DNA from: Bryobacteraceae bacterium
GTDB lineage: Bacteria; Acidobacteriota; Terriglobia; Bryobacterales; Bryobacteraceae
Length of the DNA stretch: 64,000 nucleotides
Assembly (NCBI GenBank): GCA_023384675.1
Contig: JAHDVK010000020.1
Span: 1 to 64,000 of the forward strand
Direction: 5' to 3'
The notes under the pieces are model-generated. The model saw only the letters and a program-made list of their open reading frames with translations, did no database searches and was not told the origin of the DNA. The position numbers and the translations under genes are program-made. Below are positions 1 through 64,000 of the stretch, one piece after another; position 1 is the first letter of the stretch; each line of letters begins with the position of its first letter.

Positions 1-169
1 GACCGCAATTACGCCTCGCGGTAAAGCGCATTGGGGGGCTGCGCGCCGCGCCGGCAGGTTGCCCGAGCGCTGGCGCAAATCAAATGAACACGGCCATCGC
101 GTGCGGCCAGCCTATGTCCGGTGAAGGATTCAAGGACGGCCCGGGTTGCCTGGATGCGGCGCGTCTTCG

Positions 170-706
170 TTACCGCCCCATCTTCTCCGGGATCACCCAG
201 AGATAGATCGTGCGGCCGTCCACGTCGCGCCTCTCCGCCGCCTTCCAGTCGGGCATGTCGAAGCTGTGCGACACCACGCGCGTTCCGGGCCGGAGTTGTT
301 CCAGCAGGCGCGGCTTCAGCTTCGCGTTCACCGACGGCAGCAGGTAGAGCGTCACAACGCTTGCCTCGCGAATATCCGCGTCGAACAAGTCCTGCTTGAT
401 GAATTTCACCTTTGACTGCACGCCGGCATTCTTCGCGTTCGCCTCGGCTTCCGCGATCCGTTCGGGATTCAAATCCACGCCAATTCCACGCGCACCGTGC
501 TTCTGCGCGGCGGTAATGACGATGCGTCCGTCGCCGCAGCCCAGGTCGATCACGGTGTCGCTTTTGGTGACCTTGGCCAGATCGAGCATCGCGTCCACCA
601 CCTGATTCGGCGTGGGGACGTAGGGAACCTGCAGGCCATCGTACTCATAGTCGAGTTGCGCGACGGCCGGGACAAACAACAACAGAACAGCGAGAAAAAG
701 TTTCAT
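170..706 (-). CDS. exported class I SAM-dependent methyltransferase
   Basis: The 178-residue product has a hydrophobic signal peptide (about residues 1-16, ending PAVA) followed by a small Rossmann methyltransferase domain. SAM-binding motif I reads VIDLGCGDGR at about residues 52-61, with an acidic motif II (GVDLN) near residue 79. The VPTPNQVVDAML stretch just before motif I is typical of the 'methyltransferase domain-containing protein' family that includes exported members in acidobacteria. The substrate cannot be told. The presence of an export signal on a SAM enzyme is odd because SAM is cytosolic, so the signal might instead be a membrane anchor. Family assignment is firm; role is unknown. 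Confidence 0.8.
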   Translation of the reverse strand: MKLFLAVLLLFVPAVAQLDYEYDGLQVPYVPTPNQVVDAMLDLAKVTKSDTVIDLGCGDGRIVITAAQKHGARGIGVDLNPERIAEAEANAKNAGVQSKVKFIKQDLFDADIREASVVTLYLLPSVNAKLKPRLLEQLRPGTRVVSHSFDMPDWKAAERRDVDGRTIYLWVIPEKMGR

Positions 707-743
707 AAGCCCTTGCCAGCTATCCTAACATCCGGCAATCCCC

Positions 744-1124
744 TCAGGTTTCCGGGACGGCGGGGGTGTCCAGCGCAAAGCGCACCAAATCTTCGAACGG
801 CACGATCTTGAGAGTGGCTTCATGCGTGGCCTGCAAGTACACCGGACAGGCGGCGCCCGCGTCAACGGCCTCTTTCCAGCGGGCGGCGCACACGCACCAC
901 CGGTCCCCAGGCTTCAGCCCGGGGAACAGAGATTGCGGACGCGGCGTGATCAGGTCGTTGCCCGAAGCGTAGGAAAAGGCCAGGAACTCCTCGGTGACCT
1001 CGGCGCATACCGTGTGGACGCCCAGATCATCGGGGCCGGTCTGGCAGCAGCCGTCGCGGAAAAAGCCGGTCAGAGGCTGCATCGAGCAGGTCTGGAGTTT
1101 GGTGCCAAGTACATTGCGGGGCAT
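744..1124 (-). CDS. DUF2237 family protein
   Basis: The 126-residue protein matches the DUF2237 pattern along its whole length: NVLGTKLQTCS at the start, TGFFRDGCCQTG near residue 20, GNDLITP near residue 56, PGDRWCVCAARW near residue 71, and an ATHE segment near the end. Conserved cysteines (CS, GCC, CVC) suggest a metal or redox role, but no biochemical function is established for the family. It lies immediately before the exported methyltransferase on the same strand with a short gap and may be cotranscribed. Confidence 0.85.
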   Translation of the reverse strand: MPRNVLGTKLQTCSMQPLTGFFRDGCCQTGPDDLGVHTVCAEVTEEFLAFSYASGNDLITPRPQSLFPGLKPGDRWCVCAARWKEAVDAGAACPVYLQATHEATLKIVPFEDLVRFALDTPAVPET

Positions 1125-1152
1125 AAGTGTTCTCTTTAGTGAGGATGCGGAC

Positions 1153-2256
1153 TCAGCCAGGCAGGATGCGCAGATCCACCGGCCGGTCGCCGGCCGGGAT
1201 CATCGTGAACAGCGGCGCGCGCTTGGTGCGGCCGGGAGAAATCGCCGCGATGCGAATGACGGCCACATCGCCGGAAACCTCGTTGAGGACCAGGGCATAC
1301 TGCTGGTCGGGCGTAATACTGATAGCCCCCGGCCGCACCCCGGCACCCGTCACGGCGACAACTTTCTGCGTCCCGATGTCGAAGACAGAGACGGAATTCG
1401 CCTCCGGATTTGAGACGAACAAGTAGGGGGGATCCGCGGATGCGGCCATCATCCCAGGGCGGCGGCCGCTCAGCGAGGTTTGCGCGATCTCGGTGCGGTA
1501 GGGATACACGATCACCACCGCGTCGCGTCCCTCCCCGGTCAGGAATGCCTGCCCGCCGTCGGGAATGACATAGAAGTTCTGGGGCGAGATCGGCAAGGGA
1601 AGTTCAACGGCAACCCGCCGGGCGGCCACGTCCAGGAAGGTGAGCCGCCGCCGCTCACGCTCCGCCACCATCAGCAGGAGGCCATCGGAACGAAACCGCA
1701 TCGCGCCCAGGCCCTCGGCGAGGTGTACGGGCGCATGCGCCCGATGCTGATCGAACGGCACAAGCTGCACGGCTCCGGTTTCCAGCGCGGCGGCGGCCAG
1801 CGGTTCGTGCGGGGCATAGGCGGCGCCCAGCGCGGGCGCGGCCAGCGCGATGGGCCGGGGAGTCTTCGCGCCGTCGAGCGCAAGCGGGTAAAATCCGGGC
1901 CGCGGTTCGTTCAACAACGCCCAGAGGCGGGTCAGGCTTCCCGGCTCGGCGCGCACGGCGAGCGGAGGCCCGGGCAGGTTGTGGGTGAAGACACGCCGCC
2001 GCTGCAGGGAGTCGATCTCGTCGATCGCGTTGCGGGCGGGAATTAAGGCGAACAGGCGGTTTTCCAGGCGGAACAGCGATGCCGGCGGGCCGCTCAGTTC
2101 GATGCGCTCGCGCACATTGAAAGCGAGCAGATCCACAACGGCCAGCGAAGCCGACCCGGCGCAGGCGACGAACGCGTGCCCCCTGAAGCCTGTCCCGGGC
2201 TGGCCGCAAGCCGCCAGAAACGGCGCAAATCTGAGCAAATAACGGCGCGAAATCAC
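1153..2256 (-). CDS. beta-propeller lipoprotein (YncE/SMP-30-like)
   Basis: I place the start at a GTG (2254-2256) whose last bases overlap the TGA of the upstream gene. This gives a 367-residue product with a lipoprotein signal: basic VISRRYLLR, hydrophobic stretch, LAAC lipobox with Cys17. The rest is built of repeated blade-like strands (for example PPYLFVSNPEANSVSVFDIG and PDQQYALVLNEVSGDVAVI), as in YncE-type seven-bladed propellers. Such proteins are usually secreted binding or scaffold proteins. An upstream ATG at 2304 is in frame but lies inside the preceding gene and would bury the signal peptide. Confidence 0.7.
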   Translation of the reverse strand: MISRRYLLRFAPFLAACGQPGTGFRGHAFVACAGSASLAVVDLLAFNVRERIELSGPPASLFRLENRLFALIPARNAIDEIDSLQRRRVFTHNLPGPPLAVRAEPGSLTRLWALLNEPRPGFYPLALDGAKTPRPIALAAPALGAAYAPHEPLAAAALETGAVQLVPFDQHRAHAPVHLAEGLGAMRFRSDGLLLMVAERERRRLTFLDVAARRVAVELPLPISPQNFYVIPDGGQAFLTGEGRDAVVIVYPYRTEIAQTSLSGRRPGMMAASADPPYLFVSNPEANSVSVFDIGTQKVVAVTGAGVRPGAISITPDQQYALVLNEVSGDVAVIRIAAISPGRTKRAPLFTMIPAGDRPVDLRILPG

Positions 2257-2525
2257 AAAAAAACTGTTGTTTTGACGCCGGAAACGTCGAATGTTCTGCC
2301 GCAACGGGGCTGATTGCAGCGCATCTTGTCGTCGAGCAGCACCATGTAGGATTGCGCCTTTGCGAACTTGGCGCGGTCGCGCTCATCCGCGCGGCCGGGC
2401 AACCTCTCCTTCTTCTTACGCACGAGCCAGCGCAACTGGTAGTCGCTCATGGTGCGGCAGAACGGGCAGTTCAGCCGCGCGGGCTTCGTGGTGGTGGATT
2501 CGTCGAAGAACTGTCTTTCGTCCAC
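2253..2525 (-). CDS. small zinc-ribbon protein, hypothetical
   Basis: The 90-residue basic protein has two cysteine pairs that would form a zinc ribbon: NCPFCRTM near residue 20 and CNQPRCGRTF near residue 75, separated by a Lys/Arg-rich middle (VRKKKERLPGR). Its stop codon overlaps the GTG start of the propeller lipoprotein by three bases, which suggests translational coupling. I do not recognise the family. A nucleic-acid-binding or metal-sensing role would fit the composition but is a guess. Confidence 0.6.
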   Translation of the reverse strand: MDERQFFDESTTTKPARLNCPFCRTMSDYQLRWLVRKKKERLPGRADERDRAKFAKAQSYMVLLDDKMRCNQPRCGRTFDVSGVKTTVFL

Positions 2526-2590
2526 GGCTCGATCATCTCACAGCTGAACGCCGCGCGAGAACCGGCGGGCTCTCTTCCGCGGACTGCTCA

Positions 2591-3088
2591 CTAAAGACCG
2601 CGGTAGAAGTAGATCAGATCCACCGGCGGCGGGGTCCGGCCCATAGCCCGCAGCATGGCCGACACCTGCCCCCGGTGATGGGTGGCGTGATTGACCACGT
2701 GCAAGGCCACCTGCCACAGGGGCGTCCGGTGTTCATTGCCCTTCAAATCCCGGTAGCTCAGATCCCGCTCCAGCGAAGGCCCGTCCTGCCGGTCCAGCCA
2801 GGCCAGCCAGCGCTGGTAAACTTCCGGCCAGGCGGTTTGCAGTGCTTCCATCCGCAGGTCGCGCTCCGGATCCAGAAATCGAGCCGGGGGCGCTCCCTCG
2901 ATGCGCCCGATCCACGTCCGGTCGGCGGCGTAGATGTGCGCCAATGTTCCGAGGACGCTCCGGTCCGCGTGCCGGAAGTCCCGCACCAGTTCTTCGGAGG
3001 TCAGTTCGCCCGCGGCGGCGACCAGGCGCCGGCTGGCCCAGACGGTGTACTCGAAATGTTGCCGCAGTACGGCTGGTGAGATCCGCAT
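2591..3088 (-). CDS. DinB family protein
   Basis: The 165-residue protein shows the DinB/YfiT four-helix-bundle pattern: an N-terminal QHFEYTVWASRRL helix, the GTLAHIYAADRTWI segment with the first metal-ligand His near residue 51, and the C-terminal HVVNHATHHRGQ motif carrying the other two ligands. Members are metal-dependent thiol transferases or unknown stress proteins. Length is normal for the family. It is divergent from the metalloprotease-like gene to its right. Confidence 0.85.
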   Translation of the reverse strand: MRISPAVLRQHFEYTVWASRRLVAAAGELTSEELVRDFRHADRSVLGTLAHIYAADRTWIGRIEGAPPARFLDPERDLRMEALQTAWPEVYQRWLAWLDRQDGPSLERDLSYRDLKGNEHRTPLWQVALHVVNHATHHRGQVSAMLRAMGRTPPPVDLIYFYRGL

Positions 3089-3154
3089 GCCTTCATGCTA
3101 CTTTGCCCAGCCCCCGCCTGGGCCCCGTTCTCCGGGAGTGGGAGAATAACAGGC

Positions 3155-3988
3155 GTGTTCTTCTGGTTCATCGCGCTCACCCTTGCTCTCCCTCCCGCGC
3201 TCGAACAGTGGCGGGCGGAGATCGAAGCGGCGGGAGGCGCGCCGGTGCTTGTCGCGGAAGTGGAGTTTTCCGCGGACGGGCAGCAGATGCGCCTGCCCGG
3301 CGATGTCAAAGGGCGCGGCCTGTTTGCGGAGTATTTGAAACAGGAGGACTTCGCGCGTCAGTTCCAGTTGATGCGCGGGGTGATGGTGCACCATCAAGGC
3401 TTCGACGGGCAGGCGTATCTGGTGATGCTGAACGGTGCGCGGCGCGGCGAATGGGGCGCGCACGAGGCGGCGCTCATTGGCCATGAGTTCGGCCACGCGT
3501 GGCTGCGGGCCAAGGGCTACCCGGCGCCGGTCTATCAGCCCGGCGTGGCTGGCTGCCTGGCGATTCACACGGGCGATATCGTCCAGCATGTTCTGATCCG
3601 CCGGGAGATGGAGCGGCGGGGGATCGACCCCGCGGGGCTGTGGATCGAGACGCTGGAGGCGGGTTTGCGCGGTGCGCGCACGTGGGGCGATGGGGAAGGA
3701 ACCCGGCGCGCGACGGGGGGAGACCCGTGCCTGGCGTTGCGGCAGGTAGCGGAATGGGCCGATGTCCGGCTGGGGTTGTCCGCGGCCGGCTGGCCAAACC
3801 TTGTGGCCTACGAGGACGAGATGCGGAGGGTTTTTCCGGGGCTGGAGGACACCGTGGGGGCGGTCACCGGCGCCGTACTGGGCCGGGAAGTGGCCGACCG
3901 CCAGCAACATCGGGCGGCCCTGGAAAGAGTGTTCAGCCTGTTGCGAGCGCTGGCAGATGAGCTGGAACAGCGGCGCGGCCCGCCGTAG
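3155..3988 (+). CDS. exported HExxH protein, putative zinc metallopeptidase
   Basis: Reading starts best at GTG 3155, where GGAG at 3141-3144 is a reasonable ribosome site and the product begins with a signal peptide (VFFWFIALTLALPPA). The 277-residue protein carries LIGHEFGHAWL, an HExxH zinc-binding motif at about residues 110-114, in a helix-like context. I see no clear third ligand. I do not recognise the family. A role in envelope or peptidoglycan-related processing is only suggested by export and by its position just before mreB. Confidence 0.6.
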   Translation: MFFWFIALTLALPPALEQWRAEIEAAGGAPVLVAEVEFSADGQQMRLPGDVKGRGLFAEYLKQEDFARQFQLMRGVMVHHQGFDGQAYLVMLNGARRGEWGAHEAALIGHEFGHAWLRAKGYPAPVYQPGVAGCLAIHTGDIVQHVLIRREMERRGIDPAGLWIETLEAGLRGARTWGDGEGTRRATGGDPCLALRQVAEWADVRLGLSAAGWPNLVAYEDEMRRVFPGLEDTVGAVTGAVLGREVADRQQHRAALERVFSLLRALADELEQRRGPP

Positions 3989-4013
3989 ATTCCCACGGCG
4001 GGGCTATGCTAAC

Positions 4014-4043
4014 CTCATTGAGGATACGAGCGTAGCCAATGAG
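4014..4043 (+). promoter_or_regulatory. inverted repeat upstream of mreB
   Basis: CTCATTG (4014-4020) and CAATGAG (4037-4043) form a perfect 7-bp inverted repeat around a 16-base spacer, in the 130-base gap before the mreB ATG. It could be an operator or a leader stem. No clear sigma-70 boxes are visible next to it, so the promoter itself is not assigned. Confidence 0.3.
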
Positions 4044-4118
4044 TTGGCCTGTACGCGCGCGGCGGGCGTGGACGGTCCCTTCCTGTGTGGCTGTCGTCCC
4101 TGTGGTCCGTAGCATCCC

Positions 4119-5144
4119 ATGAACATCCGATCGCTGTTTAGCCTTTTTTCCTCGGACCTTGCCATTGACCTTGGCACGGCGAACACACTGGTGTTTGCCC
4201 GCGGCAAGGGCATTGTCGTCAACGAGCCCTCCATTGTCGCCATTAATAAGATTAATGGCGAAGTGGAGGCTGTTGGCAAGGAGGCCAAGGAGATGCTGGG
4301 GCGCACCCCTGGCAATATCGTGGCCATCCGGCCGATGAAGGACGGCGTGATCGCCGACTTCAAGGTGACCGAGCGCATGCTGAATTACTTCATTCAGAAG
4401 GCGCACGGCCGCAAAATGCTTGTGCATCCCCGCATCGTGATCGGGGTGCCGAGCGAGATCACGCAGGTGGAAAAGCGCGCCGTGATTGACTCGGCCTACC
4501 GGGCGAAAGCGAGCGAAGTGCACCTAGTGGAGCAGGCGATGGTGGCAGCGATTGGCGCGGGTCTGCCGATCACCGAACCCTCCGGGAACATGGTGGTGGA
4601 CATCGGCGGCGGCACGACCGATGTGGCCGTGATTTCGCTGTCGGGCATTGTCTATGCGCGCTCGGTGCGGGTGGCGGGCAACGAGATGGACGACGCCATC
4701 ATGCAGTATCTGAAGAAGAAGTACAACCTGCTGATAGGTGAGCGGACGGCCGAGCAGATCAAGATTCAGGTCGGCAGCGCCTATCCGCTCGACGAGCCGC
4801 TGACGATGGAGATCAAGGGCCGGAATCTGATCGAGGGCGTGCCGAAGACGCTGCTGATCAACGACAAGGAGATTCGCGAGGCGCTGGGGGAGTGCGTGGC
4901 GACGATCATGAACGCGATCCGCGTGGCGCTGGAGCGGACGCCGCCCGAATTGAGCGCCGACATCAGCGACCGTGGCATCGTGCTCACCGGCGGTGGCGGA
5001 CTCCTCAAGAACCTGGACAAGCGGATCCGCGAGGAGACAGGTCTGCCGGTGTCGATCGCCGAAGATCCGCTGGCCTCGGTGGTGCTGGGCACGGGACGGA
5101 TGCTGACCGACTTCAAGCTGCTGCGGCGGATCGCGATCGAGTAG
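4119..5144 (+). CDS. mreB: rod shape-determining actin homologue MreB
   Basis: The 341-residue protein is a full-length MreB. It has the phosphate-1 loop LAIDLGTANTLVF near residues 15-27, the VVDIGGGTTDVAVI phosphate-2 motif near residue 155, and the GIVLTGGGGLL adenosine motif near residue 289. MreB polymerises under the inner membrane and positions the elongasome with MreC, MreD, PBP2 and RodA, all of which follow in order. The N-terminal MNIRSLFSLFSSDL is the usual amphipathic membrane-binding segment. Confidence 0.98.
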   Translation: MNIRSLFSLFSSDLAIDLGTANTLVFARGKGIVVNEPSIVAINKINGEVEAVGKEAKEMLGRTPGNIVAIRPMKDGVIADFKVTERMLNYFIQKAHGRKMLVHPRIVIGVPSEITQVEKRAVIDSAYRAKASEVHLVEQAMVAAIGAGLPITEPSGNMVVDIGGGTTDVAVISLSGIVYARSVRVAGNEMDDAIMQYLKKKYNLLIGERTAEQIKIQVGSAYPLDEPLTMEIKGRNLIEGVPKTLLINDKEIREALGECVATIMNAIRVALERTPPELSADISDRGIVLTGGGGLLKNLDKRIREETGLPVSIAEDPLASVVLGTGRMLTDFKLLRRIAIE

Positions 5145-5188
5145 CCGCGGACCCGAAGCCGCGGCCGGATGCGTGCAGGTGAGCGACG

Positions 5189-6271
5189 ATGGAAACGCTG
5201 CTGAACCGGTACCGGAACCTGAGCGTGCTGCTATTGCTGGTGGTGGGGCAATTGCTGCTGCTGGCCTGGCAGGTGCGCGCGGGCGACGATGCGAGGCTGT
5301 TGCGGATGTGGGCGGTGACGGCCGTCACTCCCCTGGCGCGGGGCATCGAGTGGGTGCGCGGCGGCGCGGGCGGCTTCTTCACTGAATACATCCTCCTCCG
5401 CGACGTCCGGCAGCAAAACCGGGCGCTGAAGGAAGAAGTCGGCCGGCTGCGCCTGGCCAACCGCTTCTTGAAGACGGAACTCGAGATGGCGGAGCGGGCG
5501 CGCGCCCTCGAGCTGTTCCGCGAACGCACGCCCTCGAAGGTGCTGGCCGCGCGCGTGATCGGCACATCGTCGGGCCTGAATTCGCGCGTCGTGTTCGTGG
5601 ATCGCGGCTCGGCGGACGGGATCCGTAAGGGCATGGCCGTGCTTGTACCCGAGGGAATCGTGGGGAAAGTGGTGCAGGTCTATCCCACCGCATCGCAGGT
5701 TATGCTGGCCACCAGCCAGGGTTTCGCGGCGGGCGTGATCTCGCAGAAGCATCGCGTGCGGGGCACGTTAAAGGGGATGGGCTCGTCGCTGTGCCCGGTG
5801 GACTATATCGGCAATGAAGAGAAGGTAGAGCCGGGCGAGTGGTTCTACACCTCGGGCGACGACCGCGTGTTTCCCCGGGGTTTGCCGGTGGGGCTGGCGA
5901 AGACCGTGCAGGAGGGGCGCGGCGGCAAGGAAGTGATCCTGGAGCCAAGCGGCCTGCGTGGCGGCGTGGACGAAGTTCTGATCGTCGTCGAGGGCGTACA
6001 CGGGCTCGTGCCCGATCCGCCGAGGCCCAGCAGCAATGAGGTGCAGATCCTGCCGCCGCCTCCGCCCGATGGCGAACCCGGTGAGGAGTTGACCACGGGG
6101 AACGGCGTGGTCACCACCGACGCCGACCGGTTGCGCGAGCGCTACCGGCGGCTGGGGGATTCGCAAGGCCACAACTTCGGCCGCAACCCCGGCCGGCCCC
6201 CGGATTTCAACCGGCCGCTCACCGCCGCGCCTCCTCCCGCGCCGAAGCCCGATCCCGAGGAGCACCCGTGA
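5189..6271 (+). CDS. mreC: rod shape-determining protein MreC
   Basis: The 360-residue protein has a short cytoplasmic tail, one membrane segment (about residues 10-28), a dimerising coiled coil (about 70-105), and the periplasmic MreC beta domains (about 115-265, with RVVFVDRGSADGIRKGM and MLATSQGFAAGVISQ). A proline-rich, probably disordered tail of about 90 residues follows and makes it longer than the roughly 280-residue norm. GGTGAG before ATG 5189 serves as ribosome site. It bridges MreB/MreD to the periplasmic part of the elongasome. Confidence 0.95.
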   Translation: METLLNRYRNLSVLLLLVVGQLLLLAWQVRAGDDARLLRMWAVTAVTPLARGIEWVRGGAGGFFTEYILLRDVRQQNRALKEEVGRLRLANRFLKTELEMAERARALELFRERTPSKVLAARVIGTSSGLNSRVVFVDRGSADGIRKGMAVLVPEGIVGKVVQVYPTASQVMLATSQGFAAGVISQKHRVRGTLKGMGSSLCPVDYIGNEEKVEPGEWFYTSGDDRVFPRGLPVGLAKTVQEGRGGKEVILEPSGLRGGVDEVLIVVEGVHGLVPDPPRPSSNEVQILPPPPPDGEPGEELTTGNGVVTTDADRLRERYRRLGDSQGHNFGRNPGRPPDFNRPLTAAPPPAPKPDPEEHP

Positions 6272-6801
6272 CGGGCTACGACGACCACCTGCTCCGCACG
6301 CCATCAAAATCCCGGATCTCCCGTCACCCGCCAGCGGTCTGGATCCTTGTTCCGCTGGCGGCGATACTGTTTCAGGTTTATGTCCCGCGGTTTGTGGTGG
6401 CGTTGAGTTATCTGGAACTGCCGCTGCTGATCACAGTGTATTTCTCGCTCATGAGCCGGCGGCCGGTGACGGGCGCGGTGGCCGGGGCGGTGATCGGACT
6501 CCTCCAGGATTCGCTCTCGCACCAGCCGGTGGGTCTGTTCGGTATTTCGAAAACCCTGGTTGGCTACTTCTCGGCATCCGTCAGCCAGCGGTTCGACGTG
6601 GAGAACAACCTGTTGCGCTTCCTGATGTCCTTTCTTCTTTTTCTGTTCCACCAGGTGTTGTTCTGGGTGCTGACGCGCAGTTTGCTGGGGGAGGCATTGG
6701 AACTGCAAGCGCCGCAGACGGTGGTGTACGCATTTCTCAACGCCGTGGTGGCGGTTCCATTTTTCCTGATCTTGGATAGACTGAGAACTGACACCCGTTG
6801 A
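6268..6801 (+). CDS. mreD: rod shape-determining protein MreD
   Basis: The 177-residue hydrophobic protein has about five membrane segments and begins inside the last codon of mreC (ATG/TGA-type overlap), indicating translational coupling. The PLLITVYFSLMSRRPVTGAVAGAVIGLLQD region is characteristic of MreD. It is the integral-membrane partner of MreC in the rod complex. Confidence 0.92.
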   Translation: MTGYDDHLLRTPSKSRISRHPPAVWILVPLAAILFQVYVPRFVVALSYLELPLLITVYFSLMSRRPVTGAVAGAVIGLLQDSLSHQPVGLFGISKTLVGYFSASVSQRFDVENNLLRFLMSFLLFLFHQVLFWVLTRSLLGEALELQAPQTVVYAFLNAVVAVPFFLILDRLRTDTR

Positions 6802-8693
6802 TTGCCGGGGTCTGCCAAGCCGTGCGATATATTCCCGAAGAGCGCCAATCCGACGCCACCCTGAACCGGCCTCTGATCCGCGACGACATGAAGTTCGCGG
6901 CCGTGAAGATTGCCGCGTTCCAGTGGGTGATCGTCGGTGTGTTTCTCTTTCTGATCTCCGGGTTCTGGGATCTGCAGGTCAGGAATGAAGAGGTCTATAA
7001 CGAAAAGGCCGACGCCAACCAGATCAAGAGCCTGCCTATTCCGGCGCCGCGAGGGAAGATCCTCGACCGCGATGGCCGTGTGATCGTGGACAATCACGAT
7101 TCGTTCCGCCTGATCCTGTCGCGGGACAATCTGCGCGAGGAGCACCTCGAGCCGATCGCCCTGGGTCTCAATCTGGATCCTGCGGAACTGGCGGCGAAGG
7201 TGCAGCGGTTTAGAAGCCGCCCGACCTACTTCACCATCTCGTTGAAGGAAGAGTTGACGCCGGCGGAACTCACCTTTGTCGAGGCCCACCGCGGGCAGGA
7301 TGCCTTCCCGGAGATGGAGTTGATCCGCTCGCAATACCGCGTCTATCCCGGTGGGGGATTGGCAGGCCACCTGCTTGGCTATGTCAGCGAAATTAACGAT
7401 AGCGAATTGAACTCGGCGGAGTGGGCAGCCTACAACCCCGGAGACGTGATCGGCAAAACTGGCATCGAGCGCCACTACAACGAGGTGCTGAAGGGCGTGG
7501 ACGGGCAGCGGCGCGTGCGCGTGGATAAATGGATGAATACGCGCGAAATCCTGGCCGTCAAGGAGGCGGTGCCGGGCCGGGATCTGCGGTTGACGATCGA
7601 CCTGGACTTGCAGGTGGTGGCTGAACTGGCGATGGAAGGGCGGCGTGGCGCGGTGGTGGCGCTCGCGCCCCGGACCGGAGAAGTACTGGCGCTGGTTTCG
7701 ACTCCCTCATACGATCCGAATCGCTTTGTGGGCCGTATCGATTCGCGCAACTGGAGCCAGTTGCAGAATGATCCGGGGAGGCCGTTGTTCAACCGGGCGT
7801 TGCAGGCTCAACTGGCGCCCGGCTCGACGTTCAAGCCCATCATGCTGCTGGCGGCTCTGGAGGAAGGCGTCATCGATGACAGCTTCACCGTCCATTGCGG
7901 CGGCGGAGCGACGTTCTATGGACGATTCTTCCGCTGCCACAAGCGAGGCGGCCACGGCAAAGTGGATCTCACCCGCGGCATGGCGCAAAGCTGCGACGTT
8001 TTCTACTACACCATCGGCAACAGACTGGGCATTGACCGGATTGCGAAGTACGCCGAGATGGCGGGCCTGGGCCAGAAGACCGGCATCGACCTGCCCCAGG
8101 AAAAGGAAGGTCTGGTGCCTTCGTCCACCTGGAAGATACGCCGTCTGCGCGAAAAATGGTATGCGGGCGAGACCATCTCGGTGGCTATCGGCCAGGGCGC
8201 ACTGACTGTAACGCCGCTCCAGTTGGCCTATTCGATCGGCGGCATCGCTACCGGCGGGATTTGGATGCGGCCGCATATGGTGAAGAGCGATTCCCCGGCT
8301 CCGGCGCGCCGGGCCGAATTGAACCTCGCAAACGTCAACAAAGTGCTGAATTCGATGTATGCCGTGGTGAACGAAGGGGGCACGGGCGGTTCTGCGCGGG
8401 TGCCGGGACTTGAGATTTCAGGCAAAACGGGAACGGCGCAGCGCGCCTCCGACGCCCTCGTCCGCAGCGGCAAGCTGAGCGCGGAGTATCTGGACGACGC
8501 CTGGTTTGTGGGATTCGCGCCGCGGCAGTCGCCGGAGATCGTGGTAGCGGCGCTGTTCGAGAACGGCGAGCATGGCAACCTGGCCGGACCGATTGTCCGG
8601 GACGTGATCAAGGCGTACTTCGACAAGAAGCAGAGACAGGATCGGGACGGCTCCAATCTGGCGCGCAGTCATGGTCCGGAACCGGCACAGTAA
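6798..8693 (+). CDS. mrdA: penicillin-binding protein 2 (elongasome transpeptidase)
   Basis: The product is a class B PBP with one N-terminal membrane segment, a PBP dimerisation domain (PAPRGKILDRDGRVIVDN near residue 75), and a transpeptidase domain. The catalytic SxxK lies in GSTFKP near residue 343, the second motif is SCD near residue 398, and KTG lies in SGKTGTAQ near residue 542. It crosslinks lateral-wall peptidoglycan with RodA. The start is uncertain: TTG 6798 overlaps the mreD stop, while GTG 6822 and ATG 6888 are in-frame alternatives that keep the membrane anchor. Confidence 0.95.
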   Translation: MIAGVCQAVRYIPEERQSDATLNRPLIRDDMKFAAVKIAAFQWVIVGVFLFLISGFWDLQVRNEEVYNEKADANQIKSLPIPAPRGKILDRDGRVIVDNHDSFRLILSRDNLREEHLEPIALGLNLDPAELAAKVQRFRSRPTYFTISLKEELTPAELTFVEAHRGQDAFPEMELIRSQYRVYPGGGLAGHLLGYVSEINDSELNSAEWAAYNPGDVIGKTGIERHYNEVLKGVDGQRRVRVDKWMNTREILAVKEAVPGRDLRLTIDLDLQVVAELAMEGRRGAVVALAPRTGEVLALVSTPSYDPNRFVGRIDSRNWSQLQNDPGRPLFNRALQAQLAPGSTFKPIMLLAALEEGVIDDSFTVHCGGGATFYGRFFRCHKRGGHGKVDLTRGMAQSCDVFYYTIGNRLGIDRIAKYAEMAGLGQKTGIDLPQEKEGLVPSSTWKIRRLREKWYAGETISVAIGQGALTVTPLQLAYSIGGIATGGIWMRPHMVKSDSPAPARRAELNLANVNKVLNSMYAVVNEGGTGGSARVPGLEISGKTGTAQRASDALVRSGKLSAEYLDDAWFVGFAPRQSPEIVVAALFENGEHGNLAGPIVRDVIKAYFDKKQRQDRDGSNLARSHGPEPAQ

Positions 8694-9784
8694 TGGCCAG
8701 CTACCGTCGCATCCGCGATCTCGACTGGCCCATGATCCTGCTGGCCCTGGTCATCAGCGGACTCGGCGTGCTGCAGATCTACAGCGCCACCCTGGGGACG
8801 GTATCGGCGCCGGCGTGGTGGAAACAGATTGTCTGGCTGGCGGCGGGTCTTGTCGTCATGTGGTTGATGGCGAAGGTGGATTACCACAACCTTTTGGGGC
8901 AGGTTCCGCTCCTGTATGCGCTGGCGGTCGGGCTTTTGGTGGTGACGCCGCTGCTCGGGGCTTTGGTCGGGGGGTCGCGGCGGTGGATCCCGCTGGTGTT
9001 CGGCTTTGGCTTTCAGCCGTCGGAATTCGTCAAACTAGTGATAATATTACTGGTAGCCCGGTATCTGGCGGAGCTGAAGAGCGACCGTCTGGAGGTCCGG
9101 GATTTGATGAAGCTGTCGGCACTGGCAGGCGTACCCCTGCTACTGGTGGCTTCACAGCCGGACTTGGGGACGTCGCTGACGTACCTGCCGGTCCTGGCGA
9201 TGGGGATTTATTTAGGGGGACTGCGCTGGCAGCACACGGCCGCTTTGGCCGTACTGGCGGCGGTTCTGGTTCCCATGGGCTGGTTCACGCTGAAGGATTA
9301 CCAGAAGGCCCGCCTGGAGGTTTTTGTCGATCCGGCGAAGGACCCGCTGGGTAGCGGCTACCAGGTGATTCAGTCCAAGATCGCCGTTGGCGCCGGAGGC
9401 ATCTGGGGTAAGGGGGTCACGAGAGGCTCCCAAACGCAGCTCCGCTTCCTTCCGGTGACGCACACGGATTTTTTGATTTCGGCTTTCGCCGAGGAGCATG
9501 GGTTTTTCGGCGTTGTGGTTTTGTTTGGGTTGTATTTTCTGCTTTTGATGCAGATTGTGCAGAACGCCCAGTCGGCTCCCGACCGGGCAGGGATGATGAT
9601 CTGCATGGGAGTTTGCGCGACGCTGCTGTTCCATCTGCTCGTGAATGCGGGAATGGCGGTGGGGCGGATGCCGGTGACCGGCATTCCGCTGCCCCTGATG
9701 AGCTATGGGGGGTCGAGCATGATTTCAGTGTTCATGATGCTCGGGCTGGTCAATAATGTCCGGCTCCGAAGATTCGTATCGTGA
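8693..9784 (+). CDS. rodA: rod-shape SEDS glycosyltransferase RodA
   Basis: The 363-residue polytopic protein (about ten membrane segments) is a SEDS-family peptidoglycan polymerase. The diagnostic C-terminal GIPLPLMSYGGSSM motif and the SQPDLGTSLTYLPV segment with the catalytic Asp are both present. Its ATG overlaps the last base of the mrdA TAA, so the pair is cotranslated. It completes the mreBCD-mrdA-rodA elongasome operon. Confidence 0.97.
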   Translation: MASYRRIRDLDWPMILLALVISGLGVLQIYSATLGTVSAPAWWKQIVWLAAGLVVMWLMAKVDYHNLLGQVPLLYALAVGLLVVTPLLGALVGGSRRWIPLVFGFGFQPSEFVKLVIILLVARYLAELKSDRLEVRDLMKLSALAGVPLLLVASQPDLGTSLTYLPVLAMGIYLGGLRWQHTAALAVLAAVLVPMGWFTLKDYQKARLEVFVDPAKDPLGSGYQVIQSKIAVGAGGIWGKGVTRGSQTQLRFLPVTHTDFLISAFAEEHGFFGVVVLFGLYFLLLMQIVQNAQSAPDRAGMMICMGVCATLLFHLLVNAGMAVGRMPVTGIPLPLMSYGGSSMISVFMMLGLVNNVRLRRFVS

Positions 9785-10029
9785 AGCGGAATTCGAGTTG
9801 AGCGGCCGGTTGAGCGAATGCTCCGGCAGCGTGGTGGAAATGATATTTGCATTCCGTCCTGAGTGGCGGTTCGAAGTCTCCGGATGTACGGAGCTTCGCA
9901 ACATAAGTTTTCCGGCTGTCCGCGGCGCACTTTGTGGGTGCGCGGCGAGGCGCCCTCCATCCGCCCCGGCAGTACCGCCCGCCCGCACGCTCCACCCGGT
10001 GACCGCTCACCGTAGTGGAGGTTAGTCCA
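9785..10029 (+). promoter_or_regulatory. leader region before rng with GC-rich hairpin
   Basis: This 245-base gap separates rodA from the RNase gene and contains no convincing gene. A perfect hairpin, GCGCAC/GTGCGC around TTTGTGG (9925-9943), and a strong ribosome site GGAGG at 10016-10020 are visible. RNase E family genes are often autoregulated through 5' leaders, so a structured leader would be expected, but I cannot show that here. Confidence 0.3.
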
Positions 10030-12588
10030 ATGCCATCCAAGGAACTGGTGGTTAGCCAGACGCGCCACGAGACCAAGGTTGCCGTCCTCGAGGACGGGCA
10101 ACTGGTCGAGGTGCATTTTCAGCGCGCCAATGAATATTCGCTGGCGGGAAGTGTTCACAAGGGGCGTGTGACGCGCGTACTTCCAGGCATGCAGTCGGCC
10201 TTCGTCGATCTCGGCCTGGAACGCGACACATTTCTCTATGTTTCCGACTTCTTCGACGAGCACGGAGACGAAGTGGAGAAAATCGAGGATCTCCCTGCGC
10301 ATGGAAATGGCGGCGGCCGGGGCCGCGAGCGCGGCCGGGGCCGGGGTCGAGGCCGGGACCGGGACCGTGAGCGAGGCCGCGAGGCGCGCGAGGGCGGCAC
10401 GCCCCCGCCCGAAGCCGCACCCGTACAGGAGGCGCCCGAAGCCTCAGCCGCTCCCACGCAAGCCGCCGGCGACGATGGCGGCGACGGCCACCGGGATCGC
10501 CGCGGACGCCGTTCACGGCGCCGCCGCGGCCAGGACCGCGGATTTCCCGAGGCCAAGTACGCCAGTCCGGCGGACACGCTGAGGGCGGACGAAGACGCCG
10601 TCGCGGAGGATGCCGCTCCGGAACCAGACGAGCAGGGCGAAGAGGCCGGAATTCCCGAAGTCATTCTGCTGCCCGGCGAGTCGCTTGCCAAGTACCGGAA
10701 GGCCGCCCCCCAAGCCGGCGGGGATGCTGATCCGGAGCCCGAAGCCGATGAGGATGTCAGCCTGCAAGATGCCGCCGATGAGGCGGTCGAGCAACTGCTG
10801 GACCGCGTCGATGAACTCGAGCAGGAGGAGATTCTGGCCCGGCCCGACAACGGCTCCGTGGTGATCGAATCCGAGCCTTCCGGCGGCGAGGTGGAGCCGG
10901 ACGAGGAGGATGACGCGGAACTGCCTTCCTTCGAGGATGTCTCCGGCGAAGAAGACGAGGCGGACGACTCCGAAGAGCCGGAAGCCGAGGAGCCGGAAAC
11001 AGTTGAGGCCGCAGCAGAAGGAGAATCCGAGCCCGTATCCTCTCCGGCGGACGGCTCGGCGGATGAGCATACCGGACCGGAGGCCGGCATCGCCCAAGCC
11101 TCAGGAGACGAGGAAGGCGTGGAGCCCGCCCGCGTGCCGCAGAGCCTCACCGCCACTCTGCGCGCCAAGGGCGAGAGGCCTGCGCATCGCGTGTCCCGGC
11201 GCCGCCGGCGCGGCCGCGGCGCCGATGCCGCCCCCGATTCTCACAGTGAAGAGGCAAGCGCCATTCCCGCGGAGGTCGCTCCCGAGGTGACCGAGGCGGT
11301 GCAGGCCGAACCCGCGCGGCCGTCCCGCGGCGAACGGCAGGGGCGCGCGGAACAGCCCGAACGCGACCGCCGCGAACGTCCTCCCTTGCCCTCCATCAGC
11401 GACCTGCTGAAGGAAGGCCAGGAGATCATCGTCCAGATCGCCAAGGAGCCTCTAGGCCAGAAGGGCGCACGCATTACCTCGCACATCGCGCTGCCGGGGC
11501 GGTATGTGGTGTACATGCCCACCGTCGAGCACTTCGGCGTCTCGCGCAAGATCTCCACGGAGGAAGAGCGCCAGCGGCTGAAGCGGATTCTGCAGAAGTA
11601 TCAAGAGGGTGTGCCCGGCGGCTACATCATGCGCACGGCGGGTGAGGGCCGCAGCGAGGAGGATATCGCCTCCGACATGAAGTATCTAGCCAGCCTGTGG
11701 CAGGAGATCAGGACAAAGGCCGACAAGCGCCGCGCCCCAGCCCTGTTGCACCACGATGTTCAGATCGTGGAACGGCTGCTCCGCGACCAGCTCACCGACG
11801 GCTTCAAGGCTGTGTGGGTGGACAGCGAAGACCTATACGAACAGGTGTTGCATTCCATGGAGCGGCTGGCGCCCGCGCTGCTGAACCGGGTGAAGCTCTA
11901 TACGCGTTCGGAGCCGATCTTCGAGGCTTTCGGTATCACGCAGGAGCTGGAGAAGGCCATTCGGCCGAAGGTCTGGCTCAAGTCCGGCGGCTACATCGTG
12001 ATCAATCAGACCGAGGCGCTGGTGGCCATTGACATCAACACCGGCAAGTATGTCGGCAAGTCGAACCGGCTGGAAGACACCATCGTCAAGACCAACCTCG
12101 AGGCGGTGAAGGAGATTGTCCGCCAGATGCGATTGCGCGATCTTGGCGGCATCATTGTCGTCGACTTCATCGACATGGACGAGCGCAAGAACCGCCAGAA
12201 GGTGATGCAGGCGCTCGAGGAGGCGATGAAGACCGACAAAGCGCCTTACAAGATCCTGCAGTTCAACGATTTCGGCCTGGTCGCCATCACCCGTAAGCGC
12301 GTGAAGCAGAGCCTCGAGCGGACTTTGTGTTCGCCGTGTCCTTACTGTGAGGGCGCCGGCTACGTGAAGAGCGTCGAGGCCATCATCGGCGAAGTCCTCA
12401 TCGAGGCCCAGAAATACGCTAAGGTAGTGGACGGCAAGGATTGCCTGCTGCGGGTGAACCCGGAAGTGGCCAAGGTGTTGAAATCGATTCAGAACAAATT
12501 CCTGGAAGAGCTCGAAGAGATTCTCGGGCGGCCCGTACTCGTCACCGCCGACCCCATGCTCCATCAGGAGAAGTTCGACCTCACGTAG
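10030..12588 (+). CDS. rng: ribonuclease E/G with long insert in S1 domain
   Basis: ATG 10030 has GGAGG nine bases upstream, giving 852 residues. The core matches RNase G/E: N-terminal MPSKELVVSQTRHETKVAV, first half of the S1 domain up to about residue 80 (GRVTRVLPGMQSAFVDLGLE), and the second S1 half from about residue 458 (DLLKEGQEIIVQI). The 5' sensor and DNase-I-like catalytic region follow, with metal-binding aspartates in VAIDINTG (about 667) and IIVVDFIDMDE (about 711), and a zinc-link CPYCEGAG near 770. Between the S1 halves lie about 370 residues of RG-rich then highly acidic low-complexity sequence. The C-terminal RNase E degradosome scaffold is absent. It processes rRNA and degrades mRNA. 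Confidence 0.95.
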   Translation: MPSKELVVSQTRHETKVAVLEDGQLVEVHFQRANEYSLAGSVHKGRVTRVLPGMQSAFVDLGLERDTFLYVSDFFDEHGDEVEKIEDLPAHGNGGGRGRERGRGRGRGRDRDRERGREAREGGTPPPEAAPVQEAPEASAAPTQAAGDDGGDGHRDRRGRRSRRRRGQDRGFPEAKYASPADTLRADEDAVAEDAAPEPDEQGEEAGIPEVILLPGESLAKYRKAAPQAGGDADPEPEADEDVSLQDAADEAVEQLLDRVDELEQEEILARPDNGSVVIESEPSGGEVEPDEEDDAELPSFEDVSGEEDEADDSEEPEAEEPETVEAAAEGESEPVSSPADGSADEHTGPEAGIAQASGDEEGVEPARVPQSLTATLRAKGERPAHRVSRRRRRGRGADAAPDSHSEEASAIPAEVAPEVTEAVQAEPARPSRGERQGRAEQPERDRRERPPLPSISDLLKEGQEIIVQIAKEPLGQKGARITSHIALPGRYVVYMPTVEHFGVSRKISTEEERQRLKRILQKYQEGVPGGYIMRTAGEGRSEEDIASDMKYLASLWQEIRTKADKRRAPALLHHDVQIVERLLRDQLTDGFKAVWVDSEDLYEQVLHSMERLAPALLNRVKLYTRSEPIFEAFGITQELEKAIRPKVWLKSGGYIVINQTEALVAIDINTGKYVGKSNRLEDTIVKTNLEAVKEIVRQMRLRDLGGIIVVDFIDMDERKNRQKVMQALEEAMKTDKAPYKILQFNDFGLVAITRKRVKQSLERTLCSPCPYCEGAGYVKSVEAIIGEVLIEAQKYAKVVDGKDCLLRVNPEVAKVLKSIQNKFLEELEEILGRPVLVTADPMLHQEKFDLT

Positions 12589-12592
12589 AGCG

Positions 12593-13456
12593 ATGAGGGC
12601 GTTCCGGGCGCAGATGCGGTTGTTGACGCTGCTGGCAGCTGCGGGAACCGCTGTCAGCGCCCAAGGCGTCCGGATCTACTCCGAATTTGTGCGCGTCGGC
12701 CCCGACGGCGGATTCGTCGCCGCCGACCGTGTGGAAAAACCCCAGGAGATTCTCTCCCCCGTGGCGCTGAAGAACGCCTTCGTTACCTTGCGAGTCGTCG
12801 TCGAAGCGCCTCCGGATACCACCTACTACTTGCACCTTGGTCAGAATCCCGAGGATTACCTGGAGATGAACCTCTACCAGGAGCACTACGAGCAGGTAGG
12901 CGAAGCCTGGGTGTCCGACCGGATTGAAAAGGTCCAGTTGCCCCACGGCGCGCGCTTGTCCGAGGGCCAGACCGTGCAGACGTACCTGCTCGATATCTTC
13001 GTCAAGCCGAACACGCCTATGACGCGCATCCGGGTGGAAGTGCAGTTGAACGTCGGCGACGGCTGGACGATCTATCCGATCGAGATGCGCGTGCGCGACC
13101 GCAGCGGCCCCGGAGGCGGGCGTCCGCTGGGCCCGCTGCCCGCGGTCGGCGCGCGTTCGGACATGGCTCTGATCGCGCCCTTGCGCGAATACCTGTGCGG
13201 GGACAAGCTTTCCACGCGCGGACCGGTGCCGCTGACGACACTGCGCGCGATCCTGGTCCGGAACATGCGGCAGGACTTGGCGGCCGCCCGTGAGCGCGAG
13301 AAGGAAGAGGGGGCGGGCGTGGCTGCGATGTTGATGAAAGCGGGCGGCTGGCCGGACACGGAGACCTTCTGCAAAGCCCGCCGTCCGGCCCCTTTCGGGA
13401 CTGAATGGTGGCTGCGGGCGCGCACCTATCTGTATCAAGGATTGCCGGTGCGTTGA
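12593..13456 (+). CDS. exported hypothetical protein
   Basis: The 287-residue product starts with a signal peptide ([16 protein letters not shown]) and has a mixed alpha/beta body with aromatic-rich strands ([20 protein letters not shown] near residue 80, then [14 protein letters not shown]). It begins four bases after the rng stop, so it is probably in the same transcript. I do not recognise the family. ATG 12593 is used; ATG 12614 would also keep the signal peptide. Confidence 0.65.
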
Positions 13457-13495
13457 CCCGGAGGCAGTGTTAAACTGAAGGTTTGCGCGGTTCCC

Positions 13496-13585
13496 GGAGA
13501 GGTGGCCGAGTGGTTGAAGGCGCACGCTTGGAAAGCGTGTATACGGGAAACTGTATCGAGGGTTCGAATCCCTCCCTCTCCGCCA
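13496..13585 (+). tRNA. tRNA-Ser(GGA)
   Basis: A complete class II tRNA folds here: acceptor stem GGAGAGG (13496-13502) pairs with CCTCTCC (13575-13581), discriminator G, and an encoded CCA (13583-13585). The anticodon loop TTGGAAA sits between CACGC and GCGTG and gives anticodon GGA. The long variable arm (TATACGGGAAACTGTATC region) and the T arm GAGGG-TTCGAAT-CCCTC are those of serine tRNAs. Confidence 0.97.
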
Positions 13586-13732
13586 GATCCCTGACTCCGG
13601 GGCTCCCAAGCTGGACGATCCTGCCTGGGCTGTGCGCAAGTCAAGGCGAACCGCCGTTGAAGGGCGGCAAGTCCGACCACCCACGCGGACACGCTTAGAA
13701 TCGGCTCTTGCGGCGATTGCTGCCGGGCTGGA

Positions 13733-14908
13733 TCACAAAGCAAGCCGCGCAAGCAATTGGTCCATAAGGCCTTCCAGAGACTCCCGCGACGACAGGCTGC
13801 CCTGTGCCACACGCGCATTGCCGCCACCGCGACCGCCAAATTCGCCGAGCAGCGCTTTCAGCATCGTGCCCGCATCGAGGCCCGCGTCTTCGCTCGCGGC
13901 CAGCATCACCGAAGGCGGTTCCGCGGTTACGGCCACAAGCGCCGCCCGTGCGCCTTCCGTGAACGCCATCGCCAGGGCGCGGACCTCGTCGTCGAACGAA
14001 CCCGATGCCCGCCTCTCGACGTGAACCCGGCGGCCCGCGGCGTTTTGCTCCGCTGCCGCGTACAACGCCCGCCCACGGTACCCGGCAAGTTCCGCCGCCA
14101 GCCGGCGCGCCCTCTTGCCTGCCTCGCGGGCCTCGGCTTGTAGCGCTGCGACCAGCGCAGGCACCTCGTCCGCGGGCGATGAGAACTGCCGTGCCGCGCG
14201 GGCGAGCGCGTCCGTGTCCGCCTGCATCCGCTCCATTGCGCGGCGCCCGCAAAGAAATTCGACCCGCACATTTCCGCGGATCTTATCGAGCCTGCGCACA
14301 ACAATCGGGCCGATCTCCCCCGTGGCACGAACGTGCGTTCCGCCGCAAGCGCTGCGGTCCAGATCCGCAATGATCACAATCCGCAGCGTACCTTCGCGTT
14401 CGGAGGCTTTACGGAGGCCGTCCGCTTCGCGCGCGTGAACGAACTCCACATTGACAGGGCGGTTCTCCCACACAATTTCGTTGGCCCGCGTCCCGGCGGC
14501 GCGCTGCTGCTCTGGGCTCAGCGAGGGCGTGGCCAGGTCGAGCGTCGAGATCTCCTCGCCGAAGTGCACGCTCACCGTGGTGAAGCCGAACAGCGACTCG
14601 AACAAGGCCGACAGCAGATGCTGGCCAGTATGTTGCTGCATGAATCCGAAGCGTCGCGGCCAGTCGATCACGCCGTGCACCGCGCCCGCGGGCGGCGGGG
14701 CCTCGAGATGATGAGCGATGCGCCCGTCGTCGTCCTCGGTCACCTCACGAACCGCGGCGCCGCCGAGCGTGCCCACGTCGTGCAACTGTCCGCCGGAGGT
14801 TGGGTAGAAGACGGTGCGGTCGAGATACACGGCATTGCCGCGCACGTCAACGACGGTGGCATCGAATTGCGTGAGATAACTGTCGGTGTAATACAGGCGT
14901 TCGGTCAT
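13733..14908 (-). CDS. alaX: alanyl-tRNA editing protein (AlaX-type, with DHHA1 domain)
   Basis: The 391-residue protein resembles the C-terminal half of alanyl-tRNA synthetase without the aminoacylation domain. It has an N-terminal barrel ([12 protein letters not shown]), the editing-site zinc motifs [10 protein letters not shown] (HxxxH, about residue 92) and SACGGTH (CxxxH, about residue 187), and a C-terminal DHHA1 domain ending in [15 protein letters not shown]. It would hydrolyse Ser- or Gly-mischarged tRNA-Ala in trans. Its position next to tRNA-Ser(GGA) is probably coincidental. Family is clear. Confidence 0.9.
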
Positions 14909-14918
14909 GCGGCGGAGG

Positions 14919-15275
14919 TCACACCCACTCGAGCGCGCCCTTCTTGTATGCCCAGACGTAACCCACGATCAGGATCGCCAAAAACACGGCCACTTCGGCC
15001 ACGCCAAACCACCCGAGCACCTGATAGCGCACCGCCCAAGGGAACAGAAAGATCGTCTCTACGTCGAAGATCACGAACAGAATCGCGATGATGTAGAAAC
15101 GCACCGTGTACCGCCCGCGGGCGTTCGACGCCGCCTCGATGCCGCATTCATAGGCCTCCACTTTGGCCTGATTCGGCAGCGCCGGACGGACAAACCGGGC
15201 AGCCCATAGCAGCACGAGCGGGAAAGCAATCGCAAGGGGCAGGAAGATGAAGATGGGCAGGTAGCCGTCCGGCAT
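14919..15275 (-). CDS. nuoA: NADH-quinone oxidoreductase subunit A
   Basis: The 118-residue protein has three membrane segments and the NuoA signature KVEAYECGIEAA with the functional loop cysteine, then RYTVRFYIIAILFVIFDVE, the most conserved segment of the family. NuoA is a membrane-arm subunit at the quinone-site interface of complex I. The next gene downstream on this strand is alaX, ten bases away, not nuoB. The subunit is therefore encoded apart from the remaining nuo genes, at least as far as this window shows. Confidence 0.95.
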   Translation of the reverse strand: MPDGYLPIFIFLPLAIAFPLVLLWAARFVRPALPNQAKVEAYECGIEAASNARGRYTVRFYIIAILFVIFDVETIFLFPWAVRYQVLGWFGVAEVAVFLAILIVGYVWAYKKGALEWV

Positions 15276-15339
15276 GCCCCATACTATATCGCATTGTGGA
15301 CGCGCGTGTCCTGAACCGGTGGCGGCGGTGCGGCTCCTC

Positions 15340-15345
15340 TATAAT
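15340..15345 (+). promoter_or_regulatory. candidate -10 box for the ABC permease
   Basis: A perfect TATAAT occurs seven bases before the proposed TTG start. No good -35 box is seen 17 bases upstream. If used, the transcript would be nearly leaderless; the match could also be chance. Confidence 0.3.
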
Positions 15346-15351
15346 CGAGGT

Positions 15352-16185
15352 TTGACTCCCTCGATTGCCGCCAGAACCGTCTGGAGCCTGCCCGGCGCGA
15401 AATTCGTGCGCGTGCTGCACGAGCGCCGCTCGCTCATCCATGAACTGGTGCGGCGCGACTTCGAGATGCGCTTCGTCGGCTCGGCGGCGGGCTGGATGTG
15501 GACGATGATCCACCCGCTGGTGCTGCTGGTGAGCTGGGTCTTCGTGTTCCAGTACTGTCTGAAGGTGCCGCCGCCGCCGGGCGCGGGCGACAGCTACACG
15601 CTCTATTTGTTCTGCGGCTATCTGCCCTGGATGCTGTTTCAGGACACGGTGCAGCGCTCCTCGGTGTCGCTGCTCGAACAGTCGGGCCTGATTACGAAGA
15701 CCGTGTTTCCGTCCGAGATTCTGCCCGTCACCATCTTTTTGTCGTCGCTCACCAGCCACACCATCGCGGTGGCTCTTTCGGCGGTGGTCATCTTTCTGCT
15801 GAAAGGCCATTTCAGCGTGCTGCTTTTGCTGCTGCCCATCTACACCGCGCTGCTGGGGGTGTTTGCGATCGGCGTCGCGTGGATTTTTTCAAGTTTGCAG
15901 GTGTACTTGCGCGATACGGCGCAATTCGTGGTGGTGATCCTGACCGGCTGGTTCTGGCTGACGCCGATCTTCATTGACGAGAGCCATTTTCCGGAGGGCG
16001 CGCGTTTTCTGGTGCATTGGAATCCGGTGGCGTACGTGGTGAAGGGCTATCGCCAGCGCCTGTTGATGTACGAGATGCCGAATTGGGGCGAAGTGGCCGT
16101 ACTGGCCGGCGCGGCGTTCGCCGTCTTCTTCCTGGGCGGCATGGTTTTCCGCCACCTGAAGCGCGGTTTTGCCGACGTTTTATAG
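15352..16185 (+). CDS. ABC-2 type polysaccharide export permease
   Basis: The 277-residue membrane protein has an N-terminal LIHELVRRDFEMRFVGSAAGWMW segment (shown in two parts: the basic helix then the first membrane span) and six hydrophobic spans. It ends with the NPVAYVVKGYR motif found in Wzm/TagG/KpsM-type permeases. Start is taken as TTG 15352. A perfect TATAAT at 15340-15345 lies just upstream, which would leave almost no leader. ATG 15274 is in frame but overlaps nuoA. No ATPase partner gene is adjacent. Confidence 0.85.
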   Translation: MTPSIAARTVWSLPGAKFVRVLHERRSLIHELVRRDFEMRFVGSAAGWMWTMIHPLVLLVSWVFVFQYCLKVPPPPGAGDSYTLYLFCGYLPWMLFQDTVQRSSVSLLEQSGLITKTVFPSEILPVTIFLSSLTSHTIAVALSAVVIFLLKGHFSVLLLLLPIYTALLGVFAIGVAWIFSSLQVYLRDTAQFVVVILTGWFWLTPIFIDESHFPEGARFLVHWNPVAYVVKGYRQRLLMYEMPNWGEVAVLAGAAFAVFFLGGMVFRHLKRGFADVL

Positions 16186-16203
16186 CGATTTCCGAGGAGT
16201 TTT

Positions 16204-17358
16204 ATGAACTGGACCCGCCGTTCGATGCTCGTCCTGCCCGCCGCCGCGCTGGCTCAGCGCCCCGCAGCGCCGCCTGCCCGTCCGAGTATCGTGCTGATTC
16301 TCGCGCGGGATCTGCCCGCCTGGGCGCTCGGTTGTTACGGCAACAAGGAGATTCGCACCCCGAACCTCGACGAACTCGCCCGCGCGGGCACGCGCTTCAA
16401 TAACTGCCTTGCCTACGCGCCCGTGCCCGAGCCGGGCCGCACCGCGCTGTTGACAGGCTCACCCCAAGGCGGCCGCTCCCTGAGCGACCGGCTCGGCGCG
16501 GCCGGCTACCGCTGTGGCAGCTTCGAAGAAACCGCGGCCGCCGTGGCCTTCGCCGGCCAGCAGAAGCCCGGTCAGCCGTTCTTTCTCACCCTGCAGCTTC
16601 CCGGCGCCGGCGGCCCGCATGACAGTCACATGAGCGTGTACGCAAATATGAGTTTCGAGCATCAGGGCATCATGCAGGGCGCCCCGAACGCGGCCCACGG
16701 CAAGGAAAGGCTCGAAGACGTGAACGCCAGCTTTCGCCAGGCCGCGGCCGCCATCAGCGCCCTGGATGCGCAACTGCCCCCGCTGCGGCGCACGCTGATG
16801 GAACGGGGATTCTTTGACAACACGTTGCTGATCTTCACGTCCACCAACGGGATGCTGCTGGGCCGCCACGGATTATGGAGCGACGCGCGCGCCTCCGAAC
16901 CGCCAAACCTGTTCGAGGAGGTGGTCCAGACGCCAATGATCTGGAGTTGGCCCGGGCGCGTGCCCGTGCAGGCGGCGCGGCCCGAACTCGTGAGTTCGCT
17001 CGACTTTGTGCCCACCCTCTGCGATGCGGCGGGAATCGAGGGGCCAGAAGGGCGCAGTTACCTGGCGCTCGCCACCAGCCGCGCGCTCCCGAAGGGGGAA
17101 AGCTGGCGCGATCTTGCCTTCGCCAATCATGGCGATGTCTGGATGGCCCGGGACAACCGTTTTAAGCTGATTTTACGCGAAAATGCGCCGTCCGTAAGCG
17201 AGCTTTACGACCTCCGGCAAGACCCGCGGGAATTCAAGAACGGTTTCGATGACCCGCGATATCTCACTGTGAAGGAGAGGCTCAGCCGGGAATTGGACGC
17301 ATGGCGGGAAAAACCTGCATCGCGAATAGGCGCACTCCGGCATCGCATGATGGGGTGA
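16204..17358 (+). CDS. sulfatase-fold protein lacking catalytic residues
   Basis: The 384-residue protein begins with a twin-arginine-like signal (NWTRRSMLVLPAAALAQ) and follows the sulfatase/alkaline-phosphatase layout. It has SIVLILARDLP (metal site, residues 28-38), YGNKEIRTPNLDELARAGTRF, the LLTG motif, and FTSTNGMLLGRHGLW near residue 213. Three key positions are altered. The first Asp of the usual DD is Arg35. The formylglycine cysteine of CxPxR is Pro75 (PEPGR). The Asp before NG is Thr. It should therefore be unable to act as a sulfatase. A binding or structural role, or decay, are the options. GAGG 13 to 10 bases before ATG 16204 is a fair ribosome site. Confidence 0.8.
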   Translation: MNWTRRSMLVLPAAALAQRPAAPPARPSIVLILARDLPAWALGCYGNKEIRTPNLDELARAGTRFNNCLAYAPVPEPGRTALLTGSPQGGRSLSDRLGAAGYRCGSFEETAAAVAFAGQQKPGQPFFLTLQLPGAGGPHDSHMSVYANMSFEHQGIMQGAPNAAHGKERLEDVNASFRQAAAAISALDAQLPPLRRTLMERGFFDNTLLIFTSTNGMLLGRHGLWSDARASEPPNLFEEVVQTPMIWSWPGRVPVQAARPELVSSLDFVPTLCDAAGIEGPEGRSYLALATSRALPKGESWRDLAFANHGDVWMARDNRFKLILRENAPSVSELYDLRQDPREFKNGFDDPRYLTVKERLSRELDAWREKPASRIGALRHRMMG

Positions 17359-18107
17359 TGTGCGTTCCTTCTACCTTACAGCCGGTGCTGGGTGGCGGTA
17401 AGCCCCGCGCATCAGCAAGGGGCAAAATCAATAGCCAACGGAGGGCGGGAGAGGCTTCCAGTGTCCTTTTCAACTCCCACCCTATAAAAACCCGGGGGCC
17501 GCAATGTATGCCGGGCGCCCGCCGCCACGTGCTTCCGGAGAAGCTGGAAGGGCGACTATTATGGTCACGCAGAACATCAATACGCGTCATCGGGTCCGAC
17601 TCGGGGCCAAGGCCAGATAGCCACTGTGAATCGGCGCCGTTCTGTCACATCGCTGGCTCGACGGCTACGCTTGGGCGAATTTGGTTCGTCAGCGTTTGAG
17701 AGGTCTTTGCCGGCCGGCTGGGAACCTGCTCCGGTTCCACATTAGCATTGCGATGGAATTGTCAATGGGGTGGTGGAGGGCGGAAATCGGCGTAATTCGT
17801 TGAAATGGGGCGGGATAAAAATATTTGCTATTGGCGAACAGGGCAGTTTGGCCGGAGGCGCTTTTCGTAGAGGGCTTCGGATTTTCGTGGGTTTCAGCGC
17901 GCCTGACTCTTGTGGATGACCAATCTTGGCGGGGCTGAAGCCCCGCGCGGGCTGAAGGCGAGCCCTACCTTTGCGGGGTCTTGTGCAGGTTTCATCAGCG
18001 CTGTGCGCCGAGGCCCGGCTGAGGTGGCGTCCCGCGGTGTTCGTGGTCTTGTCCGGGTTGTCGCCGCGCTTCGCGCGGGGGGGCTTTGGTGGTGGTATAT
18101 TCGGCCC
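17359..18107. other. gene-free stretch with paired GC-rich hairpins
   Basis: No convincing gene is found in these 749 bases. The left part (17359-17700) gives only open frames without family features. The middle is lower in GC. At 17929-17946 a perfect GCGGGGC-TGAA-GCCCCGC hairpin is followed at once by GGGCT/AGCCC (17949-17965), a pair resembling REP-like dispersed elements. Confidence 0.5.
17929..17965. repeat. REP-like double hairpin
   Basis: GCGGGGC (17929-17935) and GCCCCGC (17940-17946) form a 7-bp stem with TGAA loop. GGGCT (17949-17953) and AGCCC (17961-17965) form a second stem. Two adjacent palindromes with similar cores are typical of REP/BIME-type intergenic elements. Only one copy is in the window, so dispersal is untested. 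Confidence 0.35.
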
Positions 18108-19622
18108 ATGGTACGGGTGTTCGGGACTGTCATTCTGACGGCGGGAATGGCCGGGGCGCAGGTTGTGCCGGCTGCCCTGGATGCGGCTGTTGTCGGGGTG
18201 CTGGAAGCGGGGCGGGTGGTGGATGAGGGGGTGACAATCCGCGCCGCCGGGCAGTTGCGGGTGGTGCGGACGCTGGCGGGGGAACTGAAGCCGAACGACC
18301 GGGTTCCCCTGGCGTGGGAGTACCGGGCGGCGGCCAACGAGCCGCGCGAGCCGGAGAAGCGTTTGCCGCAGGGCGCCTGTCTTTGGCTGCTGAAACGCGC
18401 GGAGGGCGAGTGGCGGCCGGAACCGTATTTGCTCGACCGCGCCGTGGTTTTCGCCGGGGCCGTGGCGTATCCTCTGCCTGGCGACACGATGCCTCCGCAG
18501 TACTGGCCACCGCCTGGCTCATCCTGGCAGCGGGCCGTGGCGCATGAGATGCGCTGGTCGATGGAGGCCCTCGCGCAGCAGCATGGGGCGGGGCTGAATC
18601 CGAGACGGGGATTCCTTCGCGGTGGCGCAATGGTTTCCGCGCTGACGCCGCCGCAACGGCTTTTCACGGTTGCCGCGAACCTGCTCTGGCAATTGCCGGA
18701 GAAAGAGACTCGCGACGTTTATCGACTGCTCTCGGAAAGCGCGTTTTTGAACGCGCGCATGTCGGGCCTCGCGGGTCTTCTGCGGGCGGCCGAGCCACGC
18801 GCGGGGCGCGAACTGGAGCGGGACTGGCCAATGCTGGAAGCTACGCTCGATTCGATTCGAGCCGGGCAAGCGGCGCACTCGATGCCCCGCATGCCGCTGC
18901 AGGATCAATTGGCGCTGGCGCGAATCGCCGTGAGTGATGTGGGCGCGCCGAACCTGGAACGGACCGTGGCGCTGAGTTTGTGGAGCGCAGGCCCTGTGGG
19001 GCTACCCTACCTGGCGGTGCTGCTGGAGCATCCGGCGGAGGAGGTCCGCTCGGCGGCGGTGATGTCGCTGTGCCAGCATCTGGGAGCGAAAGTAAGAAAC
19101 GACCGGCGGTACTGCCCGCCGTCCGCTCCGGTCAGAGATCCGGTGCGCGAAACGGAAGCCTGCGCGCTCTGGCGGGCGATGCTGCGCGAGATGGGCGTGG
19201 AAGCGCCGCCGTTGCCGTCGCGCTATTCTTCCACCGAGGCCGCGCCGCCGCAGGTGGAACTTCCGCCCGAGGAGCGTTTCTGGCTGTTGGCGGTCCGATT
19301 GGAGGGCTCGAAGAACCTGCTGCCGCTGCCAGCCAAGCTGGATGAGCGCGATAGAGAGAGCCTGTCGGCCATTTGCGCGTCCCTGTTGCGCAGCGAGAAC
19401 GAGCGGCGGAAAGCCTTCGAGCGGTTGATTCACGAGCGGCGGCTGGCGGGTGCAACGCTGGAGCGCTCGGCCTACGAGGCGGATTCCAACGCCCGGCAGG
19501 CAGCGCGGGGCGCCGCGCTGGAGGAGGCGCGGCGGCAGTTGTCGGCTGCGGGGTGGCAGGCGTTGGAAGAGGCTCTCGCGGAGACGCAGGTGGTGCGGCG
19601 GGCTATCCCGGTGAGTCCTTAG
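18108..19622 (+). CDS. exported hypothetical protein with HEAT-like segment
   Basis: ATG 18108 gives 504 residues starting with a signal peptide (MVRVFGTVILTAGMAGAQ). The frame stays open upstream to 17910, but that part is REP-like DNA and not coding in style. An N-terminal beta-rich domain of about 130 residues with a VRTLAGELKPNDRVPL pattern is followed by an alpha-helical region. One stretch near residue 300 (GLPYLAVLLEHPAEEVRSAA) resembles a HEAT repeat. I do not recognise a named family. Confidence 0.65.
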   Translation: MVRVFGTVILTAGMAGAQVVPAALDAAVVGVLEAGRVVDEGVTIRAAGQLRVVRTLAGELKPNDRVPLAWEYRAAANEPREPEKRLPQGACLWLLKRAEGEWRPEPYLLDRAVVFAGAVAYPLPGDTMPPQYWPPPGSSWQRAVAHEMRWSMEALAQQHGAGLNPRRGFLRGGAMVSALTPPQRLFTVAANLLWQLPEKETRDVYRLLSESAFLNARMSGLAGLLRAAEPRAGRELERDWPMLEATLDSIRAGQAAHSMPRMPLQDQLALARIAVSDVGAPNLERTVALSLWSAGPVGLPYLAVLLEHPAEEVRSAAVMSLCQHLGAKVRNDRRYCPPSAPVRDPVRETEACALWRAMLREMGVEAPPLPSRYSSTEAAPPQVELPPEERFWLLAVRLEGSKNLLPLPAKLDERDRESLSAICASLLRSENERRKAFERLIHERRLAGATLERSAYEADSNARQAARGAALEEARRQLSAAGWQALEEALAETQVVRRAIPVSP

Positions 19623-20464
19623 CGCACGTCGAGACCGATGCGGCAGCCGTTACCGTGTTCGAGCGCGAGCCGCTCGTGGGTCCGGTAGGCGCCGTTGCGG
19701 CGGGCGAGTTCGTCAAAATCCACGCGGTGGGCATCGAATTCAGGCCCATCGACGCAGGCGAACTTTACGCTGTCGCCCACGGTGACGCGGCAACCGCCGC
19801 ACATGCCGGTGCCGTCGATCATCACCGGGTTCAGCGAAGCGTAGAGCTTCAGATGCCAGTCGCGGGTGGCGTCGGCGGCGGCTTTCATCATCGGGATGGG
19901 GCCGATGACGTGTCCTTCGTCGAAGGCGCCCGGTCCGGCGAGGGTTTTCAGCAGAGCGACGACGTTGCCATGGAAGCCGAAGGAGCCGTCGTCGGTGGCC
20001 CAGTGAACCGGACCGGCGCCGGCGCGGAGTTCGGTGTCGAGGATGCGGTATTCGTTCGACCGCGCCCCGCACAAGACAATCACCTGGTTGCCCGCATCGC
20101 GGTAGGCGCGAGCCACCGGCAGCAGTTCGGCGACGCCCACACCACCCGCAAGGCAGACCACACGTTTCCCCGCCGGGATGGTGGCGGGCTCGCCGAGCGG
20201 CCCGGCGAGATCGGCGAAAGCTTCGCCGCACTGGAGAGCGACCGTCTCCTGGGTGGTCTTGCCCACGGCCTGCACGACCATCGAGATGGACTGGCGTTCG
20301 GGCGAGGAGTCCATGATGGTGAGCGGGATCCGCTCGGAGTGGTCGGTGGGGCGGACGATAACGAACTGCCCCGCTTTCCAGCGGCGCTGAATGCGGGGGG
20401 CTACCACCTCCAGCAGCGTGACGGCGGGAGCGAGTTCGCGGCGGTCAATGATCTGGTTGATCAT
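19619..20464 (-). CDS. NfnA/SudB-like ferredoxin-NADP reductase subunit
   Basis: The 281-residue protein has a FAD-binding domain (GQFVIVRPTDHSERIPLTI near residue 32), an NAD-binding domain (VVCLAGGVGVAELLPVA near residue 107), and a C-terminal [2Fe-2S] site (GTGMCGGCRVTVG and FACVDGPEFDAH near residues 220-240). This is the layout of the small subunit of NADH-dependent ferredoxin:NADP+ oxidoreductase and of sulfide dehydrogenase subunit B. It overlaps the 3' end of the large-subunit gene by 20 bases, so the pair is coupled. Confidence 0.88.
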   Translation of the reverse strand: MINQIIDRRELAPAVTLLEVVAPRIQRRWKAGQFVIVRPTDHSERIPLTIMDSSPERQSISMVVQAVGKTTQETVALQCGEAFADLAGPLGEPATIPAGKRVVCLAGGVGVAELLPVARAYRDAGNQVIVLCGARSNEYRILDTELRAGAGPVHWATDDGSFGFHGNVVALLKTLAGPGAFDEGHVIGPIPMMKAAADATRDWHLKLYASLNPVMIDGTGMCGGCRVTVGDSVKFACVDGPEFDAHRVDFDELARRNGAYRTHERLALEHGNGCRIGLDVR

Positions 20465-21881
20465 GATTGCCTCCGTTCGGCGACAAAGCGCGGTGGATGG
20501 CGGCGGCGGCGGCGCGGCCGTCTTTCATGGCGAGGATCACGGTGGAGCCGCCGCGAACCACATCGCCGCCGGCGAAAACGAGGTTCATGGACGTCCGGCC
20601 GGCTTCGTCGATGACGATCTTGCCCCGGCGAGTATGCAACTGGGGCGTGACCCTCTGCAAAGTAGGATTCGGCGCCTGGCCGATGGCGGCGACCACGGTC
20701 TCGGCGGGGATTCGGTATTCGCTTCCGGGAATGGGCGCGGGCGAGCGGCGGCCGCTTTCATCGGGTTCGCCGAGTTCCATGCGGATACATTCCATGGCCG
20801 TGACGAAACCGTGCGGGTCGCCGTACAAAGCCACGGGCGCGGCCAGGAACTCGAAGCGGACGCCTTCTTCCTCGGCGTGCTTGATCTCCTCGATGCGCGC
20901 TTTGAGTTCGGCGCGGCCGCGGCGGTAGAGTATGGTGGTTTCGCTGCCCAGGCGGCGGGCCCAGCGGGCGGCATCCATCGCCGAATTGCCCCCGCCGACC
21001 ACCACGGTGCGCTTCCCAACGTGGACGGGCGTGGGCCGTTCGGGGAACCGGTAAGCCTCCATCAGGTTCAGGCGGGTGAGGAATTCGTTGGCCGTATAAA
21101 CGCCGGCCAGGTTCTCGCCGGGAATCTCCATCAGGTACGGCAGGCCGGCGCCGGTGCCGAGGAAGACCGCCTCGTAGCCTTCCTCGAACAACTCCTCGAT
21201 GGTGGCCGACTTGCCGACGATGAAACTGGTGACAAACTCCACGCCCAGGTTTTGCAGGCGGGCGATCTCCTCGTGCAGGATTTCGCGCGGCAGCCGGAAA
21301 TTGGGGATGCCGTAGGCGAGCACGCCGCCGAGCCGGTGCAGCGCCTCGAAGATGGTGACGCGGTAGTTCAGGCGCACGAGGTCATATGCGGCGATCAGGG
21401 ACGCCGGGCCGGATCCGACCAGGGCAACTTTGGGCCCCGTCGGTTTGCGTGGTTCGCCCTTGACGAGTTCCTGCATGCGGAGCCGGGCATGGTCGGCGGC
21501 GAAGCGTTCGAGCGCTCCGATGGCGACCGGGTCCCAGCGCCGGCCGACGATGCAGGCCTCCTCGCAGAACAATTCGTGCTGGCAGACGCGGCCGCAGACG
21601 CCGGGGAACGGGCTTTGCTCGCTGATCACTTCGTGGGCGCCGGCGTAGTCGCCGTCCACCATGCGGAGGATGAAGCGCTTGATATCGATATTGAGCGGGC
21701 AGGCGTCGATACAAGTGGGCTTTTGGCACTGCAGGCAGCGCAATGCTTCAATCTTGGCTTGTTCTCCGGTGAACCCAAGCGCGACCTCGGCGGGCGTGTG
21801 CCGCAAGGCGGGGTCGAGCAGCGGAAGCGGTTGCCGCGGCGCTTTTGGGTCCGGTTTGGGCCTCGGTGGCGAAGGCTTCAT
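20445..21881 (-). CDS. NfnB/GltD-like NADPH-dependent oxidoreductase, large subunit
   Basis: The 478-residue protein has an N-terminal region binding two [4Fe-4S] clusters (CLQCQKPTCIDACP and CGRVCQHELFCEEACIVG, residues about 50-110). Two FAD/NAD(P) Rossmann motifs follow (VALVGSGPASLIAAYDL near 155; VVVGGGNSAMDAARWA near 295) and a final FAGGDVVRGGSTVI motif. Members are annotated as homotetrameric glutamate synthase small chain (gltA) or as NfnB when paired with an NfnA-like partner, as here. Together the two would transfer electrons between NAD(P)H and ferredoxin, possibly by bifurcation. Confidence 0.88.
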   Translation of the reverse strand: MKPSPPRPKPDPKAPRQPLPLLDPALRHTPAEVALGFTGEQAKIEALRCLQCQKPTCIDACPLNIDIKRFILRMVDGDYAGAHEVISEQSPFPGVCGRVCQHELFCEEACIVGRRWDPVAIGALERFAADHARLRMQELVKGEPRKPTGPKVALVGSGPASLIAAYDLVRLNYRVTIFEALHRLGGVLAYGIPNFRLPREILHEEIARLQNLGVEFVTSFIVGKSATIEELFEEGYEAVFLGTGAGLPYLMEIPGENLAGVYTANEFLTRLNLMEAYRFPERPTPVHVGKRTVVVGGGNSAMDAARWARRLGSETTILYRRGRAELKARIEEIKHAEEEGVRFEFLAAPVALYGDPHGFVTAMECIRMELGEPDESGRRSPAPIPGSEYRIPAETVVAAIGQAPNPTLQRVTPQLHTRRGKIVIDEAGRTSMNLVFAGGDVVRGGSTVILAMKDGRAAAAAIHRALSPNGGNHDQPDH

Positions 21882-21952
21882 TTTTTTAGGACCTATTTAT
21901 CCCATATCACACATATTCAGGCGCCTTCAAGAGAGGTTGGGCCGGCTTCAGG

Positions 21953-23290
21953 TTACCGGCGCTCAGGGTTGGCGTGCCGGTAAGCTTCGTCGAGCAGTTC
22001 CACCACGTGCAGGACGCGCTGGCCCTTGCCGTGGCGGACCACGCCCGCGCGCAGCTGCAGCAGGCAGCCGGGGTTGGCGGTGGTGAGGACCTCCGCCTGC
22101 GTGAGATTGACCATCGCCATCTTGGTTTCGAGCAGCGCGGCGGCCATTTCGTCGTGAACGACATTGTAAGTGCCCGCGCTGCCGCAGCAGATTTCGGAGT
22201 GTGGCAGCTCGCGAAGCTGCACGCCGGGAATGGAGTTCAGCAGGGCGCGCGGCGCGTTGCGGATCTTCTGGCCGTGCAGCAGGTGGCAGGAGTCCTGATA
22301 GGTGACGGAATAGGGAGTGACGGCCATGCCGGGCGCGAGGCCGATCTCCGCGAGAAATTCGAGCACATCGCGCATTTTTTCGACGAATTGATGTGCTTTT
22401 TGCGCGTATTCAGCGTCGTTTTCGAGCAGTTCGTGGTATTCCTTCAGCGTCGCGCCGCAACCGGCGGTGTTGGTGACGAAGGCATCGGCGCCGGAAGCCA
22501 GAAAGGCGTCGATATTGCGGCGGGCAAGCGAGCGCGCCTGTTCGCGCTCGCCGCCGTGGACATGGAGCGCGCCGCAGCAGCACTGGTCCTCGGGAATCAC
22601 GACCTCGCAGCCGTTGTCTTGCAGCACGCGGACGGTGGCTTCATTCAATCTCGCGAAAAAGACATTCGAGATGCAGCCCGCGTGAAAAGCCACGCGGGCG
22701 CGGCGCACGCCGTGGGCGGGGAACACGCGGCCGATGTTGTCGAAGAAGAAAGGCGCGTCGGCGGCGGGGGCGAGCGGCTCGACGCGTCCGAGTTTTCCCA
22801 TGAGCTTGAGCACGCCGGAGCCCTGCACGATGCGGCGCAGGCCGCTGGCTTCGTAGAGGTAAAGGATGGCGCCCACGAACTTCAGCAGAGCGCGGGAGGG
22901 CAGAAGCTTGCGGTAAACGAACCAGCGCAGCAGCCGTTCAGGGCGGCTCATCGGCTTGGTGGCCACGATTTCTGCGCGGGCGGTCTCGATCAGGCGGCCG
23001 TAAGGCACGCCGGAAGGGCAGGCGGTCTCACAGGACCGGCAGCCGAGGCACAGGTCGAGGTGTTCGTAATAGGAATCGTTCGCTTCCACCTGCCCGGTGG
23101 CCACTTGGACCATTTGATAGATGCGGCCGCGGGGCGAGTCCATCTCGACGCCGAGTTCGCGATAGGTGGGACAGGCATTGAGGCAGAGGCCGCAGTGGAC
23201 GCACTTGTCGAGGTCGGCGCCGGCGGGGGCGTCGGGATGGCGATCCGGCAACACCGGAGGGAAGGCGGCGTGCGGGCTAGATGCGTCCAT
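21953..23290 (-). CDS. glcF: glycolate oxidase iron-sulfur subunit GlcF
   Basis: The 445-residue protein carries two [4Fe-4S] motifs with cysteines 30, 33, 36, 40 (CVHCGLCLNACP) and 81, 84, 87, 91 (CLGCRSCETACP). Two CCG domains follow (DQCCCGALHVHGG near residue 235 and EICCGSAGTYN near residue 365). This is the GlcF/LutA-like electron-transfer subunit. Its start overlaps the glcE stop by about 14 bases, so both are translated from one message. No glcD is seen next to them. Confidence 0.88.
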   Translation of the reverse strand: MDASSPHAAFPPVLPDRHPDAPAGADLDKCVHCGLCLNACPTYRELGVEMDSPRGRIYQMVQVATGQVEANDSYYEHLDLCLGCRSCETACPSGVPYGRLIETARAEIVATKPMSRPERLLRWFVYRKLLPSRALLKFVGAILYLYEASGLRRIVQGSGVLKLMGKLGRVEPLAPAADAPFFFDNIGRVFPAHGVRRARVAFHAGCISNVFFARLNEATVRVLQDNGCEVVIPEDQCCCGALHVHGGEREQARSLARRNIDAFLASGADAFVTNTAGCGATLKEYHELLENDAEYAQKAHQFVEKMRDVLEFLAEIGLAPGMAVTPYSVTYQDSCHLLHGQKIRNAPRALLNSIPGVQLRELPHSEICCGSAGTYNVVHDEMAAALLETKMAMVNLTQAEVLTTANPGCLLQLRAGVVRHGKGQRVLHVVELLDEAYRHANPERR

Positions 23291-24431
23291 GCAACCTCCC
23301 AGGGTTGAGTAGCGCCTGCGGGTCGAAGAGCTTCTTGAGATCGCGCATCACCTCGAGCGCGGGGCCGGGGGCGGGCCAGCGTTCGAGCCTGGCGGGGGCC
23401 TCGGGGCCGGACCATTCGATAAGGGCTTCCGCGCCAGCCTGAGCCAGGGGCGCAAACGCGGCGCTTGCGGCGGAGGCATCCTCGAAGGCAAGCCATGCGA
23501 GGCCGTTGGCGGCGCGGGCGACGGCGGGACCTTGGGCCAGCGCCATCACCGCGCCGAGCGCCTGCATGGGGAATCCGGCGCGGATCACGACGGCGCCGGG
23601 ACGTCCGGCGATGACGTTGGGGGCGAAGTCCTGGACGGCGGTCCAGAGCGAGGTTTCGGCCTCGCCTTCGAGGCGGGAGGCGCCCGGCAGCTCGCGGTCG
23701 TAGCGGTCGAGCACGCGGGCGCTGCCGCCGGCCTGAACGAGCAGGACGTAGGCTTCGGCGAGACCGGCGGCGGCGGCGGCGGCCGGGTTGAGCAGGTCGA
23801 GCGCGGCGGGCTGCAGGGCGCCGGTGAGGATTTCGCGGCGGGCGGCAATTGCGCCGTCCAGGGTGTCGAAAGCGCTGGCGAAGGTGGCTGTAGCCTCCGG
23901 CTTGGGCGCGAGTTTGAAGTTCACGCTCGCCATGACGGCCAGAGTGCCGAAACTGCCGATCATCAGTTTTTGCAGATCGTAACCCGCGACGTTTTTCACC
24001 ACCATGCCGCCGGAACTGATCAGGTCGCCATCGAGCGTGGCGCATTCCATGCCGATCACCTGGTCGCGCGCCGAACCATAGAGGCGCCGCCGGGGACCGG
24101 AGCAGTTCGCGGCCACTACGCCGCCGACCGTGGCCCGCGCGGCGAGCGGCGGATCGAGCGGCAGCATCTGGCGCTGTTCATCGAGGATGGAGGCGAGAGT
24201 GGACCAGGGCATGCCGGCTTCGACGCTGATGGTGAGGTCGCGCGGTTCGTACTGCACCAGGCGGTTCAGGCTGGTGGTGACGATGCACAAGTCCGAAGCC
24301 GCGGCCATTGGGCCGCCCATCCGCGACTTCGAACCCGCGCCGCGCAACGTGATGGGCCGCCCATGTGCGGCGGCGTCCCGCAGAGCTGTGGCGAGCTCCC
24401 GGGCGGAGGCTGGCTGGATGACTTGCACCAT
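23277..24431 (-). CDS. glcE: glycolate oxidase FAD-binding subunit GlcE
   Basis: I start at ATG 24431 (MVQVIQPASARELATALRD); a longer frame from 24455 adds only eight residues. The 384-residue protein has a PCMH-type FAD-binding domain: RGAGSKSRMGGP near residue 30, DLTISVEAGMPWSTL near 70, and RDQVIGMECATLDGDLISSGGMVVKN (given as its two halves, near 125) including the GG-VVKNVAGYDL motif. It ends FDPQALLNPGRL as in GlcD/GlcE. It is shorter than GlcD and fits GlcE. It lies upstream of glcF and shares a divergent intergenic region with a Gfo/Idh/MocA gene. Confidence 0.85.
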   Translation of the reverse strand: MVQVIQPASARELATALRDAAAHGRPITLRGAGSKSRMGGPMAAASDLCIVTTSLNRLVQYEPRDLTISVEAGMPWSTLASILDEQRQMLPLDPPLAARATVGGVVAANCSGPRRRLYGSARDQVIGMECATLDGDLISSGGMVVKNVAGYDLQKLMIGSFGTLAVMASVNFKLAPKPEATATFASAFDTLDGAIAARREILTGALQPAALDLLNPAAAAAAGLAEAYVLLVQAGGSARVLDRYDRELPGASRLEGEAETSLWTAVQDFAPNVIAGRPGAVVIRAGFPMQALGAVMALAQGPAVARAANGLAWLAFEDASAASAAFAPLAQAGAEALIEWSGPEAPARLERWPAPGPALEVMRDLKKLFDPQALLNPGRLHGRI

Positions 24432-24505
24432 GAAAGCCTTTCGCGAAGTCACCATTGTGTCAGAACCGCGTGCGCGGCGTGTATCATCGTAGGGAGTTCC
24501 CCGTT

Positions 24506-25708
24506 ATGGCTTCACGACGTAACTTTCTCTCGACCTTCGCCTCCTCGGTGGGAGTCACCCTGGCCGCGCCGGCGTCCGTTCTGGGCGCGAACGAGCGGAT
24601 CCGGCTGGGCATCATCGGGCCGGGCGATCGCGGGCTGCAACTGATGCGCGAAGCGTTGGGCTGCGAGGGCGTGGAGTTCGCGGGCGTTTGCGACGTCTAT
24701 ACCCGGCGGCTCGAACAGGCGCGGCAACTGGCCCCTGAAGCGAAGACCTACCTGGACTACCGCTATCTGCTTGAGGACAAGTCCATCGACGCCGTGCTCA
24801 TCGCCACGCCGCAGCATCTGCACTGCGAGCATTTCACCGCCGTGATGGAAGCGGGCAAGCACTGCTACCAGGAAAAAACGATGGCCTTCACGGTGGACCA
24901 CGCCAAGCGGATGCGCGCGGCGTATGAGAAAGCCGGCGACCGGATTGTGTCCATCGGCCATCAGTCCTGCACGTCCGGGCTGATGGACGACGCTCTGGCG
25001 CTGCTCGGGGCGGAGCCGATGGGCAAGATCACGGCGATCCACATGACGATGTACCGCAATACGCCGCACGGCAGGCCGCAATGGTCGCGGCCGGTGTATC
25101 CGGACATGACGCCCGAGAACATCCTCTGGAAGCAGTTCCAGGGCGAGGCGCCCGAACACGAATTCGACGCGAACCGCTTCATCAACTGGCGCTTCTTCTG
25201 GGAGTATTCCGGCGGCAACGTATATGAGAACATGTGCCACCAGCTTGCGTTCTGGTACAAGGCGCTCGATCTGCAGATCCCGAAGGCGGCGACGATGACC
25301 GGTGGGGTGTACCTGTGGAAGGACGGCCGCGAGGTGCCCGACACCATGTGCGTGACGATCGAGCAGCCCGAGGAAATGCTGATCAGCTGGAACTCGGGCT
25401 TTGGCAACGACCACTTGCGGGCCACCGAGGACGTGCTTGGCACCGATGGCACCATCGCGAAGGGCCAGCAGATCCGCTGGCTGCCGCAGCGCGTGAACAC
25501 GAAGGACCGCGAGGAGAAACTCGGCCGCACGCCCACCGCGCCGCGCGCGCACATGCAGAATTTCTTCGATTGCATCCGGCAGAACAAGACCCCCAACTGC
25601 CCGTTCGAAGTGGGCTACCGGTCCTCGATCGCCTGCCGGATGGCGGTGGAAAGCTACCGGCGGCAGCGCACCATCCGGTGGGACGCGGACCGCGAGGATC
25701 TGGTCTAA
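24506..25708 (+). CDS. Gfo/Idh/MocA family oxidoreductase, exported
   Basis: ATG 24506 with GGGAG nine bases upstream starts a 400-residue protein with a Tat-like signal (MASRRNFLSTFASSVGVTL). The Rossmann motif LGIIGPGDRGLQLM and the EKTMAFTVDHAKRM active-site region (EKP replaced by EKT) follow, then a GFO/IDH/MocA C-terminal domain with NVYENMCHQLAFW. These secreted dehydrogenase-like proteins are abundant in acidobacteria and planctomycetes and act on sugars. The exact substrate is unknown. Confidence 0.87.
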   Translation: MASRRNFLSTFASSVGVTLAAPASVLGANERIRLGIIGPGDRGLQLMREALGCEGVEFAGVCDVYTRRLEQARQLAPEAKTYLDYRYLLEDKSIDAVLIATPQHLHCEHFTAVMEAGKHCYQEKTMAFTVDHAKRMRAAYEKAGDRIVSIGHQSCTSGLMDDALALLGAEPMGKITAIHMTMYRNTPHGRPQWSRPVYPDMTPENILWKQFQGEAPEHEFDANRFINWRFFWEYSGGNVYENMCHQLAFWYKALDLQIPKAATMTGGVYLWKDGREVPDTMCVTIEQPEEMLISWNSGFGNDHLRATEDVLGTDGTIAKGQQIRWLPQRVNTKDREEKLGRTPTAPRAHMQNFFDCIRQNKTPNCPFEVGYRSSIACRMAVESYRRQRTIRWDADREDLV

Positions 25709-25730
25709 ATCATCTTGAGGAGTTGAACGT

Positions 25731-26597
25731 TTGCAGGCGAAAATCGGCATCATCGGCGGCAGTGGACTGTACTCCATGCCGGGCTTCACGAACCAGCGCG
25801 AAGTGGCGCTGGAGACACCCTTCGGCGCGCCCTCTGACGCCTACGTGGTGGGCGAGATGGCGGGCAAGCCGGTGGCGTTTCTGGCGCGCCACGGGCGCGG
25901 CCACCGGCTCAGCCCTTCGGAATTGAATTTCCGCGCGAATATCCATGGTTTCAAGCAGTTGGGAGTGGAGTGGATCATCTCGCTTTCGGCCGTTGGCTCG
26001 CTCAAGGAAGAGCACAAACCGCTCGATTTCGTGATTCCCGATCAGTTTGTGGACCGGACCATGGGCCGCAAGTCCACCTTCTTCGGCGAAGGGCTGGTGG
26101 GCCATGTCAGCTTCGGCGATCCGGTGTGCAACGCGCTGGCGAAACTGCTCCACCAGGCGTGCGGCGAGGCGGGTGTGCCCTCGAAGCTGGGCGGAACCTA
26201 CATCTGCATGGAGGGACCGGCGTTTTCCACCAAGGCCGAATCGAACCTCTACCGCTCGTGGGGGATGGACGTGATCGGCATGACGAACCTGCAGGAGGCG
26301 AAGCTCGCGCGCGAGGCCGAGCTCTGCTACGCCACCATCGCCATGGTGACCGACTACGACTGCTGGCACCCGGAACACGACGCCGTCACGGTGGCCGATA
26401 TCGTCAGAAACCTGCATCACAACGCCGAAAACGCGCAAAAAGTGGTGTTTAAGGCGGTGGAATTGCTCGGTATGGGCGAGCGGAAATGCCCCTGTGCCTC
26501 CGCCCTCGAGTTCGCCCTGATCACCGACAAGACGAAGGTCCCGGAAGAGACAAAGCGGAAGCTGGAGTTGCTGGTTGGCAAGTATTTCGCCGAATGA
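25731..26597 (+). CDS. mtnP: S-methyl-5'-thioadenosine phosphorylase
   Basis: The 288-residue protein is a purine-nucleoside phosphorylase family member: [14 protein letters not shown] at the start, [20 protein letters not shown] near residue 45, and the substrate-binding [13 protein letters not shown] and [18 protein letters not shown] regions (about residues 160-200). It cleaves methylthioadenosine to adenine and methylthioribose-1-phosphate in the methionine salvage pathway. Start is TTG 25731, supported by GAGGAG about ten bases upstream. Confidence 0.93.
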
Positions 26598-27822
26598 GCT
26601 GGCGGTTGAGCTGCTGAACCATTGCCTGCGCGGCGCGGCGTGGCCCGCGGACGTGCTGGACGCGCTCACGGAAGAAGCGCTCGATGAAGATCCCGCCGTC
26701 GCCGCCCCCGCCACGCGGGCGCTCTTCACGGTGCTGGTGGAGCGACTGGCTGACCTGTTCGAGCCGCGCCTTTGCGGCGTGTACGCGCGGCTTTTCGCGC
26801 GGGTGATCGAACTGGCGCGGCCGGATTTGGGTTCAGCGGCCGCCCTGGTGGACCGTTACGAACAGGTGCGCGCCGTGCGTCCGCCCGCCTTCGAGCCCCG
26901 CAGTGTGCTGGTGCCTTCGCGAGTCACTCTGGGCGCGGACATCGCCGTCACCAGCCTGCTCCTCGATGCCGCCAAACAGCGCTACCCCAAGGCGCAGATC
27001 GTGTTTGCGGCGCCGCCAAAGTCGTGGGAGCTTTTCGAGGGCGACCCGCGCCTGACTCACCTGCCGCTGCGTTACGGGCGCGGCGCGCTGCTGGGCGAAC
27101 GTCTGGCCGTTTACGATGAGCTGCGGGAGGCGGCCTCGGACCCGGCAACGCTCCTGCTGGACCCGGACTCGCGCCTCACGCAACTCGGCCTGCTGCCGGT
27201 GTGCGACGCCGGGCGGCACCACCTGTTTGAGTCCCGCGCATATGGAGGCGAAAGCCTCGATCCGCTGCCCGCGCTGACGGCCCGATGGCTTCAGGAGACG
27301 CTGGGCGTGGAGGAACCGGTCCCCTATCTGCAGCCGAAGTACCGGCACGAAAAGCCGGGTTCTCTGCCCCTGGTGACGGTGAGCCTCGGCGTAGGCGAAA
27401 ACCCGGCGAAGCGTGTCGAGGACCCGTTCGAGGAAGAACTGCTGCGGATTCTCGCGAGCCTCGATGCGCAGGTGATGGTGGATTCGGGCGCGCCGGGCGG
27501 CGAGGAGCAGGAGCGCGTGGAAGCCGCGCTGGGCGCTCTCGGCGAGGCAGCGGGCCGGGTGGGCGTTCATAGCGGGCCGTTCGCCTTTTTCGCGGCGATG
27601 ATCGCGGCGTCGGATCTCTACGTGGGCTACGACTCCGCCGGCCAGCACGTGGCCGCGGCGCTGGGCGTGCCGCTGGTGAGCGTGTTCCAGGGCTTCCCTT
27701 CGGAGCGCATGATGGCGCGCTGGCGGCCGGAAGGCCCCGGTCCCGCGGCGGTTCTTCGCGGCGACCGGTTCCAGGACGTGCAGGACCTTCTGGCCGGTGT
27801 GCGCGCCGCAATCCGCCTGTAA
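26575..27822 (+). CDS. glycosyltransferase family 9-like protein
   Basis: The 415-residue protein overlaps the end of mtnP by 23 bases. After a helical N-terminal region it has a heptosyltransferase-like first domain ([17 protein letters not shown] near residue 135, compare the YP-A-I pattern of WaaF/WaaC). The second domain has [41 protein letters not shown] near residue 340, the typical GT9 nucleotide-sugar site (given here in summary; key residues are the SD-Y-G-DS-G-H-A pattern). It probably transfers a sugar or is a divergent relative. The substrate is not deducible. Confidence 0.65.
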
Positions 27823-27841
27823 GATTGCAGGCTGAGGCGCT

Positions 27842-28822
27842 ATGCTCGCATTTCTCCTGTTTCTGCTGGCCGCTGAGCCCTCCCCGCCGCCGAAAGAAGA
27901 AGCCGCGGCGGGCTGGATTCAGCTCTTCGACGGCAAATCGCTCTTCGGCTGGACCGCCGATGAGGGCGCTCAGTGGACGGCCGCCGATGGGGCGCTCAAA
28001 GCCGATCAAGGCCCGGCAGGCTGGCTCCGGACACACGCGGCTTTTGGCGATTTCCGCCTGCGTCTCGAATACCGTGTGTCCAAACCCGAAACGGCCAGCG
28101 GCGTCGCGCTGCGCATGGGCGGCGAGGCGGGCTACGAAATCCGCATCCAGGATACGGACGAACGTTTCCCGACCGGCAGTATCGCTGGGCGGGCGAAGGC
28201 GAAGCCGCCGAAGCCGGAAGCGGGCAAGTGGCGCGCGCTCGATGTCACGGCGCGCGGCACACGGATCACGGTTCGCCTCGACGGCCGGCAGGTGGCCGCG
28301 CTGAAGCACTTCGGCCCGATTCACGGTCCCGTGGGACTGCGTTTCGTCGAAGGAAACCCGGTCGAATTCCGCAACATCAGGTTGAAGCCGCTCGACATGG
28401 CCTGCCTGTTCCAGGGCGATGAACTCAAGGAGTGGCGCGCGGCCGGCGAAGGCAAGTGGACGATGCGCGACGGCGTGGTGAGCGTGGCAGGCGGCCCGGG
28501 CGTGCTGGAGAGTGCACGCGCCTGGGACGATTTCATCCTGCAGATCGATGTGCGGGCCCAGGCCTCGCAAGCGGGCCTCTATTTCCGCGGCGAGAAGACG
28601 AAGCCGGTGGAGTTCGGCGTGGCGGCCGATGGCGAGTGGCTGACGCAGACCATCGCCGTGCGCGGCCGTCAGGTGAATGTGTGGGCCGATGGATCTCCGG
28701 TGACATCGCGGCAGGATGAGGAAGGGCGGCAGTGGCGCGGGGCTCTCGGCTTGCAGTCCTATGGCGCGGGGACCCGGGTGGACGTCAAGGACCTGTGCAT
28801 CGCGCCGCTGGCGCGGAGGTAG
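27842..28822 (+). CDS. two-domain DUF1080 (LamG-like) exported protein
   Basis: The 326-residue protein has a signal peptide (MLAFLLFLLAAEPS) and two tandem DUF1080/3-keto-disaccharide-hydrolase-like beta-sandwiches. The first starts IQLFDGKSLFGWTADEG near residue 28 and the second CLFQGDELKEWRAAGEG near residue 183. Single-domain members typically occur with Gfo/Idh/MocA genes, which fits the gene 2 kb upstream. The second domain is shorter and more divergent. Confidence 0.8.
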   Translation: MLAFLLFLLAAEPSPPPKEEAAAGWIQLFDGKSLFGWTADEGAQWTAADGALKADQGPAGWLRTHAAFGDFRLRLEYRVSKPETASGVALRMGGEAGYEIRIQDTDERFPTGSIAGRAKAKPPKPEAGKWRALDVTARGTRITVRLDGRQVAALKHFGPIHGPVGLRFVEGNPVEFRNIRLKPLDMACLFQGDELKEWRAAGEGKWTMRDGVVSVAGGPGVLESARAWDDFILQIDVRAQASQAGLYFRGEKTKPVEFGVAADGEWLTQTIAVRGRQVNVWADGSPVTSRQDEEGRQWRGALGLQSYGAGTRVDVKDLCIAPLARR

Positions 28823-28869
28823 GCGAAAGGTTCAAACGGGGGTGTGGGGGGGACGATAAGGCCATTACG

Positions 28870-29904
28870 ATGGCGTGGCCGTTCCAGAGTCTGGAGTTTC
28901 CCGCGCCCGCCGAGCCGGGCACGGAGGACGCCGGCAACGCTTTGCTTCCGTTGACCTGGGCGCCACCGCCGGCGCCGAAGCCGGAGCAGCCACCGCCGCT
29001 GGCTGTGGTACGGCAGGCGCTGTCGCGGCATCGGCTTTGGCTGGAAGGCAGCCCCGGCGGCGAACGGGCCGAACTCGATGGATACGAACTGGAGCGGCCC
29101 GCGCTGGGGGCCGTGCGCCTGGAGCGGGCGCTACTGCGGCGGCTGGCGTGGCCGGGCGCGCAATGGAACGGGAGTTCCTGGGACGGGGCGGAAGCCGCGG
29201 CGTGCGATTTCTCGCTGGCGCATTTCGGCCCGGCATCGATGACGGGCAGCCGCTGGGCGAAGTCGAAGCTGGACATGGCGAGCCTGTCGGGGGCGGACCT
29301 GTGCGAGGCCCTGATCGAGGAATCGAGCTTCGAGCAGGTGAAAGCGGCTGGGGCGCGGTGGATGGAGGCGCGGCTGTCGAGGGTGAACTTCAGCGGGGCG
29401 CATCTGCGGCAGGCGGCCTTTCATCAGGCGCGCGCCTGGGAGTGCAACTTCACGGGGGCGGACCTCGAGGAGAGCCTGTTCTACCGCGCCGAACTTCAGC
29501 TCTGCCGGTTCCACGGCGCGCGTGCGGCGTGCGCGAACTTCGGCATCGCGCGGCTGCAGAACTGCGATTTTAGCGATGCGGTTCTGCGCCGGGCCCGGTT
29601 CGGGCGGGCGCGAATCGTCGTGGGCCGCTTCGTGAAGTGCGACCTGCGCGAAGCCGATTTCCGGGGGGCGGATTTGCGGGCGTGCGCCTTTGGCGGCGCG
29701 CAACTGGCCGGCGCGCGGTTTCTGGACGCGAGGACCTACGGCGCCGATTTCCGGGGAGCGGATCTGGGCGGCGCGAGGGATCTCACAGCGCGGCAGCTGG
29801 CCCAGGCTCTGACGGACACGCACACGGCGCTTCCCAATGGCGCCCCCGGGCCGTATCTGCGGGGATCCGGGGCGGAACGGCCTCGTCCGGGGAGGCTCGC
29901 GTGA
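28870..29904 (+). CDS. pentapeptide-repeat protein
   Basis: ATG 28870 gives 344 residues. A proline-rich N-terminal part (about 1-90) precedes roughly 40 pentapeptide repeats of the A(D/N)LXX form between about residues 125 and 325 (for example SGADLCEALIEESSF, TGADLEESLFYRAEL, READFRGADLRACAF). These form a right-handed quadrilateral beta-helix. The frame is open upstream into the DUF1080 gene, but that part has no family features. Function is unknown; such proteins can act as scaffolds or DNA mimics. Confidence 0.85.
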   Translation: MAWPFQSLEFPAPAEPGTEDAGNALLPLTWAPPPAPKPEQPPPLAVVRQALSRHRLWLEGSPGGERAELDGYELERPALGAVRLERALLRRLAWPGAQWNGSSWDGAEAAACDFSLAHFGPASMTGSRWAKSKLDMASLSGADLCEALIEESSFEQVKAAGARWMEARLSRVNFSGAHLRQAAFHQARAWECNFTGADLEESLFYRAELQLCRFHGARAACANFGIARLQNCDFSDAVLRRARFGRARIVVGRFVKCDLREADFRGADLRACAFGGAQLAGARFLDARTYGADFRGADLGGARDLTARQLAQALTDTHTALPNGAPGPYLRGSGAERPRPGRLA

Positions 29905-31026
29905 TCAGGAGGCTGCGGTGGCAGTGCGCGTCTCGCGCCAGCGTTCGCGAATGCGTTCGGGGAAGCCGGGGCGGCCTTTCCAGCCGGTGCGCGCGACCGA
30001 AAGCAGGATCATCGCCACGATCACAGCCAGCGCCATCCAGAAGCATTGCATCGCCGTGAACGAATTCTTCCAGTAGAAGAACCACGCTCCATAGACAAGC
30101 TCGGTGTGGACCCAATAGACCAATAGCGATGTAGTGCCCAACTGGCGCACGAAACTCCAGCGGTCCGGGTTCACGTAGCGGGTCCAGAGGAAGGCGAAGG
30201 GAACCAGCAGGTAGAGGCAGCCCAGTTTGATCAGCACCAGCGCGGGGCTGTGCAGCCAGAAGTCCTCGTTGGGATACAGCGAGTAGGGCAGGTTGGCGAA
30301 GTAGCGCGCGGACACGATGAGCACGAGTCCGGCCATTGCGGACCACTGCATGATTTTCAGGTAGTCGTGTTCGCGCGCTACACGCAGAATGGAACCGGCG
30401 CTGAGGCCGAAAGCGACATAGGCACCCCAGGGGAAGATGGAGAAGAACTCGGGGTTCGGGACGATGTAATGGCGCAGGAACGGGTGCAGCCCGCTGAAGC
30501 CGATCAGGGACATCACCGGCGCGACGCCCGCGATGAGCAAGCCGCTGATGAAGCCGAAGCGGATACGGTCGCGGGTGTCAAAAATCGCCATCGGCGCCAG
30601 CAGCACCACGGAGACGGCCATGCAGTTGAGGATGTCCACCTTAAACATGGTTTCCCACGGGCTGAAGCCGAAGGCGAACAGCCACATCTGCACGCGGAAA
30701 GCGATGGCGAGAAACATCAGGTAGCCGGCGCGCTTAATCGCGTGGCGGATCACCTGCGTGGCGCCCAGCCCGGCCTTCTGGCGCGAATCCATCATGAAGG
30801 CCAGCGTGATGCCGGTGAGGAAAAGGAAGATTGCGGGGGTCAGGCCGCCGATGAACTGCGAGAAGACATAGGGCGCTTCCGGCCGCAGGTCGTCGCGCAT
30901 GAAGGCGTGAGTGACGTGGCCCTGCAGCATGACGAGCGCGGCGGCGCCGCGGGCCCAGTCGAGAAACGCGAGGCGGCTCGAGTTCTTCTTCTGAACGGGC
31001 GGCGGACCTGGCTCCAATGGCAGCAT
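29905..31026 (-). CDS. HGSNAT/DUF1624-like membrane acyltransferase
   Basis: The 373-residue protein has about ten membrane segments. The N-terminal RLAFLDWARGAAALVMLQGH motif (Asp, Arg-Gly and His conserved) is that of heparan-alpha-glucosaminide N-acetyltransferase-like and OpgC-type membrane acyltransferases. Such enzymes move acetyl groups across the membrane to sugars. It ends convergent with the pentapeptide gene, with no space between the two stop codons. Confidence 0.75.
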   Translation of the reverse strand: MLPLEPGPPPVQKKNSSRLAFLDWARGAAALVMLQGHVTHAFMRDDLRPEAPYVFSQFIGGLTPAIFLFLTGITLAFMMDSRQKAGLGATQVIRHAIKRAGYLMFLAIAFRVQMWLFAFGFSPWETMFKVDILNCMAVSVVLLAPMAIFDTRDRIRFGFISGLLIAGVAPVMSLIGFSGLHPFLRHYIVPNPEFFSIFPWGAYVAFGLSAGSILRVAREHDYLKIMQWSAMAGLVLIVSARYFANLPYSLYPNEDFWLHSPALVLIKLGCLYLLVPFAFLWTRYVNPDRWSFVRQLGTTSLLVYWVHTELVYGAWFFYWKNSFTAMQCFWMALAVIVAMILLSVARTGWKGRPGFPERIRERWRETRTATAAS

Positions 31027-31032
31027 GGGTGA

Positions 31033-31707
31033 CTATTTCTGCGGCGTGGACCGCTTGACGCCGCGCGGCAGGTTCAGGCGGACCGAGGCCTCCGTGAGCG
31101 GCGGATTGACTTTCAGCCCGCGGTAGCGGATCTCGCGGTAGTCCTGCGAAGGCTGGTGAATCTTCTGGCGAACGGGCTGGCCGGTGACTTCGGAGATCCA
31201 GATCTCGATGCGGCGGACATGCTTGAGCGCTTCGGCGTCGCGGGGGATGAGTTCGAGGCGGTCCGTGGCGGCGCCGTCGATGGTCTCGCGGCCGGTGTGT
31301 TTGAGGTCGTAGGATTTGCGCAATTCTGAGCCGGGGGTGCCGAAGCCGAGCAGCAGGAACTGGTCGATGAGGGCGCTTTGCTTGCCCAGATCGTACTCCT
31401 GGACGGTCATGATTTTCGGGTAGTAGATTTGCACCTTGCGGTTGCCGTAGCTGACGGCGCGCTCATCGGGCTTGGTGAATTCAACGAGCATACGCAGGTC
31501 GCGGGGTTTGGGGCGGAACAGCACGATAGTGCCGGACTCGACCGAGGTATCGTCGATGACGGCCGTGTGGGAGACCTGTTCGAGTTCGGCTGAGATGCCC
31601 CGGAAGCCCGCGGCGGCTTTGTCCATGCGCGCGAGCGTGGATTCGAGGTTCTGGGCGCCTGCCGGAGCGAGCAGGACCGTCGACAGCAGGATAATGCGAA
31701 AGAACAT
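31033..31707 (-). CDS. LolA-like outer-membrane lipoprotein carrier/sorting protein
   Basis: The 224-residue protein has a signal peptide (ILLSTVLLAPAGAQ) and the LolA/LolB beta-barrel half-shell pattern: ARMDKAAAGFRGISAELEQ, SGTIVLFRPKPRDLRMLVEF, and VQIYYPKIMTVQEYDL. It lacks an acylated cysteine, so it is LolA-like rather than LolB. It may chaperone lipoproteins or act on another lipid. It lies six bases after the stop-to-start junction with the membrane acyltransferase on the same strand. Confidence 0.8.
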   Translation of the reverse strand: MFFRIILLSTVLLAPAGAQNLESTLARMDKAAAGFRGISAELEQVSHTAVIDDTSVESGTIVLFRPKPRDLRMLVEFTKPDERAVSYGNRKVQIYYPKIMTVQEYDLGKQSALIDQFLLLGFGTPGSELRKSYDLKHTGRETIDGAATDRLELIPRDAEALKHVRRIEIWISEVTGQPVRQKIHQPSQDYREIRYRGLKVNPPLTEASVRLNLPRGVKRSTPQK

Positions 31708-31730
31708 GCTGGAAAATGTGATGCAGGGAG

Positions 31731-32069
31731 TCAGGGTTTCAGGTACACGAGGAACCCCGCCGGTTCGCCGTCTCCATCGGTCACCGGGTGGACTCGGGCG
31801 GCCTCGGCCTTGCGTCCGACGCGCTTGCTGACCACCGCGGACGCTTGGGCGTTCAACGTTGCGGGCGAATCGGCGTTCAGAAGGCCGGCTTCCACGAAGA
31901 AGACGCCCGCGCCATCGTGAGCCGGCAGCCGGACAACCTGAGGCGCGCGCGGTTGATCGTTAAACACAGCTCGGGGCGTCAGGAAGATGAACGCGAGGAT
32001 CAGGCCCACGACGACGTCATATTGCCACGTGGTGCGCGGGAAATCCCAGAAGATGAGGCGCTTCAACAC
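31731..32069 (-). CDS. small membrane protein, hypothetical
   Basis: The 112-residue product has an N-terminal membrane span (YDVVVGLILAFIFLTPRAVF near residue 17) and an extracytoplasmic part rich in small residues ending EPAGFLVYLKP. I do not recognise the family. It lies between the Fur-like regulator and the LolA-like gene on the same strand and may be part of their transcript. Confidence 0.55.
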   Translation of the reverse strand: MLKRLIFWDFPRTTWQYDVVVGLILAFIFLTPRAVFNDQPRAPQVVRLPAHDGAGVFFVEAGLLNADSPATLNAQASAVVSKRVGRKAEAARVHPVTDGDGEPAGFLVYLKP

Positions 32070-32121
32070 TACACCTCCAATTTAACAGCCTGGAGAGCGA
32101 ATGTCGCGCATTGCGGGCCGG

Positions 32122-32619
32122 TTAGGGCCTGGCCGGTTTCGCCCCCGCCGCGGCGGTATCGAGGCGGGCTTCGGTCATCTCCTGGGCGCGGAGCACCTGG
32201 CAGTGGGCGCAATAACCGCCGATTTCGGTGCGGGCGATCACGATCTGAAAGCCGAAGGTGGTTTCGATCTGGCGGCGGAGGCGCTGCAGCACATCGCCGA
32301 AAAACTCTTCCACCTTGCCGCAACGGAGGCAGACGATATGGGCGTGCTCCTGCTTCGTCCTGGTCTCGTAGTAGTGCTGATCGCCGCCATAGTGCATGAG
32401 GTCCAGCTCATCCACCAAGCCGCCTTCTTTCAGCAATTTCAGGGTGCGGTACACGGTGACGCGGTTCAGTTTCGGGTCCCGCTCCTGCGCCATGCGATAG
32501 AGGCTTTCGGCATCGAGGTGCTTGCCGGACTGGTCGATCAGTTCGAGCAGCAACTGGCGCTGGCGGGTGAGGCGGATGCCACGCTGCTTGAGCGTGTCTT
32601 TGGTCGCCGCTAAGCTCAT
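32122..32619 (-). CDS. Fur family metal/peroxide-responsive regulator
   Basis: The 165-residue protein has the Fur winged helix (RGIRLTRQRQLLLELI; LNRVTVYRTLKLLKEGGLV near residue 50), the HAHIVCLRCGKVEEF metal site with HxH and CxxC near residue 92, and a second zinc pair in GYCAHC near residue 135. Whether it senses iron, zinc or peroxide cannot be told. It is divergently transcribed from the ECF sigma gene across only 32 bases, so the two promoters must overlap. Confidence 0.9.
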   Translation of the reverse strand: MSLAATKDTLKQRGIRLTRQRQLLLELIDQSGKHLDAESLYRMAQERDPKLNRVTVYRTLKLLKEGGLVDELDLMHYGGDQHYYETRTKQEHAHIVCLRCGKVEEFFGDVLQRLRRQIETTFGFQIVIARTEIGGYCAHCQVLRAQEMTEARLDTAAAGAKPARP

Positions 32620-32651
32620 GAGAAGGTTCTTTTACTTTACCATGGAGGCTG

Positions 32652-33167
32652 ATGCCGGCCCCCGCCCGTGAAGCGCTGCTCGGCCCGTTGCGCGAAAGGA
32701 TTCTTGCTTTCGCGGCATCCCGTATGGAGAGGAGCGCCGCCGAGGACCTGGCGCAGGAAACGATGCTCGTGCTCCATGAAAAGTACGCACACCTGGATGC
32801 TCCGGAGGATCTGCTACCCGTCGCGTTCCAAGTGCTGCGGTTCAAGATGGCCGCGCACGTCCGCAAACGCAAACGCCGCGGAGAGGACCATTCCCTGCCC
32901 GTGGACGAGATTCCCCTGCCCGCCGCGGAGCCCGACCCCGAACAGGCCGCCCTCGCCGCCGAGAGGCGCGCCTGCCTGCTGGAAGGTTTCGCTTCGCTGG
33001 GCGAACGCTGCCGCGAATTGCTGCGATTGAAGATCGCCGGCCACGGATTCGAGGCGATTCGCAAACACTTCGGCGCAGCTTCGATCAATACGATCTACAC
33101 CTGGGATTTGCGGTGCAGAAACCAGTTAAGGGAATCGTTGCGTCAAATCTGGGGAGGCCGCAGATGA
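32652..33167 (+). CDS. ECF-type RNA polymerase sigma factor
   Basis: The 171-residue protein has region 2 (RMERSAAEDLAQETMLVLHEKY near residue 23, key residues D-AQET) and region 4 (LGERCRELLRLKIAGHGFEAI near residue 118, with the DNA-recognition helix after it). The C-terminal helix ends RNQLRESLRQIWGG. It overlaps the next gene, a probable anti-sigma factor, by four bases (ATGA), which is the usual arrangement. Confidence 0.85.
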   Translation: MPAPAREALLGPLRERILAFAASRMERSAAEDLAQETMLVLHEKYAHLDAPEDLLPVAFQVLRFKMAAHVRKRKRRGEDHSLPVDEIPLPAAEPDPEQAALAAERRACLLEGFASLGERCRELLRLKIAGHGFEAIRKHFGAASINTIYTWDLRCRNQLRESLRQIWGGRR

Positions 33168-34078
33168 TACGCGACGAGCGGGACCGTTTGCTGGCCCGCT
33201 ACACCAGCGGCGAACTCACGCCTGTGGAAAGAGAACGCCTGTTTACCGAGGCCTTGACCGATCAGGAACTCTTCAACGAGCTGTTCGAAGAGGACGTCTT
33301 GAGCGAAGCGCTGGAGGATCCAGAAGTCCGGCGGGTAATCATGGAGTTGGAGCCGCCCCGGCGGTCGTCCTGGGCGCCACGCTGGCGGTGGGCCACGGTG
33401 GGCGCACTGGCGGCCTCGCTCATTTTGGGCGTGGTCCTTGTGCGCCGGCAAATGGAACCGGAAGCCGAACCCGAGTTGATGGCGCGGGCGCTGCCGGCGC
33501 CGGTGACGCGCATCGAACCGGTGCCTGTGCCGCTGCCGAACCAATTGGATTCGCCCGCGCCGGCGGCCGCGGCTGCGCCGAGCCGGGAGGCTTCGATGGA
33601 GGGTTTCGCCGGGCCTGTCCCCGGCATGGCAATGGACGCCGAGAAAGCGAGCGAACCGGCCGAAGCGCCCGTGGGCGGGCTGGAGACGCAGGCAGCGCTG
33701 GCGGCGGTAAGCCTGCCGTTCTCTGCGCTGGTGGAGTACTCCGGACCGGGGGGCGGTTGGCGCGCGGCGGAAGGCGTGTCCGTGCCCGAAGGTGCGCCGC
33801 TGCGCCTGTCGGTGACGGCGGGCGCACCGGTAATGATCTTGGCGGCGGGCGTTCGGGCGCTGGTACTGCCTGGGGCTCCACGTCATTTTACGCTGCCTGG
33901 GTACGCTGCGGGCGAGCATGAAATCCGCGTGGAATGGATGGACGGCCCGCCCGTTGCGGAATTCGCAGCGCCTCGGGCGCGGCTGATGTCGGAAGCAGGC
34001 AAGAACGCGCCAGGGGCGGAAACGCGTGCGGCAGGCGTGCGGCCGTCGGTGTTGATGGTCCGGATCCGCGTCGAATAG
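33164..34078 (+). CDS. probable anti-sigma factor, membrane-anchored
   Basis: ATG 33164 has GGGGAGG six bases upstream and overlaps the sigma stop codon. The 304-residue protein has a short helical cytoplasmic part (DERDRLLARYTSGELTPVERE), one membrane span (WATVGALAASLILGVVLV near residue 73), a Pro/Ala-rich linker, and a C-terminal beta-sandwich-like domain. It lacks the ZAS zinc motif. Its role is inferred from coupling to the sigma gene. Confidence 0.7.
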   Translation: MIRDERDRLLARYTSGELTPVERERLFTEALTDQELFNELFEEDVLSEALEDPEVRRVIMELEPPRRSSWAPRWRWATVGALAASLILGVVLVRRQMEPEAEPELMARALPAPVTRIEPVPVPLPNQLDSPAPAAAAAPSREASMEGFAGPVPGMAMDAEKASEPAEAPVGGLETQAALAAVSLPFSALVEYSGPGGGWRAAEGVSVPEGAPLRLSVTAGAPVMILAAGVRALVLPGAPRHFTLPGYAAGEHEIRVEWMDGPPVAEFAAPRARLMSEAGKNAPGAETRAAGVRPSVLMVRIRVE

Positions 34079-34290
34079 GCCTGAAAGGTTCGCCGCCTTC
34101 GCGGCATCTGCCTGGTATGTGGTTGATGCTGCTATTGGCCATGCAGGTTCCGTGCGTACAGGGCGTGCCGGTGGAAGTGGCCGCCAGTCCGGGTTGGATC
34201 GAGAAGGGTGAACAGATCGCGTCAGTCTTCCGGGAGTGGATCGCCCGCGGCTGTACGGCAGATCCGGAATCGCGTAAGCTGGAAGTCGCC

Positions 34291-35427
34291 ATGCCACGCC
34301 ACGCGCTAATCCCCATCCTGTGCGCGGCGCTTGCCGCGGGTTGCGGCTCCAGCCCCGCGCCAGTCAAGGAAAGCAAGCAAGTGAAGATCACTGAATTTGG
34401 GAAGACCCCGGACGGGCGGGCTGTCCGCCTATATACGCTGCGCAACAAGAGCGGCATCGAAGCCGCCATCACCGATTACGGCGGCATCCTCGTTTCCCTG
34501 AAGACGCCGGACCGGAAAGGCGAGATGGGCGACATCGTGCTTGGCTTCGATTCGCTCGACGGCTATCTTGGCCAGCATCCTTACTTTGGCGCGCTGGTGG
34601 GCCGTTACGCCAACCGCATCGCCAAGGGTCGCTTCAAGCTGAACGGCACGGAGTACACGCTCGCGCAGAACAACGGCCCCAACGCCCTGCACGGCGGGCT
34701 GAAGGGCTTCGACAAATACGTCTGGCATGCCGAACCGGCCGCCGATAACGCACAGCGGCTGACATTGCGGCATTCGAGCCCCGACGGCGACGAAGGTTAT
34801 CCCGGAATGCTGAACGTGGTGGTGACCTACACGCTCACGGATGAAGACGAACTGCGTATCGACTACGCCGCGACCACGGATAAGCCGACCGTTCTCAACC
34901 TGACCAACCACACTTATTTCAACCTCGCCGGCGCCGGCACGATTCTCGATCACGAACTGGAACTGGCCGCGTCGCGCTTCACGCCCGTAAACGCAGAGCT
35001 GATTCCGACGGGCGAGATTGCGCCGGTGGAGGGGACGCCGTTCGATTTCACCGCGCCGCGCCGCGTCGGAGCGCGGATCAACGATCCCCACCCGCAGATC
35101 CAGGCGGGCGGCGGTTACGACCACAATTTCGCGATCGACGGAGAGGCGGGCACACTGCGGCGCGCGGCCAAGGTCACGGAGCCGACGACCGGACGCGTGC
35201 TTGAAGTGTTCACGACTCAGCCCGGCGTTCAGTTCTACACCGGCAATTTCCTGGACGGCACGATCACGGGGAAAGGCGGCCGGGTTTATCAGAAGCGCGC
35301 GGGTTTTTGTCTCGAGACCCAGCACTTTCCCGATTCGCCGAATCAACCCGCTTTTCCTTCGGCACTGCTGCGGCCCGGAGAAGAGTCCACTTCCACGACG
35401 GTCTTCAAGTTCTCGAGAGGTGAATGA
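34291..35427 (+). CDS. galM: aldose 1-epimerase (galactose mutarotase), lipoprotein
   Basis: ATG 34291 starts a lipoprotein signal with an LAAGC lipobox. The 378-residue protein is a full GalM: NRIAKGRFKLNGTEYTLAQNN near residue 110, LHGGLKGFDKYVW near residue 135 (first catalytic His), LTNHTYFNLAG near residue 208, and the catalytic Glu in GFCLETQHFPDSPNQP near residue 340. It interconverts alpha and beta aldoses. Here it would act in the periplasm or at the outer membrane. The frame is open upstream to about 34117. Confidence 0.9.
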   Translation: MPRHALIPILCAALAAGCGSSPAPVKESKQVKITEFGKTPDGRAVRLYTLRNKSGIEAAITDYGGILVSLKTPDRKGEMGDIVLGFDSLDGYLGQHPYFGALVGRYANRIAKGRFKLNGTEYTLAQNNGPNALHGGLKGFDKYVWHAEPAADNAQRLTLRHSSPDGDEGYPGMLNVVVTYTLTDEDELRIDYAATTDKPTVLNLTNHTYFNLAGAGTILDHELELAASRFTPVNAELIPTGEIAPVEGTPFDFTAPRRVGARINDPHPQIQAGGGYDHNFAIDGEAGTLRRAAKVTEPTTGRVLEVFTTQPGVQFYTGNFLDGTITGKGGRVYQKRAGFCLETQHFPDSPNQPAFPSALLRPGEESTSTTVFKFSRGE

Positions 35428-36170
35428 TGTCGGAGGCGTGCCCGGTTTGCGGCGGTACCGGCTGGAAGATCATCGAGCGAGATGGCCTTTCGGCGGCGGA
35501 GCGCTGCGCCTGCTTCTTCCGGACAATGACCGGAGCGACGTGGGCCAAGGCAGGCGTGCCAGAGAACTACCGCCGCTCTTCGTTCGAGAACTTCCGCCTG
35601 CCCGACAAGAGCCAGAATCCCATCGCCCACGAAGCCATGGCGCGCGCGTATCTGGCCGTGATGGGCTTCGCCCGCGAGTTTCCCGCCGTGGACAAACCCG
35701 GTCTCCTGCTGATTGGCGATCCCGGCACCGGCAAGACCCATCTGGCCGTCGCCACGCTGCACGCTGTCATCGAACGCGGCCATCACGGCGTGTTCTGGGG
35801 TTACCAGCATTTGCTGGATTCGATTCGGGCGGGGTATGACGCTGCGTCGGGCGCGAGCGACCGCGAGGCTTACGAAGTGGCGCTGGAGGCGGAAGTCCTG
35901 CTGCTCGACGACCTCGGCGCGCACCGCGTCACCGAATGGGTGGAAGACACGGTGACCAGCTTGATCACCTACCGCTGCAACCACCGGAAGCCCATCATCG
36001 CCACCACGAACCTGCCTGATGCCGACATGGGCGCGGAAGCAGCGGGCAAAGCCGCCACCACGCTGACCGACCGCATCGGGATGCGCGCACGTTCGCGCCT
36101 GTTCGAAATGTGCCATATCGTGAAGATGCCGCGGGTGGGCGATTACCGCATCCAGACGGCTGCACGCTGA
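35424..36170 (+). CDS. DnaC/IstB-like AAA+ ATPase
   Basis: The 248-residue protein has an N-terminal zinc-finger-like part (CPVCGGTGWKI and RCACF), a Walker A (LLIGDPGTGKTHLA near residue 96), Walker B (VLLLDDLGAHRVTEW near residue 158), and sensor-1 ATTNLP near residue 192. This is the helicase-loader fold of DnaC/DnaI. No IS21 transposase or replication gene is adjacent. Its ATG overlaps the galM stop, so it is cotranscribed with a sugar epimerase, which is an odd pairing. Confidence 0.85.
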   Translation: MMSEACPVCGGTGWKIIERDGLSAAERCACFFRTMTGATWAKAGVPENYRRSSFENFRLPDKSQNPIAHEAMARAYLAVMGFAREFPAVDKPGLLLIGDPGTGKTHLAVATLHAVIERGHHGVFWGYQHLLDSIRAGYDAASGASDREAYEVALEAEVLLLDDLGAHRVTEWVEDTVTSLITYRCNHRKPIIATTNLPDADMGAEAAGKAATTLTDRIGMRARSRLFEMCHIVKMPRVGDYRIQTAAR

Positions 36171-36173
36171 GCT

Positions 36174-36195
36174 TGCCTGCTATATAGTAGAGGCA
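36174..36195. promoter_or_regulatory. palindromic operator-like site
   Basis: TGCCT (36174-36178) and AGGCA (36191-36195) flank the self-complementary CTATATAG (36180-36187), in the 67-base gap before the second Gfo/Idh/MocA gene. The symmetry suits a regulator operator overlapping a promoter. No regulator gene is adjacent. Confidence 0.35.
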
Positions 36196-36237
36196 GTTTA
36201 TTCAGCCACCATTGCGCAAGGAGCATTGAAGTATCCC

Positions 36238-37530
36238 ATGGACCGCCGTCACTTCCTGATGAGCACCGCCGCAGCGGCTCCGCTCGCCGCCAGCGCGCTG
36301 GCCAGCCCCAATGACACCATCCGCGTAGCCGTTGTTGGCTGCCGCGGCCAGGGTAATTCCCACATCCGCCAATACCTGCCCATGAAGAACGTCGAAATCG
36401 CCGCGTTGTGCGATGTCGACGATTCGATCCTCAACCAGCGTCTCGCGTTCATCGAGAAGGAGTCCGGCAAGAAGCCCGCGGCCTACAAAGACCTGCGCAA
36501 ACTGCTCGAGGACCAGTCCATCGACGCCATCTCGATCGCCACGCCCAACCACCAGCACACGCTGCAGACTATCTGGAGCCTGCAGGCGGGCAAGCACGTT
36601 TACTGCGAGAAGCCGTGCTCGCACAATATCTTTGAATCGCGCCAGATCGTCGCCGCCACCCGCAAGTACAACAAGCTCGTGCAACACGGCACGAACTCCC
36701 GCTCCACCGCAGCCCTGAAGGAGGCTGTGCAGAAGCTCGCCGATGGCTATCTGGGCGAGGTCTATATGTCGCGTGGTCTGTGCTTCAAGTGGCGCGACAC
36801 CATCGGCCGGACGCCGCCTTCGCCCGTGCCGGATGGAGTGGATTACGATCTGTGGCTCGGCCCCGCGCCGAAACGCGAGTTCACCAAGAACCGGTTTCAC
36901 TACAACTGGCACTGGTTCTGGGACTATGGCAACGGCGACTTCGGCAACCAGGGCATCCACGAAGTGGATATCTGCCGCTGGGGCCTGGGCGCCACATTGC
37001 CCACCAAAGTGAGCGCCATGGGCGGCCACTTCATGTTCGACGACGACCAGGAAACGCCCAACGTCCTCACTTGCACCTATGAGTTCAACGTCCAGGGCAA
37101 GAAGAAATTCATGGTTTTCGACGTGCGCCACTGGATCACGAACAATGAAGCCACCATCGGCTCCCCGCAGACCAATACGGTAGGCAACATCTTCTATGGT
37201 TCGAAGGGCATTATGTCCATCGACGGCTATGCGCAGTACGAGACGTTCCTCGGCCGCAAGTTCGAGCCTGGCGACAAGCGGAAGGAAGGCGGATCGCTGT
37301 GGCAGAACTTCATCGACGCGCTGCGTTCCGGCCGCCGCGAGGATCTCGCCGCTGAGATCGAGGAAGGCGCCTACAGCTCAACGCTCATGCACCTGGCCAA
37401 CATCAGCTACCGCCTTGGCCGCACTCTGAATGTCGATCCGGTCACCGGCGACGTGAAGGACGACAAGGAAGCCATGAAGATGTTCACGCGGCAATACCGG
37501 AAGGGCTTTGAAGTGCCCGTGAAGGTGTGA
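36238..37530 (+). CDS. Gfo/Idh/MocA family oxidoreductase, exported
   Basis: ATG 36238 begins a Tat signal (MDRRHFLMSTAAAAPLAASA); an in-frame TTG at 36226 sits too close to AAGGAG (36218-36223). The 430-residue protein has the Rossmann motif VAVVGCRGQGNSH and the EKPCSHNIFESR active-site motif (EKP, near residue 125), followed by a GFO C-terminal domain with GDFGNQGIHEVDICRW. It is a different subfamily from the paralogue at 24.5 kb. A DUF1080 gene faces it convergently. Confidence 0.9.
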   Translation: MDRRHFLMSTAAAAPLAASALASPNDTIRVAVVGCRGQGNSHIRQYLPMKNVEIAALCDVDDSILNQRLAFIEKESGKKPAAYKDLRKLLEDQSIDAISIATPNHQHTLQTIWSLQAGKHVYCEKPCSHNIFESRQIVAATRKYNKLVQHGTNSRSTAALKEAVQKLADGYLGEVYMSRGLCFKWRDTIGRTPPSPVPDGVDYDLWLGPAPKREFTKNRFHYNWHWFWDYGNGDFGNQGIHEVDICRWGLGATLPTKVSAMGGHFMFDDDQETPNVLTCTYEFNVQGKKKFMVFDVRHWITNNEATIGSPQTNTVGNIFYGSKGIMSIDGYAQYETFLGRKFEPGDKRKEGGSLWQNFIDALRSGRREDLAAEIEEGAYSSTLMHLANISYRLGRTLNVDPVTGDVKDDKEAMKMFTRQYRKGFEVPVKV

Positions 37531-37562
37531 CGCGCCGGCTCTGATTGTCTGATCTGGTCAAG

Positions 37563-37597
37563 AGGCGTCCGCGGCCGTCCGGTCACGGGCGCCTTTT
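37563..37597 (+). terminator. rho-independent terminator-like hairpin
   Basis: AGGCGTCC (37563-37570) pairs with GGGCGCCT (37587-37594) with one mismatch, followed by TTTT. It lies about 30 bases after the Gfo/Idh/MocA stop, between convergent genes. Confidence 0.5.
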
Positions 37598-37708
37598 GGC
37601 GGAAATTTTCGAGGGCCGGTGCTCCGGCATGAAAGGGCAAGCCTGCACGCGGCGCGCACCTCCTGTGGAGCGTTTCGGAGCGCAACGCCAATGGGGCGGG
37701 ACGGAGAG

Positions 37709-38368
37709 CTATTCCAACGGTGTGAGAACAACGCTCCGGAAGTGCGTCTCAGCGCCTTCGGACTGCAGGGCGATCGCGCCGCGGCTCTGGCTCAGCTTGG
37801 AGGCCTGGTTCACCAGCACTCCGTTAACGTGCACGGTCACTTCATCGCCTTTCGCGATGATTTCCATCCGGTTCCACTCGCCGGCGGGTTTCTCCGAATC
37901 GTCGGTCAAATTCAGATGGCGGCGGCCGTTGATCCTTCCTTCTGGGTTGGGCAGTTCCAGCGTTGTGCCGATTACCCAGAAATCCCCCGCATTGCCGAAC
38001 GCGAGCTGCACCTCGAGCGACTTTGGCCATTGGCCGAGGGCATTGGGCGTGGTGGTGTGAATCAGCACCCCGTTGTTGCCCCTGGTGGTACCCTCGGGCC
38101 AGCGCCATTCGACGGCAAGCTTGTAGTTATCGTATTCCTCAAGCGTCCGAATGTAGCCCGTGGGTTTTCCGCGGCAAATGAGAATTCCGTCCTGTACGGT
38201 CCAGACATCGGAGACCGGGGTGGTGGTGTCCTGGGCCTTCGCTTGCGCGTCCCAGAGGTAGTGGGTCCAGCCCGTCAGGTCCTTTCCGTTGAATAATTGA
38301 ACCGGCTCGGCGGTCTGTGCGGCCATGACGGCGCCAAGCAACACGGCAGCGAGTCGAATCATGTGCAT
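37709..38368 (-). CDS. DUF1080 (3-keto-disaccharide hydrolase-like) exported protein
   Basis: Start is taken at ATG 38368 (MHMIRLAAVLLGAVMAAQTA, a signal peptide); a longer frame to 38470 overlaps the tRNA fragment and is not credible. The 219-residue protein has the DUF1080 features VQLFNGKDLTGWTHYL near the N-terminus, EYDNYKLAVEWRWPEGTTRGNNGV in the middle (core WRW-GNNG), and the LQSEGAETHFRSVVLTPLE end. The family includes 3-keto-glycoside hydrolases that work after Gfo/Idh/MocA-type oxidation. Confidence 0.87.
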   Translation of the reverse strand: MHMIRLAAVLLGAVMAAQTAEPVQLFNGKDLTGWTHYLWDAQAKAQDTTTPVSDVWTVQDGILICRGKPTGYIRTLEEYDNYKLAVEWRWPEGTTRGNNGVLIHTTTPNALGQWPKSLEVQLAFGNAGDFWVIGTTLELPNPEGRINGRRHLNLTDDSEKPAGEWNRMEIIAKGDEVTVHVNGVLVNQASKLSQSRGAIALQSEGAETHFRSVVLTPLE

Positions 38369-38440
38369 GATTCCGGTATTGTACACGCGTTGCGGCCGGG
38401 CCGGGGGCTGAGGCGCGAGAGTTGAAGGAGCGCGCTGAAG

Positions 38441-38484
38441 CCTGACGGGACTCGAATCTGTGCCCTCCACCGTGTCAGGGTGAC
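38441..38484 (-). pseudogene. degenerate tRNA-Val(GAC) 3' fragment
   Basis: Read on the minus strand this holds an anticodon arm with loop CTGACAC (anticodon GAC), a variable region and a T loop ATTCGAGT, followed by CAGGC of an acceptor end. The T stem ACAGA/CCCGT has two mismatches and there is no CCA end or 5' half. It is about 80 percent identical to the better fragment at 48889-48942, so it is probably an old attachment-site remnant. Confidence 0.6.
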
Positions 38485-39076
38485 TTATCTGATTGATAAA
38501 ACACGGATTGCCCGCGCTCCAAAGAGATGCGGCTCACAATTTGGACCAAATCCTGGTTTTGGCGAGGGTTTGGACCACAAATGGTCGTCGACTCCACAAC
38601 TCCGAATTACTGCACCCGTCTCACGCGGGATCCATGGCGCCCGACTATCTGACCCTGATCATGGTTCTGGGGAAGAGAAACAGTTCGCCCTGATAGGAGT
38701 ACGCCCGCGGCGACGAATGACCATCAATCTCCGCCAGAATTCTACAGCCGGGGTTGGGCATGCCTCCGCGTGAGGCCTTGCAGCCGAACTCAGATAATTC
38801 ATCGAGGCGAAATGAAGGCATCTCGGGCCTGGGCTGACGGCACGCGGCGGTTGAGCGCGGATTGCTGAAGCATGAGCGGCACTGGCTTGTGGAAGTGCCG
38901 CGAAAAAGGCGGCGGAAAAAGCGAATGCGGAATTGAGCGAGGAGCGCTCATCTTCTATGCGGTTATGAGCGCCTCCTTAGGCCCTTTGGCCGCCGATAAG
39001 ACTTCGGCACGATTTCGCCTGTATTCGTGGGGATTGGAAGCGCAGCCTGGGTTCTTCGCCGCTCACCCCCGCCTGT

Positions 39077-39099
39077 GTGAGGGCCTCAGCGGCCCTCAC
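39077..39099. repeat. perfect 9-bp hairpin
   Basis: GTGAGGGCC (39077-39085) and GGCCCTCAC (39091-39099) pair perfectly around TCAGC. No T tract follows on either side, so it is not a classic terminator; it may be a REP-like element or leader structure for the gene at 39232. Confidence 0.35.
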
Positions 39100-39231
39100 G
39101 CGCGGCCGAAATGCTTTGGCGGACAGGCAGGGGGCGTGCTACTATCTCTGGAATTTGGGGTTTTCCGGCTGGTCCGAGGTTGGGTGGGACTGGCTTCCGA
39201 TTTCCGCACTTGAGGAGGAGAGTGAGGTTCT

Positions 39232-40071
39232 ATGTCGCTGCGTTCTTGGGCTGGCTATGTTTTTGTGCTGATGGGGTTGAATCCGATGAGCCTGGCGGAG
39301 GGGGGACGGGGCTATGTAGCCGTCGACGGGAAGTTCACTGGTATCGCGCATATCTATGCGTATCAGTTGCCCGACACGGGGCAGGAGAATGCGATCACAA
39401 CGGTAATTGTGGCAAGCGACAAGGCGATTCCCGAGGGACTGCGCTCTCACAAGCCCAAAGAGTTTGCCCTGCGGGACGCAGGCATCTTCGTGGCTGTGAT
39501 CGAATTTGGCAAGAACCCCGCGGAGTACACGCTGACTCTGACGGGCGCGGGAGTGGAGGGGCGGTCCATCTTCGCGGACAAATTGCCAGCCGACCCGTGG
39601 GCCGTCCGCAGCGCCGAGCGCGTGCAAGCCGGCATGCAACGCCAGATCAAGCCGGGCGACAGAACGATCGCCTTCATGCTCGACATCGACACGGCGCCCA
39701 CCGTGGTCGAGGGCAGTCCAATGCCGAATTTGGCAGAGGTGGAAGCCGCGCGCAAGGCGGCCTCCACTTCGGCTTTTCTGGTCTATTACGAAGCGCTGCG
39801 CAAAGGGGATTGGAAGACGCTCACCACGGTTGTCATCCCCGAGGACGCGGCCCTGCTGAAGGAAGAGTTCTACCGGGACGCGATGAAGATCAAGGCGCAG
39901 TACATGGCGAGTGATCTCGAGGTGTTGAAGGCGGAGGAGCGCGGTGACACCGCCGAACTCACGATCACGGGCACGGAGACGGGCATCAAGGGCCGGATGG
40001 GGAAGGCCGTGCTCAAAAGAGTGAACGGCAGGTGGCTGGTCGAGAGCGAGTCATGGGCTGACCCGGATTAA
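39232..40071 (+). CDS. exported hypothetical protein with NTF2-like C-terminal part
   Basis: The 279-residue protein has a signal peptide (WAGYVFVLMGLNPMSLAEG), a beta-rich N-terminal domain (about 25-130), and a C-terminal segment (AFLVYYEALRKGDWKTLTT to VNGRWLVESESW) resembling SnoaL/DUF4878-type folds. GAGGAGGAG before the ATG is a strong ribosome site. Function is not recognised. Confidence 0.65.
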   Translation: MSLRSWAGYVFVLMGLNPMSLAEGGRGYVAVDGKFTGIAHIYAYQLPDTGQENAITTVIVASDKAIPEGLRSHKPKEFALRDAGIFVAVIEFGKNPAEYTLTLTGAGVEGRSIFADKLPADPWAVRSAERVQAGMQRQIKPGDRTIAFMLDIDTAPTVVEGSPMPNLAEVEAARKAASTSAFLVYYEALRKGDWKTLTTVVIPEDAALLKEEFYRDAMKIKAQYMASDLEVLKAEERGDTAELTITGTETGIKGRMGKAVLKRVNGRWLVESESWADPD

Positions 40072-40131
40072 CCAGGCGGAGGGTGGCGGTGGACTCGGCA
40101 CGCCCCGGCGCAACAGACCCCGAGCTTCAAT

Positions 40132-41211
40132 TTACTGGATCACCTCTGGGCCAGTCTTCCCGCGCATTCGTGCCATCTTCTCCAACTCACCGAACAGTTC
40201 GTCCAACATCGGCTGGTGTTTCCGGAGCTTCAGCTTGAAACCGGCCACGCGCGCCAGTTCCTCGAGCGGCTCGGCATAGCGCGCATTCCGCACCATGACG
40301 GTCTCCGGCATGGTCCCCCGCTGCTCAATCGCTGTCGCCAGCACACGTGCCGCGACGCCGGGGAGCGGTTCTCCTGGTTCCCGGACCTCAGGGGCGTAGG
40401 CGAAGCCGGAGCGCGCATCCACGGCGGCGAACATGTGGAGCACGATCGGCCGCTCGTTCTCCAGGCCGGCGCATCCCGGCAGGATGTAATCGCCCACCAC
40501 CAGCGCGCCCGAATCGCGCCTCGCGGGCAGCGCGGCCACCCGTTCTTCCGGCAGCCAGATACGCTTTTCGTGCACCTTCGTCAGGTTGATATTGACCAGC
40601 ACGGCGCGCCACTGCCCCTCGTGCTTGTGAAGCATAGGCATCACACTCGCCTCCTCCGGCCACAAACGGGCAAGGTTATCGAATGCGGTGTGCTGGAGGA
40701 ATTCGGCAAACGCAGCCAGGCACTCGGCCAGGCGCTTTCCTTCATCGTCGGTCATGTACCAGGGAAGATAGCCGTGCCGCACGGAGCGGAACTGAAACGA
40801 GCGCTTCACGGGTGGATAACGGCAGCCGCGCATCACCTCCATATCGAGGTCAGAGATGTCCAGCGGATCCAGGTAGGACAACTGGAGGGATTCGCACTCA
40901 GCCAGCAACAGCGCAAGCCGTTCCTCTTCCGGGGCCTTGGCCGCTTCCTGATACCACGCGTAACCCGCGAGACCGGGGTAAACGTTGATCGCCCGGTGCT
41001 CGCCCATGGCACCCAGCACCGAAAGGAAATCCGGCTGGGCGCCTTTTTTGCGCTGCACGGCGACGAAGTGGTCTTCGTTGAGATACTCCCATGGCGCGAA
41101 GCTGAGGATTTCGGCGGCAAGCCGGCACAGGCGGGAAGCCGTGCGCTGCGAGAGCGGCTTCTCGCCGGCAAGCTGTCCAGCAAAATAGGTCCGCGGCTGC
41201 TTCGTAGCCAT
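40132..41211 (-). CDS. conserved hypothetical protein (DUF6930-like)
   Basis: The 359-residue cytosolic protein has no signal or membrane segment. The N-terminal half has aromatic-rich helices (CRLAAEILSFAPWEYLNED), and the C-terminal half, from about residue 250, has LHMFAAVDARSGFAYAPEV and ARYAEPLEELARVAGFKLKL, reminiscent of DUF6930/DUF7309 proteins. That assignment is from memory of the pattern and is tentative. It lies 37 bases before panC on the same strand but is transcribed after it. Confidence 0.55.
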   Translation of the reverse strand: MATKQPRTYFAGQLAGEKPLSQRTASRLCRLAAEILSFAPWEYLNEDHFVAVQRKKGAQPDFLSVLGAMGEHRAINVYPGLAGYAWYQEAAKAPEEERLALLLAECESLQLSYLDPLDISDLDMEVMRGCRYPPVKRSFQFRSVRHGYLPWYMTDDEGKRLAECLAAFAEFLQHTAFDNLARLWPEEASVMPMLHKHEGQWRAVLVNINLTKVHEKRIWLPEERVAALPARRDSGALVVGDYILPGCAGLENERPIVLHMFAAVDARSGFAYAPEVREPGEPLPGVAARVLATAIEQRGTMPETVMVRNARYAEPLEELARVAGFKLKLRKHQPMLDELFGELEKMARMRGKTGPEVIQ

Positions 41212-41248
41212 GCGGCAAGGATAACAGGCTCGTCCCCGGCGGTTCAGT

Positions 41249-42142
41249 TCACAGCCGCTGGCCAGGCGCGCCGCCTTCCGAGCGGCTGAGCCGCGGCGGG
41301 GTGGCCGTCGTGTTGTCGATCAGCCGGGTTGAACCGAGCCACACAGCAGCCGAGATGCGCACGGGGCCGTCAATGCGGCTGACCGGCGTCTGGGATTCGT
41401 CGTCCACCACCTCGAGGTATTCAACGCGGATGGAGGGGGTCGAAGCCAGCACGGCAAGCGCATCCCGCCGGGCCTCGGCTGGCCCGGAGCCGTGTTCGAT
41501 AGCGGCCCGGGCGGCCAGCAGAGCCTGGTAGAGGGCAGGGGCGTCGCGGCGCTCACTCGGGCTGAGGCGGCGGTTCCGCGAACTGAGAGCAAGTCCATCG
41601 GCTTCGCGCACGGTCGGTACACCGATGATCTCGACGGGGAAGTTGAGATCCGCCACCATTCGGCGCACGACGGCCACTTGCTGGGCATCTTTCTCGCCGA
41701 AATAGGCGCGCGCCGGCTGGATCAGGTGCAGAAGCTTAGCCACCACCGTCGCGACGCCGCGAAAATGAGGACCTCGATGCTGACCGCATAGATAATCGGT
41801 GACGCCGGAAACCTGAACATGCGTGAGCGAGGCTGCCGGATACATCTCCTCGGTCGCCGGAGCGAAAACCAGCTGTGCGCCACACGAGCGGCAGAGCTCA
41901 AGGTCCTCGGGCAGCGTACGCGCATAGAGTTCGTAGTCCTCGGCGCGGTCGAACTGAATGGGATTGACGAAGATACTGACCGCGGTGAAGCCGCATTCCC
42001 GGTTTGCCTGGCGGATGAGGGCCGCGTGCCCCTCGTGCAGGGCGCCCATGGTGGGGACGAAGCCCAGCAATAGTTCCGAGCGCCAGATGGTCTTCAGGGC
42101 TTGGCGCAGTTCCCAGACAGTGTGAACCACGCTGAGGTTCAT
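41249..42142 (-). CDS. panC: pantoate--beta-alanine ligase
   Basis: The 297-residue protein is PanC: GFVPTMGALHEGHAALI near residue 28 (HIGH-type nucleotidyltransferase motif), SIFVNPIQFDRAEDYELY near residue 56, and YFGEKDAQQVAVVRRMVADL near residue 145 with the ATP-binding KD. It joins pantoate and beta-alanine to make pantothenate. Its ATG overlaps the panB stop by four bases. Confidence 0.96.
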   Translation of the reverse strand: MNLSVVHTVWELRQALKTIWRSELLLGFVPTMGALHEGHAALIRQANRECGFTAVSIFVNPIQFDRAEDYELYARTLPEDLELCRSCGAQLVFAPATEEMYPAASLTHVQVSGVTDYLCGQHRGPHFRGVATVVAKLLHLIQPARAYFGEKDAQQVAVVRRMVADLNFPVEIIGVPTVREADGLALSSRNRRLSPSERRDAPALYQALLAARAAIEHGSGPAEARRDALAVLASTPSIRVEYLEVVDDESQTPVSRIDGPVRISAAVWLGSTRLIDNTTATPPRLSRSEGGAPGQRL

Positions 42143-42927
42143 TCGGGGAAACGCCCTTCCTGCACGTCCGCGATGTAGGCTTGGGCGGCCGTCAACATCT
42201 CTTCACCGAGGCGCGCGTAGGATTTGACGAACGAAGGAACCGGACCCGGGAACAGGCCGAAGGCGTCGTAGCTAACCAGCACCTGCCCGTCGCAGTGCGG
42301 CCCGGCGCCAATGCCGATGGTGGGAATGGCGAGTTCCGCCGAGATGGCCCGCGCGGTCTCGGGATGTACGAGTTCGAGCACAACCGCGAAAGCGCCGGCC
42401 TCCTGCAGCAGGCGCGCATCGGCCAGTAAAGCCGCCGTCTCCGACTCAGGGCGGCGCCGGTATCCACCCAACTGATGAACCGCCTGGGGCGTGAGGCCGA
42501 GATGCCCCATCACCGGAATGCCCGCCTCGACCAGGCGATGGACGGTCGCGGCGATCGCCCGCCCGCCTTCCAGCTTGACCGCCGCCGCCCCGCCCTCCTG
42601 CAGTAGCCTTCCGGCGCTGCGCAGAGCCTCCTCGGGAGAAACCTGATAAGTGAGGAAGGGCAGGTCAGCCACAATCAGCGCGCGCGCGGCGCCGTTGGCC
42701 ACGGCGCGGGTATGGTGCACCATCGCATCCAGCGTGACAGGGATGGTGGTGGGATAGCCCATCACCACCATGCCCAGTGAATCGCCCACCAGCAGGACGT
42801 CGAGGCCCGCCTGGTCCAGCAGCCGCGCCATCGCGGCGTCGTACGCGGTGAGCATGGCAATCTTACGGCCGCGGCGTTTGTACTCGGACAGAGCCGTCGT
42901 GCGGATTGGCTTAGCCGGGTTGGTCAT
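42139..42927 (-). CDS. panB: 3-methyl-2-oxobutanoate hydroxymethyltransferase
   Basis: ATG 42927 gives 262 residues, the normal PanB length; the frame is open further upstream but only within the DUF2520 gene. Key motifs are MLTAYDAAMARLLDQAGLD, VGDSLGMVVMGYPTTIPVTLD near residue 45 (metal-ligand Asp), and IGIGAGPHCDGQVLVSYD near residue 195. It makes ketopantoate, the first step of pantothenate synthesis. Confidence 0.96.
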   Translation of the reverse strand: MTNPAKPIRTTALSEYKRRGRKIAMLTAYDAAMARLLDQAGLDVLLVGDSLGMVVMGYPTTIPVTLDAMVHHTRAVANGAARALIVADLPFLTYQVSPEEALRSAGRLLQEGGAAAVKLEGGRAIAATVHRLVEAGIPVMGHLGLTPQAVHQLGGYRRRPESETAALLADARLLQEAGAFAVVLELVHPETARAISAELAIPTIGIGAGPHCDGQVLVSYDAFGLFPGPVPSFVKSYARLGEEMLTAAQAYIADVQEGRFPE

Positions 42928-43810
42928 ACGGGATGTGATTTCCTTCCAGCAGCGATTCGATGGCAGCGGCGGCTTCGGGCGCCAGCCCCTTCCGGCGGGC
43001 CAGGGCCAGCGTGTGCCGCCCGGCGGCACGATAGAGATCCCGCAGGGGGTTGCCCGCCAGCGCGCTCAGATGCAGCGCGATGGTGGCGGCATCGCCGCGC
43101 GCAATCGGACCGGTGAGCGCAGCCTCGGGACCGCGTTCGAGGATATTGTCGACGGACGCCCTCACCAGCGGTGCAAGGGTGCGGCGGGCCACTTCCCTCT
43201 CGATGCTCGCGGCATCGGCCAGCAGTGCTTCCGCGGCATCCAGGAGCGCCGCGGCGTAGTTGCTGGCGAACACGGCGGCGGCGTGATAGCGGGGCCGCTC
43301 ATCGGGCGGCACATCGAGCGGCATCCCATCGAGCAGCGTGGTCAGACAGTGCGCCCATCCCGCGGCGGGCGCGTCGCCGGCAATGGTGAAAGCCGATCCG
43401 GGCAGCGCGGCGGCGCCCTGCGCCGGGTCGCAGATGGTTTGCAGGGGATGGAAACTGCCACAGGCAAAGCCGCGCGCCCGCAGCGGCTCGAGCACGGACA
43501 CGGCTACTCCGCCGGCACAGTGCAGCGCCACGCCCGGTGTTTGCGCGGCGGCAGCGAGCATGCCCGCCACTTCTCCGATGGCGCAATCGGAGACGGCGAT
43601 CAACACACGCCCGGCCCGGCGGGCCAGGCTTTCGAATGAGACGGGCTCAACCCCAGGTCCGATGAATCGGGCCGCGCGAACCGTGCGCCCGGCGTCGCGT
43701 CCGGCAATCCACAGGACGGGCACGCCACGCTCACTCAGGGCGCGGCCCAAGGCCTGGGCCAGATTGCCGGTCCCGGCAATCCCGGCGGCGATGGCGGGGT
43801 GCTGCGTCAA
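42911..43810 (-). CDS. Rossmann-fold DUF2520 protein, candidate ketopantoate reductase
   Basis: The 299-residue protein has an N-terminal NAD(P)-binding domain (AGIAGTGNLAQALGRALSER) and a C-terminal helical DUF2520 domain (HAAAVFASNYAAALLDAAEAL near residue 195), with the SFHPLQTICDP motif near residue 118. It leads the operon and overlaps panB by 17 bases. Classical PanE is related in fold, and no panE is seen here. A role in reducing ketopantoate is therefore an attractive inference from position only. Confidence 0.8.
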   Translation of the reverse strand: MTQHPAIAAGIAGTGNLAQALGRALSERGVPVLWIAGRDAGRTVRAARFIGPGVEPVSFESLARRAGRVLIAVSDCAIGEVAGMLAAAAQTPGVALHCAGGVAVSVLEPLRARGFACGSFHPLQTICDPAQGAAALPGSAFTIAGDAPAAGWAHCLTTLLDGMPLDVPPDERPRYHAAAVFASNYAAALLDAAEALLADAASIEREVARRTLAPLVRASVDNILERGPEAALTGPIARGDAATIALHLSALAGNPLRDLYRAAGRHTLALARRKGLAPEAAAAIESLLEGNHIPYDQPG

Positions 43811-44076
43811 ACTTCAGTGTAGTCGAGGCCCCGGCTGCGCCGGCCACCGGCTGCGACTCCCCCGGGCGCGGTCCCCACACCTTCCGCCGCATCAATTCAC
43901 CTGGCGTCAGAAAGCCGGCCACTCCACCGTCCGTCAGACCTACGACTACACCCGCACCCAACTCGAACGCCAGGATGAAACCACCCGCGCCATGCAGAAG
44001 CGGCTTTCCGCATCCGAAAGTCATTGTTCTCTCAGCCTTCCCACGATAGACTGATCTCGACAGGTCCCAGAGTGCC
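43811..44076. other. divergent intergenic region with possible integrase remnant
   Basis: This separates the pantothenate operon from the kinases and must hold both promoters; none is clear. On the plus strand (43890-44054) one frame reads a segment resembling the C-terminus of a tyrosine recombinase (AGHSTVRQTYDYTR) and ends at TGA 44054. There is no start or N-terminal part. Confidence 0.3.
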
Positions 44077-46374
44077 ATGACGGGCCGGACCATCTCGCAC
44101 TATCGCGTTCTTGACAAGCTCGGGGAGGGCGGGATGGGGAGTGTGTTTCGGGCGGTGGATACGCGGTTGGGGCGGACCGTGGCGATTAAGGTCGTCAATG
44201 CTGCCTTTACGCAGCGCTTCGAGCGGGAGGCGCGGGCGATTGCGGCGCTGAACCATCCTCATATTTGCACTTTGCACGATGTGGGCGAGCACGAGGGTGC
44301 GCCGTTTTTGGTGATGGAGTTTGTCGAGGGCAAACCTTTGCAGGGGCCGTTGCCTGTGGATGAGGCGCTGCAGTATGCGATTCAGATTGCGCACGCTCTT
44401 GCGGCTGCGCACGAGGCGGGCATCGTTCACCGCGACCTGAAACCGGACAATATTTTGCTGACCGCCAAAGGCAGCGTCAAGATCCTCGACTTCGGCCTCG
44501 CCAAGCTGCACCAGACCGCGCCGGAGGCTTTGAAGCTGACGACGATGACTGAGCAGGGCGCCGTCGCGGGCACCGGTCCCTACATGTCCCCCGAACAGGC
44601 GCAGGGTGAACCCGTGGACGCGCGCAGCGACATTTTCAGCTTCGGCGCGGTGCTGTACGAACTGCTGAGCGGACGGCGTGCCTTCGCTCGCGAAACCTTC
44701 CAGGCCACCCTCGTGGCCGTGGTGGCGATGGAGCCGGAACCACTGCGCGAGGCCCCGCCCACGGTGGCGCGCATCGTGGCGAAGATGCTCGCCAAGGACC
44801 GCGCAAAGCGCTACCAGAGCGCCGAAGCGGCGTTGCAGGATCTCGCAACCGCCGCCCGCGAGAAGCCCTGGTGGCAGACCCGCCGCGCCGTCGTCGGCAT
44901 GGCCGCCACGCCAGTGGCGCTGGCGGGCGCGGCGCTCGGCTTCAACGTGCGCGGGTGGCGCACACAACTGATGAACTGGATGGAGCCGCCCGCGGCGGCG
45001 GCGATCCGGCTGGCGGTGATGCCGTTCGTCAACATGACGGGCGACCCCGAGCAGGAGTTCTTCAGCGACGGCATCACGCAGGAGTTGATCGCGCAACTGG
45101 GAAGCCTGCACCCGGCGGGGCTCAACGTGATCGCGCGCACCTCGGTGATGCGATACAAGAAGACCACCAAAACACTGGAGGAAGTGGCTCGGGAATTGAA
45201 GGTGGAATATCTCCTGGAGGGCAGCGCGCGGCGGGAAGGCGGGCGGGCACGGATCACCACGGAACTGATCCGGGCGCGGGACCAGATCCAACTCTGGGCC
45301 GAGACGTTTGAGCGCGATCTCTCGGGGATTCTCGTCGTGCAGAGTGAAGTCGCGCGCAAGGTGGCGGGCGCGCTGGTCCTGAAACTGCTGCCCGCCGAGC
45401 AGGCGCGACTGGCGGACGCCCGTCCTGTGGACCCCGAGGCTTACGAAGCGTGTCTGAAGGGTACGCAACATGCGCTCCGAATGACCCCGGAGCATCTTGA
45501 CAGTGCGCTTGAGTACTTCAACTTCGCGCTGGAGAAAGATCCCGACTATGCGCAGGCCTATAGAGGGATCTCCTCTGTCTGGGGTTTCCGCGCGCAAATG
45601 GGGTTTAGTGCGCCGGCTGAAGCAAGGCCTAAGGCGAGGGCGGCCGCAATGCGGGCCATCGAGCTGAGCAATACGCCTGCGGAAGCCCATTCGATTCTGG
45701 CTGGGTTGTACTGTTGGCAGGATTGGGACTGGCCCGCCGCTGATGCGGAGTTCAACAAGGCGATCGCACTCAATCCCAGCCTTGCGGTGGTCCGTGCGAC
45801 TCACTCGCATCGTCTGATGTTTATGAAACGCCCCGCAGAGGCGATGTCGCAGATTCAGCGCGCCCTGGAACTCGATCCACTGAACGAGTTCATCCGGGCC
45901 TTCTACGCCGTCGTTCTGTACCTGGTGGGCCGCTACGACGAGGCGATTGCCGAGTTCCGCCGGGTCCTCGCGACGTCGCCGGGCCTTCCCTTCGCACTCT
46001 GGATGCTCGCTAGCACGCTCCACATGAAAGGGCGGTATGAGGAGGCTGTGGAAGTCATCAGGACTAGCTACCCCGGGGACCGGGAAATGGGAGAGGCGTT
46101 GACGCAGGGGTACGCGCAGGCGGGCTACCGGGGTGCGATGAAGCGCGCGGCGGACTTGCAGGCCGTGCGCGGCCGCAAGACTCATGTCCCCATCGTCGAT
46201 GTTGCGAATCTGTATGTATGGGCCGGGGAAAAGGACCAGGCCCTCGAATGGCTGGAGAAGGGGTTGGAGGCGCGGGACCCGAATATGCCCTACATCAATA
46301 TCGACCCGGCTAATGCAGTTCTTCGCTCCGAACCGCGATTCCAGGCCATCGTGCGCCGGATGAAGCTGCCGTAG
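44077..46374 (+). CDS. PknB-type Ser/Thr kinase with TolB-like and TPR domains
   Basis: The 765-residue protein has a complete kinase domain (residues about 8-265): GEGGMGSVF glycine loop, VAIKV lysine, HRDLKPDN near 118-125, DFGLAK near 138, and the GTGPYMSPEQ activation/substrate segment. One membrane span near 275-291 follows (WWQTRRAVVGMAATPVALAGA). A TolB/FlgO-like domain (residues about 307-450: LAVMPFVNMTGDPEQEFFSDGI) and TPR repeats to the end complete it. It should be a membrane-bound signalling kinase with a periplasmic sensor part. Confidence 0.93.
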   Translation: MTGRTISHYRVLDKLGEGGMGSVFRAVDTRLGRTVAIKVVNAAFTQRFEREARAIAALNHPHICTLHDVGEHEGAPFLVMEFVEGKPLQGPLPVDEALQYAIQIAHALAAAHEAGIVHRDLKPDNILLTAKGSVKILDFGLAKLHQTAPEALKLTTMTEQGAVAGTGPYMSPEQAQGEPVDARSDIFSFGAVLYELLSGRRAFARETFQATLVAVVAMEPEPLREAPPTVARIVAKMLAKDRAKRYQSAEAALQDLATAAREKPWWQTRRAVVGMAATPVALAGAALGFNVRGWRTQLMNWMEPPAAAAIRLAVMPFVNMTGDPEQEFFSDGITQELIAQLGSLHPAGLNVIARTSVMRYKKTTKTLEEVARELKVEYLLEGSARREGGRARITTELIRARDQIQLWAETFERDLSGILVVQSEVARKVAGALVLKLLPAEQARLADARPVDPEAYEACLKGTQHALRMTPEHLDSALEYFNFALEKDPDYAQAYRGISSVWGFRAQMGFSAPAEARPKARAAAMRAIELSNTPAEAHSILAGLYCWQDWDWPAADAEFNKAIALNPSLAVVRATHSHRLMFMKRPAEAMSQIQRALELDPLNEFIRAFYAVVLYLVGRYDEAIAEFRRVLATSPGLPFALWMLASTLHMKGRYEEAVEVIRTSYPGDREMGEALTQGYAQAGYRGAMKRAADLQAVRGRKTHVPIVDVANLYVWAGEKDQALEWLEKGLEARDPNMPYINIDPANAVLRSEPRFQAIVRRMKLP

Positions 46375-46381
46375 GGCTACC

Positions 46382-48691
46382 ATGTCTCACGAAACCATCT
46401 CGCACTACCGTGTTCTCGATAAGCTCGGCGAGGGTGGGATGGGGCGTGTGTTTCGGGCGGTCGATGCGCGGTTGGGGCGGACGGTGGCGGTCAAAGTCGT
46501 CAACGCTGCCTTTACGCAGCGGTTTGAGCGGGAGGCGCGCGCGATTGCCGCGCTGAATCATCCTCACATTTGCACTTTGCATGATGTCGGCGAGCATGAG
46601 GGTGCGCCGTTTCTGGTGATGGAATTTGTCGAGGGGAAGCCGCTGCATGGTCCGCTGCCTGTGGATGAGGCTCTGGGGTATGCGATTCAGATTGCGCACG
46701 CTCTTGCGGCCGCGCACAAGGCGGGGATAGTTCATCGCGATCTGAAGCCCGACAACATTCTGCTGACTGCCGAGGGGAGCGTGAAGATCCTGGATTTTGG
46801 GCTGGCGAAGCTGCATCAGACCGCGCCCGAGGCATTGAAGCTGACGACGATGACTGAGCAGGGCACCATCGCGGGTACTGGTCCCTACATGTCGCCGGAA
46901 CAGGCTCAGGGCGAGGCGGTGGATGCGCGCAGCGACATTTTCAGCTTCGGCGCGGTGCTGTACGAGCTGCTAAGCGGGCGGCGTGCCTTCGCGCGCGAGA
47001 CCTTCCAGGCCACGCTCGTAGCCGTCGTCGCAATGGAGCCCGAACCGCTGCGCGAGGCCCCGCCCACGGTGGCGCGGATCGTCGCCAAGATGCTCGCCAA
47101 GGAGCGCGAGAAGCGCTACCAGAGGGCCGGGGATCTGCTGAAAGATCTGGAAGCCGCCGCCCGCGAGAAGCCCTGGTGGCAGACGCGCCGCGCCGTCATC
47201 AGCATGGCCGCAACACCAGTGGCGCTGGCGGGCGCGGCGCTCGGCTTCAACGTGCGTGGCTGGCGCACCCAACTGATGAACTGGATGGAACCGCCCGCAG
47301 CGGCGGCGATCCGGCTCGCGGTGATGCCGTTTGTCAACATGACAGGCGACCCCGAACAGGAATACTTCAGCGACGGCATCACGCAGGAACTGATCTCGCA
47401 ATTGGGCAGCCTGCACCCGTCGGGGCTGAATGTGATCGGGAACACGTCAGTGATGCGCTACAAAAACACCTCGAAATCATTGGAAGAAGTGGCGCAGGAA
47501 CTGAAGGTCGAATACCTGCTGGGTGGCAGCGCGCGGCGGGAAGGCGGTCGGGCGCGGATCACGACGGAACTGATCCGGGCACGGGACCAGATCCAGCTTT
47601 GGGCCGAGACATTTGACCGGGAGATCTCCGGGATTCTGGTGCTGCAAAGTGAAGTTGCCCGCAAAGTGGCAGGCGCGCTGGCTCTTAAACTACTGCCTGC
47701 CGAGCAGGCCCGCGCCGCTCGAACCCGGCTGGTGGATCCGGAAGCCTATGAAAACTACCTGAAGGGTGTCAAGCAGTGGCAACGGTTTACGCCAGAGGAC
47801 GGCGAGATCGCCATGAAGTATTTTGAAGCTTCGCTCGCGAAGGATCCAGATTACGCTCCCGCCCATCTGGGGGTCGGCATGGTACGGACCCTCCGCTGGC
47901 GTTTAGGCCAGATGCCCCCGGGGGGGAAGCCTGATCCGGGATATGATGTCCTCGCAAGAGCGTTGGAGCTGGATCCCGAACTGCCGCAAGTCCATCGTTT
48001 TATGGCGGGCCTTCGAGTGTGGCATGAGTGGGATTGGGCTGGGGGCGAGGCCTCCTTCAAGCGAGCCCTGGAACTCGATGCGAGCTATGCCGAGGCCCGG
48101 GCCTACTACGGGCATCTGCTGATGGTTCTGAAGAGGCCCCGGGAGGCGGAGGAACAACTCCTCAAGGCGATCGATCTGGACCCCTTCAATCCGCTGTGGC
48201 AGGCCTTCTACGCGCGTTTCCTCAACAGTTCGAGGCGCCATGATGAAGCTCTCGCTCGAATCCGGACCGCGCTGCGCAGTGTGCCGGACATGGATTATGC
48301 GCGGGAGCAGGCGATCCATGCGACTCATTTCAAATATTTGAAGGGTGAAGTCGAGGATGTTCTGGCGGAGTTCCAGGCGATTTGGGGGAACGATCCACTG
48401 GCGGAGGTGTTTGCGCGGGGATTCAAGGCGGGAGGCTACGAAGAGGGCTGGAGGCAGGTGGCCGAATTCAGGGTCGCGGAAGAGCGCGAGCGGGGCTGGC
48501 AAAGGGTGCTGAGAATCTTCACGCTCTATCTGTTTGCTGGTGATCGCGCCAAGGCGCTCGACTGGCTCGAAAAGGCATACGAGGTTCGAGATTGGGACAT
48601 GCCTTACGCTTTCAGCGGCGCTGAGACTGATCAGCTTCAATCCGAGCCCCGCTTCCAGGCCCTACGCCGGAAGATGAACCTGCCAGCATAA
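46382..48691 (+). CDS. PknB-type Ser/Thr kinase with TolB-like and TPR domains (tandem paralogue)
   Basis: The 769-residue protein starts seven bases after the first kinase and has the same layout. The kinase motifs are intact (GEGGMGRVF, VAVKV, HRDLKPDN, DFGLAK). Over roughly residues 1-450 it is nearly identical to its neighbour, whereas the TPR region from about residue 455 is clearly different (NYLKGVKQWQRFTPED against ACLKGTQHALRMTPEH). The duplication has thus kept the kinase and diversified the sensor or binding part, or gene conversion keeps the front halves alike. Confidence 0.93.
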   Translation: MSHETISHYRVLDKLGEGGMGRVFRAVDARLGRTVAVKVVNAAFTQRFEREARAIAALNHPHICTLHDVGEHEGAPFLVMEFVEGKPLHGPLPVDEALGYAIQIAHALAAAHKAGIVHRDLKPDNILLTAEGSVKILDFGLAKLHQTAPEALKLTTMTEQGTIAGTGPYMSPEQAQGEAVDARSDIFSFGAVLYELLSGRRAFARETFQATLVAVVAMEPEPLREAPPTVARIVAKMLAKEREKRYQRAGDLLKDLEAAAREKPWWQTRRAVISMAATPVALAGAALGFNVRGWRTQLMNWMEPPAAAAIRLAVMPFVNMTGDPEQEYFSDGITQELISQLGSLHPSGLNVIGNTSVMRYKNTSKSLEEVAQELKVEYLLGGSARREGGRARITTELIRARDQIQLWAETFDREISGILVLQSEVARKVAGALALKLLPAEQARAARTRLVDPEAYENYLKGVKQWQRFTPEDGEIAMKYFEASLAKDPDYAPAHLGVGMVRTLRWRLGQMPPGGKPDPGYDVLARALELDPELPQVHRFMAGLRVWHEWDWAGGEASFKRALELDASYAEARAYYGHLLMVLKRPREAEEQLLKAIDLDPFNPLWQAFYARFLNSSRRHDEALARIRTALRSVPDMDYAREQAIHATHFKYLKGEVEDVLAEFQAIWGNDPLAEVFARGFKAGGYEEGWRQVAEFRVAEERERGWQRVLRIFTLYLFAGDRAKALDWLEKAYEVRDWDMPYAFSGAETDQLQSEPRFQALRRKMNLPA

Positions 48692-48888
48692 TCCCGCGCC
48701 ACCCATCCCCCCCCATCCTTCCTTAATGGCAAACCAAATTTCTTACCTCAAACACTGTTCAGAGAAAAAATCCGAAAAACGACCAGTATGAGGGGAGCTT
48801 ATGTAAGCCGAGCCGGAAGTGGACCTGAAGTGGACCTGAGGAGGGCAGAGAAGCGAGGTGGGAACCAGCGGTAAGTCTTTGAAAACCG

Positions 48889-48942
48889 TGGTGGGCCTGA
48901 CAGAACTCGAATCTGTGACCTCTACCGTGTCAAGGTGGGTGC
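48889..48942 (-). pseudogene. tRNA-Val(GAC) 3' fragment, probable attL
   Basis: On the minus strand: anticodon arm CCACC-TTGACAC-GGTAG (anticodon GAC, one stem mismatch), variable loop, perfect T arm ACAGA-TTCGAGT-TCTGT, acceptor strand CAGGCCC, discriminator A and encoded CCA. The D arm and 5' acceptor strand are missing. Intact T arm and CCA imply a recent origin, as expected for an attachment core left by tRNA-targeted integration. Confidence 0.75.
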
Positions 48943-48995
48943 CTGAAGTCTGTAAGTCTTTGGACGTCAGTCACTTACAGGCTAGGTCGCTGGTC

Positions 48996-49030
48996 CTGGA
49001 GTCCACATTGGAGTCCACCTGGAGTCCAAG
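48996..49030. repeat. GAGTCCA direct repeats, possible integrase arm sites
   Basis: Three closely spaced copies of (T)GGAGTCCA(C) lie just right of the tRNA fragment. Clusters of short direct repeats beside an attachment core are typical of integrase arm-type binding sites. This is by position only. Confidence 0.35.
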
Positions 49031-49099
49031 TCCCTTGTTTTCATGGGCATGATGGACGCCGGCTGGCGTCCAAATTTGTGTTTTATTTTTCAACAGTTT

Positions 49100-49126
49100 G
49101 GCAGGATGGGCAGGATGGGCAGGATG
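49100..49126. repeat. three tandem copies of GGCAGGATG
   Basis: A 9-base unit is repeated exactly three times (49100-49108, 49109-49117, 49118-49126), preceded by TTTTTCAACAGTTT and followed by a T-rich tract. It lies in a gene-free spot of the prophage left end. Similar CAGGAT-type tandem motifs occur in many environmental bacterial genomes, but I cannot test relatedness. Confidence 0.7.
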
Positions 49127-49269
49127 TTTTTCGTTTTCTTGTCTATGGTCTGCAGCATGGTGCATAGAGAAGAACTTCTTTGCTCCTATATGAGCGGCGA
49201 TGCAGCCCACCACGTCTTGCCTGTCCTCCTTTGGACTTGACATAGCACTTCGATTCCCATAGTGATGTT

Positions 49270-50109
49270 ATGGGGTTAGGCAGCTTTGGTCAAAGTGCAA
49301 TGCAACGTGCAACGACGTTCTTCGCTAAACATCCCGTCTTCACAATCGAGGAGTTCACTGAGTGGTACGGCGCCTCGCGTGAAACTGCTGAGCGTACGGT
49401 CGAGGCGCTCCTCGCCTACCACGTGAGGAACGGGCACCTGGTGCGCATCCGCAAAGGACTGTACGCCGCAGTTCCACCGGCATCCGAGCCCTCGAGCGTA
49501 CCGATCGACCCCTTCCTCGTGGCCGGCAAGCTGGCGCCGGATGCAATCCTCGCTTACCACACGGCGCTGGAGCTTCACGGGAAGGCCCACTCGCCAACGC
49601 ACGAGTTCTTCTACCTGACCAGTCTCGCCGCGCGAACGCTTCAGTTCCGCGGGCAGCGTTTCCGAGCGGTGCGTCGACCTTCCGCGCTGCGTTCCGAACA
49701 ACTTGTTCGGTCGAACGTCCTCACTGTGGATCGGATGGGACTCAGTGTGCGCGTCACGAACCTTGAGAGAACGATGGTGGACGTGCTGGACCGTCCGCAC
49801 TTGGCAGGTGGCTGGGAGGAGATCTGGCGGAGTCTCGCAAGCGTGGAGTTTTTCGATCTCGACGCAGTTGTCGCCTACGCACTGCTGCTCGATAATGCGA
49901 CGACCATCGCCAAGGTCGGCTTCTTTCTGGAGCAGCACATGGAGTCACTGATGGTGACCGAGAGCCATCTCGACCCACTCAGGAGACGCCGCCCTCGTGC
50001 GCCGCATTACCTCTCCCGGGCAGATCGCAGTCCTGGCAAACTCGTTGCCGGCTGGAACCTCGTTGTTCCGCCGGTGGTTCTTGAAAAGGCATGGCAGGAG
50101 GTCTCGTGA
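49270..50109 (+). CDS. AbiEi-type transcriptional regulator (type IV antitoxin family)
   Basis: The 279-residue protein starts with a winged-helix domain (FTIEEFTEWYGASRETAERTV, RNGHLVRIRKGLYA near residues 25-65). The AbiEi middle and C-terminal pattern follows (LAYHTALELHGKAHS near 95; VRVTNLERTMVDVLDRPHLAGGWEEI, core NLERT-VDVLDRP, near 160). AbiEi represses its own operon and pairs with an AbiEii nucleotidyltransferase toxin. No AbiEii motif is found downstream. GTG 50106 overlaps its stop and opens a 40-codon frame ending at 50228 that does not resemble the toxin. Confidence 0.8.
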   Translation: MGLGSFGQSAMQRATTFFAKHPVFTIEEFTEWYGASRETAERTVEALLAYHVRNGHLVRIRKGLYAAVPPASEPSSVPIDPFLVAGKLAPDAILAYHTALELHGKAHSPTHEFFYLTSLAARTLQFRGQRFRAVRRPSALRSEQLVRSNVLTVDRMGLSVRVTNLERTMVDVLDRPHLAGGWEEIWRSLASVEFFDLDAVVAYALLLDNATTIAKVGFFLEQHMESLMVTESHLDPLRRRRPRAPHYLSRADRSPGKLVAGWNLVVPPVVLEKAWQEVS

Positions 50110-50390
50110 AGAAACCGGTTGAGCGATTGCACTCTGAGGCCGAAGCAACAGCCGCTGCCGAGCCGATTGACCACCGCCATGCCCCGCCAGTCCGTTTGTG
50201 CGTGCAGGCCGCCAAACTTCTCTGTTGACGACTGACGCCGCGCGATGATACTCAGTAGTTGAACGCTCGCAAGGCGTTCCCCAGACGCACTTGGGTCGTC
50301 TCGAAATCACCCATCCCCCCACCAGTTTCAGAGCGCCGGGACTCTCGTAAAACTCCATCCCGCAGATTCTCGCGGGAGAGTTGTGTCCCG
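50110..50390. other. stretch after AbiEi with only a 40-codon open frame
   Basis: A GTG at 50106 overlapping the AbiEi TGA could start a 40-residue product (beginning VKKPVERLHSEAEATAAAEP) ending at 50228. It might be a toxin-gene stump or a chance frame. Nothing else is recognisable up to 50390. Confidence 0.35.
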
Positions 50391-50714
50391 ATGAATTCGC
50401 AAATCCCCCTCTACAAGTCCGACGGACAACTCGTCGAGTGGATCTCGCCCTCCCAAGCGGGCCGGCTCGAACGGCTGCATCTGGTCCAGGTGGTGCGCCA
50501 CCGCAAAGGGCACGTGAGCCGCTGCATCCTGCGCCAACGGCCGGGCGATGCGAGGCCGACACGCCCGACGGACTACGTCGGCACTCGGTACTGCTACCGC
50601 GAACACCTCGACAGCGGTCACGAGGTGTGGACTTTACGGCGCCTGGGGCGGGGGAACGAATTGCGGCCCATCTTCCTGCAGGTGCTGACGGATTGCCTGG
50701 TGGTGGCGGAATGA
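50391..50714 (+). CDS. small conserved hypothetical protein
   Basis: ATG 50391 gives 107 residues (MNSQIPLYKSDGQLVEWISP), preceded by GGGAG 13 bases away. The sequence has an N-terminal segment rich in Gln, Leu and His (AGRLERLHLVQVVRHRKGH) and a C-terminal TDYVGTRYCYREHLDSGHEV part. The frame continues upstream but that portion looks non-coding. I do not recognise a named family. Confidence 0.55.
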   Translation: MNSQIPLYKSDGQLVEWISPSQAGRLERLHLVQVVRHRKGHVSRCILRQRPGDARPTRPTDYVGTRYCYREHLDSGHEVWTLRRLGRGNELRPIFLQVLTDCLVVAE

Positions 50715-50839
50715 AGGCGGCACGGACGAGGGCTGGTGGCCGGCACGTGGCAATTCAACGTGGGCTGCTGGTTCGCCAACGGAGTGGGGCGCTGAAACCG
50801 CGGCCGAATCTACCGCGGCGAGGGAAGGCGCGACGCTGA
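50711..50839 (+). CDS. very small basic open frame
   Basis: An ATG overlapping the previous TGA (ATGA) starts a 42-residue, Arg-rich product (MKAARTRAGGRHVAIQRG). Support is only the overlap. The composition is what a random high-GC frame would give, so it may not be real. The next 130 bases contain nothing recognisable. Confidence 0.2.
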   Translation: MKAARTRAGGRHVAIQRGLLVRQRSGALKPRPNLPRRGKARR

Positions 50840-50975
50840 GCGAGACCTGCTCAGATTCCCTTGCAATTATGGGTCCCTCCTGGCCGTTTTCGCCGACGGT
50901 GGACCAACGGCACCAATTCGCCAGCGTTGGGACCGAGAAAAGGTTGTCACCCTCAGGTTGTCACTCCATTCCGAC

Positions 50976-52508
50976 ATGAACCCCGGGCTCGTGACGCCGG
51001 CGATGGCGCGGCGGATTGAGATCTGGTCGCCGGACCGGCTGGTGCCGTACCAGCGCAACGCCAGGACGCATTCCGACGAGCAGGTTTCGCAGATCGCGGC
51101 CTCCATCGCGGAGTTTGGTTTCACGTCGCCAATTCTCGTCGACTCAGCCGACGGCATCATCGCCGGCCACGGCCGGTTGATGGCCGCGCGGAAGCTGGGT
51201 CTGGCGGAAGTGCCCGTCATTGTCCTCGACCATCTGACTGAGACGCAGCGACGTGCATTCATCTTGGCCGACAACAGACTGGCGGAACTCGCTGGCTGGA
51301 ACGAGGAGCTGCTAGCCGAGGAGTTGGCCGCGCTCGAGGCCGATGGGTTTGAGCTTGGCTTGATCGGCTTCAACGAGCGCGAGTTGGCGGCGATGCTGGC
51401 CGAGGCTGAGTCGGAGGCAGCCGTGGGAGAGACGGCGCCGGATGTGGTGGGCGAGGCTCCCACTGTGGCGGTCACTCAGGCCGGCGACCTGTGGATGATC
51501 GGCCCGCACCGATTGCTGTGCGGCGACTGCCGGAAGCGGGAGGATGTGCTCCGGCTGCTGGATGGCCGCAAGGCGAACCTGGTCGTGACGTCGCCGCCGT
51601 ACGCGACGCAGCGGGAGTATGATCCATCGAGCGGATTCCAGCCGGTGCCGCCGGACGAGTACATCGGCTGGTACCAGGCGGTCGCCGACAACATCGCGGC
51701 GGTGCTCGCGGCGGACGGCTCCTACTTTCTGAACATCAAGGAGCACGCCGAGGATGGACAGCGACACCTCTACGTGAAGAAGCTGACCATCGCGCACGTG
51801 GAGCGGTGGGGCTGGCGGTTTGTGGACGAGTTCTGCTGGCGCAAGACGGACAACGGCGTGCCGGGCGGCTGGCCCAACAGGTTCAAGAACGCTTGGGAAC
51901 CGGTCCTGCACTTCTGCCGCCAGGCGGAGATCAAGTTTCGGCCATTCGCGGTGGGACACGTTTCTGAGGACTGCTTCGATTACTCTGCGGAGAATCCGAA
52001 GTCGACCTCCGGCAGTGGCCTGCTGGGGACCGGGGCGCGTGGCGCGGCGGCGGGCCGCTTGGATGCCGATGACAGTGATGGCCGATTCAAAGGGATTGCT
52101 CGGCCGAGCAATGTGATCGAGGCGAAGACTGAATCGACGCAGGGCTCACACTCGGCGCCGTTCCCGAGGGCGCTGGTCGAGTTCTTTGTGAAGGCGTTTT
52201 CCGATGCGGGCGATGTGGTGTTCGAGCCGTTCACCGGCAGTGGGACGACGCTGGCGGCATCGCATGTGCATCGGCGCGTCGGGTACGGCATCGAGATCAG
52301 TCCGGCCTACTGCGACGTGATTCTGCGGCGGATGGCGGAACTGACTGGCGAGGCGCCGACGTTGGCCGGCACGGGCGAAGCGCTGGCCGCAGTGGCGGCG
52401 GCGCGCGGGATCTCGCCAGAGCAGGTGGATAACCCGAAAGCGCGGGACTCGCGGCGGATCCAGCATCGCGGCGCCGCGCCGTATTACGGGAGCCGGAAGG
52501 CGTCCTGA
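50976..52508 (+). CDS. ParB-N domain fused to DNA methyltransferase (SPPY type)
   Basis: ATG 50976 gives 510 residues. Residues about 12-110 form a ParB/sulfiredoxin-like domain (PYQRNARTHSDEQVSQIAAS, then GIIAGHGRLMAARKLG). From about 165 comes an N4/N6 DNA methyltransferase with motif IV TSPPYATQREY near 204 and motif I EPFTGSGTTLAAS near 418, so it is of the beta class. SPPY is common in N4-cytosine enzymes but not exclusive to them. Such fusions are widespread in phages and lack a partner endonuclease. It probably protects phage DNA. Confidence 0.9.
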   Translation: MNPGLVTPAMARRIEIWSPDRLVPYQRNARTHSDEQVSQIAASIAEFGFTSPILVDSADGIIAGHGRLMAARKLGLAEVPVIVLDHLTETQRRAFILADNRLAELAGWNEELLAEELAALEADGFELGLIGFNERELAAMLAEAESEAAVGETAPDVVGEAPTVAVTQAGDLWMIGPHRLLCGDCRKREDVLRLLDGRKANLVVTSPPYATQREYDPSSGFQPVPPDEYIGWYQAVADNIAAVLAADGSYFLNIKEHAEDGQRHLYVKKLTIAHVERWGWRFVDEFCWRKTDNGVPGGWPNRFKNAWEPVLHFCRQAEIKFRPFAVGHVSEDCFDYSAENPKSTSGSGLLGTGARGAAAGRLDADDSDGRFKGIARPSNVIEAKTESTQGSHSAPFPRALVEFFVKAFSDAGDVVFEPFTGSGTTLAASHVHRRVGYGIEISPAYCDVILRRMAELTGEAPTLAGTGEALAAVAAARGISPEQVDNPKARDSRRIQHRGAAPYYGSRKAS

Positions 52509-52523
52509 CGAAATCACCGAGTT

Positions 52524-52543
52524 GCTCGCCCGCCCGGGCGAGC
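52524..52543. repeat. hairpin after first methyltransferase
   Basis: GCTCGCC and GGCGAGC pair around CGCCCG within 52524-52543, just before a second, T-tract-bearing hairpin. It may add to termination between the two methyltransferase genes. Confidence 0.45.
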
Positions 52544-52547
52544 TTGC

Positions 52548-52587
52548 GGGCGGCTCCGGTCCTCCTCCGCGGGGCCGCCCCTTTTTT
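52548..52587 (+). terminator. rho-independent terminator between methyltransferase genes
   Basis: GGGCGGC (52548-52554) pairs with GCCGCCC (52574-52580) and is followed by CTTTTTT (52581-52587). It lies 40 bases after the first methyltransferase stop and directly before the ribosome site of the second. The second gene must therefore depend on read-through or on its own promoter. Confidence 0.55.
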
Positions 52588-52599
52588 GAGGCACGACGA

Positions 52600-53862
52600 T
52601 TGAAAATCGACATCCAGGTTGAACGCTGGCCCATCGACCGGCTCATTCCTTACGCAAGAAATGCCCGCACGCACACGGACGAGCAGGTAGCGCAGATCGC
52701 CGCTTCGATCGCAGAATTCGGGTGGACGAACCCGGTTCTGGTTGGCAGTGACGGCGTGCTCATCGCGGGCCATGCCCGGCTGATGGCGGCGCGGAAGCTG
52801 GCGATGGCCGAAGTGCCGGTGATCGTGCTGGACCACCTGAGCGAGTCGCAGCGACGTGCCCTGGTGCTGGCGGACAACCGGCTTGCCCTTTCGGCAGCGT
52901 GGAATGAGGACATGCTGCGCGTCGAATTGGAGGCGTTGCGGGAAGACGATTACAACATCGATCTTCTCGGGTTCACGGATGAGGAGATTGAGAGCCTACT
53001 GGCTGAGCCGGAGTCCGAGTCTGCGGGGCAAACGGACGAGGATGCCGTGCCGGAGACGGCGGAGTCGGCGGTCACGGTGCCTGGTGATGTCTGGCTGCTG
53101 GGCCAGCACAGACTCTTGTGTGGCGACGCCACGGTGCTCGGCGATTTGGAGAAGGTGCTGGCCGGAGGCTTGGCCGACATGACCTTTTGCGACCCACCGT
53201 ACAACGTGAACTACGGCGCGACGATGAAAGACAAGCTCCGAGGCAAGTCGCACCGCAAGATCGCCAACGACAATCTGGGCGAGGACTTCGCCAAGTTCCT
53301 CCACGACGCCTGCGTCAATATGCTGGCGTTGACGAAGGGAGCCGTCTACATCTGCATGTCCTCCTCGGAGTTGCACACGCTGCAGAAGGCATTCCGCGAC
53401 GCGGGCGGGCACTGGTCGACGTTCGTGATCTGGGCCAAGAACACCTTCACGATGGGCCGCTCGGATTATCAGCGGCAGTACGAGCCGATTCTCTACGGCT
53501 GGAAGGAGGGCGCGGACCATTTCTGGTGCGGCGCCCGCGACCAGGGCGACGTGTGGTTCATCAAGAAGCCGCACGTGAACGACCTCCATCCGACGATGAA
53601 GCCGGTGGAGTTGGTGGAGCGCGCGGTGCGCAACAGCAGCAAGAGCCGGGACACTGTGCTCGATCCGTTTGGCGGCTCGGGGTCGACGCTGATCGCGTGC
53701 GAGAAAGCGGGGCGCCAGGCGCGCGTGATTGAATTGGAGCCAAAGTATTGCGATGTCATCATCCGCCGCTTCCAGCAATTCGCCGGCAAACCTGCCACCC
53801 TCGAGGGCGACGGACAAAGCTTCGACGAAATCGCAGTGGGACGAGGTGAGGTGGCAGCATGA
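52600..53862 (+). CDS. ParB-N domain fused to DNA methyltransferase (DPPY type)
   Basis: TTG 52600 with GAGG eight bases upstream gives 420 residues starting MKIDIQVERWPIDRLIPYAR. The ParB-like half (GVLIAGHARLMAARKLAMAE) is closely similar to that of the preceding gene. The methyltransferase half has motif IV FCDPPYNVNYG near 196 and motif I LDPFGGSGSTLIAC near 355, as in N6-adenine enzymes of the beta class. Reading an upstream frame from 52522 would cross the terminator hairpin and adds no conserved sequence. Confidence 0.9.
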   Translation: MKIDIQVERWPIDRLIPYARNARTHTDEQVAQIAASIAEFGWTNPVLVGSDGVLIAGHARLMAARKLAMAEVPVIVLDHLSESQRRALVLADNRLALSAAWNEDMLRVELEALREDDYNIDLLGFTDEEIESLLAEPESESAGQTDEDAVPETAESAVTVPGDVWLLGQHRLLCGDATVLGDLEKVLAGGLADMTFCDPPYNVNYGATMKDKLRGKSHRKIANDNLGEDFAKFLHDACVNMLALTKGAVYICMSSSELHTLQKAFRDAGGHWSTFVIWAKNTFTMGRSDYQRQYEPILYGWKEGADHFWCGARDQGDVWFIKKPHVNDLHPTMKPVELVERAVRNSSKSRDTVLDPFGGSGSTLIACEKAGRQARVIELEPKYCDVIIRRFQQFAGKPATLEGDGQSFDEIAVGRGEVAA

Positions 53863-54022
53863 TGTAGACCGCTGCCGCCGGGAGATGGTGCTGGCGGAGG
53901 AGCAGTTACGCGCGGGCAACCCTGATGTGGAAGGCCTGGTGCTCGCGCTGGCGGATTGGGCACAAGAGCTCAGAATTCTTGAAGGGCAACGAGACGAATG
54001 GAAGAGTGGATCCTCTCGCTGA
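53846..54022 (+). CDS. small helical phage protein
   Basis: A GTG at 53846 within the end of the methyltransferase gene starts a 58-residue helical product (VRWQHDVDRCRREMVLAEEQ, then ALADWAQELRILEGQRDEW). It overlaps the next gene by 25 bases. Chain-like overlaps are typical for phage genes. I do not recognise it. Confidence 0.45.
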   Translation: MRWQHDVDRCRREMVLAEEQLRAGNPDVEGLVLALADWAQELRILEGQRDEWKSGSSR

Positions 54023-54240
54023 TTGTGCCGGGCATCGCGCTGGTGTCCGGGCTGATCGCGACGTACGTGAGCCTGCAGAACCGGGCGTTGCTGGCCGAGG
54101 TTCGGCAGGAGTTGGCGGAACTCGAAAACCGGATCATCACGCGGATCAATGGCACGTACGTGCGCGCCGGAGAGTGCCGGTTGCGGGAGGAAGCGCTTGC
54201 GTCGCGGGTTCAGATGATGGTGGATAGGCGGGAGAAGTAG
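53998..54240 (+). CDS. small membrane protein with coiled coil
   Basis: The 80-residue protein has an N-terminal membrane segment (LIVPGIALVSGLIATYVSL) followed by a coiled-coil helix (NRALLAEVRQELAELENRI) and a charged tail. The layout resembles phage spanin-like or holin-associated proteins or bacterial YtxH-like proteins, but no specific family is recognised. Confidence 0.6.
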   Translation: MEEWILSLIVPGIALVSGLIATYVSLQNRALLAEVRQELAELENRIITRINGTYVRAGECRLREEALASRVQMMVDRREK

Positions 54241-54284
54241 GGCGATGACTCGCCTGAGGTGCGCTGTTAGCGTAGCCTGAGAAT

Positions 54285-54323
54285 GTGATGGCACTCCGAT
54301 GATTGTGGCGGAGCGGTTATCAC
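54285..54323. promoter_or_regulatory. nested dyad before HTH gene
   Basis: GTGAT (54285-54289) and ATCAC (54319-54323) enclose CTCCG (54294-54298) and CGGAG (54309-54313), forming a two-part stem 20 bases before the HTH gene ATG. It could be the operator of that regulator. Confidence 0.4.
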
Positions 54324-54343
54324 TCCAGAGTGGTTTGTGTGAA

Positions 54344-54673
54344 ATGAAGAAGCTACGCAACGGGAGTATAAATCAGCCAAGCGCGGGAAGCCGAATCGTG
54401 GCCAGCCTCCGCGAAGCAGCGGAGTGGGCGGAAGGTCGGGATGTAGGTGCCCGGGTCACCACGGTTGAGGTGCCAGAAGTGGATGTGCGAGCAGTGCGAC
54501 GGCGGCTCGGCCTGAGTCAGGCGGCGTTCGCGGCAAAGTTCGGGTTTCCGCCAGCCACCCTGCGCAATTGGGAACAGGGTCGGACACGACCTGATGGCCC
54601 GTCGCGGGTCCTGCTGGCGGTCATCGCCAGCCATCCGGAGGCGGTGGAGGACGCCCTCAAGAAAGCCAGCTGA
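54344..54673 (+). CDS. HTH antitoxin-like regulator (HigA/NadS type), orphan
   Basis: ATG 54344 gives 109 residues. The C-terminal half is an Xre-type helix-turn-helix in the HigA/NadS style (VRAVRRRLGLSQAAFAAKFG, PPATLRNWEQGRTRPDGPSR). These are antitoxins of RelE-type toxins, encoded directly upstream in this subfamily. The 103 bases upstream contain no toxin gene, so it is an orphan or a repurposed phage regulator. A dyad just before it may be its operator. Confidence 0.75.
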   Translation: MKKLRNGSINQPSAGSRIVASLREAAEWAEGRDVGARVTTVEVPEVDVRAVRRRLGLSQAAFAAKFGFPPATLRNWEQGRTRPDGPSRVLLAVIASHPEAVEDALKKAS

Positions 54674-54682
54674 AGGGAGAAA

Positions 54683-54705
54683 GCCGCCGGCGGGTGACCG
54701 GCGGC
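54683..54705. terminator. hairpin between convergent genes
   Basis: GCCGCCGG (54683-54690) and CCGGCGGC (54698-54705) pair perfectly around CGGGTGA, between the HTH stop and the end of the minus-strand operon. It could stop transcription from both sides, though no long T tract follows. Confidence 0.5.
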
Positions 54706-54724
54706 GGGAAGCAGGCTGTGTGGC

Positions 54725-55117
54725 CTACCCCATCCGTTCGAGCTTGCGGCCCAGATCTTCGAAGGCGTAGAACTCTGGGGTTCCGCCCTCGACCACCGGC
54801 GTCTCACCGGATTCACCTCCGTACTGCGCGACTCCATCCGGGAGCCAGCCGTACTCGATCCAGCCCTCCTCGTCGGGGCCGATGCAGCCGAAGTAGAAAC
54901 CGGGGTAGGCGTCCGACAGGGCGGCGTAGGCGAAGTCGACCGCCTCGTCGGGCCGGGATTCGCGCATCAGGTGCATGAACTTCTCGGACTGGATGCGGTT
55001 GATCTTGTTGAGGACGGTGCCGATCGCGCCGGCGAAACGGTCCTGGCGCGCGGGATGGATGCGGAAGGCCACACCCGGTTGGGTGTAGACCTTGGCATGT
55101 TGAACGGGTCGGGGCAT
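54725..55117 (-). CDS. hypothetical phage protein (last gene of minus operon)
   Basis: The 130-residue acidic protein contains an N-terminal VAFRIHPARQDRFAGAIGTV segment and a C-terminal part rich in Gly and aromatic residues (YPGFYFGCIGPDEEGWIEYG). AAAGGAG lies upstream of its ATG, one base after the preceding gene. I do not recognise it. It is part of a five-gene minus-strand operon starting at 56385. Confidence 0.6.
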   Translation of the reverse strand: MPRPVQHAKVYTQPGVAFRIHPARQDRFAGAIGTVLNKINRIQSEKFMHLMRESRPDEAVDFAYAALSDAYPGFYFGCIGPDEEGWIEYGWLPDGVAQYGGESGETPVVEGGTPEFYAFEDLGRKLERMG

Positions 55118-55118
55118 T

Positions 55119-55361
55119 TCAGTTCGGTCTCCTTTCCGGGATGATGATGCCGGTCTGTTGTTTCAGAACCCGGCGCAGCAGGCGGCTGTCGTCCTCGCCG
55201 GGCTGGCGCTGGCGGTCGAGTTCGGCGGCGACGTCGGGATCGATCAGGAAGGCGACCTGGCCATCGGGGAGGGCGGTGACGCCCTCCATTTCTCCGATGG
55301 CGAGGCCGCGCAGTGCGTTGGCGACTTCCGCGTCGACGGTGATGCGCTTCCAGCCCTTCAT
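55119..55361 (-). CDS. hypothetical phage protein
   Basis: The 80-residue protein (MKGWKRITVDAEVANALRGL) has a middle beta segment (ALPDGQVAFLIDPDVAAEL) and a C-terminal Arg-rich helix. Its ATG overlaps the upstream DUF3489 stop by four bases. No family is recognised. Confidence 0.6.
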   Translation of the reverse strand: MKGWKRITVDAEVANALRGLAIGEMEGVTALPDGQVAFLIDPDVAAELDRQRQPGEDDSRLLRRVLKQQTGIIIPERRPN

Positions 55362-55918
55362 GCCTGGGCCTCCGGGAGGCGGTAGGCGCGGGCGCCGTCG
55401 TCGGTCTTGAGGGATTCGATGGCGAGGCCCATCTTCTTGCCGAGGCTGCCGGAGAGGAAGCCGCGGACGCTGTGCGACTGCCAGCCCGTGGCGGACATGA
55501 TCTGCTCGAGGGTGGCGCCTTCGGGGCGGCGGAGCAGGTCGAGGACGATGGCCTTCTTGCTGCCGGGGCGCGCCTCGCGCGGCTCCGTATCAATGGTGGC
55601 CTTGGTGGCCTTCCGCTTCGGCGCGGGCGCGGCAGGGGCCGCCGTGGGCGCGGGGGTGGGCGTCAGGGCCTGGATGGCGCGCCAGATGCGCGTGATGGCC
55701 GACTTGCGGTCTGTGAACTTCTTGACCGGCTTGAGGTCACCGAAGGGCGGCACCTCGGCGAAGTTGTTCCAGACCTCCACAAAGCGGGCCATGGGCCAGG
55801 CGGCGGCGAGTTTGGTGAGTTCCTTCTCGGAGGAGAAGGTGGCGTGGTCCTCGGGGATCGACTCGCCCGCGAGGTAGGCGGTGATGGTGTTTTCGGCATC
55901 GATGGCAAAGATGGTCAT
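55358..55918 (-). CDS. DUF3489 domain protein
   Basis: The 186-residue protein has an N-terminal region of about 90 residues, a Pro/Ala-rich linker, and a C-terminal DUF3489 domain (GSKKAIVLDLLRRPEGATLE, then QIMSATGWQSHSVRGFLSGS near residue 125). This domain is helix-turn-helix-like and common in phages and phage-derived regions. It probably binds DNA. Confidence 0.8.
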   Translation of the reverse strand: MTIFAIDAENTITAYLAGESIPEDHATFSSEKELTKLAAAWPMARFVEVWNNFAEVPPFGDLKPVKKFTDRKSAITRIWRAIQALTPTPAPTAAPAAPAPKRKATKATIDTEPREARPGSKKAIVLDLLRRPEGATLEQIMSATGWQSHSVRGFLSGSLGKKMGLAIESLKTDDGARAYRLPEAQA

Positions 55919-55933
55919 GAGAGTGGGTCCTTT

Positions 55934-56164
55934 CTATCGGTTGAGGCCGGCGAGTTTGTCGTCGGCGGTGATGGTGAGTTGCTTGTAGTAACCGCTGGCG
56001 GTACGAGCCCACCCGAAGGGTGTTTGGATCTCGTGCCGGGCGGCAATGCGGCTCAGTTTCAGGCGGTGGGCGCCGTTGGGGAAGTCCTTCTTGAGGTGGC
56101 CCCAGCGGTCGAGTTTCCAGCCGTTGCGAGTGGCCCAGGCGATCAGTTGGTCGCGGGTCAGCAT
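55934..56164 (-). CDS. hypothetical phage protein
   Basis: The 76-residue basic protein (MLTRDQLIAWATRNGWKLDR) starts two bases after the upstream gene. It has a helix followed by beta-like GHLKKDFPNGAHRLKLS. AAAGGA precedes the following gene. No family is recognised. Confidence 0.6.
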   Translation of the reverse strand: MLTRDQLIAWATRNGWKLDRWGHLKKDFPNGAHRLKLSRIAARHEIQTPFGWARTASGYYKQLTITADDKLAGLNR

Positions 56165-56166
56165 GG

Positions 56167-56385
56167 TCAGGCCTTCTGGCTCCGGTCGATGAGGCCGGTG
56201 GCGTCCTCGACGGAGGTCCGGATGTCGTTCCAGCAGTCGCGGCAGAAACGGGCGTGGTCGATTACGTTGCCGTTCGTATCCGTGACCGTCATCTTGCAGT
56301 GGATCGGTTTCGGCTCATCGCAGAGCGAGCATTCGATGTACGGCTGCGCGGCGCTGGTGGTGGGTTGCGGTTGAGTGTTCTGCAT
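56167..56385 (-). CDS. small zinc-ribbon-like phage protein
   Basis: The 72-residue product (start ATG 56385) has two Cys pairs, ECSLCDEPKPIHC near residue 19 and FCRDCWNDI near residue 48, consistent with a zinc ribbon. It heads the operon 56385 to 54725, and the promoter-like 30-bp module ends nine bases before its ATG. Confidence 0.65.
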   Translation of the reverse strand: MQNTQPQPTTSAAQPYIECSLCDEPKPIHCKMTVTDTNGNVIDHARFCRDCWNDIRTSVEDATGLIDRSQKA

Positions 56386-56394
56386 CGCGAACCC

Positions 56395-56424
56395 ATGAAT
56401 CACTTCACTTCCGCGAAGAAGCAA
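56395..56424 (-). promoter_or_regulatory. 30-bp promoter-like module, copy 4
   Basis: On the minus strand: TTGCTT, 16 bases ending in AG, TGATTCAT, nine bases before the ATG of the zinc-ribbon gene. This is the most divergent of four copies that share exact spacing. Confidence 0.6.
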
Positions 56425-56457
56425 GTTGAATCTGCGGATCACGTCGCAGAAAGTGAA

Positions 56458-56479
56458 GCCCCGGCGCGATGGCCGGGGC
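56458..56479 (-). terminator. cassette hairpin, copy 3
   Basis: GCCCCGGC (56458-56465) and GCCGGGGC (56472-56479) form a perfect 8-bp stem. On the minus strand it is followed by TTCACTTTC. It lies between the gene at 56499-56840 and the next module, so it would end that cassette. Confidence 0.65.
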
Positions 56480-56498
56480 GAGTGCTCTCTGTCGCAAC

Positions 56499-56840
56499 CT
56501 ACGCGGTCTCGTTTGATGCCTCGGCCTCCCACTTCAGCAGGTCCTCCATGCGATGGGTGACCTTCAGCCCACGCATCCCGTAGGAGTTGTCGATGAGTAC
56601 CATCGTCGCCTCGCCGTTCTGGGTCCAGATCTGGAGGCCGAGCCCTTGCGCCAAGATCTGGTCGGCCAGGGCCAGGACTCTTTCGGGCCTGACGAAGACG
56701 CTGATGTGCGCGTCGCCCCACTCGACATACCGGAAGCCGTGGTCACGCCGGACCCGGCGCTCGGCGCGGACACTGAACTCGCGCCGCTTGAATCCGGCGG
56801 CGAGCATCTTATCGGTGGCGGTCTTTGTTTGGATCAGCAT
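56499..56840 (-). CDS. hypothetical phage protein
   Basis: The 113-residue protein has an N-terminal helix (TKTATDKMLAAGFKRREFSV) and a beta-rich middle (FRYVEWGDAHISVFVRP), ending with a helix. It forms a one-gene cassette: module at 56849-56878, eight bases before its ATG, and hairpin at 56458-56479. No Shine-Dalgarno sequence is evident. The family is not recognised. Confidence 0.65.
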   Translation of the reverse strand: MLIQTKTATDKMLAAGFKRREFSVRAERRVRRDHGFRYVEWGDAHISVFVRPERVLALADQILAQGLGLQIWTQNGEATMVLIDNSYGMRGLKVTHRMEDLLKWEAEASNETA

Positions 56841-56848
56841 GGTGTTCG

Positions 56849-56878
56849 ATACATCACTCCGAACGGGCGAATGATCAA
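56849..56878 (-). promoter_or_regulatory. 30-bp promoter-like module, copy 3
   Basis: On the minus strand: CGC-TTGATC, 16 bases ending in AG, TGATGTAT, eight bases before the ATG at 56840. Confidence 0.65.
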
Positions 56879-56907
56879 GCGAGAAGGGGCGGAAAGGCGA
56901 AAGAAAA

Positions 56908-56929
56908 GCCCCGGCGCGCAGGCCGGGGC
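56908..56929 (-). terminator. cassette hairpin, copy 2
   Basis: GCCCCGGC (56908-56915) and GCCGGGGC (56922-56929) form the same 8-bp stem. On the minus strand TTTTCTTTC follows, a good terminator tail. It closes the two-gene cassette 57448-56955. Confidence 0.7.
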
Positions 56930-56954
56930 GAGTGCATCGAGGGCGTGCGTGGTT

Positions 56955-57224
56955 CTATTGGGCCTCTTCGAGCAGGACGCGGGTGGTGGGATCCGGTCCC
57001 CAAACGCGGCCGTTGTAGCTGACATGGGCGACCAGCGTGCCCGTCTTGGCGTCCGTGAGGCGCCCGGAGTCGCGCTTGAGTCCGGATGCGCCGAACCCTT
57101 CGGCATCCCGGAATTGCGCCCATCGGCGGCTCGCTTCCGCAAAGGAAGCGACGGGTACGCGCGACGTGGGCACGCCCCTTGCGCTGAGCGTCAGGATCAT
57201 CTTGGTTGTGGGTTTGGTGTTCAT
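56955..57224 (-). CDS. hypothetical phage protein
   Basis: The 89-residue protein (MNTKPTTKMILTLSARGVPT) has a helix with aromatic residues (FAEASRRWAQFRDAEGFGAS) and a beta hairpin (TGTLVAHVSYNGRVWGPD). This helix-then-hairpin arrangement resembles small phage proteins often annotated as hypothetical. It is the second gene of its cassette, 20 bases after the coiled-coil gene. Confidence 0.65.
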   Translation of the reverse strand: MNTKPTTKMILTLSARGVPTSRVPVASFAEASRRWAQFRDAEGFGASGLKRDSGRLTDAKTGTLVAHVSYNGRVWGPDPTTRVLLEEAQ

Positions 57225-57244
57225 GGTGTGGGTGCTTCCGATGG

Positions 57245-57448
57245 CTACTTCTTGCCGATGCCCCAGGTCTTGACGACCAGCTGCGTCAGGCGGCGGGCGT
57301 CGGCTTCGGCGCGGGCGTGGCGCGCCTGCAGGTCCTTAATCTGGCGGGCCAGATCGTCCGCTTCCTTGCGGGCGTCGCGGGCCGCTTTCTCGATCAGCTC
57401 GCGGTGCAGGCTGTTCGCTTCTTCCTGGGTGAGGTTTCTCTTTGCCAT
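57245..57448 (-). CDS. small coiled-coil phage protein
   Basis: The 67-residue protein is almost wholly a charged helix with heptad-like spacing (SLHRELIEKAARDARKEADD). AAGGAG lies eight bases before the ATG, unlike the other cassette-leading genes, and its leader is longer (20 bases from the module). No function can be assigned. Confidence 0.65.
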   Translation of the reverse strand: MAKRNLTQEEANSLHRELIEKAARDARKEADDLARQIKDLQARHARAEADARRLTQLVVKTWGIGKK

Positions 57449-57468
57449 CGTGGTCTCCTTGCACGAAC

Positions 57469-57498
57469 ATTCATCACTTCAAATGCGCCCCCGATCAA
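57469..57498 (-). promoter_or_regulatory. 30-bp promoter-like module, copy 2
   Basis: On the minus strand: CGC-TTGATC, 16 bases ending in AG, TGATGAAT, then 20 bases with a good ribosome site before ATG 57448. Confidence 0.65.
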
Positions 57499-57529
57499 GC
57501 GAATTGCGATCTGATTCAGAAGAAAAGAA

Positions 57530-57551
57530 GCCCCGGCGCGAGGGCCGGGGC
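57530..57551 (-). terminator. cassette hairpin, copy 1
   Basis: GCCCCGGC (57530-57537) and GCCGGGGC (57544-57551) form the shared 8-bp stem, followed on the minus strand by TTCTTTTCTTC. It ends the first cassette. Confidence 0.7.
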
Positions 57552-57574
57552 GTGGGGCTCTGGCTGGCGGGTGA

Positions 57575-57877
57575 TCAGGGGTTGAAGCGGTCGGCCACCT
57601 GGTAGACGCCGTCGACTCCGCGGGCCCAGACCACGTAGCCGTCCGGGCAGGCGGGTTCTTTGCCAGCCTCGAGGTCGCGCATCCGGCAGCGCATGTCGTT
57701 GTCGGCAAACTCCTTCGCCTCGCGCAGGCTGATCACGCCGCCGAGCGGTTCGTAGCGGCCGCCGTCAAATTCGGCGATCAGGAAGGCGTCGCTGAGTTCG
57801 GTCGTCTCCTCGATGCGGATGGTGAAGCCCGGCGTGGTGTTCGCGGGCGCCTTGGTGCGTTTGGTGGTGTTCTTCAT
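57575..57877 (-). CDS. hypothetical phage protein
   Basis: ATG 57877 gives 100 residues (MKNTTKRTKAPANTTPGFTI); an in-frame ATG six codons upstream lies inside the promoter-like module. A beta-rich part (DAFLIAEFDGGRYEPLGGVI) precedes a helix (LREAKEFADNDMRCRMRDLE) and a final strand-like YVVWARGVDGVYQV. Not recognised. It is the only gene of the first cassette. Confidence 0.65.
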   Translation of the reverse strand: MKNTTKRTKAPANTTPGFTIRIEETTELSDAFLIAEFDGGRYEPLGGVISLREAKEFADNDMRCRMRDLEAGKEPACPDGYVVWARGVDGVYQVADRFNP

Positions 57878-57886
57878 CGCGACACC

Positions 57887-57916
57887 ATTCATCACTCACG
57901 TTCGGCCATGAATCAA
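57887..57916 (-). promoter_or_regulatory. 30-bp promoter-like module, copy 1
   Basis: On the minus strand: CGC-TTGATT, 16 bases ending in AG, TGATGAAT, nine bases before ATG 57877. It shares the intergenic region with the divergent head operon. Confidence 0.65.
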
Positions 57917-57950
57917 GCGAAATCGACCGGGAAAGATTGAGAACTTCGAA

Positions 57951-58457
57951 ATGCCGCTGCTGAGCCTGCGGGGCTACGCCAAACATCGCGGCGTGAGTCT
58001 GGCGGCGGTGCAGAAAGCGATCAAAGCGGGCCGGATCGCCACGACGGCGGACGGCCAGATTGACAGTGTCCAGGCCGATGCGACGTGGGAGACGCGGACG
58101 CGCCCCGGCCAAAAGCGGGCTGCTGCAGTCCGCACTGTTATACCCGCGCCTGAACCCGTGCGCACGGATCCGGCCGGTGGCCTCGATTACTTCAAGGCCC
58201 GGGCAATTCGCGAGAGCTACCTCGCCCGCCTGGCCAAGATCGAGTTCGAGGAACGCACGGCGAAGCTGGTGAGCCGGGACGAAGTGCAGGTCGCGGCGTT
58301 CACCAAGGCGCGGACCGTGCGCGACAGTCTGCTGAACCTGCCGGACCGGCTGGCGGCGATGCTGGCCGCGGAGTCCGACGCCGACATTGTGCACCAGGTG
58401 ATGACCTCTGAGATTCGAAAGGCCCTCGATGAGCTCGCCGGCGCAGACAGCCACTGA
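57951..58457 (+). CDS. phage terminase small subunit, Nu1-like
   Basis: The 168-residue protein starts with an excisionase/Nu1-type winged helix (SLRGYAKHRGVSLAAVQKAI, KAGRIATTADGQID) and has a helical C-terminal part (RAIRESYLARLAKIEFEERT near residue 84). It matches the lambda Nu1 layout in position and domain order. It recognises the packaging site and recruits the large subunit. Confidence 0.85.
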   Translation: MPLLSLRGYAKHRGVSLAAVQKAIKAGRIATTADGQIDSVQADATWETRTRPGQKRAAAVRTVIPAPEPVRTDPAGGLDYFKARAIRESYLARLAKIEFEERTAKLVSRDEVQVAAFTKARTVRDSLLNLPDRLAAMLAAESDADIVHQVMTSEIRKALDELAGADSH

Positions 58458-60327
58458 GGTCTACGACCAGGCCTTCCGCGCAGGCCTGCGGCCGGACCCG
58501 CTGCTGACCGTATCGGAGTGGGCGGACCGGTACCGGAGATTGTCGGGCAAGTCGGCCAGCGAGCCGGGCCCGTACCGCACGGAGCGCACCCCTTATCTGA
58601 AGGAGATCATGGACGCGCTCTCGCCCCTGAGCCTTGTCGAGCGGGTCGTGGTGATGAAAGGGGCACAGCTTGGATTTACTGAAGCCGGAAACAACTGGAT
58701 CGGCTATGTGATCCACAAGGCGCCGGGGCCGATGCTGGCGGTGCAGCCCACCGTCGAGATGGCCAAGCGGAACTCGAAGCAGCGCATCGATCCGCTGATC
58801 GAGGAGAGCGAGGCGCTGAGGGAGTTGGTGAAGAGTCCGCGGTCGCGGGACTCGGGCAATACGGTACTGGCGAAGGAGTTTCCCGGCGGCGTGCTGGTGA
58901 TGACCGGCGCCAATTCCGCCGTGGGCCTCCGGTCGATGTCGGCGCGCTACCTGTTCCTGGATGAGATCGACGCCTATCCGGGCGATGTGGAGGGGGAAGG
59001 CGATCCGATCAACCTGGCCTACGCACGCACGAACACGTTCGCGCGGCGGAAGGTCTTTCTGGTTTCGACGCCGCTGATTTCGGGATCGAGCCGGATTGAG
59101 GCGGTCTATGCGGAAAGCGATCAGCGGCGCTACTGGTTGCCGTGCCCGCACTGCGGCGAGTTTCAGGTGCTGGAGTTCGGTCGGCTGCGCTGGCCGAAGG
59201 GCGAGCCGCAGAAGGCGGCCCATCACTGCAATGCGTGCGAGCAGCCGATCTTCAACCACCACAAGGCGTGGATGCTGCCGCGCGGTGAGTGGCGTGCTGC
59301 GGCCACTGGCGATGGGCGCACGCGCGGATACCATCTGTCGAGCCTTTACAGTCCAGTGGGCTGGTACGCCTGGGAGCGGGCTGCGGAGGACTGGGAGAAG
59401 GCCCAGAAGGACGTCGAACGGCTGAAGTCGTTCATCAATCTGGTGCTGGGTGAATCCTGGCAGGAGCGCGGAGAGGCTCCGGACTGGCAGCCCATCTACG
59501 AACGTCGGGAGGATTACCGGATCGGCACGGTGCCAGCGGGCGGGTTGTTCCTCACCGCCGGCGCGGACGTGCAGAAGGACCGCATCGAGTTGGAGGTGGT
59601 GGCCTGGGGGCGCGGCAAGGAGACCTGGTCCGTCGACTATCGCGTGCTAATGGGCGACATTGCCGAGGGCGCAGTGTGGAGGGACCTGGATGAACTGCTG
59701 GACGCGGAATTCAGCGGGCTGCCGATTCGGGTGCTGTGCATTGATTCGGGCTACAACCCGCAGATTGTCTACGACTGGGCGCGGCGGCATCCGCAGGCGT
59801 CGTGGGGCCCGGCAGGCGCACGGGCGTCGCACCCGCGCACGGTAGTGGCGGTGAAGGGCACCTCGCGCAGTGACCGGCTGATCGTGAATGCGAGCGTGGC
59901 CGATGCGGCGAGCAAGCGCCGGGCGGTGCGGGTGTGGACCGTCGGGACGCCGGTGGCGAAGTCGCAACTCTACAGTTGGCTGCGACTGGTGAAACCGACT
60001 AAAGAGAGCGGGGAGCCGTATCCTGCCGGATTTGCCCACTTCCCGCGCTACGAGGAAGAGTACTTCCGGCAGTTGACGGCGGAGAGCCTGGTCAAGGGCA
60101 CGTGGGTGAAGGACCCGAACCGGCGCAACGAAGCGCTGGACTGCCGGGTGTACGCGCGCGCGGCGGCGGCGATCTACGGGATCGACCGTTTCAGGGAACG
60201 CCAGTGGAAGGAACTGGAGGCGCAGCGGCCGACAGTTGTAGAGGACTCAGAGCGCGAAACGCCGACTCACCCGGCCATGAGGCCAGTACGACGAATGATC
60301 GTCCGATCACCCTTTATGGCGCGCTGA
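58429..60327 (+). CDS. phage terminase large subunit, GpA family
   Basis: The 632-residue protein has an ATPase domain with an adenine/Walker-A-like VVMKGAQLGFTEAGNNWIGY near residue 73 and Walker B YLFLDEIDAYPGDVEG near 175. A zinc-ribbon part follows (LPCPHCGEFQV, HHCNACEQPIF near 240-270), then a nuclease domain (LFLTAGADVQKDRIELEVVA near 372). Length and order match lambda gpA. It overlaps the small-subunit gene by 29 bases. It cuts and translocates concatemeric DNA into proheads. Confidence 0.96.
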   Translation: MSSPAQTATEVYDQAFRAGLRPDPLLTVSEWADRYRRLSGKSASEPGPYRTERTPYLKEIMDALSPLSLVERVVVMKGAQLGFTEAGNNWIGYVIHKAPGPMLAVQPTVEMAKRNSKQRIDPLIEESEALRELVKSPRSRDSGNTVLAKEFPGGVLVMTGANSAVGLRSMSARYLFLDEIDAYPGDVEGEGDPINLAYARTNTFARRKVFLVSTPLISGSSRIEAVYAESDQRRYWLPCPHCGEFQVLEFGRLRWPKGEPQKAAHHCNACEQPIFNHHKAWMLPRGEWRAAATGDGRTRGYHLSSLYSPVGWYAWERAAEDWEKAQKDVERLKSFINLVLGESWQERGEAPDWQPIYERREDYRIGTVPAGGLFLTAGADVQKDRIELEVVAWGRGKETWSVDYRVLMGDIAEGAVWRDLDELLDAEFSGLPIRVLCIDSGYNPQIVYDWARRHPQASWGPAGARASHPRTVVAVKGTSRSDRLIVNASVADAASKRRAVRVWTVGTPVAKSQLYSWLRLVKPTKESGEPYPAGFAHFPRYEEEYFRQLTAESLVKGTWVKDPNRRNEALDCRVYARAAAAIYGIDRFRERQWKELEAQRPTVVEDSERETPTHPAMRPVRRMIVRSPFMAR

Positions 60328-60365
60328 GATGCGAGTCCGACCGAACGGAAACCCATAAATGAGCC

Positions 60366-60926
60366 TCACTGGCGATTGCGCGGGATGGGACCTCTGCCTT
60401 GTTGGGCATTACGATCCCGCCAGTACCGTTCAAAATCGCTGCGCTCTTCCCGATTGGCCTTTGACCACTCTTTGTCCGCCTTCCTGCGCTCCTTCAAATA
60501 CTCGCGCCAAGCCTTCTCTCGCTCGCGTTCGGCTTCGCGAAGGTCTTTTTCTCTTTCACGGACACCTTCGCGGTAGTCTTTGTCGGCCTCACGCATGGCT
60601 TCCCGGCGGTCCTTCTCGCTCTCGCGCAGATTCTCCCGCCGATACCGTTCGAACTCTTCGCGCTCTTCCCGATTGGCCTTTGACCACTCCTTATCCGACT
60701 TCCTGCGCTCCTTCAAATACTCGCGCCAGGCCTTCTCTCGCTCGCGATCGGCTTCGCGAAGATCCTTCTCTCGCTCACGGACATCTTCGCGGTAGTCTTT
60801 GTCAGCTTCCCGCGCGGCGTCTCGGCGATCCTTCGATTGTTGGCTTTTCCCTTGGGCGAGCAGGTCAGAGGACAGTCCAACCCCGAGCGTCAGTGCCAGC
60901 ATCCACATCAACGATTTCAGTCTCAT
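60366..60926 (-). CDS. exported charged coiled-coil protein with tandem duplication
   Basis: ATG 60926 gives 186 residues with a signal peptide (MRLKSLMWMLALTLGVGL, cleavage near LLAQG). The rest is a highly charged helix of two 73-residue repeats (READKDYREDVREREKDLRE and READKDYREGVREREKDLRE mark their starts), visible as a 219-base DNA repeat. It lies against the direction of the head operon, between terminase and gpW, as a moron would. Function is unknown; a periplasmic coiled coil is implied. Confidence 0.7.
   Translation of the reverse strand: MRLKSLMWMLALTLGVGLSSDLLAQGKSQQSKDRRDAAREADKDYREDVREREKDLREADREREKAWREYLKERRKSDKEWSKANREEREEFERYRRENLRESEKDRREAMREADKDYREGVREREKDLREAEREREKAWREYLKERRKADKEWSKANREERSDFERYWRDRNAQQGRGPIPRNRQ
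60440..60880. repeat. 219-bp imperfect tandem duplication inside the coiled-coil gene
   Basis: Matching DNA segments recur at a spacing of exactly 219 bases (for example CGCGGTAGTCTTTGTC near 60571 and 60790), equal to 73 codons. Third-base differences are few, which suggests a fairly recent duplication. Confidence 0.7.
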
Positions 60927-61018
60927 TCCCGGTTCACCTGGGTATTTGGATGTGATCAGGGGCCAAGACGTTCCCTCGGTTTTCACTCATAACAACCGGG
61001 ATTCCCGAAACCACTGAC

Positions 61019-61228
61019 ATGGCCTACACCCAAACGCAACTCGAAGCGCTGGAAGCGGCGCTAGCCAGCGGAACGTTGCGCGTGTCGTTCGAGGGCCGGA
61101 GCCTCGAGTACCGCAGCGTGGATGAACTCAAGAAGGCGATCGCCGAAGTGAAAGCGGCGATGGCGGCGGCGGATCCGGCTCGGCCACGGACGCGGGTGAT
61201 CCGGGTCTACACGACGAAGGGCTTCTGA
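61019..61228 (+). CDS. gpW-family head-tail joining protein
   Basis: The 69-residue protein (AYTQTQLEALEAALASGTLR, FEGRSLEYRSVDELKKAIAE) is a typical gpW: two helices around a beta hairpin. It is required for tail attachment after packaging. Its position between terminase and portal is that of lambda W. Confidence 0.92.
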   Translation: MAYTQTQLEALEAALASGTLRVSFEGRSLEYRSVDELKKAIAEVKAAMAAADPARPRTRVIRVYTTKGF

Positions 61229-61232
61229 GCGA

Positions 61233-62753
61233 ATGAGCTATTTCCGGAACCTGATGAGGGCGGCGTTCTCGCCCCTGCTGGGCCTGTCGGCGGGCTACGA
61301 GGCCGCAGCCCAGACGCGGCGAACGCAGGGTTGGAATCCATCGACGGACGGCGTCAATGCGCTGATCACCGGCGGTGGCGATGCTTTGCGGTCCCGCTCC
61401 CGCGACATGGTGCGGCGGAATGCCTGGGCCAGCAACGCGGTTGAGAGCTTTGTTGCCAACTGCGTCGGGACGGGGATCAAGCCGCAGTCGAAGCATCCCG
61501 ATCCGGCGGTGAAGAAGCGGCTGCAGGAGATGTGGCTGCGCTGGACAGATGAGGCCGATGCCGCAGGGCTGACCGATTTCTATGGCCTCCAGGCGCTGGT
61601 CTGCCGCTCGACGATGGAGGCGGGCGAGTGCATTGTCCGGGTCCGGTCCCGGCGGCCGGAGGACGGGTTGGTCGTGCCGCTCCAGTTGCAGTTGCTCGAA
61701 GCCGAGCATCTGCCCACGAGCCGGAACGAGAATCTGAGCAACGGCCATGTGATCCGCGCGGGGATTGAGTTTGACCGGATTGGCCGGCGTGCGGCGTACC
61801 ACCTCTACCGGGAGCATCCGGGCGAGAGGCTGATGTTCGCGCAGGCGGGGGAGACGACGCGCGTGGTGTCGAAATCGGTGCTGCACGTCTACAAGCCGCT
61901 GCGCCCGGGCCAGCACCGGGGCCAGCCCTGGCTCACGCAGGTGCTCGTGAAGCTTCACGAGCTTGACCAGTACGACGACGCGGAACTGGTGAGGAAGAAG
62001 CTGGCGGCGATGTTTGCGGCCTTCATCATCGAAAACAACCCCGATGACCCGGTGATCGGCAACAAGCCCGGCGAGGAGCAGAAGGATGCCTCGGGCGCGC
62101 CGCTGGCCGGCCTCGAACCCGGCTCGATGGTGAAACTGCTGCCGGGTGAGGACGTGAAGTTTTCAGAGCCCGGCGACGTGGGCGGGATGTATTCGGAGTT
62201 CATGCGGGTGCAGCTGCGCGCCATTGCGGCCGGATTGGGGATCACCTACGAGCAATTGACCGGGGATCTGGAGCGCGTCAACTACTCCTCCATCCGCGCC
62301 GGGCTGCTCGAATTCCGCCGGCGCTGTGAGCAGTTCCAGCACCAGGTGATGGTGTACCAGTTCTGCCGCCCGGTGTGGCGGGCCTGGATTGAAGCCTCCG
62401 TGCTTGCGGGGGTGATCAGCGCGCGGGACTACCGGCAGAACCGCGAAGCCTATCTCGACGTTGAGTGGCGCCCGCCGTCCTGGGCGTGGGTCGATCCGCT
62501 GAAGGACATGAACGCCGAGGTGGTGGCCGTGCGCGCCGGCTTCAAGCCCCGCAGCGCCGTGATCAACGACATGGGCTACGACGAGGAAGACACCGATCGC
62601 CAGGCGGCCACCGACAATGCCCGCGCCGACGCGCTGGGGCTGACCTTTGATTCCGATCCCCGGAAGACGAACTCCAGCGGCCAGCGGAAGGCGGAGTCTG
62701 AAGAACCACCCCCGCCCGCGGAACCCGGACAGGAGCAGAACCCGAAATCATGA
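61233..62753 (+). CDS. phage portal protein, lambda family
   Basis: The 506-residue protein matches lambda gpB: GWNPSTDGVNALITGGGDAL near 33, RSRDMVRRNAWASNAVESFV near 55, an LEAEHLPTSRNENLSNGHVI-type segment near 150, and LRAIAAGLGITYEQLTGDLE near 328. The dodecameric portal forms the DNA channel at the prohead vertex. It overlaps the protease gene by four bases. Confidence 0.96.
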   Translation: MSYFRNLMRAAFSPLLGLSAGYEAAAQTRRTQGWNPSTDGVNALITGGGDALRSRSRDMVRRNAWASNAVESFVANCVGTGIKPQSKHPDPAVKKRLQEMWLRWTDEADAAGLTDFYGLQALVCRSTMEAGECIVRVRSRRPEDGLVVPLQLQLLEAEHLPTSRNENLSNGHVIRAGIEFDRIGRRAAYHLYREHPGERLMFAQAGETTRVVSKSVLHVYKPLRPGQHRGQPWLTQVLVKLHELDQYDDAELVRKKLAAMFAAFIIENNPDDPVIGNKPGEEQKDASGAPLAGLEPGSMVKLLPGEDVKFSEPGDVGGMYSEFMRVQLRAIAAGLGITYEQLTGDLERVNYSSIRAGLLEFRRRCEQFQHQVMVYQFCRPVWRAWIEASVLAGVISARDYRQNREAYLDVEWRPPSWAWVDPLKDMNAEVVAVRAGFKPRSAVINDMGYDEEDTDRQAATDNARADALGLTFDSDPRKTNSSGQRKAESEEPPPPAEPGQEQNPKS

Positions 62754-63949
62754 AGAATCTTTCACATCTCGCCGCACGGGTGTTCAACACGCCCCTGATG
62801 ATCGACCAACAGAAGTTGGCGGTCGTGCTCTCCGCCCTGGCGCCCCGGCTTGGGGTGGAGCCGCCGATGGTCGACGCGGCCCTGCTGGCCGAACAGCGCA
62901 GCCGCCGGTCCTATGCGGTCACAGCGAGCGGTGTCGCTGTCATCGAGGTCTCCGGCAGCTTGGTGAACCGCGCTTCCGGCATGGACGCCCAATCGGGACT
63001 CACCTCCTACGAGCAGTTGTCGAACGAGGTGATCGAGGCGGCCACCGACCCCGCCGTTCGCGGCATCCTGCTGCGCGTCGACAGCTATGGTGGGGAGGCG
63101 GATGGTGCCTTCGATCTCGCCGCGCTGATCGAAGAGGCTGGCAAGCTGAAACCGGTCTGGGCCAGTGCCGACAGCTTGGCGCTCAGTGCCGGGTACCTGA
63201 TCGCCTCGGCAGCCTCCCAGTTGTGGCTCACCCAGACCGCGCAGGTCGGCTCGGTCGGCGTCATCGCCATGCACCTCGACCAGAGCCAGGCGGACCAGGC
63301 GCAGGGCATCAGGTATACCACCGTCTTCGCCGGGGACCGCAAGAACGATTTCAATCCGCACGAACCGCTGTCCGACGATGCCCACGACGTGCTCCGCACG
63401 GATGTGGATCTGCTCTATGCCCGGTTCGTCGAAGCTGTTGCCCGGCAGCGAGGCGTCAGCGCCCAGGCGGTCCGGAAGACCCAGGCGGGCATTTTCCGCG
63501 GCGCTGACGCCGTGGCCATCGGTTTCGCGGATCGTGTCGGCACCTTCTATCAGGCCCTCGCCGCGATGTCCGCACCATTTCAATCCACGACTGGAGGTAA
63601 GCCCATGTCCGAACTTACGCAGGTGGCCACCGCGCCGCCCGCCACCCCGAATCCCGATCTCGCCGCCCTCGAAGCCGGTGCCCACAAGCGCGGCTACGAC
63701 GAAGCGGCCGAGATCGTCGAACTGTGTCATCTGGCGGGCCGCGTCACGCTGGCCACCGAGTTCATCGCTCGTGGCCTGAGTGCCGCCGAGGCCCGCAAGG
63801 AACTGCTGGCGCTGCGCGTCGGCGAGGACAGCCAGGTGGACATCCGCTCCCATGTGCTGCCCGAGGCCTCGACGGGTGTGACCCAGAACCTCGACGACAA
63901 CCCGGTCGTCAAAGCCTGCGCCTCGCTCGGCGCGAAAGGAGGCGTGTAA
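62750..63949 (+). CDS. prohead protease, S49 family (lambda C-like)
   Basis: The 399-residue protein has an S49/SppA-type protease domain: GILLRVDSYGGEADGAFDLA near 103, catalytic Ser146 in LALSAGYLIASAA, and VGSVGVIAMHLDQSQ near 167 with the EGIKYT-like IRYTTVFAGDRKND segment (dyad Lys). The C-terminal 115 residues are a helical scaffold-like region with its own start signals. This is the lambda C/Nu3 arrangement. It matures the prohead. Confidence 0.93.
   Translation: MKNLSHLAARVFNTPLMIDQQKLAVVLSALAPRLGVEPPMVDAALLAEQRSRRSYAVTASGVAVIEVSGSLVNRASGMDAQSGLTSYEQLSNEVIEAATDPAVRGILLRVDSYGGEADGAFDLAALIEEAGKLKPVWASADSLALSAGYLIASAASQLWLTQTAQVGSVGVIAMHLDQSQADQAQGIRYTTVFAGDRKNDFNPHEPLSDDAHDVLRTDVDLLYARFVEAVARQRGVSAQAVRKTQAGIFRGADAVAIGFADRVGTFYQALAAMSAPFQSTTGGKPMSELTQVATAPPATPNPDLAALEAGAHKRGYDEAAEIVELCHLAGRVTLATEFIARGLSAAEARKELLALRVGEDSQVDIRSHVLPEASTGVTQNLDDNPVVKACASLGAKGGV
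63605..63949 (+). CDS. internal Nu3-like scaffold protein (in-frame start)
   Basis: Within the protease gene a strong ribosome site GGAGGTAA (63593-63600) lies five bases before an in-frame ATG at 63605. The 114-residue product (MSELTQVATAPPATPNPDLA) would be the scaffold, sharing its C-terminus with the protease as lambda Nu3 does with C. The match in position and strength of the site makes this likely. Confidence 0.75.
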   Translation: MSELTQVATAPPATPNPDLAALEAGAHKRGYDEAAEIVELCHLAGRVTLATEFIARGLSAAEARKELLALRVGEDSQVDIRSHVLPEASTGVTQNLDDNPVVKACASLGAKGGV

Positions 63950-63952
63950 CCC

Positions 63953-64000
63953 ATGCCTGTGCTCAACCAACCCAACCGCCTGGGCGACTGGCTCAAGTGG
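63953..64000 (+). CDS. head decoration protein (lambda D-like), 5' part
   Basis: ATG 63953, with AAAGGAGG about ten bases upstream, starts MPVLNQPNRLGDWLKW and runs off the window. Both the position after the protease and this N-terminus fit the HDPD head-decoration family. Only 16 codons are visible. Confidence 0.7.
   Translation, partial: MPVLNQPNRLGDWLKW

Follow-up and report, generated by a model that had tools for sequence, protein, structure and literature searches.

Organization of the locus

The DNA that we analysed (the window) is a stretch of 64,000 nucleotides from a Bryobacteraceae bacterium. It carries a prophage in which nine small genes occupy the minus strand between 54.7 and 57.9 kb. 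They form four units, and a 30-bp element that we call the module stands at the head of each (Table 1). This island lies on the opposite strand between the methyltransferase block and the terminase genes; its order is module-gene 1-hairpin, module-gene 2-gene 3-hairpin, module-gene 4-hairpin and module-gene 5-gene 6-DUF3489 gene-gene 8-gene 9, as an earlier note on this DNA had given it.

Table 1. Features of the accessory island and its flanks (window coordinates)
Feature	Position	Strand	Evidence or remark
Module 1, 30-bp core	57887..57916	-	Pattern match, matrix match
Gene 1, 100 aa	57575..57877	-	ATG 9 nt past module 1
Intrinsic-terminator hairpin 1	57530..57551	-	Inverted repeat, terminator scan, fold
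Module 2, 30-bp core	57469..57498	-	Pattern match, matrix match
Gene 2, 67 aa	57245..57448	-	Start at +20 behind AAGGAGA
Gene 3, 89 aa	56955..57224	-	
Intrinsic-terminator hairpin 2	56908..56929	-	Inverted repeat, terminator scan, fold
Module 3, 30-bp core	56849..56878	-	Pattern match, matrix match
Gene 4, 113 aa	56499..56840	-	ATG at +8; unit missing from C12 and C45 prophages
Intrinsic-terminator hairpin 3	56458..56479	-	Inverted repeat, terminator scan, fold
Module 4, divergent 30-bp core	56395..56424	-	Matrix match
Gene 5, 72 aa	56167..56385	-	ATG at +9; largely deleted in C12 and C45
Gene 6, 76 aa	55934..56164	-	
DUF3489 protein, 186 aa	55358..55918	-	C-terminal part modelled as winged helix
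Gene 8, 80 aa	55119..55361	-	
Gene 9, 130 aa	54725..55117	-	
Terminator-like hairpin ending unit 4	~54683..54705	-	Fold; differs from hairpins 1-3
Terminase small subunit, divergent neighbour	57951..58457	+	
Terminase large subunit	58429..60327	+	
ParB-like/DNA methyltransferase gene, block of the other flank	52522..53862	+	

For gene 1, searches of PHROG, Pfam and PADLOC gave no match at E ≤ 0.01, and its confident structural model gave none at E ≤ 0.001 in a structure search; none of the nine island proteins matched defence families at E ≤ 0.01. A helix-turn-helix gene (phrog_2104, HTH_3; 54299-54673) converges on the end of the island, and a few relatives (L174, L175, L192) have homologues of it close to the island. 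Further to the left of the prophage methyltransferases, an AbiEi-antitoxin-like gene (Pfam AbiEi_4, AbiEi_1; 49270-50109) adjoins two protein-kinase genes. Between the terminase and portal genes there is a charged, internally repeated ORF (60366-60986, minus strand) with no PHROG match at E ≤ 0.001.

Terminators

Hairpins 1-3 are the exact inverted repeat GCCCCGGC-N6-GCCGGGGC, located precisely where the earlier note had placed three near-identical hairpins closing the first three units. On the minus strand each has a folding energy of −19.5 kcal/mol and is followed by a T-rich stretch, the GC-rich hairpin with subsequent T-run that characterizes intrinsic terminators. Shuffled sequences folded equally well in 1 of 200 cases for hairpin 1, 9 of 200 for hairpin 2 and 0 of 200 for hairpin 3, which makes hairpin 2 the least distinctive. 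A terminator scan of 54500-58600 returned seven terminator-like sites, compared with 3.3 (SD 2.0) in shuffles, and ranked hairpins 1-3 best. The fourth unit (genes 5-9), for which the note had listed no hairpin, ends in a terminator-like hairpin as well.

Sequence of the module

The module core consists of CTTG[A/C], ∼15 variable bases and GAGTGATGAAT. The full element extends beyond 30 bp: an AGATT-like stretch precedes CTTG[A/C], and at many sites GAGTGATGAAT is followed by CGTCATG and then by an AAGGAG sequence. The literal motif of the earlier note is exact in module 2 only and has one mismatch in modules 1 and 3, giving three matches in the window against 0.15 expected; module 4, which reads TTGCTT...TGATTCAT, has four differences at fixed positions by reading and falls outside the matches with up to three mismatches. 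We trained a matrix, with the window left out, on 18 sites found before gene-1 homologues of other genomes. In a scan of both strands of the window its top four matches were the four modules (scores 36.2, 35.0, 29.4 and 13.8), the fifth scoring −5.9. All four copies are present at 30 bp, though the fourth is more divergent than had been claimed. The distance of 8-9 bases between module and ATG noted in three cases holds for units 1, 3 and 4 (+9, +8 and +9), while unit 2 starts at +20. By its sequence the module is a real, conserved and functional-looking element.

Occurrence of the module in loci selected without it

We collected 80 loci by the terminase large subunit alone; near-copies occur in the set, which also shares some contigs with the pattern scan. 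The whole interval from the methyltransferase block to the terminase was available in 44 loci, and 39 of these carried at least one module (score ≥ 15) on the opposite strand. A module was seen in nine of nine partial islands and in eight of 27 loci having <700 bp of upstream sequence; no module in the 80 loci lay beyond the island or had the reverse orientation. Among the full islands with no module at score ≥ 15, three (L374, L391, L392) have weaker matches (6-10), and both the module and all queried island genes are missing from the other two (L365 and L366, apparently one phage). When loci of other genomes were picked by gene 1, 23 of 27 matched the module model; 18 of the 23 had been used to build it, and of the remaining nine loci five match. 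Relatives with the same genes and no modules, which the earlier note had named as grounds for giving up its reading, were thus mostly not encountered, the exceptions being the four gene-1 loci with no match to the model. These data support the existence of a conserved, strand-oriented element before gene starts.

Gain, loss and reordering of units

It had been suggested to check whether different small genes fill the slots in related prophages. They do: presence and order of the units vary, the unit of variation being module-gene(s)-terminator. In two other prophages of the same genome, C12 and C45, the gene 4 unit is missing and gene 5 is nearly deleted, its start being fused in frame to gene 6; the C45 island ends in a small DUF6900-like gene with an additional module of its own (L009:10567-10607, minus strand). 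The order is gene 1, gene 4, then gene 6-DUF3489-gene 8-gene 9, with genes 2 and 3 absent, in L043, and gene 1, gene 6-DUF3489, then a module and a DUF6900-like gene in L044. The gene 6-DUF3489 unit leads and gene 1 comes last in L377 and L393, and the DUF3489 unit leads with gene 1 last in L398, each unit having its own module. Location between conserved phage genes together with variable presence, as expected of morons, is therefore observed, and each of the four window units has a predicted transcription terminator of its own, another moron property.

Modules before the same gene family were no more alike (0.470) than modules of the same locus (0.474), with 0.423 for unrelated pairs (pairs >0.9 dropped; 29 within-locus pairs); hence there is no sequence support for modules travelling with their genes. 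The repeated terminators could supply the homology by which units are gained or lost.

Distribution in the genome, order and phylum

The genome of origin has 13 sites at E < 1e-3: four in the window prophage, three in the related C12 prophage, four in the C45 prophage, one on contig C25, next to a truncated homologue of gene 1, and one on C2, next to a short gene 5 match. The terminase large subunit gene of the C12 prophage (L007:12106-13416, minus strand) has, by our reading of the sequence, an intein-like interruption after MKGSQIGG.

Among the matches listed, 72 of 257 Bryobacterales genomes, the genome of origin included, have 1-13 sites at E ≤ 1e-3, while a phylum-wide draw of 396 genomes gave a site at E ≤ 1e-4 in the genome of origin and in none of the other 395 (at least two of which belong to its family). 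With a strict pattern, 24 of 42 stretches from named genomes were titled Acidobacteriota, mainly Bryobacterales or relatives, Ca. Sulfopaludibacter being counted among them. From the order-wide sites we chose by hand a subset and fetched 60 larger stretches around them: 39 also have packaging or methyltransferase genes, 14 have island genes only and one has a recombinase; in six we found none of the queried genes, and these count against the interpretation given below. The module is accordingly not an element of one phage, being present in many related phages of the order.

Position relative to gene starts and promoter interpretation

A start codon opening at least 40 codons occurs within 70 nt of 97 of 99 module sites, compared with 333 of 495 random places. 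For a larger set of 279 unique sites (score ≥ 19) we scanned from +5 onwards and recorded the first ATG that begins a reading frame of 40 codons. Such an ATG lies at +7-9 in 87 sites (4 of 279 random places) and at +20-69 in 154; 15 sites fall between the +9 and +20 classes and 23 have no ATG. A Shine-Dalgarno-like (SD-like) sequence precedes 90 of the 154 distant starts and only one of the 87 near ones, and the latter fits leaderless mRNA. Leaderless transcripts, proposed earlier for the window, would agree with the spacing in 87 of the 279 sites. Where the gene starts at +9, the ATG inside the module is in frame with that of the gene, and no stop codon intervenes in 65 of 65 cases (25 distinct spacers), so that translation could begin inside the module; this would not fit a −10 box. 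A strict terminator stands just upstream of 24 of 99 sites; the count is 8 for 495 random places and 4 when the opposite strand is scanned. The 75 sites with no such terminator count against the interpretation that follows.

Conservation, position and strand of the module, the window's terminators, and the gain or loss of entire units can be read directly from the sequence. The best reading of them is that of a mobile-element promoter driving a moron-like array: the module is probably a dedicated promoter of phages and mobile elements, used four times here, which would drive the opposite-strand accessory island as separate units closed by terminators. Transcription would start just past the right box. 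With this box at −10, there would be a leaderless class and a class with a short leader carrying a ribosome site, and about a third of the units would yield leaderless or nearly leaderless mRNA.

The classical form of a moron array, in which every unit is preceded by a weak but otherwise ordinary promoter of the housekeeping sigma-70 type and these promoters are alike through recent duplication, is in our opinion unlikely. The left box does resemble a −35 box (CTTGAC-like), the spacing is near that of sigma-70 promoters and the window units have terminators. Against it, the form of the right box is kept where the spacer has diverged, no sigma-70-like site was detected in 54500-58600 (where only 0.4 would be expected by chance), and TANNNT at 15-19 nt from TTGNNN was found in 0 of 279 module sites, a count partly built in because the matrix favours GATGAAT at that place. 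Upstream of host tRNA genes, TANN[AC]T is present in 21 of 29 sequences (4.8 expected) and a spaced −35/−10 pair in 14 of 29 (2.3 expected). With ordinary boxes before tRNA genes and no TANNNT in the modules, the housekeeping factor alone is unlikely to be the reader, and we hold a host sigma-70 promoter to be improbable. From the moron array of the earlier note we retain the promoter-like module, the terminators and the variable units, while the boxes of housekeeping sigma-70 are absent. It is still more improbable that the module serves mainly in recombination or insertion, by which the array would be built, rather than as a promoter. Units vary as blocks and some modules precede recombinase genes, as a recombination site would have it; however, fixed start-codon spacing, strand bias and upstream terminators fit transcription, no inverted repeat was seen in the core, and homology between the repeated hairpins would explain block exchange equally well.

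The module may also be mainly an operator: a phage protein, DUF3489 or another, may bind it and repress or activate all units, by analogy with MrpR at its SPBRE sites; the earlier note had likewise offered a single phage regulator, set against the head operon, as one option. We regard this as a possibility of some substance, though not one that we would expect to be right; it overlaps with the promoter reading, which leaves the reader open, so the likelihoods of the two are not exclusive. A fixed asymmetric motif before genes would suit an operator. DUF3489 is present in 39 of 39 full islands with the module, two loci with no module variant lack it, and a winged helix is predicted for its C-terminal part. 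On the other hand, a search with the window's DUF3489 protein found no homologue close to the convincing sites outside Acidobacteriota, and Acidithiobacillus phage AcaML1 has DUF3489 at the same place and no module.

Candidate readers

If the module is a promoter, its reader would be an alternative sigma factor or an element-linked DNA-binding factor, rather than the housekeeping holoenzyme alone. A search with PF04545 (Sigma70_r4), the only sigma family tried, covered 16 phage records, mostly fragments to judge by their length; nothing exceeded the cut-off, and the single weak match (E 0.008) was in the L044 record. A phage-encoded sigma factor was set aside on this result. DUF3489, a predicted winged-helix protein, would be one candidate. 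Its model has a mean pLDDT of 79.6 over the whole chain and a pTM of 0.46. No solved structure matched by sequence, and a fold search gave no hit at E ≤ 0.001 (best E 0.022), winged-helix proteins prevailing near the top. The domain is linked to a SCOP superfamily in a published passage that does not give the superfamily's name (PMC4520260). DUF3489 may be the regulator or just one of the regulated genes.

Comparison with known systems

The morons of lambdoid phages are additional genes that lie among conserved ones, are present in some phages only and have their own promoter and terminator; the window units differ from these in sharing one dedicated element with no sigma-70 boxes. A DUF3489-like gene also leads small genes in AcaML1 (JX507079.1, L417), which lie between methyltransferase and terminase and on the strand opposite to these, though no module was found there.

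Repeated elements of related kinds have been described. The SPBRE of Bacillus subtilis prophage SPbeta, a site of the MrpR repressor, is in the account given by PMC10516654 similarly one short element repeated in promoter regions across the prophage, mostly before genes of unknown function; it has 15 bp and belongs to one prophage, whereas the module has 30 bp with −35/−10-like spacing and occurs in many phages. The start-associated sequences (SAS) of Cluster K mycobacteriophages, as portrayed in PMC3203893, are likewise asymmetric repeats a few nucleotides before starts, mainly in one orientation and at non-structural genes. They are 13 bp long, belong to one phage cluster and typically lie 3-7 bp from the start, while the two-box module of 30 bp is followed by 7-9 nt (87 of 279 sites, ATGs nearer than +5 being outside the scan) or by a longer leader (20-69 nt, 154 sites). 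The sigma-H promoter upstream of int in Staphylococcus aureus prophages, in the description of PMC2869324, is also a short conserved region common to prophages that has no typical sigma-A or sigma-B sequence, and there an alternative sigma factor is the reader; it precedes int, while modules form arrays before accessory genes. A Bryobacterales provirus group was published in 2025, and the word 'promoter' is absent from the main text of that paper (PMC11924767). Our literature search, largely of papers outside subscription, yielded among the matches listed no publication on the module.

By its sequence the module is a new element of promoter type in a phage array of a known kind. In related phages and mobile elements it stands ahead of many small genes of different kinds, so that a single control code for genes gained and lost as units appears to be common to them. 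With the module, a regulon of accessory genes in phages can be approached from the sequence, the 30-bp motif locating small unknown genes in phage islands where protein homology is missing. If the reader is found, it will become testable how phages turn on the genes they gain, possibly in very different hosts.

Sites outside Acidobacteriota

Among the matches listed, the pattern scans also matched records of Clostridia, Saccharibacteria and others, as well as lower-GC virus contigs. We split off by hand (GC content, title and first look) 42 hits outside Acidobacteriota, several near-copies included. The columns outside the pattern supported 14 of the 42 at p < 0.01 and 20 at p < 0.05; the other 22 (p ≥ 0.05) are probably chance matches. 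Among the convincing hits, the L186 site stands before a DUF2924 gene, behind which lies a recombinase-like ORF, the sites of L178, L179 and L224 precede recombinase-like genes (a homologue from L195 has a Resolvase domain), and the gene behind the L207 site has a PHROG match of amidoligase type; L180, L198, L201, L236 and L246 look similar by reading or clustering. Bryobacterales have such loci too, with the order module-DUF3489-DUF2924-recombinase in L143 and L145 and a similar one in L112. All 20 outside records of this kind that were searched have a site, as follows from their selection, and two virus records have four and five at E ≤ 1.

The module seems to occur beyond this phylum, some convincing sites standing before recombinase and accessory genes, but this is the least certain part of our findings. 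One could tentatively imagine a single promoter code, CTTG[A/C]-N15-GAGTGATGAAT, used in Acidobacteriota, Clostridia and some other bacteria alike, both by phages and by elements that carry recombinases; its reader would be portable or very widely conserved, and genes would become cargo by joining the code. We think this conceivable rather than probable.

Proteobacterial phage and plasmid records with DUF3489 were scanned for the module in six of the ten cases matched (AcaML1, Eleftheria, Bradyrhizobium, Paracoccus, Roseicitreum and Shinella); none was found near DUF3489 in these six, the best score being 9.9 (Paracoccus) and the rest ≤ 5.2. The DUF3489 islands of Paracoccus and Roseicitreum have a repeated element of their own, with a AGAGCGAT or GGAGCGAT core (L420:1270 and 2114; L421:1275 and 2126), which is possibly a far relative of the module.
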